Origin: Zygnema cylindricum
Taxonomy: Eukaryota > Streptophyta > Zygnematophyceae > Zygnematales > Zygnemataceae
DNA length: 58,795 bases
Direction: 5' to 3'
Assembly (NCBI GenBank): GCA_037447655.1
Contig: JBBHKE010001824.1
Span: forward strand, 1 to 58,795
The notes under the pieces were generated by a model that saw only the letters and a list, made by a program, of their open reading frames with translations, was not told the origin of the DNA and did not search any database. Within the stretch, counting starts at the first letter, position 1. Every line of letters starts with the position of its first letter. The position numbers were made by a program, and so were the translations under genes. Below, in pieces: positions 1-58,795 of the stretch.

Positions 1-49
<49 letters not shown>

Positions 50-545
50 AGAGGAAAAAGAAGAAGGAGAAGAAGAAGACGAGAGAGGAAGAAGAAAGAA
101 GAAGAAAGAGAGAGGAAGAAGAAAAAGAAAGAACAAAGAAGAAGATGAGAGAGGAAAAAGAAAGGAAGAAGAAGAAGAAGATGAGAGAGGAAGAAGAAAG
201 AAGAAAAAAGAAGTAGAGAGAGGAAGTAGGAAAAAGAAGAAGAAAAAATAAGAAGTGAGAGGAAGAAGAACGTAGAAAGAAGAAGAAGAAGAGAGAGGAC
301 GAAAAAGGAAAATGAAGAAGGGAGGAAGAAGAAAGAAGCAAAAAGAAGAAGAAGAGAGAAGTAAAAGAAAGAAGTAAGAAGGAAGAAGACGAAGAAAGAA
401 GAAAGCAGAAATAAGGAAGAAAAAGAAGAAAGGGATAAGAAACAAGAAACGAGAAAAATAGAAATAAGCACAAAAAAAGGGAAAAAGAAAGACAAGAAAA
501 GAAAAAATTAAAAAAAAGAGCAAAAATATGAATGGAAGGAATCAG
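1..545. repeat. poly(A) and GAA/GAGA purine tract
   Basis: Starts with 46 A residues, then about 500 bases that are almost entirely A and G, with frequent GAAGAA and GAGAGA. No gene is supported. From 546 to 1038 I see only AT-rich sequence with a TATATG microsatellite near 940-1025. Confidence 0.9.
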
Positions 546-1038
546 AAATGGAATAAGAAAAAAAAAAATTGGGCGACTTGAGTATCACTTCCATTAAATG
601 GTGAAATCGCAGAAAAGAAATGAAAAATAAAATAGTCAGACTGGTAATTGCTAAAAAGGTTTTTTTTTTCTAAAGTTTAAAACCGTTTTCTCAACAAAAC
701 AAAATAGATTCTTAATGAAGAGATGGGAGACCTGAGGAGAGCTGGCAAAATACAACAACTGTTCTTTTCCCTACACTACGGTCAATTCTTTCTTTCGGTA
801 TTTCTTATGCTTCAATTTCCATGATTTATTTACTTCTGTTTTTTTTTACTGCGATCTTCATGATTGTTTTTTTGTTTTTTTCTGACTACAAAATCCATAA
901 AACCATTTCGATTAATTTTATTTTCTTAGAATATGAATTCATATATATATATGTATATATATACATATATATATATACTCACTATAACTTTGACATATAT
1001 ACATATGAATATGTATATATATGTACGTTATTTTTTCC

Positions 1039-4000
1039 TTACATTACAATCTCGAGACATGGACGAGACGGTCCATCCACGGTTTCGGAAAATCGTCCTC
1101 CTTTTCGACTTTTTATGAAAGCATACCAATTTGGTTTTTCCGATTCATTATAAACAGCCCACATCTGCCCAAAAAAAACAATAAAAAACGATTAAAAAGA
1201 AATATAGAATAAAAAAAAGAAAAAAAAAACATGACATATATTATGTATATTCACATACATTTTCCAAGCACACACGGTTTTCAAAAGTACGAATTTGAAA
1301 TAATTTTTTCAAACATGTAGTTTTTAAAGAAGATTTCCAAAAACATACGTTTTCCAAACATGACAAGTTTTACGTTTTCCAGACATACATTTTGAAATTT
1401 TTTCAAACAGACAAGTTTCGAAAATACATTTTCTCAAACACAGCAAAAAACCATCATCATTTTTTTACCATTTTTAAAACATACATTTTACACACATGCA
1501 TTTCCAAACATAACTTTTTCGAAATGTAATTTTTTTTTGCGATTATCAGCATTTAAAATAACATTTTTTAAACATTTTTTTTCTGTTTTTTTTTTTTTTT
1601 AAATAATAAAACCTCACCTCCCCAGGTTGCAAAAAAGCACAATCTTCCGCTTTCACTTTCGGAGGAACAACTTTAGGAAGATTATAAGGAAAAGAATTAT
1701 TTCGAATATTCGAATTCAAAAGAGACGAACAAATAAAAGAAATAACTGGGACCTGCCAAAAAAAAAACAAAAAATAACATTTTGACGTATTATTCCAAAA
1801 GCCTATGATTTTTTTTGTGTGTTTCAAACATTTCCTAAAGCACAAAAAAAAAAAAAACACAAAAAAAAACGACCTATTTCTTGATGAAACTTGATCCATT
1901 AAAATATTATATATATGTGTGTGTATATTAAATACTGGGGGCATTTGATCAATACCTAATTGGCAAAATTTAATCAAAAAAAAATTGCATTCATAAAAAA
2001 AAAAAAAAAAAAAAAATACCGAAAATAAAAAAAAAAAAAAAAATACCGGAAATGTGTTTCCAAGAAGCCTCCAACGTTTTTGTCGATTATTTTCACTTTC
2101 TTTTTCTTCTTTCTCGCGTTTCCTAAAGTTCAAAAAACAAAATTTTGAACTTTTGTAAGTTATAACATACTTTTGGCCAAAAAATATATAAAAAAACAAA
2201 ATAATGAGGCAAAAAATAAGTTGGGGAAAGTAGGCTAATGATTAAAAAAATGGATGAAAAAAAGGGTTTAATAAAAGTTAAAAAAAAAGATTTAAAAAAG
2301 AAGAAATTAATCCGCGTATAAATCCTAAGCAGTTATTTTTGGACCAAGTTTAAGCTGAAATAAAAGTGTGAATTAAAAATAAATAAAACAGAAATTTAAA
2401 AACTGCTCAATATTACTAATTTAAAAAATAAAAAATAAACAAATAAAACAAAATATATAATAAGTAATACTACTCTCTCATTTTACCTTTTTTTGTTTGG
2501 TAGAACCTCATCCATATTTAAATTTCCTTTTTCCAATTCGCTTTTTGTCGAAATTTTTCCGTTTCCTAAAGAATTTTGATCGGCTTTTTTTTTACTAACA
2601 CTCCTTAAAGAACTTTTTTGAATGTTCAAATTCGAAACATTTTCAATTACCTTCTTTTGTTTTTTATTGATTTTTTTCAGAAATCCATCACTTTTTTCTC
2701 CCTCAAGCTTCTCGTTTCCGTCAATATTCACATTTCCCCTTCCATAAATTTCCTCTTTATTTACAAAATAATCAACACCAATTTCCTCGGAAAAACTTCG
2801 TGAATCCGTATTCGGTTGTTTCCCTTTTTTGTTTTTGGTATTCAAAATACTGTCATTTTTTTCTTTTTGACTTACAACCACAACACATCGTCTCAAATTT
2901 TCGCTGCCTTCTTTGGAAAAACTCAATTTTTTTCCTTCTTTTTCGGAATAAGAAACATCTTCGACCTTTATATGCTTCTCTGCCGAATTTTCAGAAAAAA
3001 TTACGTTTGTATAATGAGGAGGAAGGCCGAAAATTTGTTCAATTTCTTCCACTTTTAAAATACGATGTTTTTTTGTTTCTAAACATTGTACCGGTGAAAT
3101 TGAACATTTTTGAAGGGGATTTGTTCTGTGATTGGTCAACATAATGCACTGTGAAAAAAAAAAATAAAAAAAAAAGGAAAAAAAATGACAAATTATTTAG
3201 ACTTGTTCCTTTTTAAACATTTTTCAGGTGTAATTGAACATTTTTGAAGGGGATTTGTTTTGTGATTAGTCAACATAATGTATTGTTAAAAAAAAATAAA
3301 AAAATAATGATCAGTAAAAGTAGAGTCAGAAAAAACAACATATTATTTAGAAAAAAACTAAAGATAATAGTGATTAGTCGACAAAACACACTGTCAAACA
3401 GAGCAAATAAAGAAAAAAAAAACAACGATTGGTCAATATTCACTTGTCAACAAAATACACGGCAAAAATAAAAAAATAATAAAATAAACTATAAAACAAA
3501 GCATGAATTAACAACGATTCACCAGAAAAAAAAAATCATTCCACATTTTTTCTACTAAGAGAAATCGGAAATACAACTAAGGCTGTGTGCCCATGTTTAA
3601 AAGAAAAGTTTTTTTTTGTCGTTTTCTTGCAAAATTGAACCTGAAACAAGAAATTTTCCACCGTACGAAAAATGTGTGGAAACCATAGTACATTTTACGT
3701 CATCTTGAAACTTGGAATGTACACCAATTTGGCGTTATTCTCCTTCCACCCACTGCCACGTCATGCCATGCCATGCCATGCCATGCCAGCTCATCTTTGA
3801 CTCATCTTTAAACTTTTAACGAAATCGACTCGAGAGTTGATTTTAGTTAAAATATCACTTGAACAATGAATAGTAAAACGTTTACGCACGGGCCACATGA
3901 ATGTGAACATTTTTGCAAACGTTTACAACCGTCACAAGTTTTACACACGTCTACAACCGTCACAGTTCAAAGTAACGATTTCATTTTCGCACAATGGAAA

Positions 4001-5446
4001 GCTTTGAAAAGTAGTACGGAGAATCTTCACTAAAAGTTACACTTCAAAGTTTCGATGACATGGGCACACAACCTAAGACAAAAAACCAAAACAACAAAAA
4101 CAAAAAAAATCTAGGAACAACAAACCAAAAAATCTAAAAACAACAAAAACAAAAAAATATAAAAACAAAAACAAAAAAATCTAAAAAACAAAGGGAGAAA
4201 GAATCTAAAAACAAAAGCAAAAAAATCTAGAAAAGAAAAGCAAAATTGATAACTTACTCCACATTTACGCTCCCAAGCTAATGCGTTATCCAAAACACTT
4301 TGTAATTGAGTTGTCGGGTGAAGTCGAAGAAGAGGAATTCGAGAAGTCAAAATAATATTTGTCCAAAAATATCTTTTTCGAGCTTGAGGAGTCAATTCCG
4401 AGGAATCGATTTCTATTGGTCGAACTCCCAAATATTTTGTCACTTCTTCTCGGTCCACCCAAAGCATACTCTGGACATTTTCTACAAGAAACCTGTTTTT
4501 TCAAAAAAAAAAAAAAAAAAAAAAAAAGGCAAGAGTATGCATCGATTGAGGGGAAATAAAAAAAAATCATATTTTAAAATGTTATAGTCTATACATATTA
4601 TATGTATATATATATGCTTATATGGTACATTTAGTATGCATGTGTTTGAAAAAAGTTATTAACAATAAAAAAAAACAAAAAACATGCCAAGAAGTGAACA
4701 ATTTAAAAAAACTGATTAAATGACATGTTTACCAAATAAAAAAAAAGGCAAAAAGGCACATAGCTATTTTCTTGAGAACCCTATTTCAAAATTTTAAACA
4801 ATATGAATAGCATGAAAAGGACAAAGAAGACAATTAGGACAAAACGTATGAATGCAGGAACGAAGAGTACGGATGATACAAACATAGTAAGAGTGTGAAT
4901 GATTAGAGTAAATGGAATGAATAGTATTAAGTAGTATGAATGATACAAAAAATATGAATACTACCAATAATGTGCATAAAAACTTATGTTTATAGAAAAA
5001 AAGAACATGAACAGCATGAGTAATATGAATAGTATTAATAATAACATAAATAGTAAAAATAAGAATAGTAATTACAGTAAGAATAGTGCGATTGTAAAAA
5101 TGATCTATACAGTAAGAATGGCATGAATTGTTATGAAGAGTATGAATAGAAAGAATAGTACGAATACTAAATGGTGTAGTACAAATAGTCGAATATTACG
5201 AATGGTATTTCACTTCGTAACAATAGAGAAAAGGAAAGCAAGACATCCATATACCAAACAAACAACCAAGCTCGTAACAAATCATTTGTCATCTGGTTCA
5301 AGTGCATATCTTTTCTTCTCCCTCTCCCCCACAAAAGTTATGTTCCTCTCCCTCTCCCCAAAGTTAAACTCACCAATTTGGTTTAAATTTTTGAATGATG
5401 CGAAGGAGCTCAAAAAACAATCCACTACGAGGGCCATGGAGTCTGT

Positions 5447-5496
<50 letters not shown>

Positions 5497-8400
5497 ATAA
5501 AGAAAAAAAATAAGCAACAAGCAAGAAGGAAAGGAAAGAAGAAGAAAGAAGCAAAGGAGGAAGAGGAAGAGGATGGAGGAGGGAGGAAAGAAGGAGGAAT
5601 AAAGAATGGGGGAATAATAAGTAAGAAATAAGAAGAACAAGAATAAGAACTAAGAATTAAGAACGAAGCAAACAAAGAAGAAAAAGGAAAGGAGGAAGGA
5701 AGAAGAAGAAGAAAGAGAAAGAAGAAGTGAAAGGAGAAACGATAGAAAAAAAAAATTGAAGAACAAAAAAAAAAAAATAGTGAAAGAAAGAAGAAGGGAG
5801 AAAGATGCAAGAATGAAAGAGGAAAAGGGAGGAGGAGGAGGAGGAGGAAAGGAGGAGAAAGACAAAGGAAGGAAGAAGATGGGAAGGACAAAAGAATAAA
5901 AATAAGGAATAAAAGAAGGAAGAAAGAAGAAGGAGAAGGAAAATGGAGAAGGAAAAAGGAAAAAGGAAGAAGGAATATGAGAAAAAATGGAATCCGAATA
6001 GGACAAAAAAAGAAGTTGAAGAAGTAAGCAATGCAAAAAAACAAGAATGAGAATAATGAAAAAAATAAAAAAAGATGACGTAAAAGAAGAACAAAGAAAA
6101 AGAAGAAAAAGACGAACGAAAAAAAATAAGAAAGTAGAACAAAGAAAGAAGCAAAGAGGAGGAGGGAGGAGGAGGGGGAAGAGGAAGGGGGAAAAGGAAC
6201 AGGGAAGAAGGAAAAAGGAACGGGATTAGGAAAAGCACAAGCATAAGAAGAATGAAATTAAAAAAACAAGAACAATAATGAAGAATGAAGAATTAAGATC
6301 TTGTTAAAAAACGAAGAAGAAGAAGAAAACGAAGAAGAAGAAGAAAACGAAGAAGAAGAAGAAAACGAAGAAGAAGAAGAAGAAGAAGAAGAAGAAGAAG
6401 AAGGAAGAAGGAAGAAGAAGAGGGAGGAAGAAGAAGGAAGAAGGAAGAAGGAAGAAGAAGGAAGAAGCAGAAGGAAGAAGAAGGAAGAAGAAGAAGGAAG
6501 AAGAAGAAGGAAGAAGAAGGAAGAAGAAGAAGAAAGAAGCAAGAAGAAGAAGAAGGAAGAAGAAGAAGAAGAATAAGAAAAAGGAAGAAGAAGAAGAAGA
6601 AGAAGAAGAAGAAGAAAGAAGAAAAAGAAGAAAGAAGCAAGAAGAAGATTGAAGAAGAAGGAAGAAGAAGAACGGAAGAAGAAGGAAGCAGCAAGAAGAA
6701 GGAAGAAGAAAAAAAAAAAAAAAAAGAGGGATTAAGAAGAAGAAAAAGAAGAAAAAGAACAAGAAGAAGAAGGAAGAAGAAAGGAGAAAGGAAAAGGAAG
6801 AAGAAGAAGAAGGAAGAAGAAGGAAGAAGAAAAAGAAGAAAAAAAAAAGAAGAAAAAAGAAAAAGAAGTAGAAGAAGGAAGAAGAAAAAGAAGAAGAAGG
6901 AAGAAGGAAGAAGGAAGAAGGAAGAAAAGAGAAGAAGAAGAAAGATGAAGGATTAAGAAGAAGGAAGAAGTAAGGAGGAAGAAGAAAGAAGTGAGAAGAA
7001 AGAAAAAAGGAAGACGGAAGAAGATGAAGAAGAAGAAAGATGAAGAACAAGGAAGAAGAAGAAAGAAGAACAAGGAAGAAGCAAGAAAGTAGAAGAAACA
7101 AGTAGGAAGAAGAAGAGGAAGAAGAAGGAAGAAAAAGAAGAAGGAAGAAGAAGAAGAAGAAAAAGAAAGAAGAAGAAGCAAGAAGAAAAAGGAAGCAAGA
7201 AGGAAGAAGAACAAAGAAGAGGAAGAAAAAGAAGGAAGAAGAAGGAAGAAGAGGAAGAAAGAATAAGAAAAAAAAAGAAGAAGAGAAAAGAAGAAGGAAG
7301 AAAAAAAAAAAAAAAAAAAAGAGGGATTAAGAAGAAGAAAAAGAAGAAAAAGAACAAGAAGAAGAAGGAAGAAGAAAGGAGAAAGGAAAAGGAAGAAGAA
7401 GAAGAAGGAAGAAGAAGGAAGAAGAAAAAGAAGAAAAAAAAAAGAAGAAAAAAGAAAAAGAAGTAGAAGAAGGAAGAAGAAAAAGAAGAAGAAGGAAGAA
7501 GGAAGAAGGAAGAAAAGAGAAGAAGAAGAAAGATGAAGGATTAAGGATTAAGAAGAAGGAAGAAGGAGGAAGAAGAAAGAAGAGGAAGGAAGAAGAAAGA
7601 AAAAAAGGAAGAAGGAAGAAGATGAAGAAGAAGAAAGATGAAGAACAAGGAAGAAGAAGAAAAAAGCACAAAGAAGAAGAACAAGGAAAGAAGAAGAAGA
7701 AGGAAGAAGCAAGAAAGTAGAAGAAACAAGTAGGAAGAAGAAGAGGAAGAAGAAGGAAGAAAAAGAAGAAGGAAGAAGAAGAAAGAAAAAGAAGAGGAAG
7801 AAAAAAAGGAAGAAGAAGGAATAGTTAAGAAGAAAGAAAAGAAAAAGAAGAAGAGAGTGAACAAGGAAAAAAAAAAAAAAAAAAAAAGAAAAGGAGGAAG
7901 AAGAAAGAAAAGGAAGAAAGAAAAAAGAAGAAAACAGAAGGAGACAAAAAATAAGGAAGAAGGAACAAGGAAGAAGAGGAAGAAAGAAAATTGAAAAAAG
8001 GAAGAAGAAGAAGAAAAAAGAAAGAGGGAGGGAGGGAGAGGGAGAGGGAGAGGGAGAGGGAGAGGGAGGCAGGGAGGGCAGGAAGGAGGGAAAAAATGAT
8101 GAGAAGGAGAACGAAGGAAGAAAAAGAAGAAACGCGCGAAAAAAAAATGAATTCAAAAAACTAAACGAACTACTGATTGTGTATTGACACAATCGTTGAA
8201 ATGACATGGAAGAAGAAGAAGATGAAGGAGGAGCAGGAAGAGGGGAAGAAGAAGGATTATTTATAATAATCCGAAGAAGAAGGAGAAGAAGAAGAAGGAC
8301 TATAACAATAATAAGAAGAAAATTTATTATTAAGAATAATAATAGAAAGGAGAAGAAGAAGAATTATAATAATAATAATAAGAAGAAGAAGAAAAGGAAG

Positions 8401-10053
8401 AAGAAGAAAAAGAAAAAAAACATAAGAAAGAGAAAAGTAGAAAAAGACTAATAAGAAGAAGAAGAAGAAGAAGAAGAAAAAGAAGAAGAACAAGAAAACG
8501 AAGAAGAAGGATTATAATAATAATAATAAGAAGAAGAGGAAGAAAAATCATTGATAATAATAACAAAAATAATACGAAGAAGAACAACAAGAAAGAGAAC
8601 AAGAAGAATTATAATAAGAAGAAGAAAAAGAAAAAGAAGAAGGATTATTTATAATAAGGAGAAGATGAAGAACAAAAGAAGAATAAGAATTAGAATAATA
8701 ATAATAACAATAAAATAATAAAATTAAAAAACCCTGATTGAATCCGATTCATCGCGCTCAAATCCTTGGCAAGAAAATCCTCCAACAACAAGGTCCACCA
8801 TTTCAAAATATCTTAAAACTTCAACATTGAAACATGTTAAAAAACCGAAGAAATGAAAATAGGAAATAAAGATTACCCTGGTCGAAATCGATTCATCGCG
8901 CTCAAATCCTGGCAAGGAAATCCTCCCACGACAAGGTCCACTTTTTCCGATATATCTTTCCGCTTTATATTTCTAATATCTCCCAAATGTTTCACAAGCG
9001 GCCACCGCTGTTTTACCACTTCAATTGCGTCCAGCTCCTGAAAAAAAATATATATATATGAGAAATGATGCAGCAGATAATGCAACCAACAAAAAAAAAA
9101 GCAGATAATAAAGCAGGAAATAATACAAAAAATAATGCTGGGTTAATTATGCCAACGATAACACAAAGAAAACACGAAAAAAACACATAATTAAAAAAAC
9201 AAACTTTTACGGAGAAAATTACATAAAAGTCTTGCGATTGTGACAAAATATACACAAGTCAAAAAAAAAAAGGGTCTTAGATGGAAAAGAGTTTACAAAA
9301 GGAAAGCTTAAAATCAAAAATAGTAGGGAAAAAAAATGAATAAATGGGAATTAAGAAATAAATAAACAAATAAAGCCAATAATCAAATACCTCAATCCAA
9401 TAATATTAAATAAAAGAAATACAAATGGAAGATTTTTAAAGCCAAAACTAAGGAGAAAAAATGAATCTCGCAAAAATAAATTACATACCACCACTTCAGA
9501 ATATCCCATAGAAGGAATAAAAAAAGGGTTAGAAACAAAAAAAAAAAAACCAGCAAAAAGAAATCGCTTACCACTTTTAAAGAATATTCAATAAAAGGAA
9601 TAAAAGAAGGAAACATACGATTATTGTTTACAAAAAAAAGGAAAAATTTACACGAAATAAAATACTAGCCAAAATACAAATAAAAATTTAATTATACGCT
9701 TATACATACACATATACATATATACGTACACATGTACATTTATACATATACATATATATATACATATATATATATGTGTGTGTGTGTGTACTTACACCTC
9801 TGAACAATCAAATATTAGGAAAACAAAAAATACAAATGGAAATGAGAAAAAAAAAATACCCCCGTGAAAATAAATGACTCACCACCTCTGAAGAATATCC
9901 GATAGTAGGAATTCCCAAATTATGAAGAGATTGCCAAATAGCTCCAAGGCCATCAAATAAACTGAGAACTACCAACGGACGGCCTTTCCACGGTCCGTTT
10001 TTCCGTTTCAAAAAATTGAGCCAATCCGGTCCAAGCTCAGAATCAACTTCCAT
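1039..10053 (-). CDS. DNMT3-type DNA (cytosine-5) methyltransferase, 8-exon model
   Basis: Transfers methyl from S-adenosylmethionine to cytosine C5 in nuclear DNA. Exons (5' to 3', minus): 10053-9883, 9037-8877, 5442-5374, 4492-4258, 3148-2487, 2122-2047, 1752-1618, 1164-1039; each intron has GT/AG ends and all phases join, giving 544 residues. Motif I SLFDGLGA is at 31-38, motif IV PCQ at 98-100 (nucleophile C99), ENV at 138-140, QARKR at 170-174, FGLPPHYTN at 252-260 and motif X GNTFPVPVI at 454-462. The order I to X is not permuted, so DNMT3-like rather than plant DRM, although PCQ replaces the usual DNMT3 PCN. Residues about 263-432 are a Lys/Ser/Glu-rich insertion before motif X, absent from animal DNMT3. 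The model starts at an ATG just after an acceptor, so upstream N-terminal exons (PWWP/ADD) may be missing. Stop is TAA at 1041-1039. Confidence 0.88.
3224..3287 (-). repeat. decayed duplicate of the start of the FGLPPHYTN exon
   Basis: About 64 bp repeats the first part of the exon that begins at 3148, placed in the preceding intron. The coding part is nearly identical, but the acceptor CACAG of the real exon has become AACAA, so splicing to this copy is unlikely. Further weaker echoes occur near 3370 and 3426. Confidence 0.7.
3581..4073. mobile_element. Tourist-like (PIF/Harbinger) MITE in the methyltransferase intron
   Basis: The 493-bp element has inverted ends GGCTGTGTGCCCATGT and ACATGGGCACACAACC, and TAA on each side (3578-3580 and 4074-4076). 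Three-base TAA/TTA target duplications with GG...CC ends are typical of PIF/Harbinger MITEs. No ORF. It lies between the exons ending at 4258 and starting at 3148. Confidence 0.75.
3762..3787. repeat. TGCCA pentanucleotide repeat
   Basis: About five consecutive copies of ATGCC lie inside the Tourist-like MITE. Confidence 0.85.
6710..7860. repeat. 595-bp segmental tandem duplication inside the purine tract
   Basis: The block beginning GAGGGATTAAGAAG at 6726 recurs at 7321 and is followed for several hundred bases by the same series of purine variants. The second copy has small insertions and deletions. A duplication of this length means the tract grew by block copying as well as by slippage. 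Confidence 0.75.
8020..8085 (+). repeat. GGGAGG/GAGGGA minisatellite, G-quadruplex prone
   Basis: Many GGG triplets are spaced by one to three bases (GGGAGGGAGGGAGAGGGAG and continuing). Four or more G runs in a row could form a G-quadruplex on the plus strand, which is the non-coding strand of the methyltransferase. Confidence 0.8.
8732..8813 (-). pseudogene. decayed duplicate of the PCQ-motif exon
   Basis: This stretch repeats about 82 bp of the catalytic exon end (8876-8959) about 145 bp downstream in the following intron. It still reads VDLVVGGFSCQ, but the motif-IV proline codon has become serine. An extra A shifts the frame after the cysteine. The donor-like GGGTTTT differs from the working GGGTAAT. 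It cannot encode a working motif IV if spliced in. Confidence 0.8.
9372..9820 (-). repeat. tandem decayed copies of the motif-I exon end and splice donor
   Basis: The working exon ends with IGYSSEV followed by the donor GTGAGT (9882-9877). Diverged copies of this exon end plus adjacent intron occur at about 9791-9815, 9568-9605 and 9486-9520, with a doubtful one near 9372-9400. The 9568 copy still reads IEYSLKV followed by GTAAGC, a usable-looking donor. All lie in the intron after the real exon. Confidence 0.65.
9700..9790. repeat. ATACATATAC / GTGTGT microsatellite
   Basis: Alternating purine-pyrimidine simple repeats within the first placed intron of the methyltransferase. Confidence 0.8.
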
Positions 10054-10761
10054 CTGCAAATTAATTACAAAAGTCTTTAACAAATTTATAACAAATGTAT
10101 GACAAATTTATGACAGGTTAGTAAATCATTTATAACACATAACGGAGTATAATGCATTAGTCACACATTTATAACAAGATTTATACCACGTTTATCCTGA
10201 AAGGATCGATAATAAATTCTGAGCTCACTAACAAATACTTATAGCAGCAGAAGCATTCAGAATATAAAACATTACATCAACATTGAAGAGACATTTCAGA
10301 AAATTCTCACATTAATAAAAAACTGAAATTACAATTTCTTCTCTATCTCTTCTATTACTCCATATAATCCTCCAATTCCTCATTAATTGATTAACACACA
10401 GTCATGGTGTCCGTTAAATACAATACCATCCATTGCGTGACACGTGTGAGCGTGCGCCGTCAAGAAGCCTCCAGAAATCTGCCACCTGTCCGCAGATTAA
10501 GCTAGAATACTCTAAATTTCACTAAGGACTCAAACATAGCAAAACGACAAACCAAAACGAAAGTACTAGACAAAACTAGAAGTACTATCGTACTAAACTA
10601 GACGTACGAAAATCTAGACGCGAAACGAAAAGACAAATATGTTTCGCGAAACCTATAAAACTTTCACGTAACTGTACTTTCGGTACATTCTAGAAAGTAC
10701 AGTTTTTCTTTCGCAAAATCAAACTGATTCCGCGTGCGTACGATTCTTTCAATGAATCGTA

Positions 10762-10806
10762 ACACCTCCTCCCTCCTCCCTCCTCCCTCCTCCCTCCTCC
10801 CTCCTG
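10762..10806 (-). repeat. CCTCCCT 7-bp tandem repeat, G-quadruplex prone
   Basis: Six near-perfect copies of CTCCCTC occur in a row. The minus strand has evenly spaced GGG runs. It lies about 0.7 kb upstream of the first placed methyltransferase exon, so promoter proximity is possible but unproven. Confidence 0.85.
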
Positions 10807-13800
10807 ACTTCTTGTTGACGATATCAAATCATTGTTGACTGATGACTCTGCATGTTGATTTTACTGGAACTCCTGGATTTAGGCCTAGGTTTTATTTTTA
10901 CATGAGATAATTTTTTCTCAAGGTGAGAGTGAATCGTACAGTTTTAGGGTAAACCGCTTGTACGATTACTGAAAATACTGTATGAATTGTACGATTTACT
11001 CTCGAAACGAGGGTAAAACGTCGATCTTGTCACCCTTTCTGATTGTTTCTTTTGAAAACAACTCTGGTCATTTTTAGGATTTTTTTGGAAATCCAAGTTC
11101 CCAAGTTCTTGAGGCTGATGAAAGTCCCTGGGTGCTACTGGGATGGTGTTAGGTTTGAAACAAAAACCGGTATACTTAGTGCATTTTATTAAGTGATTTA
11201 GAGTAGATCGTGTCTACATGTGTAAGGAGATTCCGTTTGACTAAATATAAACCCACCATATTTGGTCTTATTTCTTCACATTTACTGATTTGAGTCAAGA
11301 TTCATAAAAACGGCTTATCCGATCGATGCGGCAGTTAGTGGGAACCTTTGATTTCTTATACAGGTTGTGGTCCTGTCAGTTGTGTTGTTATTGTCGTAAG
11401 TTAAACCTTATAAAGAACTTTTATGGTAATGTTGTTAGTGTCTCAAACACCACGTACTCCATGAAAGTATCGGGATACTTGTTGATTGGTATAATACCTT
11501 CATGGTAATGTTGTTAGTCTCTACACCACTTGTTGGTTGATAGAATGTTATAAGCTTCGAATCTTTGTGAAGTTTACACTTTACATCGGGTATAAGGTAT
11601 TAGTTTAAGTTTTGCACAGTTGGAGATATTCTTCCACAATCCCCACTATGCAACAAAACTTACACCGTCCATATCTGTTAGAGTAAAGGAAATATTAGTG
11701 TTAATGCAGAATTGAACTTCTTATAATTAATTTGACGTAGTGAGATGTGGCGAGACGTAATCTACTCCCTTAAATAGTGTTGTTAACACTATTCTATCAT
11801 TTGTTTTATCAACATCTGTTGCATGGGCAATTGGGTCTCCCATGCCAGTCTATACTGCATTTCTACCAGCATTATTATATCTCAATATTGATAACGTCAT
11901 GATAATCATCCTAATCGCAGAGAAAAAGTACCGCATTTTTTGCCTTACTAAATGCACGAAAGATGTAAAGTAGGAGTTGTCTCCTAGCGCGCTGCACTTT
12001 TTTCTACACCTTTTGTATGTATAAATGTGATCATACAGTTCGTACATGTACAACTTTGTGTTGTTCGTACTAAATTCAGTTTGTAAGAGTTCGAACAAGA
12101 CAGTTACATATGTGAGCAGTTTTATAAAAAATATGGTTCCTTGTTTGTGTTAACTAGTCACAACTTGACGCTTGAACAGCCAGTGTGGAACATAATCACC
12201 GGTAATCAGGGAGTTGTGAAATGTAGGCGCGGATGCCCTCTCATTCGTGGAAAATGGCGAAGATAACCCATAATTTTAGAGTTCATCCTTTCGCCGAGTA
12301 AGGTTGTGCTATTTTTTTTGACATTGTAAACTAAAGGTTTTACAAAATTATGTTTGAACTCACGATCGAGTTCGAACATTGTTTGTGCACTTTGTTATGT
12401 GTCAATAGTACGGAAACAAATGTGGTAATTTTGAACCATGATCCAAATCATTATCATTGTTTGACTTTCCCTTTCTTTTGTTTCCATTTTTTCAGATGGT
12501 TTACCATTGCATCTTTTCAATTCAGCCTATTGTTGTTATTTGAAAGTCTGGACTATTAATGGTATTGTAAGTCTAGGAAAGCGCGATGGTGAACCATTCG
12601 AATACATTGGAACATAAAAAAAATAGATAAATAAAAAATTGGGAGGCCAGATGAAAACCTGAAAAACCGAACGCATGTATCGTGAAAGATTAGCATTATT
12701 GATAAACACGGCGTCTTTATTTCGGTTCAAACTATGCAAAGACACCGGTAGCCTCATGCTTGTGAAAACAGTATAACAATCACAAGCAAAAACAGCAACA
12801 AGGCACCGCTTATGAAATAAAGGAAACAGATTGAATTAAAAAGCGCGATGTTAAACCATCTGAGTCCAGCGATACAAAAAAAACCGCAATAATGCTTTTC
12901 CACTCCCAAGAAGACCAGTTTATGTTACATGTCATCATCACAATGTGGGAATCCATGGACTCGTTCAGTTTTGCAGACATATTAGTAAGTGAGACTAACA
13001 AACTCCATAACTAGTACTTCTTGTTCCCTCACAAGCACATATATATTGTAAAGTCTCATCTGAGCACGGAAACAACAAACAAGGAAAAGTCGAAACAAAC
13101 TTGAAAAACCCAGAATTAAACAAACCAAAATGAAAAACACTGTGGGTTAGCAATTTTTATTTTTTCCTTCATTGTGGGTTCCAGATGGCGATTGGCTTTT
13201 GGTTGATGAAAATTTGTTGATACAATGATGAATATGACATTAACATTTGTTCCGTTGTTTAAATGAGCAAAAACCATTTTGGATACTCCAGTTACCTCTT
13301 ACTAAAAAATGAATATTATGAGGCACAAAATGTGATTAGAATGGTTTCACCTCCAATTGCTTTCGCACATTTGAACAAGGTTTGTTCATACAGAGGATAG
13401 AGCACTAGATGGCATGCGTTTTTAGAATATAAGACTAAATTAAGAAAGCGCCATGTGTCAATTTTTAGTGATGGCAAAGATTGAAAGCAGATGCCAAAAT
13501 GTGTTACATGAATGCATCAGCATAAATGTGAAAATGACAAAAAATTACCACAGCTACAGAGATATGAGCTCGTGGTACTCGGTAAAAAATGTGGCAATCA
13601 TATTACTTTGATAAGTCTATAAACTTGTCATTACAACACCATTTCGTTCTTTAGAGGATAACTATATGTAGGCTATCACTGGCGTTACTGCCAGTAATCC
13701 TAGTAATCGTACAAATGCTACATTTACTGCCAGTAACTCTCACTAATCGTGTATGTATAGTTAGCATATTAGACCTATCCAAACCTTCAAAAAAGGTGAG

Positions 13801-14100
13801 GCAAAGCGTTTTCCAGTTCTAACATAAGAGTTGACTCTTTTTTTTCAATAATGACTAGATAAGTTTGTTTTACATTACAGTAATGGCTCACAGGATAATT
13901 ACATTGAAGAGATTTACCCTGAAGTTAAGGATGAACTACAGGTAAGATTGCTAAAAAAACAGTACAAATTTTGCAATTTTTTCTCGAAACCAAAGTGAAA
14001 AAAGTTAAAAATAGGTTACGATCCACACTGTAAAGATGCCAGAACAGGATTGATATATTATGGGGATCGCATTTGATAGAAATTCAGTGTGTATCTCTCT

Positions 14101-14169
14101 TTAATCCTGTCAATTTACACTTCTTAATCCTGTCAATTTACACTTCTTAATCCTGTCAATTTAGACTTC
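14101..14169. repeat. three tandem copies of a 23-bp unit
   Basis: TTAATCCTGTCAATTTAC plus five bases is repeated at 14101, 14124 and 14147; the third copy has one substitution. Confidence 0.9.
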
Positions 14170-14723
14170 TGTTGCTAAATTTGTTTGGGCGGTCTTAATC
14201 TTGATGTGGGAATGGTGATTCCAAGAATCTGGTCAAACTCATGAATGCAACTTATGCACAAGAAATTGGACAAGCAAACACATTGCCCTTCAGAAAAAAA
14301 AAAAATATCAAATGCAAATAGAGGGAGAAAAAGAGCTCATATTGTACACTAGAAGTTTCATATTAACAGCTTTTTGGCTTGCCTCACTTCTTTTGATCTC
14401 CCAGTGAATAAGAGTAACCTTGTACAAGCTATTTCATTATATACATACTGCGGTGAACATTATATATGCATGAAAAGTGGCATGGAAATTGCTTATCCTT
14501 GCCTAACCTACAACCGCAAGGTGAAATTAACCTTCAAATTTGGGAGCATTAGCATAATTAACGTCAATAGCACGATGTCCTTGGGTAACTTCTGCGTGCA
14601 CTGATTTAAAACACTGACAAAACAGACAGACATTAATTGATAACTCGCACACCTTCGTAAATGACGAGCTTTTGCATCATATTTATGCATTTTATTCAAA
14701 CGATCCCAATTAAAAAAAAACCT

Positions 14724-15779
14724 TTAACGGTAGCCTTCCATCGTTTGACCGACTGGAGCGGCTCCTGTTGCCCGATGTTGAAATCCGGCATCGGTGACCA
14801 AGGGAGCTGCTCCAGGAATTGAAGAATCCACAATAGTGCCACCTGGCGGAGCAGCAGAAATCGGCATGCCAACAGCGCCAGGTGGCGGTCCGTACTTGAG
14901 TTGGCGAGCTTCTTGGCAGAGAGCACAAGGGTGGCACCAGCAATGGGTACAGAAATCGCCACATGGTTGTTCTTTCAAACCGTATTTGAATCTCAATAGG
15001 CGACGATGGCGAGCACCAAGACACGGGTCGCAAGTGAACCAGTACGCGAGAGGCCCGAGGATGAAGTGTAATGGGCAGCCATACCAGGAACCAAAGAGAC
15101 AGTGGGTCAGGCATCCAGCTGTCCCACCAGAAGAAACAGTTATCCCATAAGAAACATCCAAAGTCCCATAAGAAACAATTGTCCAATGACAGGGTATAAA
15201 TTTAATCAGTCAGAAACACCTTAAAGACATAAAGTTGAAGATTGTCGCAGCCAGGCAGGAAAGTTTTTCCAGCAAATAACGCTTTATCTTCAACTACGTG
15301 TTTGCCTGTGATATAAATGATTTCCTCAGGAACTTAAAAACGATGCAGCAGTTATCGTTGTCACCAGAAAATAGTAATTCACATGCGAGAATAGTTCATT
15401 TGACTGCTCATTTTCATATACTAGAACAAAATTGAGTGTAATACTAACCAATAACACTTTCTGTGTCCTCTCTCTCTTTACAATGTGCATTAAATAAATA
15501 TGGTAAAAACTCCTAAGGACTCATACCGAGCAAAAAAATAGACTTAACGAATTAGTGCCACCACCAGCTTCCATTCACACCTTTCGAGCTGTCATTTCCA
15601 CCTGCAGTATTTTCCAAATTGTGTCCGTACAGGTCACAAGGACACCAAAGGCCCTTGCAACAGATGGGAATATCGCTAAAACATCCACAAATATTCGAGC
15701 TCCAATCAGAAATCGGCGGAAGTTTCTTTGCACGAAGACCTTGAACCGGAGCTGCTCCAACTTTTTGGCCCATCTCCAT
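14724..15779 (-). CDS. PLAC8-family cysteine-rich membrane protein, two exons
   Basis: PLAC8 proteins (plant FW2.2/PCR, animal cornifelin/Plac8) are small cysteine-rich membrane proteins linked to organ size and to metal or calcium transport. Exon 1 runs 15779-15602 from an ATG in good context (CAGCCATGG) and reads WSSNICGCFSDIPICC then GLWCPCDLYG, the family's N-terminal cysteine signature. Exon 2 runs 15118-14724 and reads CLTHCLFGSWYGC, YGLKEQPCGDFC and HPCALCQEARQLKYG, the canonical CALCQE(Y/A)R(E/Q)LK end. Both donors (15601, or an alternative at 15580) leave phase 1 and fit the acceptor at 15119. The first gives 190 residues. The tail is Gly/Pro/Ala-rich. It is far more GC-rich than its surroundings. 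Specific function unknown. Confidence 0.85.
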
Positions 15780-15799
15780 GGCTGGGTAAATTTACTTTG

Positions 15800-16990
15800 T
15801 TTAGCTTTTTAATAAACTTTGGTGACCTGGTAAACATGGAGAAGTTGTTTAGTGAGCAAAGCACGTACAATATGGCCGAGTATTAAACGATACGGAAAAT
15901 GGAAAATACAACCATCAGAAACTCCAGCAACATCGGTTTCTCAGATGCTTTGCTTGTTGGGAAGTACTTTGCCACATAATGAACACAAAACAAAGTTTAT
16001 TACATGTTTACATAAAATTATTGCAGCCCGTAAACATAAGAATTTAATTCCCTCTCCTTATGATAAAAGCCATGTTCTCAATCCTACAATTTATGCTTCA
16101 AATGCTGACAAACATTAGCCAAAAACCTTCAATATTAATCTAAAAACCCTAACAGCATGAGCGACAAGCAATTATATGCTGGCTTGTGAAAAGAACTAAA
16201 GAAAGCATTCCTGCTCATCAGTAAATACAGTACAAAACGGTTCATTATTGGGAAGTAAGGAACGCTACCTTCAAATTCTGCAAGTTTCCTTAGAAAAAAA
16301 CCGGAATATAAAGGATTGAAGACTGGAAACCCTAAGGTAACTTTTTGCTCTCACGCTGGAGCAGTTCAAACTTCAAACTTAACAGATTCAAAGTTCAAAT
16401 TTGATACATACAAGGCGGGAGAGTATCCGCTCCAGTACAATACACCATGCTTCGAAAGAGGTTCGGAAGAACTATATGGAACGTACAGAAGATTCTTTAG
16501 TCCATCCTAAATTGTGTCTATCCACGTGGAGCAGTTCCTGTCCGCCAAATAGGCACTATAGTAAATAGCGCGCAGATTCTAAAATATTGACGCAACAGCT
16601 ATAGGCCAAAGTAGTTCGTGTGTCAGATTTACTTTACGTGTGAAAGTGGGGACGCGTCTGACGAAGCACATACGTGGCTGAAAGCGATGAAGTCAAACAG
16701 GATGGAGAAGATATAGACATCCACGTGGAGTGTAGTGACTTTTCAGAGCAAGACGAGGACATGTGGAATTCATTTTCGGCATGAGACAAGCGAAAAATAC
16801 AACAGAGTGGCATCCCTCGTGTCAATTGTAGTTTGGCGGCCATGACGTTACACGTCACCAAAATAAAGGAAGTGACTCTTTTGAAAATCAAATGATATGT
16901 TGACTGTTTGAAACACCTACTTGCACTTTATTGAAATTGCTAATTGCTCTTCATCACCTAAAGACCTAATCGCTCTTTATTGCTCTTAAA
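15800..16990. other. spacer without supported gene
   Basis: The only ORF with a non-repetitive translation is 16316-16510 (+, 64 codons), which has no recognisable domain or splice context. I see nothing else. Confidence 0.6.
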
Positions 16991-17016
16991 GCGAATTAGG
17001 GTGAACTTCCATTGGA

Positions 17017-17280
17017 AGAAAAGTAGGGTTGTTTACTGGAATTCGTACGATTTTGTACAAATTCGTACCATTTTATTTTTTTCGTCAGACGAAACATGAC
17101 GAAGCGTGTTTTCAGGATGGCTCCAATATTATAGGCGTAAGTATCGACTGTCGGATGTCTCACTATTTTAGATTCGCGAAGCAATCGCGCACATCGTCCA
17201 GTGTGAGCGAGGAGAGTTTCTTCACACTGGACGATGTGCGCGATTGCTTACATCCAGCGGTCAAATCTTACGCCTTTTTT
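17017..17280. mobile_element. fragment of a hairpin-forming element related to the one at 20473
   Basis: Begins AAGTAGGGTTGTTTACTGG, close to AAGTGAGGTTGTTTACAG in the PIF-like element at 20473, and likewise centres on a long perfect hairpin. The flanking GGCGTAAG (17133) and CTTACGCC (17265) extend the inverted arms imperfectly. A right terminal repeat is not visible. Confidence 0.5.
17179..17249. repeat. perfect 28-bp inverted repeat with 15-nt loop
   Basis: Arms 17179-17206 and 17222-17249 are exact reverse complements (core GCGCACATCGTCCAGTGTGA), separated by 15 nt. Either strand would give a long uninterrupted hairpin. Confidence 0.95.
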
Positions 17281-17616
17281 ATTTTAGCTTATAAAAATTG
17301 TAGCTGACGTTCGTTTAAACATGTCGTAAGTATGCAACCTCAAATGCACCTTCAAACTGAAGAAAGGGAGTTAAAAAAGAAAAAAAAAAAAAAACACAAC
17401 TAAACCAAAACAAAAATCGATTGACGGCTATTAGGGTTTTTAAATTCCAAACAGAACATTTTTTTGTATTTCAGATATGTCGATGTCCCTCGAAGTTGGT
17501 AGATCTGAAAGTTTGCAAAACTGAAAAAAAGTAAATTTAATCTTCACCGGCCTTTAATCAATTTGATGAGATTTGAAATTATTGTAAAAAGGCACCTGGA
17601 GAGTTAAGCATCATAC

Positions 17617-18204
17617 CACAGGCTTCTTGGAATCTGCAGTTTCAGAAATTGTCCTCTCCTTCCCCTCCACCCTCTGCTCCCTCTCCCTCCTCTCCCACCT
17701 CTCCACCTCCTCCACCTCCACAGTCACAATATTTCTTCGAGTTTCCGGAGTATTTCTTTGTAACCCACTCACTTGAATTTCCGAAATCGCCCTCTCGGTC
17801 CTTAATACACCGTTTACTTTTCTGAGGTCTTTTGATTTCTCTCTGCCTTTTCTAATTCCTTCACTAGGTTTTTCATTTTCACCTCTTTGAACAAAAGACG
17901 GATCCAGTGATGAAAATTTAATATGAATTTCTTTCAACGAGCTATTTTTATTGCTTACGCCGCCGGTCGATGTGTTTAGCGTACGAATTTCAACATTGTC
18001 AAAAATTAATTCTTGAATCGTTTCATTTGCTATCCTGGGCTGTCCTATCAACGTTTCCACCACTCTTTCTCTTTCTCTTCCTCTTTCCATCACTGTACCT
18101 CTCTTTCTTTCTCTCTCTCGCTCTCTGACTGAGTTTCCCGAGTCGAGTGGACGACCGTGAATTTCTCCACCGAGTTTTGTAATCTTGTCAAGTCCCTCTA
18201 CTTC
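17617..18204 (-). CDS. orphan internal exon of a charged, low-complexity protein
   Basis: One open stretch of 196 codons is bounded by a good acceptor (TTTTTTTGCCAG before 18204) and a donor (GTATGA after 17617), phase 0 at both ends. The protein is rich in Arg, Glu, Ser and Lys (RERERER, EVEEVERWERREREQR) with a more complex middle reading IQELIFDNVEIRTLN. No domain is recognised. It could be an upstream exon of the methyltransferase only if the same-strand PLAC8 gene were nested in an intron, so a separate gene is equally likely. Confidence 0.5.
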
Positions 18205-18721
18205 CTGGCAAAAAAAGATGCGTGGAAATACAATGGATGATCCGTGTTTCAGTTTAGAACAAATATAAACAAATATTTGGAAAGAAACACAGAAAAAAAC
18301 TGCATTTGGAGCTCGAGAATAAGGAAAGTTGACAGCTTAAGTTTATGAATGAATTTGGCTTGTAAGAGTTGTTCTATTTTACAAGTTTTTTAGGAAACAA
18401 AAGATTGAGAGGGCATCTACTGTTGTATAAAATGTTAATAGAGGTCAAGAGAGCAATGTGAATGCTTTTTGTTCTTTAAGTTGCAAGTTCTCTTCAGAAA
18501 AATATTGGGTTTATTAAAAAAAAAAAATCGCAACCTCCTTCAACCTGACATATACAATCTTAGAGCCTACTTCACAAAAATGGAGATTTTCACTTTTATT
18601 TTATGTTATTAAATGGAATCTGTAAACTGTTAAAACCAGGCTATCTTTAATTTTTTAAGCTTAATGGATAATATTAAACCAACAAATATTTCGACAGACT
18701 ACAGCTAAAAACATTCTAACC

Positions 18722-18765
18722 ATTATTATTATTATTGTTATTATTATTACTATTATTATTATTAA

Positions 18766-18804
<39 letters not shown>

Positions 18805-18819
18805 TACTATTACTATTAC

Positions 18820-18861
<42 letters not shown>
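18722..18861. repeat. ATT/TAA trinucleotide microsatellite
   Basis: About 140 bp of nearly pure ATT with a few ACT/GTT variants. The poly-Leu and poly-Ile ORFs over it are artefacts. Confidence 0.95.
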
Positions 18862-18862
<1 letters not shown>

Positions 18863-19780
18863 TCTGACTGGCGTTCGACAACATTACCGCATAGATATAA
18901 AATCAACAACACCACTTTATCAACATTATACAACAATATTTTATTTTGCATCACCAAATATGGTAAGTATGTTTGATTATGTGAAACTTGAATAAGAATT
19001 TTGATTAAACATGTTTGGAAACTCTTCATTAACCAGTGGAAAGAAGACACGTGTTCAATACAAGCAAATGTGAGTCACAAAATGACGACTTTACGAAGAT
19101 TAATTATTCATTTCTGACAAAATGGATCACGGTAAATTAAAAAAAAAAAGGCAGAATATTTATCTGTTCCTCTTCACAAGTATTGATTGAGCAAACAATA
19201 AATTGAATAACATTTTGATGACGTCACAAGATCCGAATTTGTCTTTTTCTGACGTACATTGTTAGAACGAAGCCGAAGTGATTCTTCCCAAACTGTTATA
19301 AATTTATTAAAATTAAATTAAATTATTTTTTTTAATTATTTTAATAAAACTTTCATGGAATTTTCATGGAGCATTCCGACAATAACCAACTTTTTTTTTT
19401 GAAAAAAAAAAGAGTTAGATTATTAAAAAACTCGTACATTGATGTTAGAAAAGTTAAATTAAAATGTGAGAGATTCTGGTTAAATTGAAACCGGAAAAAT
19501 TACCAAAAATTTCAGCAACCATATCAACCCGAAAATTTTGGAGGAGCCGTTTGAATAAAAATCACATTAAAATAAAAATCGATTCTGGAACACATAAAAA
19601 AAGAAGATTACTAGTATGTAATACTAAAATATAATGTAATGTAATATAATATAATTAATACTAAATAGCCATATTAAGGTTGGACGCTGTTGGATCGAAC
19701 ATGGAAAAGGAATAAAATGTATTTACAGACAACTGTAATGCATAAAAAATAAAAAAAAATGGCTAAACAAAACCTAATAT

Positions 19781-19972
19781 TACACCGTGTATCGTTATTA
19801 GTGTTAATATTTTTTTCGCCACTTAAAACATCTTTTCTCCGTACACACTTGTCCGATTCTCAATTTGAAACCGCCAATCGGAAGCTGGGAATCTTACCTT
19901 TCAATCGATACCGTCAGATCCACAATCCGACAAATGTGTACGGAGAAAAGATGCATTAACACTAATAGCGTA
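19781..19972. mobile_element. Tc1/mariner-like MITE, CACCGTGAATCG family
   Basis: Left end TACACCGTGTATCG, with right-hand ATTAACACTAATAGCG. Inverted subterminal blocks ACATCTTTTCTCCGTACA and TGTACGGAGAAAAGATG confirm the foldback. No coding capacity. Confidence 0.6.
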
Positions 19973-20198
19973 GTAAGCTGTTTTGTATTCTGCAGGCGCT
20001 AACCGTGAACGCCAGCTGTCGGCCGGCATGGGAATTTTCAAATCAGGTACAAAGGTGTATCAAATTCGTACATATATGTACAAAGTAAAAGGTTACAAAC
20101 GAATCAAAACGTTAGACCGGTACGGTAAATTTTTGGGCAAACAATCGTCACGTGGTATCTACAAAGACAAAGCGTCAACATTTCTGCACTGTACAGGA

Positions 20199-20414
20199 CA
20201 CCGTGAATCGCTATTAGTGTTAATGGATTTTTGGTCTCCAAAAACATATTTTCTCCGTACACATATGTCATATTTCGGATGTGACGGTTGCGATTGAAAT
20301 TTAAGATTCTCACCTTCAGATTGGCGGTCTCAATTGAAATTCGGGTAAATGTGTACGGAAAAAAGATGTTTGAAGTAGCAAAAAATTTGTCAGCACTAAT
20401 AGCGATGCAGGGTG
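20199..20414. mobile_element. Tc1/mariner-like MITE, CACCGTGAATCG family
   Basis: Ends CACCGTGAATCGCTATTAG and its imperfect reverse complement CTAATAGCGATGCAGGGTG, with the same inner CTCCGTACACA / TGTGTACGGA blocks as the copy at 19781. 216 bp, no ORF. Confidence 0.65.
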
Positions 20415-20659
20415 TAGTTTTGACATTCAACGCCAATTTGTGTGTCGATTTTGTAACCAGGACGCTGTGTAACGGTGGCGTTCCATCAAACGAAAAGTGA
20501 GGTTGTTTACAGAAATCCGGAGCTATCCGTATTACGCCGTACCTCTTATTTTGTTTTTATGCGCGAACAACATTACAGAGAATCTTGCCAATATTCTCCA
20601 AAGGTCTGGGAGGTAACAATGACCGTTGGATGTTTTTTCGCGAAGCATTCGCTTCGAAA

Positions 20660-20715
20660 TTTTCTGTAAATGGTGATGTACCTCGAGGAGGAGGTACATC
20701 ACCATTTACAGAAAA
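20660..20715. repeat. perfect 25-bp inverted repeat with 6-nt loop
   Basis: Arms 20660-20684 and 20691-20715 are exact complements (TGTAAATGGTGATGTACCTC in the left arm). A second perfect 11-bp hairpin (CGCGACACGTT / AACGTGTCGCG) follows at 20723-20756. Confidence 0.95.
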
Positions 20716-20933
20716 ATTGAGCCGCGACACGTTGGATAATGAATGAACGTGTCGCGACGGCAAACCAACGGAAATCGAAAAATTTCGCACATGATATATG
20801 CATTCAAAAATTCAACGGAAATCACGAAAGTGATCTCGTAACGAGCTTTCGTCGCGCTACTTTTGTTACCGGCCATTCGTCACACTATTTGTGGAAAAGC
20901 TCATTCGTCACGCGAAAAATGAGAAACCCTAAA

Positions 20934-21026
20934 AATAATGAGCTGGCATCTGACAAGCGTGGCAAATAATGAGCTGGTATCTAACAAGCGTTGTAAATAA
21001 TGAGCTGGCATCTGACAAGCGTTTGC
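20934..21026. repeat. three tandem copies of a 31-bp unit
   Basis: AATAATGAGCTGGCATCTGA plus about 11 bp recurs at 20934, 20965 and 20996, inside the PIF-like element. Confidence 0.9.
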
Positions 21027-21503
21027 AAAGAGTACAAAATGTGTGTGGTACGATGCCCTGGTCCGCACGTGCAAATGACGATTTCGAGTTGAAGCTGGTC
21101 GGTGTAAAAAATATTTGACGATTTTCAATATACGATCTTATCTTACGTGGTACCACTCATTTCGAAGCACGTAGATTACAGACACTGTGCGAAAGAACAG
21201 CGTTCAAAGTGTAGCATACTGTAATAAAGTTCGTACGATTACAGAATTTCGTGATGGAACGCCACCCTAAGTGGTAAGTTGGTAACACCATTTTAGACCA
21301 TAGATGTTTCATTCGTTAAAATTTTGAAAATTTTACGATTATGCATTATTTTTAGGGTTTTTTTGAACTTTTCATAAATTTCGTATAGTTTTCGTGTACG
21401 GACAGACTGTAAGGAGTGTACTTGTAATAAAGTACGAAAAGTACGGATGTAAATTGTACGGGCAGGTGAATGTACGGATTCTTTATAAAAAAAATATACG
21501 TTT

Positions 21504-22002
21504 CACCGTGAATCGTAATTAGAGTTCTGTACGCTAATTCCGTCACCCCAAATTTTGACCATATCACTATAAATAGAGTACATTATTCTAAATTATTCTT
21601 TACGTTATTTAAGGTACTTTTTGAATGAGCGTTAATAATATCTTTAATACAGTTATGTTTTAAATAGTGTGACGTACGGTCGGTGTTTGACGGTGCAAAA
21701 TTGTACTTTATTAAGTAAAAAAGTACAAATAATGATTTAGTACAGGCAGTTTTCATGTAACTGTGTTTTAACAAACAGCGTAATGCAAACGTCATAATGA
21801 CGTGAAACTGTACGTTTTGTCAGATTCTGTACTTGTACTTAATTTACAGTGGATATATTCAGCGCCCAAATTTACGCCCAAATTAGAGTAAAATTCCTTT
21901 TTGAAAAAAGTTCGATCACACAAATTAGAATTCATAACTCTAATTATTATTTTTTCTATTTTTACTCTAATTTTTTCTTTACTCTAATTACGATTCGCGG
22001 TG
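21504..22002. mobile_element. Tc1/mariner-like MITE, CACCGTGAATCG family
   Basis: Starts CACCGTGAATCGTAATTAG and ends CTAATTACGATTCGCGGTG followed by TA. About 499 bp with no supported ORF. Confidence 0.55.
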
Positions 22003-22040
22003 TACTTCATTTACGTGGTATGTACGGGTATACTTTAATC

Positions 22041-22725
22041 CATAGTTCAAAAGTAGGTGACCGTACGCCCATACAATATGCCTATTGTACGCAAAACATA
22101 CAATATGCCCTTAAGACCCATATTGTATTGGCCGCAAAATGAAATAAAATAGGAACAGGGTTGAGTTGCACATCGATCGATAGAGAATTAAACGACATGT
22201 CTAAATTTTGAAAAAAAATAGGACAAAAAAAATTATTTCTGTGAATTTTGAGAGACTTTTTATTTAAACCGTCAAATTTGGACGATCGGACGGTCGCTGA
22301 TCAAAATAGGCGATTTAAAAAGATCACATGAAAAGCCCATAACACAACTTACGAAATGACAATCTGTCATATTAGCGTCTGCAATTTTGAGGGCCACACT
22401 AAATAAAGCCTCAAATTGACCAACCACGCAGTATGGGCCGATAAAATAAAATAAAATATAACACTGCCAAAAAAATTACCAAAACCTACGGACCAACCCC
22501 GTTGGTGGCTTTTCCCTCGGAATGTCATCCTACGCCGTGTCAGTTCGCTAAAAAATTTCGTCCGGCGGCGTGCGCTGTACTTTGATCTTACGCCAGATTC
22601 GGACGTTCGTACAGGAGTGTGCACGACACACACACATACAGTATGCCTACGTTGCGCGAGTTTTGTGCAAAGTTTTGTGCGCCTACCAAAGGCCTACCAT
22701 AAAAAAAACCTACTTTTGAACTATG
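22041..22725. mobile_element. hAT-like MITE, copy 1, with internal insertion
   Basis: Inverted ends CATAGTTCAAAAGTAGG / CCTACTTTTGAACTATG and a perfect 8-bp target duplication CTTTAATC (22033-22040, 22726-22733). Eight-base duplications with CA...TG ends indicate the hAT superfamily. Compared with the 54-kb copy it is inverted and carries about 300 bp of extra sequence from about 22350. Confidence 0.8.
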
Positions 22726-23135
22726 CTTTAATCATTTAAGATGTCGTGATGTTTTTTATTCAGATTATTATTTTTTGAGTTTTTCGTATTTTTATTATAT
22801 AATAAGTCAAAGTCGGTCAACGCATTTTAAAAAATGTGAAATTTTGAATAATGCGCATATGCATTCTTTTTTAAAAAACTTTACCGTGCGCGTCGTACGA
22901 ATGAAACATCTATGTTTTAGACGTCTATGTCGTACTCTACTTTTGGAATCTTGCAATTTTTTAGCCCAGTGGGACCCCTAAGGCTAACGGCACCCATCGT
23001 GGAGGTGTCCACGTCGCCCCCCCTCGTTTTTCGAGTAATGACGCCTCGCGCCGCGAGCCGCATCGCTATCTACAAATGCCGCGAAACTACCACAACAATC
23101 CGTTGAACAAAGGGAATCGCGGGACAGGTTGATTT

Positions 23136-24970
23136 CTTTAGGGAATTGATCATGACAGTGACTTTTTTGGTTGCGCACAATCACTTACGTCATTTTTTCA
23201 AAGATTGTACATTTGAAGTACATATTAGTACAAGTAAAGTACCGTTGAGTTCTAAATTTGAAGATCAATCAGTTGGACAACTTTTACTTTCAAAAAATTG
23301 TTTCTAACCGCTTCAACTTTTGCCGCGCTTGCGAACGTCGACCGTCATAATAAAATTAGCAATTCACACGGCCGACTAACGTTTACGTTAACAAAACTGC
23401 GGCAACCATATGTAAATAAAAGTGATGCAGATAGTCACTTTTTGTCGTTACGTGAGCTCCACGGTGAGAGCACGTTGGCTATTAAGGGTGCGTCTCTATG
23501 TGCCAAAGTAAGGGATTTTTTCTGTCATTTTCGTGTAAAATTTAGAGCCGTACCGCGTAAGTTTCAGCCTTACAAAAAAATAGAAAAAAAGAGAAGTACA
23601 TTTTGCGTCATCATTGAATTTAAGATGTACTACATGTTGTCGTCTTGTGTTCTTCGACCCACGACCACGCCAAAAACCGTCATCTTCAAAATTTTCTTCA
23701 AAATACAGGGCCGATGTGTTTTAAAACAAAGTATTTTTCAAAAACAAATAGGAACACGTATTCGCACTTGTAAATTCTTTTACAAAATTTTAAACGAGTT
23801 CAAGAGCCAGAGAAAGGTACACTGTTCGTTATGTTTTGTTTGTTTGCGTCTATCAAAGTACAAAATTTGTTTTGTTTTGTCGTGTTTCGTTCAGTACGGA
23901 CTTTTCCATTCCAGGGGTCTAAAAACTCAAATGCCATTTGACGAAATCGTGAGAAATCTCTGAGGGCGCCCTAACAAGCCGCACACGCCGCCTCTCTCAC
24001 GTAACCTCGCATTCTCGCGACGTTCAAGGCAATTTTTTACAATTTGGTGCGACATCACAGATTGTACATCGTCGACAGTCGTCATGGGCATTGTCGACGT
24101 ATATAATCGTCACGCCCTTAAGTGACAACTTCGTTTGGTACACATAGGGACACCCGAAATCCGGGTCCGCCAGATCTACGCTAAAAAAACAAAGTAAATT
24201 CTCTAAGTTTGAAGTACATAGAGACGCCCTCTTAAAATTGAAATTTAGTAATCTAAGCTTTACATTGAATTTAGACACAAGTTGAAACAAAACCTTTTTA
24301 AACTGAAGTGCTGTCACTCTTGTACGGAAATATTAAAACGCACGAAACGGAATTTTGTTGTCAATGTAAAAATGTTCATTCGTAGATAGTGTGGTTCGAT
24401 TTCGTCGCGCGTGACGACGCACATTTTTTTCATTTAATTTCAATTGATATTTTCACCCCAGTTTGTTTTATTATAGTTTACAAAGTTGATTTCGTTTCGT
24501 GCGTTTTAATATTTCCGTATAAGACTGGCACTACTTTAGTTTAAAGAGGTTTCATTTCAATTTGCGTCTAAATTTAATGCAACGCTTAGACGACTAAATT
24601 TCAATTTTTCGACTACGTTAAATATCCAACGTGCTCTCCCATCGAGCTCACGTAACGATAAAAAGTGAATGTCTGCAACACTTTTATTTACATGTGGTTG
24701 CTGCGGTTTTATTACCGTAAACGTTCGCTGACCGTGTGAATTGCTAATTTTATTATGACGGTCGACGTTCGCAAGCGCGACAGAAGTTTAAGCGGTTGAA
24801 ACAATATTTTGAAAGACAAAGCTGCCCAACCGATTGACCGTCAAATTTAGAGTCAACGGTAGTTTACTTGTACCAATGTATACTTTAAACGTACAAATTT
24901 TGACATAATGACGTAAGTGAATGTGCGCAACCAAAACACTCACCGCCATGATCAATTCCCTTTCTTTAAC
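23136..24970. repeat. long inverted repeat (foldback element)
   Basis: The left arm (23136-23481 continued at 24236-24353) and the right arm (24489-24970) are diverged reverse complements, sharing for example GGGAATTGATCATG and ATATTAAAACGCACGAAAC. About 135 bp separates them. The left arm is split by the TTAA-flanked insert at 23486. The 221-codon ORF at 23298-23963 straddles this insertion and is not considered a gene. Confidence 0.8.
23486..24231. mobile_element. piggyBac-like TTAA-flanked MITE
   Basis: 746 bp flanked by TTAA (23482-23485, 24232-24235) with related inverted ends GGGTGCGTCTCTATGT and ACATAGAGACGCCCTC. TTAA duplications are diagnostic of piggyBac-type insertion. A second internal end-like sequence near 24150 suggests rearrangement. 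No transposase. Confidence 0.65.
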
Positions 24971-25009
24971 TTTTTAAAATCGAAATTTTACATATGAACT
25001 CGTTTAAAC

Positions 25010-25285
25010 CAAAGTTCAAAAGTAGGCGTATTATGGTAGGCCTTTGGCACGCGCAAGTTGTGTTATGGGCTTTTCCTCTGATCCTCTTAGATCGCTAGGT
25101 TGATCGCTACTTTGATCAGCGAGCGTCTGATGATGTTAATTCTCTATCGAACGATGTGCAACTCAACCGTGTTACTTTTTTTTTCATTTTGCGACCAATA
25201 CAAATTGGGTCTTAAAGTCATATTTTATGTTTTCCGTACAATAGACATATTGTATGGGCCTACTTTCACCTACTTTTGAACTATG
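25010..25285. mobile_element. hAT-like MITE, copy 2
   Basis: Ends CAAAGTTCAAAAGTAGG / CCTACTTTTGAACTATG, with a perfect 8-bp target duplication GTTTAAAC (25002-25009, 25286-25293). 276 bp, no ORF. Confidence 0.85.
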
Positions 25286-25293
25286 GTTTAAAC

Positions 25294-26610
25294 ATTGAAC
25301 ACAATCGTTTCAGCTCTTTGCCTCTCCCTTTTATTTCGTGTTTTGTCTCATTATTGGTTTCTTGGTTGCCCTATCATCGTTTTCTCCCTCCCTGGTCAAC
25401 ATTTCTATTCCATTCCTCGCGGTCGTTTTTTCGGAACAATTTTATAACGTAAGTAACTCATGCTTGTGTCCTCTTATGGGTGTTTAAATGTAAGTATTTG
25501 AGGTTTTGAAGGGGAAAAACTTACAGTTTATCTTTCCATTTTTGCAAGTAAAACCTGCAATAAAGGGATGTACGGCTATCCAGCTGCTATCTAGAAACTT
25601 TAGAAACGTACAATAGAAGACATATACTGGAATGTGGTAGTTGTAAAGCAATGCCTAAAATCAGAACCTATTTTTTCACAAGGTAGTCTTGTTAACACTA
25701 ATTCAAGGCTGTCACAAAATGAATTGCTACCAATGGCAAAAATGTGGTGTTGTGTATTGGCAAGAAATTTATCGTGATAACAACAAATACCGATAGTTAT
25801 CGGTTATTGAACGGTCAGGGGTCCCGATCTATCGCTCTGAGACCAACTAATTCCTTATCGGCGATAATTGGAAAAAATATAGTACGCTGTATAAAAGTAC
25901 TTTATAATATACTGTATTATACTTTTTACTGTATATAGCGTGGCATGTCACGTACAACAAATTGTTCCGTAATCTGTGTAAAGTCATAACGACGGTTCAA
26001 TACGACGGAATAAATCGTACATCCGCACGGTAGGAACTGTACAATAATCGGCAGTAGTTATTTGTATTGGTGTTGTTGCGATAAAAACCAATATTTTTGG
26101 TCTTTTATCGGCAATAACATCGGTTTTGATATATAGTGCCAATGTATTGATTTCGGCAAGCCAAAAAAAGGAGCATATCAATTATCCGTAAAACCCTCCC
26201 AATACGCAACACGACAAAATGCTTCAACTCTAACAGCGGTGAATAGTTTAGTTTGTCAATGTATACAGAATAAAATTTTATAACTTAATATTCTGGTAAA
26301 CATATGCAATAGAAAAACAAATATTTTATTACCTAATATAATAATAGATTTGTAAAATTTAATAACATCTAATAAATTTTATTTAAACTCTTATGTGACT
26401 TTTTAGTGACTTTTTTTGGTACTTATATGATGTTTTATAACCTTTGTGGGACTTTCTTTGGACTTTGGGTCCAACTTGCAAAAAATGTATAATTGTACAT
26501 TTCCAAAATGCACAACTGGTAGATATGCAAAAATGTACAGCTGTAAATGTATAGTTGTATAGCGGGTAAGAAATGTACAGCTAGCAAAAAAAAAAAGATT
26601 TTGTGTTAGT
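25294..26610. other. spacer without supported gene
   Basis: AT-rich sequence with short ORFs of unremarkable composition. I see no domain, splice context or clear repeat. Confidence 0.55.
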
Positions 26611-26613
26611 ATT

Positions 26614-26801
26614 ATTGACATCTTTGTATTATTTTTTTATTAATTTTCAGGTTGTTCTCACCGTCACACTTTATCTTCACAATCATTTTAATATGGAAAG
26701 TGCCCTTATTGACATCTTTGTATTATTTTTTTATTAATTTTCAGGTTGTTCTCATCGTCACACTTTATCTTCACAATCATTTTAATATGGAAAGTGCCCT
26801 T
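26614..26801. repeat. 94-bp tandem duplication containing a splice acceptor
   Basis: Two near-identical 94-bp copies start at 26614 and 26708. Each holds a pyrimidine stretch, TTTTCAG, and the first codons of the small ORF that follows. Confidence 0.9.
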
Positions 26802-26972
26802 GTTGCTCCCATAACCAATAAAATTCCGAATCGATGGCTTCTGAAATCCGCGAATACGGCTGGTTCAGCTCGAATTAAGTATCTACAGTCCCGAGGTTAT
26901 ACAGACAAGAATGGCGAAAAGATTGATATTGAAAAAACAAAGAGAAAACGAAAACCAAGCTCTACCTATTGA
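26787..26972 (+). CDS. small basic hypothetical protein or 3' exon
   Basis: 61 codons from an ATG at 26787; an open frame extends upstream to the acceptor TTTTCAG at about 26752. The translation is not low-complexity (IPNRWLLKSANTAGSARIKY) and ends in a Lys/Arg-rich tail. I do not recognise a family. It may be an exon of a larger gene. Confidence 0.35.
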   Translation: MESALVAPITNKIPNRWLLKSANTAGSARIKYLQSRGYTDKNGEKIDIEKTKRKRKPSSTY

Positions 26973-27660
26973 AACTAGTGAATGAGGAGGTGGGGATGGC
27001 GACAGGCAAGGATTACGATTTCAAGATTATGTTATATATGGGAGGACACTCGAGCATGCCTCTTTTTGTTCAACTACAAAAGAAGCCAAACGAGAGGCTT
27101 TTCTTAGTATAAAAAAGACAAGCTTTTCATAGTATAAAAAAAGACAATATTACCCAGTACATTAACACAATACATGCTATGAATGAGAATTTGGAAGGTA
27201 TTTCTAACCTGTAAAATTATTTTGTGCATATTATTTTTTTATTTTTACGGCTATAATTTTTGTAACATTTAGTGTGCATTAATTAAGTTTCAGTTTTTGG
27301 CATAATTAGTGTGTACTATTACATTTATCCGTTATTAATACGATTGGTGTGTATTTTACAAGTTTCATTTTTTAGCATTATTAGTGTGCAACATTTTCGT
27401 TTGTAGTATTATTCGTGTGCACTATTACATTTTTTTGTGTAATTAATGTGCATGTGTAAAGTTTTCGGGTTTTAGTACAATTAGCGTGTATTATTGCAAC
27501 TTTTAATTTTTATAACATTTTGAACAAACAATAAGTGTTATATATAACACTATTTTAGAAAACGTCGTTGTTGTTTTGTGAGTGTTTTAAATAAAATTGC
27601 CAAACTTTGGATGTTTTTTTGAGTTTTTAACAACTATTAAATTGTTTAAAAAAATGGCGG

Positions 27661-28306
27661 GTCGATAAAAAAGAGAAGATGAGGCTTGCAATTTTTCTTC
27701 AATATATAAAGAAAACAAAGGGGAAAAAAATCGAAAGTCATGGCCGAACATTGGATGAACCATGGTTGGACACAATTGTAATTCAACAAGCGTCAATAGA
27801 CGCTTTTATAGTGGAGTACCAAAATCAGGTGTGTAGTCATATGGTTTTATAAAGACATACAAATTACTTATGTAAAAAGCAAATAAATTTATAATTACAG
27901 AGTGAAAGTGAAAGATATATATAGATAGAGAAAAATAAAAAGAAGGATAAAGAGATAGAGAGTAAAAAGTAATAAAACATAAGAAAAAGAATCCATTGAT
28001 GTTGTGCATGGAACTGGTTACTAAGTTTTGTACATGTTTATTTATTTTAGTTTTGATTTATTTTGTTTGCAAAATATTTATCATGTCTTTTTACATATTA
28101 AGATTTATTTTTTTATGTTTTAATCTAAACAACAACATTTGTTGTTTTGTTTTTTCTATTTCAGCCAATAGGTTTCCTATCTGCGTTTATAAAAACATTT
28201 GCGTTTATAAAAACATTGGTGTTTTTTCAAAAAACACAGTATACGATTTTGGGGATAGCACTAGAGGACATAAGAAAAGGTCCACGAACAAAATCGATTT
28301 TAAAAT
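27661..28306 (+). CDS. possible two-exon hypothetical protein fragment
   Basis: An open frame to 27829 ends AATCAG before GTGTGT. A second frame starts after TATTTCAG at 28164 and ends TGA at about 28306, and phase 0 fits on both sides. Readable pieces are DEPWLDTIVIQQASIDAFIV and ILGIALEDIRKGPRTKSILK. The first exon's own start is unclear. The second contains a 17-bp tandem duplication (GCGTTTATAAAAACATT). No family recognised. Confidence 0.25.
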
Positions 28307-28548
28307 GAATCGTTCGAAAGACGGACATGAGATGTAAAAAACCAAACCTTAGATCGACAATGCGGAGTAGTTGGTGACGGCTATAATAGAAAACAACCCC
28401 AAAATATGAGCATCAAGTGGCTTGAATCCTCCGCTACATTAGATGTTGGATTCGCACGTGAATGCCGGTTCAATACGGGGTAGAATGTGATACGTCACAC
28501 TCAAAGCCGTCTAAAATAATTAGGTACGGACCCGTCAGACTCTATATC

Positions 28549-28621
28549 GAGCTGGTGGCACAGTGGTTAGTGCGCTAACAGCTCAAGTCAGAGGCCCCAG
28601 GTTCAAGCCCTGGTCGGCTCA
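28549..28621 (+). tRNA. tRNA-like sequence (Glu CTC by position), possible SINE head
   Basis: Folds as a 73-nt cloverleaf: acceptor GAGCTGG/TCGGCTC (with wobbles), D stem GCAC/GTGC, anticodon stem CTAAC/GTCAG with one A-C mismatch, T arm CCAGG TTCAAGC CCTGG, discriminator A, then TTTT within six bases. By position the anticodon is CTC, but base 33 is G instead of the near-invariant U. A tRNA pseudogene or SINE head is more likely than a working gene. Confidence 0.6.
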
Positions 28622-29150
28622 GTTTTCGCTAGTATGGGACATAGCGAATCCCGGATTTCACGGAAATCGACATTAGAAAACTTGTATGAGAATATGTTAG
28701 CTCGTGTTATAACTTTGTTTAACATTTTGCAGCAGGTAGAGGTGAAAGTGATAGAGTAGTCATTTTGTGCGATTTGTTCTAGATAAAGATTGAAAGTGTG
28801 GGATTGACGCTATGCCACATGTTGGGTTTCCTTGATATGAACAAGAAAACCAACAAGGTAAGTGACGAAGGTCCCAGGTTCAAGCCCTGGCCGGCTCACT
28901 TTTCCTTAGTATGGGACATACCGAATCCCGGATTTCACGGAAATCAACATTAGAAAATTTGTATGAGAATATGTTAGCTCGTGTTATAACTTTGTTCACA
29001 CATTTTGTAGTAGGGAGAGGTGAAAGTGCTAGAGTTGTCATTTTGTGCGATTTGTTTTGGATGGAGATTGAAAGTGTGGGATTGACGCCATGCCACATGT
29101 TGGGTTTCCTTAATATGAACAAGAAAACCAACAAGGTAAGTGACGAAATT
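28596..29150 (+). repeat. two tandem 277-bp units starting in the T arm of the tRNA-like sequence
   Basis: Units start at 28596 and 28873 and are about 90% identical. Each has the tRNA 3' half, then GTATGGGACATA, and ends at AAACCAACAAGGTAAGTGACG, which resembles a 5' splice site. The second unit keeps an 81-codon ORF (28911-29156) that the first has lost to stops. Whether it is coding is unclear. Confidence 0.75.
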
Positions 29151-29159
29151 TCTTAAAAA

Positions 29160-31413
29160 AAAAAATAGTTTTTTGAAAAAAATTAGGGTTTACTTGTTTT
29201 GTGATTTTATTGTTAATTGGTTTATTTTTCCTTTGTCATTTTTGGAGAGTCATGTATTTTTGATGTCATTTTTGTGACACATTGAATATGCTTTTTTTTT
29301 AATGTTGTGATAAGAAACTTATCGGTTTAAATGCAAAATGGTCGTAAAGAACACCTTACAGTTATACGAAACAAAGATTGGGGTGTTTGTCTAGTTGGCG
29401 TAATAACCATGTGGCTTTTATATGTCTTTCATATGAAAAAAGACACTGGTTGGGGCTGCCTATATTTTTCTTCTAGAGAATCTTGGCAATATTTCACAAC
29501 CATCTCCTTATTTATTTGTGTGTTTTGCTTACCAAACAAACTCACATAGCATGTTGCAATTTTGAAATTGAAACAATTTTTACATATTCTAACATTATTG
29601 TAATATTTGTTGATTTTTTTTTGACACGTATGATCTGTATTTATTTCTAAAAGCCTCCAACAACGACAATGCATTAGACTATGATACTCATCTAAGCCTC
29701 ATACAAGTTATATTCATGTGTTTCGATATCCTATCCAACTCTAAAACGCATGCGATTTAAACTGAATATGCGGCATGTCGAACAACAGACACAAAATTAA
29801 AATGAGATAGAAGGCAAACACGTGTTGTTGCCATTGAACTATTAAATTTTCACATGTTAACTTATCTCAATGTTCACACGGACGACAATGCTCTCAATGG
29901 ACGGAGTATGCCAACTGGTTGTTTTCGATAAAATTTAGCCGGTTTTTTTAAATACAATTTCACGTGCAAACGCGGTTGTATTAAATCATTTGTTGTACCT
30001 TTTACTTATAAAAGTACAATTTTGCATGATCAAACATCGACCGTATTCCACACAATTTAAAACAAACCTTAATTAGAATTATTAACACACATTTGTATTA
30101 TTTTCAAACGCCATTAACAATGACAATGCATTGGACTATCATATTCATCTAAGCCTCATACAAGCTATGTTCATATGTTTCAGTATCCTATCCAACTCAA
30201 AAACGCATGTGATGATAGGTGCATATGTTTGGGTATCCTATCCAACACTAAAACGCGTGCGATGACAGGTGCAGGTGCCAAAACTGCACAGAGCAAGGAG
30301 TAATAAACTAAACATTCAATGTTTACAATTTTTTGTAATAATACTATACGTCTTCATTTGTTGTAAAATTGTGTTTTTTATATTTGGGTATCAATTTTTG
30401 TGTAGTGATATAAGTATTTTTCTTAGGGTGAACAGAGCTTAAATGTCTCAAAGAATCTTATGGTTAGACCCATTGAGTTTTAGTAATAACTATACAAGTG
30501 AGGGAAAAGAGAGGGAGAAAAACAATATATCATAAATTAAGTTGAAAAAAAAAAATCAAAACAAATAAACTTTACCTTTTGCGGAAAAAAAAAAAACAAG
30601 TTTATCTTTTTGAGGTCAAACAAGAGTTAAACAATGTTGCAAGACTTAACTTTTTTTTCTTTCTATCTTTGAAATAAAATTAAAATAAGTAAAGTAAAAA
30701 TAAAAATATTTGTAAAATCAAAAAATAATAACAATAATAATAATAATATGAGCATCGTTACACCTTGTAGTCATAACAATTGCCCAAAATTTCAACTTGG
30801 ATAATGTATAATTTGTTTTAACGGTATTTTTGTTGATTCAATTGAAAGACAAAAGTTTCATTTTTATGTTTTTTTTAAATATTGCATGCATATGTATGTT
30901 TTGTTTAACACAAGTTTTTTTGATAAACATTTCAATTGGCATTTGTTCAAGTAACCAAAAGTGTCATCTTATCTCTATCTATTCTTCCTCCTCTCTTCAC
31001 TCTCTTTCATGTTTTCCTCTTTTCACTCCCTTTTCCGTCTCCCTCTTTCTTGCACTCTCTTTCTTCATTCATTAAACATTGTGAATCATCATATCACACT
31101 GTCGTTAGTCAATTTTTTTGATACCACCTTCCTTCATTAATTTTATACAGCACGCACACATTGGTGCACGTTTTATCATTCAATGAAAATGAGTATTTAA
31201 AATTGTTATTAACACATTTTGTCATTAATTTTATACAACGCGTGCTCCTATTCATTACACGCTTTAAATCAATATATCACAGTGTTGTTAGTTAATTTCG
31301 TCAATCAGAAATAAAAATATAAAGAGGGTAAAAAGAGATAGGGTTAAAATGGAATGATAAAGAAGGGAGAGAGTGAAAGATGCAAAAATATAAGAGTAAA
31401 AAAAAAAAGAGGG

Positions 31414-31456
<43 letters not shown>

Positions 31457-33400
31457 GATGGGACTAAAACAAAAAAAGGAAAAAAAAAAAGAAAAATTAC
31501 GAAAGACAATAAAACAAAAATGGCACAACAGAAAAAATAGGGAGAAAACAAAATGGCACAAAAAAAAAAGGGAAAAAAAGAGATATACACAGAAGGAGAT
31601 AGAGAAAAAGAGTGATATGCAAAATTATTGGGAAAAGCATAGAATGAATAGATATGCAAAAGTATTGGGAAAAAGATATAGGGAATTGAGAAATTTCTAT
31701 GTTGTGATATAAATATTATTCTTGGGGTGAACCGGGTTTCACAAATAACACGCATAGGCCGTTAGATGAGTGCTCAACGTACTTGTCATATTTGACGTCG
31801 ATACATTTTTAGGTATTACTCGTACAAACACGATTTGAAAATGATAAGAATACATATATTTTATATCGAGATGGAATCGATGTTCCGAGATGCCTCATTG
31901 AGCGTACCTTTTGTTTGGGTAGGCGGTGCTTCATGTGATGTGAAACATGTTTTTTTTTTCTTGTACAAACAAATAACAATAAAATGACAAAAAAATAGAT
32001 AATTAAAAATCACGTGGGAAATACAAATTGAAAGAAAAAAAAAGCTAAACTGAACTTAATGTTATAGTAGCATGATGTTTGGTATTATACAGACGCTAAC
32101 CTATCAGTCGACGCGTGATTTTTCAAATCAAGTACAAAGATGTAAAAAATTTGTGCATATAAGTACGGGGTAAAAGGTTACAAACGAATCAAAACGTTAG
32201 ATCGGTACATTTTGGGTAACCAATCGTCGAGTGGTATCAATAAAAACAAATCTTTAATATTTTTGTATTGTACAATATTGTGGATTTGGCATTCAACGCC
32301 AATTTATGTATCAATTTCCTTACCAGTACGTTGTGAAGGCACTAACACCATTTTAAACATCTATGTCGTAGCGTAGAGTGACGTACTTGTGAGGCTAAGA
32401 AATTGTACTTAACTTACATATTATAATGAAATTTAAAATTATTTTGGGTTTTTTTACGCAATTTTTTGGTTTACATCATTCATTTATTGCTATTTCACGG
32501 TCCAAAATGTTTTCTAATAAGTCGTCTTGCACATACAATTGTAGGATTCAACTTTAACAGGAATTGAAAGTTGTTGGATATTAAATGTACAATAACATTG
32601 AAAGTTTTCGGATATAAAAAGTATGATAACATTGGAGGTTGTCGAATATAAAAAGTACGATAGCATTTTAAATAGGATGACACGTTAACAATTAGATTAC
32701 CACGAGAGACATTGTCAAGCCACATATTTGAAATCTACGGAAATGGCCATCCAATGTACGCATTTTTTTTTCGTATCCGTTTTAACTTATGTTTGTTTAC
32801 TTTAATTGTCACCATTATTCTTAAATTTTATGCCATAGTTTGAACCAAATTTGAAATCTCTATGACCATTCTGAAAGTAAGAAACAAAATTGTAACAAAA
32901 TGGATTTTACAATGAAATTTTCACTCAAGTTTTAAATATAATATTATTATAATCTTTTTCATCCATAAATAATAAATTTTTTGTATTCCCTCATTTATTA
33001 TTTTTGTATCCCCTTTTCTCTCTCACCTTTTTTTACCTTCTTTTATCTTTTTTGTCTTTTTTTCTCTCGCTATTGTTTATTTTTCTCCCTTTCTCCCTCT
33101 CATTTTTTTTTCTTTCATTCATCATATTCACTCATGCTTTTTTTTTCCAATTTCTCTTTATTTTCTAATTTTTTTTGTCCTTCTCTTACTTCTTATCTTC
33201 TTTCTCTTTCTCATCTACCTTGTCCTCGTTCTCATTCACTTTTTTTTTTCAATTCACCTCTCTCACTTTTTTTTTCATTTTTCTTCTTCTCTTCGTTCTC
33301 TCCCTTCTCCTTTTTTTTCATTTTCCTCCACTTTATTTCTTCTATTTACTCATTTGTTCTTCTTTTTATTTCCTTCTCCTTGTTGCTCTGTGTAGGTCAT
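29160..33400. other. AT-rich spacer with local repeats
   Basis: No supported gene. It contains a roughly 100-bp duplication (29655 and 30118, both with GACAATGCATT and CCTATCCAACTC), GATATAA...TCTTRGGGTGAAC at about 30408 and 31704, a GA repeat at 31418-31451, a copy (32095-32330) of sequence also at 19990-20210, and a CT/TTC-rich stretch at 33000-33390. Confidence 0.6.
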
Positions 33401-34210
33401 CTGAGGTAACGGGAAGAGATTCCCCTAGCCACAGATAGCTTACACTGGCCACAGGTTAATACATGCAAAGGGGCTTTAGGGAGTCATAGAAGATTAGACA
33501 GGAAAGATGGGAAAGAGTACAGAGGGGTATAAATAGCAAACAGATGAAGTAGACAAATAGAAAAAATAGAAGCATTCGAAAGCCATAGCTTTAATAAATA
33601 ATCCATTTAGGACAAAAGTGTTACAAAAGGACTTTCTAATAAAGCCATTTTATTATTGTCTTACTTGTCTATGTCTCGAATGCTTGTTTTGATATTAATC
33701 GATGAAGGGTGTTTCTTCTTGTCTATCCTGAGTGCTTTTATACTCTAATGTTGTCTGTCTACATAAACCACTCTTTAATGTGGTCCAATGAAATGATGCC
33801 TACACATGCTTATTCACGTGAACCTAAATATGTACAACTGCATGATTGTAATAATGGTATGACTCCACATAGTCGGAATCCTGACGTCCGCCCGTACAAA
33901 TAGTACTGTTCAACAATTTGACGCTGGTCACAAAAAATCGGCAATACCCGATATTGCCCAAAATCGCCGATAAAATCAACACTCCCACTCTAGTTTACGG
34001 CAATATGGGTTTGCGTAAAAGATCGCTTTGAAGTAACTGGGTCGATTCAAAGTCGCCCATAGATACAAAAGTCGCACTGATCCATGCCAATGGAAATTGC
34101 CGGGTGTCCGTTTGAACTGTGAACCTGTATGGCGTGAAATTTTGAAGGTATGAAATTTCCTCCCACTTTCGCGTGTGAACATGTTTCGTCACACGTGGAC
34201 AAGTTTTTCA
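33400..34210. other. spacer without supported gene
   Basis: Contains TATAAATAG at about 33528 and several A/T-rich blocks. The ORFs are short and unrecognised. Confidence 0.5.
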
Positions 34211-34211
34211 T

Positions 34212-34712
34212 TTAAACTTTGGAATCCGATGGGATTCCCTCATGATGAGACACGTGGAGCTCATCTGCTTGATGTGTGAGTTCAATTCTCCCATATCCGT
34301 CGATCTCTGGTTTCGTAATCCTCGAAGATTGTGGATTCAATAGGGTGGGTTTTAATGTCTCCTCATATGTACCTCGTTTGTCTCTAACTGGATGGTCTTT
34401 GACCGTTGATAATTCTGGGTGGTCGTCGTCCGTTGAAAAATCTTGAAGTAAATGCATGAAATTTGCCATTGTAATCGAACGGCCCTCGCTGTTCCTTGAT
34501 TTTGTTCCAACGCTGTGGATTGCGATCGTGGATTTCAACCTCACGTGGTTGTCGCCAATCCTACGTTTCACGTATGATTTGTCGTTTCCCACTAATGAAA
34601 AGCTTTGGTGTCGTGACGTCGTATGCGTTTTTGGCGGCGCATATGGCAAAGTCTTATTTGGCCGAGACTTCGTTGTACTTTGATGTACAGTTAGATTTAG
34701 AGCAAGGGTCAT
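34212..34712 (-). CDS. hypothetical protein, 166 codons
   Basis: Open frame starting MTLALNLTVHQSTTKSRPNK and ending TAA. Polar, no membrane segment, no recognised domain. It lies next to other unrecognised minus ORFs and transposon debris, so it may be a retroelement gag fragment. Overlapping plus-strand ORFs are shorter. Confidence 0.3.
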   Translation of the reverse strand: MTLALNLTVHQSTTKSRPNKTLPYAPPKTHTTSRHQSFSLVGNDKSYVKRRIGDNHVRLKSTIAIHSVGTKSRNSEGRSITMANFMHLLQDFSTDDDHPELSTVKDHPVRDKRGTYEETLKPTLLNPQSSRITKPEIDGYGRIELTHQADELHVSHHEGIPSDSKV

Positions 34713-35041
34713 GAATGAAGGTTCGAATTCGATCGTGCGCCTTCGCCGCGATTCAGGGAAGGTACCCTCAATGAGTACGAAATCATCCTTTGAGTTGGCG
34801 TCAACGGTACTTATGCCAACTTTTCTAGGGTAAGATCAATTTTCCTAACTTTCCCTTTCTCCTGCCTGTTTGCCCCTCTCCTCCTCTCTAAGTTCCCTTT
34901 CTCCCCTTAGCGTTTCCTTTCGCGCTTTCCTCTTTTTCTTAAGTCTTTTTGCCGATGCTACACCTCCTCCCTTCCTTCCTTTGCTTCCTTTCGAAGCCGC
35001 TGTCTGTCTTCCAATCTGATTTCTATATGATTTCTGTTAGT

Positions 35042-35440
35042 CTACAGGCTGAAAATGGACATTGAGGTGGGATTAGGAGTTAGGGTTAGGGTTTTTGTTT
35101 CCGGCTCTTCCACGTGTTCCGCTGCGATCTTTATGGTAGGATGCTCCGTCTGCACCTGCTTGGTGATTGGAATGGGATGTGGATGAATCTGAGCCACCAA
35201 TTTTTCTTCCTCCTCAAGGTGAGTGTAATTTGCTCCTTCCTTGGCTGTTTGCTGGATTGATTCTGTTTCCATAGCATTTCCCAGCAATGTATCTTTGAAT
35301 GACCTGTATTTAAGTATTCCTCTATCCACTTTCACCTCCTCAAACATTTGGGTTTCCTTGCTCGCATATTTGGTGGTGAACTCGGTGGATTTCTCTGAGG
35401 TGCATAGTGGAGGAGATCTGAAATCTCCCACTTTTGCCAA
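35042..35440 (-). CDS. hypothetical protein, possible LINE ORF1 remnant
   Basis: 132 codons. The piece GILKYRSFKDTLLGNA resembles the start of some plant LINE ORF1/gag-like proteins, but this is a weak impression from a short stretch. The C-terminus encodes TLTLTPNPTS from a TTAGGG-like run. A partly overlapping minus ORF (35332-35565) may be its frame-shifted upstream part. Confidence 0.3.
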   Translation of the reverse strand: MAKVGDFRSPPLCTSEKSTEFTTKYASKETQMFEEVKVDRGILKYRSFKDTLLGNAMETESIQQTAKEGANYTHLEEEEKLVAQIHPHPIPITKQVQTEHPTIKIAAEHVEEPETKTLTLTPNPTSMSIFSL

Positions 35441-35989
35441 GCTGTAAGGTAATTTTCGGCCAATTCTCTCCTTTGATTACTCCCACTATTTCGAATTTTT
35501 GCGTGCAGCAAATATATGCTAGGAGTCTTTTTGAAGTTTACCTTTTGATCTCCAATCTTCTCCACTTGAATGAGTTGTGTTGTTTTGGAAAGCTTTAGTC
35601 CTCTCTATGCCTCGAGTGTGAGGGAGAGAGAGTTTCACGACTTAGCATATGTTTGGTTATAAGTTCGTTTCATTACACACCAGAATTGATGTTCCACTAG
35701 ATCGGTAGGGAGTACACCTTTGTATACACTCGCGAGACACAAGTCACTACAAGAAAGAGGACACTACAAGAATGAGGACACTCCAGAATATCCAATTGTT
35801 TGTGCATAGATACACTTGAGGACAAAATGGCACATGGAGATTTGTCTACGGTGCCGAATGTGATATGTACGCGGCTGAGGGAGACCGCCGAAAAATGCTG
35901 GTCCGTGTGAGCCACATACACGACAAATGACGTGGCATATAGAATCCTACTCCTTTGTAAATATCTAGTTAAGTAGATTTTTGTCTTTG

Positions 35990-36420
35990 TGTGGTTAGTT
36001 GATTAGTAAAGGAATCTTTTTGTATGACGTACCTTGTTCGGTTCGAGCCGCACGTATTTATTGTACGGCTGGTATACCTCCGTACGTTCAGCAGCATAGG
36101 CTTCGGTGTATATTAGTAGGACTTAGATAACTTTGAAGGTATGAACATTTTGTAGTCAAAAACTGTACAGCCTGTTTTTGGCATTTTCATCTGTGGATAT
36201 ATCACAGATCTGTTAGCAGAATTACTGGTAATTTTGTGTGTATGTTTATCTTGATATTATCTACACTTTGGTAGATTTTCAGAGCTATTGCGTCTCTGGT
36301 TTGGGTTTTATCAACTGTTGAAGTTGCTTTTTCTCAGACCGGTTTTTTGTGAAAGTTTCTTGCTTGGTTTGGTTCCGAGATGACTACACCGGCATCCTCA
36401 TCGTCTTCGGTTCCGGCTGT
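35990..36420 (+). mobile_element. possible leader and gag start of a plus-strand retroelement
   Basis: An ATG at 36380 opens MTTPASSSSSVPAVVS, a Ser-rich start common in plant copia gag proteins. It is cut off at 36421, exactly where the minus-strand copia LTR begins. The AT-rich 400 bp before it could be an LTR or leader. No matching second LTR is visible. Confidence 0.3.
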
Positions 36421-36685
36421 TGTCTCATAACAACAATATATCCTTATATTTTTATCAAACCCCATATGGGTATCGATTCTTCTACGACTTAATGGATAGG
36501 GCAACAGGTTACTATGGACAGTGAGGGACCTAGGATCAAATCAGATCCGTCCATCATTTTGTTAACTTGTCAGTCTGTTTGTTCTGGTCTTTGTCAGACT
36601 ATGGGGCGGCCATGGTCTCTCTCTCTCTCATCCTTAAATAGAGACTTTAAACTAAAAAGTGAATAATAATTACTTCTTTTTAACA
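36421..36685 (-). repeat. 3' LTR of the copia element
   Basis: 265 bp with TG...CA ends (plus: TGTCTCATAACAACAAT to TTCTTTTTAACA). It is immediately preceded on the minus strand by a polypurine tract (AATTAAGGGGAG at 36686-36697), where plus-strand DNA synthesis starts. Confidence 0.7.
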
Positions 36686-38866
36686 CTCCCCTTAATTCTT
36701 AGTCAACTTTTAATTTTTAGTGCACAATTCTCTCTGCAAAATATGAACTAAAGAGAAGGTACTGGTTTTGTCATCATATCGGCAATCATTTCTTTGTCAC
36801 CTTTATGCACCAGTTTAATTATCTTGTTTTCAACCTTCTAGTTGACAAAGCTTAGTCTAATATCCATAAAACTAGCTTTGAAATGGTGCTTTGGGTTAGC
36901 TGCAATAGAGATAGCAGCTTCATTATAACAAAAGACCTTTTGTGTTCCGATTTCCATTAACTTAATTTATTCAAAAAGAAATTTAACCCACATTAGTTCT
37001 TTAGTGGCAACACAAGAAGCCATGTACTCAGCCTCTATAGTGGACGAGCAACTACTTTCTGCTATTTACTACTCCAACAGCATCCACCAGATCAAATTTG
37101 CAACACATATCCATTGGTGCAATGCCTTAAAGGCACTTCCCCATAACTAGCATCACTCGAAGTTGTGATGTCAATATGCTCCCCTCCCACATGAAACCAC
37201 AATTCTTTTGTTCCCACCAAGTATCTCATCACCTTTTTGGTTGCATCCAATTCTCTCTTCTTAGGCTCATTTAGACTCCTATTGGGGACTCGTACAGCTG
37301 CAGCTATGTGTGGACGTGTGCAGTTCATAAATTAAATTAAATTGCCAACAATTTGCCGATATGGAATTCTTTCAATAAGCCTCATTTCTTCCTCATCCAT
37401 TTCATTATTCAATATCAATATTCATTCCTCTTCACTTCCCTCTGATACTTTTTTTAGATCCATGGGGGTGGTACATCCATTTGCCTTTTCCATCTGAAAC
37501 TTTTCTACCATATTACCAATAGCTTCCTTCTATGTGAGTGTTATAAGTGTGTTCTCTCTATCTCTCTCCATTTGAATACCCAAAACGTACTTTGTTTCAC
37601 CAAGATCTTTCATGTCAAACTGACTTCTTAAATCCTGTTTCAATTTGTTAATCTTATCTAATGACTTGCTTAAGACTAACAAATCATTCACATAGATAGC
37701 AATAAATATCACTCCATTCTCATACTCAAAAAGATATACGGAGTGATCTGAACTAATTTTGATGTACCTTAAACCGGTCAAAATTTCATCCAGCTTTATG
37801 TTCTATTGTCGTGGAGCCTGCTTGAGGCCATAAAGTGATTTTATCAATTTGCAAACTTTGCTTTCTTCTCCACTTTCCACGAAACCTTCCGGTTTCTTTA
37901 TGTAGATTTCATCTTCTAACTCTCCATGTAAAAAGGCGGTCTTAATATCCATCTGGTGTATTTCCATATCCTTTGCTGAGAGAGAAATCTGACAACCAGT
38001 GCAAAGGTTTCCTCATAGTCTATTCTTTCTTTCTGGGTATAAGCTTTAGCAACCAACCTTGCTTTATATCTTTCAATGGTGTTATTTGGGTTTAGTTTAA
38101 GTTTAAAAACCCACTTACATCCAATTGGTTTTCGGTTTGTTGGACAAACTACCAACTCCCATGTATTGGCTTCCATGATGGAAGCCATTTCTTCATTTAT
38201 GGTCGTGATCCATCGGCTACTTTCTGGGGAATTTATAGACTCTAAGTATGTCTGAGGTTCATCCGGGTGAGACATCTTAGTGCGTTGGTTATTTGTTTGT
38301 CTTTCTTGAAGTTGTTTACTACTTCTCCTTCCTCCTTCACAATTTGACGCCGGTATAGAAGGCGTCCTCGAATTCCGTTTCGGAAGATCTTCGGCTCCCC
38401 TATCTTCCAATTCCGGTGCCTCATCAAGCTCCTCGTCCGTTTCTACTTGATATTGCGGTATCACCTCGGGTGTTGTCTTTTCTTCGTTCTCCTTTGATAG
38501 ACCTGAAGATTTTCCTTTCTCCCCATCTTCGTTTTCTTCATTTTCAAAGTCAAGTCAGAAAACTGTCCCGGTTAAAATCCTATTTTGACTTCCTTATTAT
38601 ATTTGAATGCATCAATAGACTTTACTTCATTCATCATCACTATGTGTTTCACTAAAATGATATCTCTCTTTTTCAAGTCATATACTCGGTATCCTTTTGT
38701 ACTCTCATCATATCCCACAAGGTATCCCGGTTTCCTCTTTTCCTCTAGTTTCCATTTAGTCTTATCGGAATCTAAACTGTAGACTCGACTTCCGAACACT
38801 CTCAAACTAGACAATCTTCTTGTCCATCTTTCATTTGGTGTTTGTTCCTTGTTTGCTGAAGTAAAA
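36421..38866 (-). mobile_element. decayed 5'-truncated Ty1/copia retrotransposon
   Basis: Reads on the minus strand from the integrase C-terminus (TPNERWTRRLSSLRVFGSRV, 38855-38572) through the linker and reverse transcriptase (GCKWVFKLKLN, RYKARLVAKAYTQ, 38464-37916; [10 protein letters not shown] near 37815; IYVNDLLVLS in 37781-37530) into RNase H (37328-37092), then polypurine tract and LTR. Gag, protease and the integrase core are missing; sequence from 38867 is the unrelated repeat unit. Damage includes frameshifts, a stop where a Trp codon is expected after APRQ (TGG to TAG), and N in place of the first D of YVDD. Confidence 0.9.
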
Positions 38867-39616
38867 ACTCAATTTTTGATCAAGTAAAGAAGACAATATT
38901 AGCGTCAAAGGCACAATTGTGCAGTTTTGAACGTTTATCTCTTTACTACAGATTCGCTCTCTCATGCTGAATTTTAAAGAAGCTTGTTTTATTCTCTTAG
39001 TCAATGAAATCATCCTATTCGAGATTTTTTAAATGTTTTTATTCGAAAATTTCAACTTTTTGCCTCCCGATCTCCAACCAAAAACTGCAAAAGTGTGCAC
39101 CTTTGTTAAGGGCGATCCCATCTCTCTAAAATATTATTTTTAAACGTCAAAACAATTTAGAGGGTGATAACACCACGGGTTTAATATCGGCGACAAGATG
39201 TGCTACCATAGCGCCAAACGTGAGTTTTATTGTAATATGCCGCTAAAGATGATTTTTACTAAGATGCATACAATTGGAGAATGATAAAAAGTCCCCAACA
39301 CACACCCCAATATGGACGCTCAATTTTTTCATTTGTACTTACGATAATTATCACTTATTTTGCATTTTTTATGTCCATAAAATGTTTATGACGCCACTAC
39401 AGCATTGTACCGTATTTGATTTTGGAAAGCCTAAAATGTTGACGTTAGAATTACAAAAGTAAATAGTGTTGAAATTAAAAAATCAAGGCTTAATGTCTAA
39501 AATTGCATCCTACTTAGTATTACTATTTGCTTGTAGTTAGCAATAACCTTAGTTATTCACAATTATTAACGAATATCATATCCTTAGGTTTACAACCCCT
39601 ATTGAATAGAAAACTA

Positions 39617-40143
39617 CACCGTGAATCGTTTTTGAAGTTAATAATATTGATTCGGCGCCCTTGAATTTTGACCCTCAAAACTAAAATAGAATTAATAATA
39701 TATCTATGCTAGTATATGTATTGTTTAATTGACCACTCTAATTTGGATTGTTTTAAAATAGTTTAGTTTATTAAATGTGTTTGCCCGCACTAAAACGGCT
39801 CGTGATGTTGTACACACGTACAATAGAAGTGTCGGATCGTTGACACCAAGTGAGTGAGTTGACATGTGAAAGCACAACCATGTTTGATTCTTAGTAATAA
39901 AGCAGGGGGGTAATCTTGCGAACCGGTTCTCACATGTTCAAACATTGACTATGTGAACAAAGTATATATCGGTTTTGTTATAGGAACGTGTATCCAAATT
40001 AGTGCTAGGTGTACAAATTAGCGTTAACTTTCGTTGGGGTTATGCCCTTAAACCTAGAATAGAGTTAATCACACTGTTTTTTTCTTTACTCTTATAATTT
40101 GTGTACTTAAACAATTTCTTTACATTAATAGCGATTCACGGTG
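39617..40143. mobile_element. Tc1/mariner-like MITE, CACCGTGAATCG family
   Basis: 527 bp from CACCGTGAATCG to CGATTCACGGTG, with TA at both sides (39615-39616, 40144-40145). TA duplication indicates Tc1/mariner-type insertion. No ORF. Confidence 0.75.
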
Positions 40144-40658
40144 TATTCACGGTGTTGAATTAGCAATTTATTGAATTAAGGAGGGTCATAATTTATATTC
40201 TGGGCCTTGGCGTAGCTATTGAATTATGAAGGTTTTTGAAATAGGCAGTATTGTTTCAGAGAGGTTGTACTCTACTGTAATGCTTAAGGGCATAACCAAG
40301 GTTTCCAATCGCTTAGGAATTCCAATTCAAAATCTGATGTTGTGATTTTCAACCCTTTCCGGCAAAATATAAAATATGTACTATAAGTGCAATATTCGCA
40401 CTATGCAAATTTTGATCGTTTCGTACATTTGATGATCGCACACAAAATTTCTCTTAGAACCACGTCCGTACCGCATCACATCACGCCAATGTTGGCCCGG
40501 GTTCAGATCCCAAAGCGTGCAAATGTTTCCTATCCGTACTCTACCGTACGGTACTTCTGTTTTTTTCACCCGTCCATACTGCGAAAGCATGTGTGGCCGG
40601 CGATTGGTAGTTTTACAATCAAGTAATAATAATTATAAAGTCGGCGTGTACGCCGTCG

Positions 40659-40975
40659 GCGCGCTTGGTGCAGTGGTAGCACACCGTCTGCCGGCCACAC
40701 TAACCGCCGGATAATCGGCTACTCCCGCGATACGCGGGAGATTCTGCAGTATCTGCAGAAAAATCTTCCGCAATGTGGAAGCAGACTCCACAATAATTGG
40801 TGGAGGACATCCTCACTCCCACTGTGGTAAATGGTCAATCGGAAAATTCTGATTGGCGAACTGTCAGGACAAAGATCCTGACGTTCTCAAGCTGAGCGAA
40901 GCTTAGCAGCCGGCAATGTTCCGGTTGGGGCGGGGCCATTAGATGGAGACCTGGGTTCGAACCCCAGAGCGCGCA
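40659..40975 (+). tRNA. tRNA-Gly-like gene with 253-nt hairpin-array insertion (copy A)
   Basis: Acceptor GCGCGCT/AGCGCGC is perfect, D arm GTGC AGTGGTA GCAC, anticodon stem CCGTC (40684-40688) / GATGG (40942-40946), variable AGAC, T arm CTGGG TTCGAAC CCCAG, discriminator A, then CTTTTT as Pol III terminator. The A and B boxes are intact. TG8-9, AGTGGTA, A26, AGAC and CTGCC match plant tRNA-Gly(GCC). The anticodon loop is replaced by 253 nt holding about eight hairpins in series, including CTCCCGCG/CGCGGGAG, TTCTGCAG/CTGCAGAA, GTCAGGA/TCCTGAC and GCTGAGC-GAA-GCTTAGC. It ends in GGTTGGGGCGGGGCC. Ordinary nuclear tRNA introns are much shorter. Confidence 0.75.
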
Positions 40976-41981
40976 CTTTTTATTAACTTATATATTTTCG
41001 ATCTTTTTACCGACCTTTTTTTTTCGTGGAAAAGAAATGAATGTTGACGTCCAAGGCGCAGTTGTTTAGTTGCATAGTTGTCCTATTCGTACGGATTTCG
41101 ACTTTTTTCCGAAAACTACGTAGTATTCGTTACCTTCATACCGTTCGTTAGTTTTCGCTGTACGATGTACGAAAACGTACGAAAACCGTCCCCTTAACCC
41201 TAAAAAATTGCTTGACTCCTAGCTAGATAGCCGTGTCCTGCAACAGGCTTATGCCGGGTTTTGGCAACAGGCTTTCGTAGTCGTCCAGAAGCTTCCAGCT
41301 AGGGTTTTTTTACCATCTCTTTGTGTATCCGGCGTCAAATTTGGCGTACAGGTACTTAAAAAAAACGTATTTTCAAAAACCTTTCTATTGGCTAGCAAAA
41401 CATTTCCATCCGCTCTCCCGTTTTCCATTAATCGAGTCTGCAAGTTTCGGCCGATTTCATTCTAACTTTTGTACCCTATAAATCTCAAAATAATAACCGT
41501 CAAAAGTACGAAAAATACGGAAATTGTATGTAGATGTACGAATAATAGTTGGCTGTTTAACATAAATATTTGAGAACGCACGAGAATGTACCCTAAAACT
41601 CCTCAAACCCCCTAAAATTAGTAAGGCATCAAGATTACGTACGATCAGCTCGTATTGGAGGGAATTTTTTTTTGATGACACTTTTCCAAAAGCTTTAGTC
41701 GTAATTTCCTCTTAAGGTTTTTTCTCATTTTCTTCAAGTGTCTGGCGCCAAATTTGGCGTGCAGATACTCTACAGAGAGTATTTTCAAAGGCCTTCCTAT
41801 TCGTGGGCGAATCAGCTCCATCCGTTCTCTAGTCTTTTTGTAATCGCTTCTCCCAATTTCGGCCGATTTCCTTTTTCCTTTTCTCGGCCGCAAGTTTTTT
41901 CGACTATCTTCCTTTTGTCACCCAAGGAGCCTGTTTTATTTCCTTTTTTACTTTACCTACTCAGGCCCACCAAGGAGAGCT

Positions 41982-42317
41982 TTGCGGGCGGATTTTACCC
42001 TTCCACCCAGAACACTCCACCGAAGGGAGCTTTCCGAGAGAATTGTGCACTACCACCAAGCGCGCAGCAACACAAGCGCTCGCCATCCACTGACTCTTGC
42101 TCTTATGGCCCCTCACAAACGGCGTGCGTCACGTTCCCCGTCGCCGTCTACTTCGGATCACGCGCGGCCACGTTTGATCACCGCAGATGAGACCCTTAAT
42201 CCTTTGCTGTCCACCTCCCAGGGCACCACTCTCCCCCTCCCCACTGTAGAATTACCCCCACCCACGGTTCCCTCCATCATTCCCAACCCTTGCACAGACC
42301 CATGTGGGGTTGAACAT
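41982..42317 (+). pseudogene. retroelement N-terminal region, interrupted
   Basis: A Pro/Ser/Thr-rich reading frame (LTLALMAPHKRRASRSPSPS; TTLPLPTVELPPPTVPSIIP) is cut at 42317 by the TRIM-like insertion. The last 144 bp are repeated after the insertion, where the same frame continues to 43275 and stops at TAG. Confidence 0.6.
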
Positions 42318-42377
42318 GTTGAAGATCAGCGATATTCTACATATCGCATGGGCGCCAAAGTGAAAACTTTGGTTAAA

Positions 42378-42450
42378 TGGCCAAGCCGGGGATCGAACCC
42401 GGGACCTTGTGTTAGCCGTACACTAGCTCTACCAACTGAGCTACCCGGCC
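42378..42450 (-). tRNA. tRNA-like sequence in LTR, copy 1
   Basis: 73-nt cloverleaf: acceptor GGCCGGG/CTTGGCC, D arm GCTC AGTTGGTA GAGC, anticodon stem AGTGT/ACACA with one A-A mismatch, loop ACGGCTA, T arm CCGGG TTCGATC CCCGG, discriminator A. Base 33 is C, not U, which argues against decoding. A and B boxes are intact. Confidence 0.65.
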
Positions 42451-42685
42451 GATTGTGCATGCAAGCGCCTGAAACCGAATTTACGGCAATGAACGGCGCA
42501 CTGGCGGACCAGCATTTACTGCGATACACACGTGTGGAGTCCGAAGTGGACATTCCTCCAACACGCCCCCTCACGATGTACTCCATCTCGTGTGGCTTGC
42601 CAACGCCCCCTTGCTCCGATACCATGTTGAAGATCGGCGATATTCTACATATCGCATGGGCGCCAAAGTGAAAACTTTGGTTAAA

Positions 42686-42758
42686 TGGCCAAGCCGGGGA
42701 TCGAACCCGGGACCTTGTGTTAGACATACACTAGCTCTACCAACTGAGCTACCCGGCC
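42686..42758 (-). tRNA. tRNA-like sequence in LTR, copy 2
   Basis: Same cloverleaf as the neighbouring copies with loop ATGTCTA: U33 is present and the anticodon would read GUC (Asp). The most canonical of the three. Confidence 0.65.
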
Positions 42759-42993
42759 GATTGTGCATGCAAGCGCCTGAAACCGAATTTACGGCAATTA
42801 ACGGCGCACTGGCGTAGCCAGCATTACCGCGATACACACGTGTGGAGTCCGAAGTGGACATTCCTCCAACGCGCCCCCTCACGATGTACTCCATCTCGTG
42901 TGGCTTGCCAACGCCCCCTTGCTCCGATACCATGTTGAAGATCGGCGATATTCTACATATCGCATGGGCGCCAAAGTGAAAACTTTGGTTAAA

Positions 42994-43066
42994 TGGCCAA
43001 GCCAGGGATCGAACCCGGGACCTTGTGTTAGTCGTACACGAGCTCTACCAACTCAGCTACCCAGCC
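42994..43066 (-). tRNA. tRNA-like sequence in LTR, copy 3
   Basis: Loop ACGACTA (C33, positional GAC) and acceptor GGCTGGG; the D stem GCTG/GAGC has one weakened pair. The retroelement sequence resumes within a few bases of its 5' end. Confidence 0.6.
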
Positions 43067-43212
43067 GATTGATCACCGCAGATGAGACCCTTAATCCTTT
43101 GCTGTCCACCTCCCAGGGCACCACTCTCCCCCTCCCCACTGTAGAATTACCCCCACCCACGGTTCCCTCCATCATTCCCAACCCTTGCACAGACCCATGT
43201 GGGGTTGAACAT

Positions 43213-44523
43213 CCCCCTGATATCACACCAACAATACCTTTTACAAACCCTATTTCATCCCCACCTTTAAGCAAATAGCCTCCCCCTCCCATTGTTGCCC
43301 CTTACCGTCCACCCCATTTTCAAGAGCATTCTCCACCTTGGCATCCCATCCCTCTTTCTCAACCACCTTCGTTGCCTCCACTATCAAATATTGGTCCAAC
43401 TAGGGTGCCTTGTCCCCAGTGTGGAAGGCTATATGTGGCGGGTGGCGGTTTGTCGAGGCATTTGAAGTCATGTTCTTTTACTCCTAAAGGCATCCCGCCC
43501 CCCGACAAGGGCCAGCCTTCTCCACCAATTGTTCGTCAACAACCATCTCCTGCTGATTGGCAATATGTTCGTCGTCTCGACGTTCTAGGGTGTTATCACT
43601 TGGGTTATCCACGCCCTCGATTGTACACTCGTATCCCAAGCAATCTTCGTGATTCTGTCCAAACGGCTCTTCGACTTCCTTTAGCATTATTGGCTGAGGA
43701 CATCGCCAACGACGCGGCATGGCACTTACTACTCCTATTTCCTCTTTGGGCTTTGGTTTTGCCAACAAGGGGGGGTGCAAGCGGGGCTCGTGAGACGAAG
43801 GCTCGTTGCCAACGATTTTTGAGGGGAGATTGGGAGTCATTGCAACAGGAGCACACGGATCGTGTCATAGGTCTTTCCATGTCCCCTCCTAAGCGTCATG
43901 CCCCACTTCCAGGCTCCACAGCGAGATTACATCGGGCGGTCCACCTTGGTCGTTCTGGAGAGTTTTCTCGAGCTGCTCGTGCGCTTCGACCCTTAACCCC
44001 GTCTCCGTCATCAGTGGCAACAGTTGAAGCTTTGCGTTTGCTCCATCCTCCTGCCCGTGACGAGATCCTTTCTTTCGTTGAGGTGCATGATCCACTCGAG
44101 TCTTTCGACTTAGAGCAAGACGCATTTACAAAAGCATTAGTTCGGTCTCCTCATCTTTCGGCGGGAGGCCCATCTGGCATGGTTTATGAACTCTTACGAG
44201 ATGTATTTCCTCGTGAGACCCCCTCTCAAAGTTTTGGCCTTCTCTTTAAAGTGGCTTCTTTAAAGTGGCTTCTGGGGTGGCTCGAGGGGACGTCCCTCAC
44301 CATGTTATACCACTTCTTTCTGCAGCACGTCTCGTTGCTGTTTCCAAACCAGCTGGCGGCATTCGTCCTATTGCTATGGGAGAGGTTTTGTACCGATTCG
44401 TGGCTCGTGCAATGTGTATTCAACTTCAAGGGGCCTTCCATGACCACTTTACACCGCACCAGTTTGGAGTCGCTCCCAAGGGGGGTTGTGAGGCAGTTGT
44501 TCATGGCCTTCGGGCTCTTCTAG
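43213..44523 (+). pseudogene. retroelement zinc finger and N-terminal reverse transcriptase region
   Basis: After the in-frame TAG at 43276-43278 the same frame stays open from about 43279 to 44523. A C2HC finger reads CPQCGRLYVAGGGLSRHLKS plus C (C-x2-C, H, C) at about 43411-43475, like the nucleic-acid-binding fingers of R2-type proteins. A pre-RT region follows. A 14-bp tandem duplication (TTTAAAGTGGCTTC twice, about 44247-44274) shifts the frame just before the RT core, so sequence after it in this frame is not the true product. Confidence 0.75.
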
Positions 44524-45767
44524 ACCTCCATCCGGACAGGGTGGTCCATCAAGTGGATGTTGCCAACGCATTTAACACGGTTAGTCGTAATGCTATCTTT
44601 CGAGAATTAAGGCATGCTCCATCGCCGATTAACCAGATTTTTCCTTTTGTGCGTGCCTTTTATTCTCGTCCAAGCCCCCTCATCTTTCCTCTTGGCGGTC
44701 CCTTTGGTGATGTTGCCACTTTAGAATCTGCGACTGGCACTCGCCAGGGTGATCCTTTAGGGGCACCCCTCTTTGCGTTGGCTCACCTTCAGGCATTGCG
44801 GGACTCTGCTGCGGCTTTTCCAAGTTGTTTATTCCCTTCGATTGCGGATGATACGCATATTGTCGGTCCCCGTGACCAAGTTTTGACTGCCTTCACACAT
44901 TTTGCATAGCAACTTTGTAAGATCGGTTTATCAGTAAAGCCATCTAAATGTGTAGCGTGGTGCCCCCAAGGCTTACCTTCCGACTACCTCGTCCCTATGG
45001 GTTTTCGAATCGCGTCTTCAACAGAGGGAATTAAAACTGTAAGATCTCCTATTGGCACCCCATCGTTTGTGAACCAGGTTGTTAGTGATGCTTTATTGGA
45101 GGACCTCTCGCACTCGGATGACCTTCCTAAGCTCTCCGACTCCCAAGTGGCTTTCGCAATGCTCACTCGTTGTTTTGCTCAACGTTCTCTTTATCTTGCC
45201 CGAACTGTCCCACCAACGCCCTCATTTTTGTCATCTCTTAAGGACTTCGACGACAAACTTTTTAGCGTACTCCACCACCTCGTTGGGCATGGGATTTTTG
45301 ATCGGCCAGAGGGCTCGTTTGCTCGCCAACAAGCAAGTCTCCCTATTTCGAATGGCGACTTAGGTTTGATTCCCGTGGTTAGAGTTGCTTTGGCGGCATA
45401 TTTGGGTAGTTGGGCTTTAGTGGCACCTACCATCACCTCTCGATTTATCGTCGATGACGTTCCAATCCTGGCCCTAGTTGTCCCTAAGGTGGCGGAAAAC
45501 CTTTTTCCTTTTCATGAGACTCTTCTCACCGCGCGTGCACTCCTCCCATCTGATGCACGAAACGAGGTTCCACCATTTCCAACTCTTATTTCCGACAACA
45601 ACTTTCATCTCCAACAACGTTTAGCTGAGCAATTGGCAGTCGCTGAATTCCATAACCTTTTAAACGCGCTACCTTCTGCTCAATCGCGTGCTAGACTGCG
45701 TTCGTGTTCTGGGCCGGGGGCTGGTGCTTGGTTGCAAGCCATGCCGATTTTTCAACACTTCGTCTGA
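44265..45767 (+). pseudogene. retroelement reverse transcriptase core, with in-frame stop
   Basis: RNA-templated DNA synthesis domain. Visible motifs: GGIRPIAMGEVLYR, HQFGVAPKGGCEAVVH, VHQVDVANAFNTVSRNAIF (motif A Asp), TGTRQGDPLGAPLFALAHLQ (motif B) and FPSIADDTHIVG (motif C, ADD). An in-frame TAG at 44907-44909 splits the frame, which continues to 45767 as a thumb/linker region. That stop is one C-to-T change from CAG. The catalytic Asp residues remain, but the protein cannot be made whole. Confidence 0.8.
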
Positions 45768-45769
45768 CG

Positions 45770-46492
45770 TTTGACCAGTTCACATTTGCCGTACGTTTTC
45801 GTTTGGGTTTGCCTCACCCTGCGCTTCTTGGGTGACCCCATTGTGTTTGTAACCAACCTATCGACTCGGACGGGATTCATCTACTCAGTTGCTCTAGGGG
45901 CGGTGAACGTACTGTTGCGCATGATTTGGTTCGCGACTCAATTGCTGCATTTGGCACCGACGCAAGCTACACCGTGAGGCGCGAAGTTTCTCATGTACTA
46001 CCTCCTCACTCCTAGTCTAATGGCCTTCGAAGTCCTCGAGTTGACTTGGTTTTCCTCCATGGGGCTGGGAGGACTTTGGGTGATGTGGTCCTCACGGATC
46101 CGACTGGGACCCACGTTTCTTCTCGCGCGGCGATACATACAGGTGTGGCGGCTCGGGACGCAGCAACTTTTAAAGAAAGAGATTACGCTCATCGAGACCC
46201 GGCGGACCAATTTGTGCCATTTGCCGCAGAAATTTTCGGTATTTTGGACAAGTCTTTTGATGATTTCCTCCGCAACTGTGCGAAGAAGACATTTGAGTCT
46301 TGCGGTCCGGGGATCCCTCCCCCAAGCCTTCTTGTTTCGTTTTACCGTCAACGAGTTTCAATAGCTCTTCAACGGGCGCAAGCCGCGGCCCTTCTGCGGC
46401 GGAGCACAGTGGCGGATGACAGGCGGGGCCTCCCAGATCTTCCACCAAGGGATCCAATCCACATCCACAATCTTCGAGGGTGTGGAGTTTAG
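45770..46492 (+). pseudogene. retroelement zinc knuckle and restriction-like endonuclease region
   Basis: In a third frame: FDQFTFAVRFRLGLPHPALL, a knuckle C-V-C...GIHLLSC, then RVDLVFLHGAGRTLGDVVLT and ATFKERDYAHRD, FVPFAAEIFGIL. This is the D...(E/Q)-x-K-like layout with following FVP-F-E-G seen in REL endonuclease domains. Two in-frame stops (TGA at about 45827, TAG at about 46017) are each one C-to-T step from CGA and CAG. The final open frame 46046-46492 ends NLRGCGV. Confidence 0.65.
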
Positions 46493-48132
46493 TTTGTTAG
46501 GGTTGTGTAGTTTTTCCCTTTGTATAATGTCATCTTTAGTAAACTTGCTTAGTTTTGGCAGTTATTCTAAGTAGATTTGGTGGCTTCACATGTTTTCTTT
46601 ACCTTTGTTTTCTTTGGCTATTTTTTAGCATTAAGCGTTTATTTTCCTTTTTTGAACCCTTTTGTACCTTGATGGATTTTTCCATCGCTCTTTTTGAAAT
46701 TAAGAACACATTTTTTAGCCCGTAGTTCTCCGATTGGCGTTCTCCAATCGCAAACTGCACACGTGTGCCGCCCGCTTTGTTAGGCGCAAACCTGCCGCTC
46801 GCGTCCTTCCTTGGCGCCGAACATGACGCTCAAGGCGAACCGTCGATTCAATTCTGAGGGTGATTCCACCCCGCGGTTGGCGTCGACGGCAAGATGTGCG
46901 ACGCAGCACCAAAGGAAGCCATCTGTGCCTCGATTTGGACCGTACAAATATAGTGCGATTTATTAAAAGAAGCAGCTAGAGATTATTTTTAGAAGGACGC
47001 TTAAAATACGAATATGACAAGGAGCGCCCCCCGCAAACAACGCAAACAACTCAGTATGGAAGGTAAAGTTAGTCATCTGAATTTGGAATAATTGTTTTAT
47101 GTTATGCATTTCTTATGTCAATAACCTTTTTATGACGCCACTATCGTGCTTTACCTATTAAATTTTGGAAAACCAACCGTGTTAGCGTCAATGTTACGGA
47201 AATAATTAGTGTTGAAATTAAACAATAAAGGGTTAGGGTGCATCCCCATGTAATCGTAACTTACAAAACTTATTTTGTATTGTAGCAAAGATTTTCACTA
47301 CACATTTTTCAAGTGACTCAATGCACAAAAACGAAATTTGTAATTAACTTTGTGACGATTGTATGAGGCCACAATGTTTTTGATAGTTGTAAACATTTAG
47401 ATTTTAAGTTAGCGCACCGTAATTTTTGAAACTGCTTGTGACGTCGCATGTCTTTGCGTGACATTGTAGAGGTACAGCCTTCTAGCCTTTTGCTATTCAT
47501 GATTGAAGAAGATACACGCTTGTCGGATTGTGGATTTGACGGTTGCGATTGAAAATTAAGATTCTCGGCTTCCAATTGGCGGTCTTAAATTGAAAATTGG
47601 ACAAGAGTGTACGGAGTAAAGATGTTTTAAGTGGCAAAAAAAAACATTAACACTAAATGGCGATTCACGGTGTATTGAGTTTTTGAATTCATCATTGGCG
47701 AGATGGCATGGTCAAACAAATGAGAGAGATTTCTCCTATGCATAAATGTTTCAAAATTTTATGACACGAACAAAAAGAAAGTTATATTCGTCGCTAACCA
47801 ATTAGTTTTAAGAAAATCATATTGGAGTCTTTCATCACGACTTCAAACAATCCACTTCCAATAGGATATTTATGTAACCATGCCACTTCCAATAATGTTT
47901 CGAAGGTTGATGGCCACAATTTATTAACTTGTCCTTGTCACCTAGGTATCTTTTCAAACACGAGAAAAAATAGGATTTCTTTAGTGGAGTTATTTATTTT
48001 ACCTTTTACCGCCTCTACTATCAACCAAACCTCCAAAAGAAGGAACTTGCTGAAGACGATGTCTATGCACTTGTACGGCTAGTCATGAGTTTGACCATAT
48101 AATAGACCAAGGTTGTTTGTTGTTCTATTTTT

Positions 48133-48168
<36 letters not shown>

Positions 48169-48262
48169 TTTTATTCTATTTATTTATTTATTATTTATTT
48201 ATTTATTTTTCCACCACGGATAAAGTTTCAAAACGAGCCAACACGAGCCACAATGGAGTGTC

Positions 48263-48376
48263 AGTTGGCCAAAAAGAGAAATATGACAAACTAGTACATT
48301 TTAAGTTTCATTATGACGCAAGTTGGCCAAAAAGAGAAATATGACAAACTAGTACATTTTAAGTTTCATTATGACG
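48263..48376. repeat. 56-57 bp tandem duplication
   Basis: GTTGGCCAAAAAGAGAAATA and about 37 further bases occur twice in succession. A diverged single copy is at about 50433. Confidence 0.9.
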
Positions 48377-49298
48377 CGAATTGTCCTGTAGTTTTTAAAA
48401 AAAATTATGTACGACATAAAATTTTCTAGTTGAAGGCTTTGTGTTGGAGGAAAAAGACAAAAAAAAATCTTACTTTAACACATGGAAACGTACTAATGTT
48501 TTACATTGCATGCCACTAAGTATTATTATTTCCATGTAGTTAATCTCCACCGTTGTTGTCCACAATAATTATCGAACATCATCTCTTTAGGCTTAAACCC
48601 CTATTGAATAGAGAAATTCACAGTAAATCAGTACATCGCCAATCGTTGTTAGTGTCAAAGTTTAATTAGTGTTGAGAAAAAATTATCGTTATTAATGCTA
48701 ATTAGGGATTTGAAATTAAAAAAAAAGAAGTGTATTCTAATTTTGGCGTTAATGCTAATTTGGGAGTTGCAAAAAAAGGAATAATCGCCGTACAATTGTA
48801 TACATTAATATATGTATCCGTACAAAATATTAGAAATCGTACGCTGTCGCAAAATTTAAATATCTGTGCATGTCAGACTAATTCACGGCAGTTAAGCGAC
48901 CAGATTGAATCCCGTTTTTAGAGCGCACGTTCCTATGCGTGCGCGTCTGATTTAATTTATTTTTTGTAAATTTTTACTTGAAAAGGTGCATTTATGTACT
49001 GTCTGACATCGACCGTACAACATATTATTTAGATATTATTGTACTTTCATCCTTTACGCTGTTTTGTAATGTACCTTAATTAACGTAAAGGAAAAATTAA
49101 AATCATGTATACTATTTAAAAAAAAACCAAAATTTCAGGAACCCAAATTAGAGTTCTATACTCTAATAACGATTCGCGGTGTACATGTAATTTTGAGCCC
49201 CTAAATTTTGATCCTCAAACCCAAAATAGAATCGATAACATTATTTTTTTCTTTACTCCAATAATTTATTTACTCTGATGGCAATTCAAATTGTACAC

Positions 49299-49449
49299 TA
49301 GAACCTCTCTAAAATAATACTATTGGGAGCGAGGGTTGGTATTTAATTATAAAGGGTCATAATTTACAAAGGGCCCAAGCTCTGGCCCGGACTCAGATAT
49401 TGAATTTGGATTTTATTAAATTAGGCATTATTGTATAAGAGAGGTTCTA
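49299..49449. mobile_element. 151-bp MITE with TAGAACCTCTCT ends
   Basis: Inverted ends TAGAACCTCTCT / AGAGAGGTTCTA, with TA possibly part of the target duplication. A similarly sized relative is at 50849-50999 and remnants lie near 40245 and 53005. Confidence 0.7.
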
Positions 49450-49929
49450 TTGTGCTGTAATGTTCAAGTGCATAACCAGGCTGCCAATCATTCAGGGTTT
49501 CAAATTCAAAATCTGATGTTGTGATTTTCAACCCATTCCGGCAAAATGTAAAATGTGTACTATAAGTGCAATATTCGCACTATGCTAATTTTGATCGTTT
49601 CGTACATTTGCTAAGTGCACAAAAAATTACACTTAGAACCACGTCCGTACCGCATCACATCACGCCAATGTCGGCCCGGGTTCGGATCCCAAAGCGTGCA
49701 AATGTTTTCTATCCGTACTCTACCGTACGGTATTTCTGTCTTTTTCGCCCGTCCATAATCCGAAAGCATGCCTGGCCGTCGATTGGTAATTTTAAAATCA
49801 AGCAATAAAATATATAAAGTCGGTACTAAAGTTTTTTTTGCCCGTTTATACTCCGGAAGCATGCCCAGCCGTCGATTGGCAGTTTTAGACTATATATGAA
49901 TAATATTAAAGTCGTCGTGCATGCCATCG

Positions 49930-50156
49930 GCGCGCTTAGTGTAGTCGTAACACACCGTCTGCCGGCGGCACAATCCGCCGGATCGCAGTACCCCCCGTGC
50001 TGACGCGGGGGGTTCTGCAATACTGCAGACAGTTAGCGATAACCGTCAGGACGAAGATCGTGACGATCGAGATCCTGACGATCGCTAGCGGCCGGCATGT
50101 TCCGGTTGGGGCGGGGCCAGAAGATGGGGACCTGGGATCGAACCCCAGAGTGCGCA
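49930..50156 (+). tRNA. tRNA-Gly-like gene with 163-nt hairpin-array insertion (copy B)
   Basis: Acceptor GCGCGCT/AGTGCGC (one wobble), D stem GTGT/ACAC (a compensated change from GTGC/GCAC), anticodon stem CCGTC/GATGG, variable GGAC, T arm CTGGG ATCGAAC CCCAG, A, then CTTTTTT. The insertion (49960-50122) has CCGGCGG/CCGCCGG, a 10-bp ACCCCCCGTG/CGCGGGGGGT stem, TCTGCA/TGCAGA, and nested TAGCGAT/ATCGCTA around GTCAGGA/TCCTGAC. It ends in the shared GGTTGGGGCGGGGCC. It lacks several hairpins of copy A. Confidence 0.75.
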
Positions 50157-50848
50157 CTTTTTTACATTTTCATTTTCGATCTTTTCTAGTAACCCTTTTT
50201 GTCGTGGAAAGGAAAAAGCATGTACGAGAAAAACTAGGATTTCTTTAGTGGAGTCAGTATAAGTTTATAACATCCCTCCACTGTCGACCAAACCTCCAAA
50301 AGAAAGAAAGAACTTGCCAAATGGAAGCAGAGGGACAGGGATGCCATGGGTTTGACCACAGACTGGACAGAAGGTTGTTCGCGGGGCTTCCACCAGTAAT
50401 AAAGTTTGAAAAAGAGCAGGAATGACGTGACAGTTGGTCGAAAAGACAAAGACGACAAACTAATATATTCTAAGTTTCAAGATGACACAAACTCCATATT
50501 TTACATTTTTTTTGTATGACAGAAAATTTTCTAGATAAATGCTCTATTTTGGAGGAAAAGGACAAAAAAGAATCCTTACTAAAACGCATGGGAAAGTACC
50601 CTTAATGTCACAAATTCCATGCCACTTAGTATTACTATTTGCATGTAGTTAATCTTGATCGTTATTGTCCACAATAATTATCGAATATCATCTCCTTAGG
50701 CTTAAACCCTCATTGAATAGAGAACTACACCGTAAATTGTTGTTAGTTTTGAGGCCCAAATTTTTTCCCCTCAAACCTAAGATACAATTAATTACCTTTT
50801 TTTTTCTTTTACTCCAATAATGTATTTATAGAGATTCATGGTGTGCAG

Positions 50849-50999
50849 TAGAACCTCTCTTAAAGAATACTCTTGGGAGCGAGGGTTGGTATTGAAATAT
50901 GAAGAGTCATAATTTACAAAGGGTCCAAGCTCAAACCCGAGCGTTTGTATTGAATATGAAGATTATTAAATAATGCATTATTGATTGAGTGATGTTCTA
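50849..50999. mobile_element. 151-bp MITE with TAGAACCTCTCT end
   Basis: Same length and internal GGGAGCGAGGGTTGGTATT as the copy at 49299; the right end has decayed to GTGATGTTCTA. Confidence 0.65.
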
Positions 51000-51334
51000 T
51001 TGTACCAAAGTATTTAATGGCATAACCAAGCTACCAATCACTTAGGAATCTGATGATGTGATTTTCAACCCATTCAAGCAAAATGTAAAACATTTACTAT
51101 AAGTTTAATATTTGCACTATGCTAATTTTGATCGTGTTTTACATATAATGCATCGTAAAACGCAAATGTTGGCCAAGGTTCGCATCCCAAAGCGTACGAG
51201 TGTTTTCTATACTTACTCTACGATACGTTACTTTTGTTTTTTTGCCCGTCCATACTCCGAAAGCATTCCCGATCGTCAATTGGCCATTTTGAACTAAATT
51301 AAAAAATATTAAAAAATCATTGTATACGTCGTCT

Positions 51335-51644
51335 GCGGACTTGGTGCATTGGTAGCACACCGTCTCGTCGGCGACACAATTTGTTGGAAATCGGTTGCTC
51401 TTGCGATGTGGGAGATTTCGCAAGATCTGTAGAAAAAATCTTCCCTCATGGGAAAGATTTAGACGCAATGGTACAAACATCCTCACTTCAACGGTGATCG
51501 ATGGTCAATCATAAAATTATGATTGGCAAACTGTCAAGACGTTGTTCTTGACGTCCTCAAGCTAGCAAAGCTAGCGACTTGCACTGTTGTAGTTGGCTCT
51601 GGGCCGAAAAGATGAAGAATTGTGTTTGAACCCTAAAGTGTGCA
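51335..51644 (+). tRNA. decayed tRNA-like gene with 246-nt insertion (copy C)
   Basis: Same architecture as copies A, B and D, but worn: acceptor GCGGACT/AGTGTGC has one mismatch, the T arm TTGTG TTTGAAC CCTAA is weakened, and the 3' half of the anticodon stem is GATGA. D arm GTGC/GCAC and the trailing T run remain. Most differences from A are C-to-T or G-to-A. Confidence 0.65.
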
Positions 51645-52423
51645 ATTTTTTACTTTTCATGTTCCATCTTTTCTCCAACCTTTTTTTTTTCGAAAAGAAG
51701 AGAATATTAACGTCCAAGGCACAGTTGTGCAGTTTTGAACGCTTATCTCTTTACCACGGATTCACTCTCTCATGTTGAATTTCAAAGAAGCTTGTTTTAT
51801 TCTATTATCCAACGAAATCATCCGATTCGAGATTTTTTTTAATTTTCCGATTCAAAAATTTCAACCTTTAGCCCGCTGGTATCCAATCAAAAACCGCAAA
51901 AGTGTGCACCTTTATTAAGGGCGATTCCGCCTCTCTAAAATATTGTTTTTAAACATCAATACAATTTAGAGGGTGATAACATCACCAGTTTAATATCGCC
52001 AACAAGATGTGCTACCATAGCGTGAAGCGCGAGTTTTATTGTAATAGGCCGCTAAATATTACTTTTACTAAAATGCGTACAACGGGAGTATGATAGTAAT
52101 TCCCAAACACACACCCCAATATGGACGCTCAATTTCGTCATTTGTACTTACGATAATTATAGCTAATTTGCATTTTTTATGTCTATAAAATGTTTATGAG
52201 GCCACTTACCGTAATGTAACGTATTCGATTTTGGAAGGCCTAAAGTGTTGACGTTAAATTAAAAAAAAAAATAGTGTTAAAATTAAAAATCAAGGCTTAA
52301 TGTCTAAAATTGCATGCCACTTAGTATTAGTATTTGCTTGTAGTTAGTCATTACCTTATTTATCCACAATAATGAATGAATATCATCTCCTTTGGTTTAC
52401 AACCCCTATTGAATAGAAAACTA

Positions 52424-52868
52424 CATCGTGAATCGTTATTAGTGTTAATATTACTTATTCGGCGCCCTTGAATTTTGACCCTCAAAACTAAAATACATAT
52501 AATAATATGTTTACGCTAATATAGGTACTGTTCAATTGATCACTCTAATTTGGATTGTTATAAAATAGTTTAGTGTATAAAATGTGTTTGTTCGCACTAA
52601 AACTGCTCGTGATGTTATACACACATATAGAAGAAGTGTCGGATAACGATGTTGACACCAAGTGAGTGAGTTGACATGTGAAAGCGCACCCATGTTTGAT
52701 TCTTAATAATAAAGACGGGGGATAATCTTGCGAACCTTTAAATTAGCTTTAACTTGCATTGAAGTTATGCCCATAAACCTATAATAGAGTTAATCACAAT
52801 ATTTTTTTCTTTACTCTAATAATTTCTTTACTCTAACAATTTCTTTACATTAATAGCGATTCACAGTG
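52424..52868. mobile_element. Tc1/mariner-like MITE, CACCGTGAATCG family
   Basis: 445 bp, ends CATCGTGAATCGTTATTAG and AATAGCGATTCACAGTG, TA on both sides. Same position in unit 4 as 39617-40143 in unit 1, so it inserted before the units duplicated. Confidence 0.7.
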
Positions 52869-53418
52869 TATAGTGAGTGATGGTTGGTATAGAATTAGCA
52901 TGCTATTGAATTAAGACGGGTCATAATTTAAAAAGGGCCCATTCTGAGGCCTTGTCGTAGCTATTGAATATGAAGGGTTTTGAAATAGGCAATATTGTTT
53001 CAGAGAGGTTATAGTCTACTATAATGCTTAAGGGCATAACCAAGGTTTCCAATCATTTATGGTCTTTAATTCAAAATCTGATGCTATGATTTTCAACCCA
53101 TTCCGGTAAAATGTAAAATGTGTACTATAAGTGCAATATTTTCACTTCGCCAATTTTGATCCTTTCGTGCGGATAATATGCGCTCCCAAAACGGCACTTT
53201 AATTCCATATCCGTAATGCATCACAATACGGCGAAATCGGCTTGGGTTCGGATAACGAGAGAGTTCAAAACTTTTCTATTGTTACTGTACGGCACTGCCA
53301 TTCTACTTGTTTGGCCGTCCATACTCCAAAAGCATTCCCAGCCGTCGATTTCACCGATTCGAGTTAACTGTATATGTGTCATTAAATATAGTTTTTAAAT
53401 TCATAATTATTATCACTT

Positions 53419-53745
53419 GCGCGCTTGGTGCAGTGGTAGCACACCATTTTCCCGACGACACAAACCGTCGGATTTGTCGGTTGGGCTCCTAGCGCATCGC
53501 GGGCTAGAGAGTCGTGGGAGATTTTCCCCTGTAATTGGTGGAAGTTGGACTGTCGAAGAGATGGATCCACCCGGCCATGAAGGGCGATGGAATTTAATCA
53601 ATCAAAAGAAGCAATTTGATTGGTCACTGTGACAAGAATGATCTAACCGATCCTTGTCACGAGCATGGCAATGCTAGCCTTTCCGACAATCTGGTTGGGG
53701 CGGGGTCGGTAGATGGAGACCTGGGTTCGAACCCCAGAGCGCGCA
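53419..53745 (+). tRNA. tRNA-Gly-like gene with 263-nt hairpin-array insertion (copy D)
   Basis: Acceptor GCGCGCT/AGCGCGC perfect, D arm GTGC AGTGGTA GCAC, anticodon stem CCATT/GATGG, variable AGAC, T arm CTGGG TTCGAAC CCCAG, A, then CTTTG (weak terminator). The stem's left side differs from copy A at two bases yet still pairs fully with GATGG. The insertion has largely different sequence but again folds as a chain: CCGACG/CGTCGG, CTAGC/GCTAG, CAATCAAA/TTTGATTG, GTGACAAG/CTTGTCAC, AGCAT/ATGCT. It ends GGTTGGGGCGGGGTC. Confidence 0.75.
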
Positions 53746-53868
53746 CTTTGTCATTCATTAATTATGATATTTTTTTCGCGCCTTTTTTTTTCATGGAAAA
53801 GAAAAGATGTTTTTCGTACATCCGTACGTTGCTTTTAGACATAGCAACATAGTTGAGCAGTTGTGAAC

Positions 53869-54235
53869 CATAGTTCAAAAGTAGGCGTTTCTATTGTAGG
53901 CTTTTTGTAGGCGCCTTTATCTTAAGTTGTGATATGGGCTTTTCAATGTGATCTTCTTAAATCGCTACTTTGATCAGCGGCCGTCCGATCGTCCAAAATC
54001 TGACGGTTTAAATAAAAAATACCTCAAAACTCACGGAAAAATAAAAATTTGTCCGAATGTTTTTCAAAATTTAGACATGACGTTTAATTCTCTATCGATC
54101 GATGTGCAACTCAACCCTGTTAACTATTTTTTTTCATTTTGCGACCAATACAATATGGGTCTTAAGGTCATATTGTATGTTTTGCGTACAATAGGCATAT
54201 TGCATGGGCCTACTGTCACCTACTTTTGAACTATG
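53869..54235. mobile_element. hAT-like MITE, copy 3
   Basis: 367 bp, ends CATAGTTCAAAAGTAGG / CCTACTTTTGAACTATG, flanked by TTGTGAAC and TTTTGAAC (7 of 8 match). Its inside matches the 25-kb copy and the inverted 22-kb copy (GTTGTGATATGGGCTTTTC; GATCGATGTGCAACTCAACC). Confidence 0.8.
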
Positions 54236-54239
54236 TTTT

Positions 54240-54860
54240 GAACTCTCCAGATGTTCTGTAGATCTCTATGATATGTCTAGTACAGATTCGGTCTCTGATG
54301 TCGAATTTTCAAAGAACGTTGTTTTATAGTTCTCTTAGCCAATGAAATCATCCGATTCTAGGGTTTCAAACGTTTGAATTTGCCTGCAGGCGCTGTTGCA
54401 AGGAAAAACATCCGAAGAGTCAGAATGTTTCCTTGTACCCCAAAACCGTTTATAAGAGCGTTTTGACTGACTTTTCATTTCTTGATTTCTTCCCCTCTTC
54501 CCCTCCCCTTCCCTCTCTCCTTATCTTTTTATTCCTTTCTCCCTACCTCTACTTCTCCCTCTCCCTCTCTCGCTCTCTCCCTCCCCCTCTATTGGGATCC
54601 AAACCATTTGTGACATGCTCCGTGAATCGCCATTAGCGTCAGTAAAATCTATTTTAATCCGTTTTTTGCCCCCTGAACAAAAATAGCATCAACTGTATTT
54701 TCATACTATTTTTTGTAACACTAATTTGGTAACCAGTTGGAAACCTTACACGTCACTTAGACCTAAATCAGAATTGATGACATTGATTTAAATCCCATGT
54801 TAGGTTAAGCCACGCGTTTTGTTTCATAAACCAAACTATATTATATAAAATACAAAATAG

Positions 54861-54936
<76 letters not shown>

Positions 54937-55410
54937 TCTCACTTAGAGAACCTCTCAGATTCCCGACTCTCTAATGTCTTTTAACCCTTCCACAAAATGG
55001 GATACGTCTACTTGACAAATTTAATAAACCTAAAAATAAAAAAAAGGTTAATAAAAAAAAAGAAAAACTTAAACGTAAACCTAAACTTAAACCTAACCTT
55101 AACATAAACAACAATAACCCTAAACCTAATTGTAAACTCAATCATAAACCTAACCCTAAACATAAACATGAAAGGAGGAAAAAAAAAAGCAAACAAAATG
55201 TATGAATTGTCAAGGGCAAGAAATCGATGCAATGAAAATAAAAAACAAAAAGATCTCATAACAAATGCGAATAAGTTTTTCTTTCGTAACTTTATTAAAA
55301 AATAATCAATACTTGAATTCAATTAAACTGGTATATTATTTTATTGCCTATTTATTTCTATTATCTAGCCTTTCTTTTTGGTTCCCTTTTCTCTCTCTCT
55401 CCCTCCCCTC
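54240..55410. other. spacer with TA microsatellite and telomere-like repeats
   Basis: Contains CT-rich sequence at 54480-54590, a pure TA run at 54862-54932, and degenerate CCTAAAC-type repeats at 55060-55170. No gene supported. Confidence 0.7.
55060..55170 (+). repeat. degenerate interstitial telomere-like repeats
   Basis: A run of AAACCTAAACTT, AACCCTAAACCT and AAACCTAACCCTAAACAT variants matches the plant-type telomere unit CCCTAAA on this strand. Probably an old insertion or degenerate simple repeat, not a chromosome end. Confidence 0.7.
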
Positions 55411-55417
55411 TCTCTCA

Positions 55418-56692
55418 TTATATCTTTCGACTCCCTTTTTCTTTCCAATCTCTTCTACCACTATAACGAGCTATTGGACCATCTCTCTCTCCCCTCTCTT
55501 CCCTCTCTTCTTTTTCTCCTCTCTCTAGTCTTTCTTCTCTCCCTTCTCTTGCTCCTCCCTCTCCTCTCTCTCTTCTCTCTTCTCTCGCTCCTCTCTCTCC
55601 TCTTGCTTCTCTCACTCCTCTCTCTCCTCTCTCTTCTCTCGCTCCTCTCCCTCCTCTCCCTTCTCTCTCTCCTCTCTCTCCTCTCTCCCCTCTATCTCCT
55701 CTCCCTTGTCCTTCTCCTCTCTCTTCTCCTGAATCATAATCTCTCCGATTCCTCCTCCCTAAGTCAACTCCTCTCTCTCTCCTCTCTTTTTCATATTTCT
55801 CGTAATCTTCATCCCTTTCTCTGAGCCTATCATTATCATACATACCGCTGTCTCTCCCTCCTCCCCCTCCCTCCGCCCCTCCCTTCATCGCTGCCCTCTC
55901 CGAAAACCTATCCTCAAATTTTTCTCTCCCCCTCTCTTCTCTCTTTTCTCCTCCTTTCTCCAAATCCTCCACCTTTTTTCTCCCTTCTCCATCACCTTCT
56001 CTCTCTTCGCTCTCTCTCTCTTTTCTCTTCTTTATCCTCTTCTTACTGCCCTCCTCTTCCCCCCTCTTCCCTTCCCCCTTTTCCTCTTCTCTCAGTCTTC
56101 CCTTATCTTTTCCATCCTCCGATCTCTTTTGAGTTTTTGAGTCTTTTCCCTTTGCTCTCCCCTCTCTGTCTCCCTCTCCCTCTCCCTCTCTCTCCCCTTC
56201 CTTCTTCACCTTTTTTCTACTTAAACCAGGAAGAGAAGGACCTGAAAGTAAAGAAAAAAGACTACTATTTTCCCATGGGTTACTACTCCCACCCCCTCCT
56301 CCTCCTCTCCCTCCTTCCCCTCCATCTCTCAACTCTTCTTGTTCTACCTCTTTCTTCACACTTCTTACCTTTTGAAAACCCTCTCCTTCTCTCTCCCTTA
56401 TCTCCGGTATCCCTCCTTTCCCCGAAAACCCATTATAAGAACCTCCTGTATTACTCTCCCTCTCTCTCCCTCCCCCCCCTGGTTGTGGTGGTGGAGGCAT
56501 ATCTCTTTTTTCACTAAGGACAAAATTTTCATCTCCTCTTTTCGACATCGTTTCAGAAGGTGGTCCTCTCCCTCTCCCTCTCCCTCCCTCTCTCTCCTCC
56601 TGTTGTCCTCTCCTCCCTCTCCCTCCACCCCCTCCTCCTGGTCCCCATTCCATATCATCTTTTCTTCCCCATCCTGTGTTTGCATTTCTCTG

Positions 56693-56724
<32 letters not shown>

Positions 56725-57406
56725 AAATAAGCAAATAATAATAATAACAACAAAAACGGATAAAAATGGGTTTTCAACGACAAAAAATTGACCTGACAAA
56801 CGATTCCATTTTGAAAAAAAAAATAAGAAAACCGACAAATTTTTATTTTTGATAAAAACAAATTAACCAAAATCAACTTAACGTATGAAAAATCGGACGA
56901 TCCAGAATAATAGTGGCGAGCTTGCTTTTTTTTTCTTCAACTAAGCAAAATCGACTTAGTCATATGAAAGATCGAACGATCCATTTTCTTCTTTTTTCAA
57001 ACTAAGCAAAATCGACTTCATCGTACGAAAAATTGAGCGATCCACACTAAATAGTGGCGCCATTTTTCATCTTTGTTCTCTTTAACTTATTTTTCTTCAT
57101 TTTCTTCTTCAACTTCTCTAACTTCTTTAACTTCTTCTTCTTCTTTTATTTTTATTTTTATTTTTCTTCTTCTTCTTTTTTTTCCTTTTCCTTTCCTTTT
57201 CTTTTTCCTTTTCTTTACCTGTTCGTCGTGAGAATATTTGCAAGCGTCTCCCCTCTTACATTCCCCTCTTTGAAAAGCGTAACAAACCCCATTTGCCTCC
57301 CTCTCCTTCTGCAACTCCTCCAAGTCTTGCTCCGCCAGCCTCTTATAATTCGCCACATGGTCCACTTTTAAAATACGGCCCCCCACCCTGGCTCCATTCA
57401 AATTAT
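55418..57406 (-). CDS. RRM and CCCH zinc-finger protein (RBMX2 / plant C3H25-like), 3' part
   Basis: Likely a spliceosome-associated RNA-binding protein of the RBMX2/Ist3 group. Exon 57406-57219 (62 codons plus 2 nt) encodes the end of an RRM (NLNGARVGGRILKVDH then VANYK) and a finger C-x7-C-x5-C-x3-H (GVCYAFQRGECKRGDACKYS, H) closing at HDEQ. CAG is followed by GTAAAG. The last exon, 56689-55418 after TTTTCAG, opens RNANTGWGRKDD, matching the conserved NTGWG that follows the finger in plant homologues. About 400 residues rich in Arg, Glu, Gly and Lys follow (RGERGERGER), then TAA. Upstream RRM exons lie beyond the window. The charged tail is far longer than usual. Confidence 0.85.
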
Positions 57407-58430
57407 CTAAACCAATAAAAGGGGAACATGAAGGGAAAGGGGAAAGAAGAAAGAAAAGGGGAAAGAAGAAAGAAAAGGGAAAAGAAAGACAAAATAAAAG
57501 GGGAAAGACAACAGTAAGCATGTGACAACGACCCGGGCTCCATTTCAAATTGTCTAAGACGGGGAGGAAAACACAAAAAAGAAGGGAAAAGAAGAAAAAA
57601 AAGGGGAAAGAAGAGGGAAAAGGGGAAAAAAGAGAGAAAAGGGGAAAGAAGAAAGAAAGGATCCACTTTTAGGTCCACTTTTAGGATGCGACCACCAACC
57701 TGGGCTCCATTTATATTATCTAAGACGGGGAGGGGAAGACAAAATAAAAAAAGAGAGAAAAAAAAAGGGGAAGAAAAAAAAAAAAGGGAAAGAAAAAAAA
57801 AAAGGGGAAAGAAAAAAAAAAAGGGGAAATAAAAAATAAAAGGGGAAAGACAACAAAGACGATGGACACCAGTGGCATGGAACAACAAAAACGACGACGT
57901 TTCTACCTCCATTCAAATTGTCTAGGACAAGGAGAAAAAGAAGAAGGGAAAGGGGAAAGAAGAAGGGCAAGGGGAAAGAAGAAGGGAAAGGGGAAAAAGG
58001 AAGGGAAAGGGGAAAGAAAAAGGGAAAGGGGAAAGAAGAAAGGAAAGGGGAAAGAAAGAAAACAGTAAGCATGTGAAAACGACCCGGGCTACATTCAAAT
58101 TGTCTAAGACGAGGAGGAAAAGACAAAACAAAAGGGGAAAGAAGAAGGAAAAGGAAAAGGGGAAAGAAGAAGGAAAAGGGCAAAGAAGAAAAGAAAGGAT
58201 CCACTTTTAGGCTTTTAAAATGGGACCACCGACCCGGACTCCATTCAAATTACCTAAGACAGGGAGGAAAAGACAAAAAAAATAGGGAAAAGAAAAAGGA
58301 AAAGGGAAAAGAAAGACAACAAACGAGCAAAGAACGACAAAACAAAAGGGGAAAGACAACAGTAAGCATGTGACAAAGGAAACTATGACGATTCGAGCTC
58401 CATTCAAATTATCTAAGATGAGGAAGAAAA
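57400..58430 (-). repeat. seven tandem copies of the RRM exon start with its acceptor
   Basis: LDNLNGARV-like codons preceded by CTTAG or TTTAG occur at about 57410 (working exon), 57555, 57718, 57925, 58110, 58252 and 58418. Copy 57718 keeps the frame (DNINGAQVGGRILKVD). The others have frameshifts, stops or lost codons. Two subtypes alternate: copies 57555, 58110 and 58418 share GTAAGCATGTGA, while 57718 and 58252 share GGATCCACTTTTAGG. CT-rich sequence on the minus strand separates all of them. Confidence 0.85.
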
Positions 58431-58738
58431 GACGAAATAAAAGGGGAAAGAGGAAGGAAAAGGGGAAAGAAGAAAGGAAAGGGGAAGGAAGAAAGGAAAA
58501 GGGGAAAGAAGAAAGGAAAGGGGACAGAAGAAAGGAAAAGGGGGAACAAGAAAGGAAAGGGGAAAAAAGAAAGGTAAAGGGAGAAAAAATAAAAGGGGAA
58601 AGACAAAATAAAAAGGGGAAAAAAAATAAAAAAGGGCAGAAAAAATAAAAGTGAAAAGACAAAATCAAAAGGGGAGAAAAAATAAAAAGGGGAGAAAAAA
58701 ATAAAAGGGGAAAGCCAAAGTAAAAGGGGAAAGAAAAA

Positions 58739-58782
<44 letters not shown>

Positions 58783-58795
58783 GAGAGAAAGAGAG
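58430..58795. repeat. AAAGGGGAAAG / GA repeats at window end
   Basis: Purine-only minisatellite built on GGGGAAAGAAGAAAGGAAA, ending in a GA run from 58740. It continues the spacer of the exon-start array. Confidence 0.85.

Follow-up and report, generated by a model that had tools for sequence, protein, structure and literature searches.

Introduction

In synthetic tRNA-scaffold RNAs, which were engineered for expression in E. coli, a chosen RNA replaces the anticodon loop and is protected by the tRNA fold. Group I introns in the anticodon loops of tRNAs are similar in position and size range to the inserts described below. Intron-containing nuclear tRNA genes of plants likewise carry additional sequence within the anticodon loop of a cloverleaf, besides A and B boxes and a T-run behind the gene; however, their introns are usually 10–20 nt in length (excerpts of PMC12652284 and PMC11700998), whereas the inserts in the elements reported here are 163–263 nt in length, rich in hairpins and associated with no consistent anticodon. 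No described family of this build was found in Rfam or among the openly available papers searched.

Four tRNA-like elements in a local tandem array

The window, which is the whole analysed stretch of 58,795 nt of Zygnema cylindricum contig JBBHKE010001824.1, contains four tRNA-like elements, copies 1–4. An earlier note on this DNA had placed them and assigned them anticodon loops of 163–263 nt; both the coordinates and the loop lengths were confirmed, the loops being 253, 163, 246 and 263 nt in copies 1, 2, 3 and 4, respectively, compared to 7 nt in a usual tRNA.

38886..54375, no strand assigned: tandem array, units of spacer plus element (self-comparison)
40634..40639, +: TATAAA at −25 to −20 of copy 1 (read directly)
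40659..40975, +: copy 1, the best preserved of the tRNA-like elements, 317 nt in full; 21/21 stem pairs, both boxes perfect, folding z −8.6
40666..40676, +: A box of copy 1, TGGTGCAGTGG
40954..40964, +: B box of copy 1, GGTTCGAACCC, 288 nt downstream of the A box
40977..40981, +: T5, Pol III-type terminator of copy 1; a further T9 at 41016–41024
49930..50156, +: copy 2, 227 nt with a shortened insert of 163 nt; 21/21 stem pairs, A and B boxes altered
50158..50163, +: T6 terminator of copy 2
51335..51644, +: copy 3, 310 nt, worn; 18/21 stem pairs
51646..51651, +: T6 terminator of copy 3
53419..53745, +: copy 4, 327 nt; halves 63/65 identical to those of copy 1, insert strongly diverged
53770..53791, +: T7 and T9 runs of copy 4

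The cloverleaf, said to be normal throughout, is so in copies 1, 2 and 4, which retain all 21 stem pairs; copy 3 is worn, with 18 of the 21 pairs and altered A and B boxes. The discriminator is A73 in every copy, as the earlier note had it. Scored against the consensus, the A and B boxes are perfect in copies 1 and 4, where they are 288 and 298 nt apart, and altered in copies 2 and 3. Copies 1, 2 and 3 are directly followed by T5, T6 and T6, in agreement with the three T-runs reported before. Behind copy 4 there is only TTT; its first long T-runs are T7 (53770–53776), 25 nt on, and T9 (53783–53791). Compared to type 2 Pol III genes, the elements thus possess internal A and B boxes and a T-run terminator, in copy 4 only at a distance. 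The TATAAA upstream of copy 1 presumably corresponds to that of many plant tRNA genes.

By self-comparison, all four copies were placed in a single local tandem array, which had been overlooked; the units are ∼1.4–2.1 kb in size and their spacers are homologous. A LINE and other insertions are located between copies 1 and 2, and 54278–54375 holds the stub of one more unit. RVT_1 and RVT_2 domains lie nearby, and these retroelements, together with the A and B boxes and the tRNA origin, are features that a tRNA-derived SINE, retroposing from its tRNA promoter, would share. However, the copies carry long homologous flanks on both sides and therefore spread by tandem duplication of a larger unit; no A-rich tail precedes the T-run, no target-site duplications could be defined, and one profile search of the window identified no whole element outside the array, only weak partial matches. 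We regard a SINE-type mobile element as very unlikely.

Folding of the inserts

The hairpins of copy 1, and the one hairpin of copy 4 that occupies the same place, are as follows.

40689..40941, +: anticodon loop of copy 1, 253 nt, 8 hairpins of at least 6 bp (reached by 0/200 shuffles)
40691..40710, +: first hairpin Ha, with a matching place in all four copies
40722..40740, +: hairpin H1, 8 bp
40742..40760, +: hairpin H2, 8 bp
40765..40781, +: hairpin H3, 7 bp
40834..40857, +: hairpin H5, 10 bp
40863..40882, +: hairpin H6, 7 bp
40891..40907, +: hairpin H7, 7 bp
40923..40936, +: GGTTGGGGCGGGGC, a conserved stretch at the insert 3' end, partly pairing with the insert 5' end in the minimum-energy fold of copy 1
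53597..53624, +: hairpin H5 of copy 4, 10 bp, same place as in copies 1 and 3

For all four copies, the minimum folding energy of the insert is below that of every one of 200 dinucleotide shuffles, with z-values of −8.6, −6.2, −4.4 and −3.2 for copies 1, 2, 3 and 4. The whole elements gave −8.6, −5.5, −4.9 and −5.4, respectively (40 shuffles each). Eight flanks, ranging from −1.9 to +1.3, showed no excess; the minimum among 20 background pieces was −2.67, and one piece at −2.44 overlaps the start of copy 4. The opposite strand folds about equally well relative to shuffles.

A series of about five to ten hairpins per insert had been proposed. Copy 1 agrees well with this description, and the folding excess extends to all four copies; the series is weaker in copy 4. 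With a threshold of at least 6 bp, copies 2, 3 and 4 contain 3, 4 and 3 hairpins, counts that are reached by 8, 3 and 38 of 200 shuffles. The hairpin count of copy 4 is not unusual, and only its folding energy stands out. The longest stems in the predicted folds are ∼10 bp. In copy 1 the unconstrained minimum-energy fold is identical to the cloverleaf-constrained fold, and in copies 2 and 4 the two are within 1.5 kcal/mol. Copy 3 folds better than copy 1 does when the same changes are placed at random sites, only 4 of 300 simulations reaching copy 3.

Conservation and compensatory changes

Between copies 1 and 4, the tRNA halves are identical at 63 of 65 positions, whereas the adjacent flank agrees at 158 of 239 (Fisher p 2.7e-8). 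Different from the halves, the inserts of these copies match at only 122 of 241 positions, fewer than the flank (p 4e-4); for copies 1 and 2 the corresponding values are 110/162 and 319/358 (p 1.2e-8). In both pairs the inserts diverge faster than the flanks, and the strong sequence differences between inserts described in the earlier note are borne out. The conservation of the halves is confined to copies 1 and 4, those of copies 1 and 2 and of copies 1 and 3 being no more alike than the flanks (p 0.59 and 0.24). Gene conversion may also have caused the likeness between the halves of copies 1 and 4, but it would have to spare both the insert and the flank.

When RNAalifold was run on the four copies, the anticodon and T stems came out in the wrong place and the covariation term was no stronger than −0.56; counting was therefore done on helices matched by hand. 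Double changes were found in 7 of 41 pairs in the four-copy alignment, a count reached by 3 of 500 shuffles, and in 4 of 36 pairs in the three-copy alignment, reached by 13 of 500; these counts omit H2, H3, H7, the hairpins in the middle of the insert and a large part of the copy 4 insert, which are unalignable across copies, score the misaligned H1 and H6 of copy 4 as unpaired, and take copy 1 as the reference structure, which is biased in its favour over the slid controls. By these counts, compensatory changes occur in several stems. Hairpin H5, present in copies 1, 3 and 4, is paired at 10 of 10 positions in each; its ninth pair is G-C in copy 1, T-A in copy 3 and A-T in copy 4. As for the tRNA stems, whose differences were said to keep pairing, the D stem contains a true double change, but in the anticodon-stem differences quoted only one side of the pair has changed (G-U to A-U and C-G to U-G).

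If selection acted on the RNA strand, changed Watson-Crick pairs should have become G-U more often than A-C, yet no overall preference was observed: the counts of G-U and A-C are 11 and 5 from copy 1 to copy 3, and 6 and 8 from copy 3 to copy 1. Because of this, and because the other strand folds similarly, we also consider that an old tRNA gene may have taken up hairpin-forming DNA and been duplicated in the array, giving relics with no product, whose hairpins persist at the DNA level by template-switch correction or through incomplete decay. The wear of copy 3 and the altered A and B boxes of copy 2 are in line with such relics, and so is the rapid divergence of the inserts, as expected of mutagenic hairpins. 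However, relics leave unexplained both the near identity of the copy 1 and copy 4 halves amid strongly diverged surroundings and the perfect boxes in these same two copies; we hold this explanation to be rather doubtful.

Relation to tRNA genes and introns

ARAGORN with default settings and Rfam (gathering and E-value thresholds) reported none of the four elements; the only Rfam matches are four ordinary tRNA-like genes located elsewhere. When introns of up to 400 nt were allowed (default thresholds, both strands, 15.7 kb), ARAGORN made five calls, namely copies 1 and 4 and three tRNA-like genes of ordinary length at 42.4–43.1 kb. 

The assignment to tRNA-Gly amounts to no more than a resemblance to a plant tRNA-Gly, seen in the variable loop of 4 nt, the D loop AGTGGTA and A73. 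An exact search of genome contigs with the 21-nt 5' half gave three matches, all of them bacterial tRNA-Gln genes, which were set aside as chance likeness among tRNAs. Exact element patterns had no match in viral contigs.

After removal of the insert, the joined halves of copies 1, 2 and 4 were each called tRNA in 8/8 splice registers, and those of copy 3 in 0/8. The predicted anticodon is Met or Arg in copy 1, Leu or Arg in copy 2 and Pro, Arg or Gly in copy 4, with none in copy 3; none of the registers tried gave agreement among the copies, nor does T33 occupy a constant position. With no anticodon that holds across the copies, we do not interpret the elements as decoding tRNAs with an intron. 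Giant structured introns, which the tRNA splicing endonuclease would remove to give a tRNA plus a large, folded intron RNA, had been offered as one explanation; the location of the insert in the anticodon loop and the long-intron calls of copies 1 and 4 would fit, and predicted plant tRNA introns range from 3 to 261 bp. However, 93% of these are shorter than 22 bp and their mean is 15 bp (excerpts of PMC12652284), and together with the discordant anticodons this makes giant introns unlikely. No Rfam match to a group I intron core was obtained in the array up to E 1. Telomerase RNA was dropped as a candidate, no insert containing a CCCTAAA-type repeat.

Discussion

With doubt and confidence about evenly balanced, we propose that the elements constitute a small Pol III gene family, in which a tRNA shell would provide the promoter and the termini for a structured RNA domain that evolves fast. 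The genes would be locally tandem and tRNA-derived, and their predicted Pol III promoter would be internal (type 2). Both boxes would come from the shell, as would an acceptor-T arm of normal build carrying A73 and, for three of the copies, the terminator; the ends of the element may be trimmed by RNase P and RNase Z, as in tRNA. The anticodon loop would be turned into a cargo domain of local hairpins, 163–263 nt in length and closed by the partly conserved insert ends. The predicted product is a stable RNA of ∼230–330 nt, unable to decode. The anatomy, the excess folding, the conserved halves of copies 1 and 4 and the compensatory changes in several stems are observations, whereas transcription, processing of the ends and any cellular role are inferred. 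More tentatively, the elements may represent a natural tRNA scaffold, with the shell under purifying selection and a non-decoding structured cargo that diversifies fast, its hairpins kept while their sequences are replaced.

The earlier suggestion of a Pol III-driven element using the tRNA as a scaffold gains support from the perfect boxes of copies 1 and 4, their near-identical halves around diverged inserts, the three T-runs and the several stems retained through change, but agrees less well with the missing G-U bias. Points against the scaffold reading are also the restriction of conserved halves to copies 1 and 4, the weak RNAalifold covariation term, the lack of an adjacent terminator in copy 4, the decay of one copy and the similar folding of both strands. 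The conserved halves, combined with inserts that change faster than the flanks, pose the question of whether diversifying selection or hairpin-driven mutation is at work.

Like the proposed family, for which Pol III is predicted, the TMERs (tRNA-miRNA-encoded RNAs) of murine gammaherpesvirus 68 are Pol III units that join a tRNA-like part and hairpins. However, according to excerpts of PMC8223928, the hairpins of TMERs come after the tRNA-like 5' end and yield miRNAs, whereas the Zygnema hairpins are short-stemmed and reside inside the anticodon loop; in none of the four elements do precursor-miRNA hairpins come after a complete tRNA-like part. Unlike tRNA-derived SINEs, the copies spread tandemly. 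If transcribed, the elements would form a gene class that standard annotation overlooks, default ARAGORN and Rfam missing all four copies, and similar families could therefore be common yet unseen in plant genomes. Synthetic tRNA scaffolds are engineered, and the Zygnema elements would be a natural eukaryotic case; if transcribed, they would be the counterpart of those scaffolds, obtaining promoter, end processing and stability from the tRNA and leaving a large foldable domain free to change.

Four tRNA-like elements in a tandem array

The elements c1–c4 carry a long insert in place of the 7-nt anticodon loop, and self-comparison places them in a tandem array of units (spacer plus element) at 38886-54375, which is interrupted by a LINE:
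40659-40975, plus strand: c1
43.3-46.5 kb: LINE-like reverse transcriptase frames (RVT_1), between c1 and c2
49930-50156, plus strand: c2
51335-51644, plus strand: c3
53419-53745, plus strand: c4

38886-39924 matches 51694-52736 at 87%, 40214-40644 matches 49395-49823 also at 87%, and additional matching pieces connect all four units. Because the flanks are common to the copies, SINE insertion was rejected. One LINE frame best matches Diphasiastrum complanatum (45%), which alone carries a name among 11 matches; an exon that we take to be RBMX2-like matches Riccia sorocarpa (70%), Diphasiastrum (65%) and two further proteins. The DNA thus probably comes from a land plant or something closely related.

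Worn T-arm and acceptor-like stretches resembling the elements' 3′ half precede c1, c2 and c3 by ∼130-260 nt (40489-40529, 49668-49710 and 51166-51200; profile E 0.014, 0.00095 and 0.52), which hints at an earlier tRNA-like unit in that place. Minus-strand spacer stretches at 39220-39185 and 52031-51992 weakly resemble the 5′ tRNA half (profile E 0.0073 and 0.036), and one 93-bp tandem duplication (49741-49914) lies directly 5′ of c2.

The normal cloverleaf claimed for all copies holds in c1, c2 and c4, with 21/21 acceptor, D, anticodon and T stem pairs in each, and is incomplete in c3 (18/21). As the earlier note had stated, A73 is present in all four and a T-run directly follows c1, c2 and c3; c4 has TTT only directly behind, then T7 and T9. 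The anticodon loops of c1–c4 are 253, 163, 246 and 263 nt in length. The A and B boxes of c1 and c4 fit the standard consensus perfectly, whereas those of c2 and c3 deviate from it. Default ARAGORN and Rfam reported none of the four; ARAGORN called c1 and c4 once introns of up to 400 nt were allowed.

Folding and possible stem upkeep

Each insert folds below all 200 dinucleotide shuffles (z -8.55, -6.21, -4.37 and -3.22 for c1–c4), and whole elements give z of -8.6, -5.5, -4.9 and -5.4. Eight flanks range from -1.9 to +1.3, and 20 background pieces, one overlapping c4, go no lower than -2.67. Hairpins of at least 6 bp number 8 in c1 (exceptional; 0/200 shuffles), 3 in c2 and 4 in c3 (raised; 8/200 and 3/200). 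The hairpin series described for each copy thus exceeds shuffles in c1–c3, but the count in c4 is ordinary (3; 38/200).

In hand-matched helices, the tRNA stems show double changes at the fourth D pair, the first T pair and the fifth acceptor pair; among the insert hairpins, such changes occur in Ha, which has a matching place in all copies (pairs 4 and 7), in H5 (pairs 1 and 9) and in H6 (pair 5). H5 is absent from c2 and is paired at 10/10 positions in c1, c3 and c4, where pair 9 reads G-C, T-A and A-T, respectively. With the structure taken from c1 and several hairpins omitted as unalignable across copies, the four-copy count gives double changes at 7/41 pairs (reached by 3/500 shuffles) and 88.3% of cells paired, versus 32-52% when slid; the three-copy count gives 4/36 (13/500 shuffles) and 97.2%, versus 29-42%. 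When the c1→c3 changes were placed randomly, 4/300 simulations folded as well as c3; in the reverse direction, 0/300 folded as well as c1.

The past structural selection suspected earlier is favored by double changes beyond shuffles, but the covariation term from RNAalifold reached only -0.56, with misplaced stems. Also counted against such selection are the lack of a consistent G-U over A-C excess among changed pairs (11 to 5 for c1→c3, 6 to 8 for c3→c1) and the similar folding of the opposite strand. The main rival, that the elements are relics or DNA-level hairpins, agrees with the last two results but leaves the near-identical c1 and c4 halves and their perfect A and B boxes unexplained; we consider it rather unlikely.

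Halves, inserts and flanks

Identity between the c1 and c4 units is mostly 82-93% up to 40398 and drops to 63-68% in the 240 nt preceding the element, so the proximal part of c4 derives from an older lineage. Against this local flank (158/239), the c1–c4 halves, the tRNA parts either side of the insert, are far more alike (63/65; p 2.7e-8), and the insert is less alike (122/241; p 4e-4 for lower). The c2–c4 halves (56/65) exceed their upstream flank (257/371; p 0.003), and c3–c4 lean the same way (p 0.09). No excess over the upstream flank was found for c1–c2 (58/65 versus 319/358; p 0.59) or c1–c3 (53/65 versus 303/395; p 0.24). From these pairwise comparisons, the scaffold reading given below rests mainly on c1 and c4, and c2 and c3 are taken to be relaxing.

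Other features in the window

6001-8000: strong one-strand purine bias (GC skew 0.86, AT skew 0.91)
22041-22354 and 53920-54235: a probable MITE, with inverted repeat copies (89.6%) close to a CCATAGTTCAAAAGTAGG-like end
28549-29147: tRNA-Glu-like gene (CTC), its T arm and next 278 bp repeated directly behind at 92% identity
42315-43071, minus strand: three tRNA-like genes of one body, arranged as 308-bp tandem units immediately ahead of the LINE frames; their anticodons are GGC, GTC and GAC

Nature of the elements

A decoding tRNA is unlikely: over 8 registers, the joined halves gave no consistent predicted anticodon (c1 Met/Arg; c2 Leu/Arg; c4 Pro/Arg/Gly; c3 none). The tRNA-Gly label of the earlier note survives as likeness only, the 5′ half also matching bacterial tRNA-Gln genes, three in number, exactly over 21 nt. 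Up to E 1, Rfam found no family in the elements, group I introns included. Best supported, at about an even chance, is a putative family of tRNA-scaffolded structured RNA genes, probably made by Pol III; c1 and c4 are its likely functional members. PMC4090602 describes varied A–B spacing as tolerated by TFIIIC.

Among known systems, TMERs are covered in PMC8223928. PMC12652284 gives predicted plant tRNA introns as 3-261 bp (mean 15; 93% under 22), and PMC11700998 reports long outlier introns of up to 172 bp and one Musa balbisiana tRNA-Gly gene that carries an intron.
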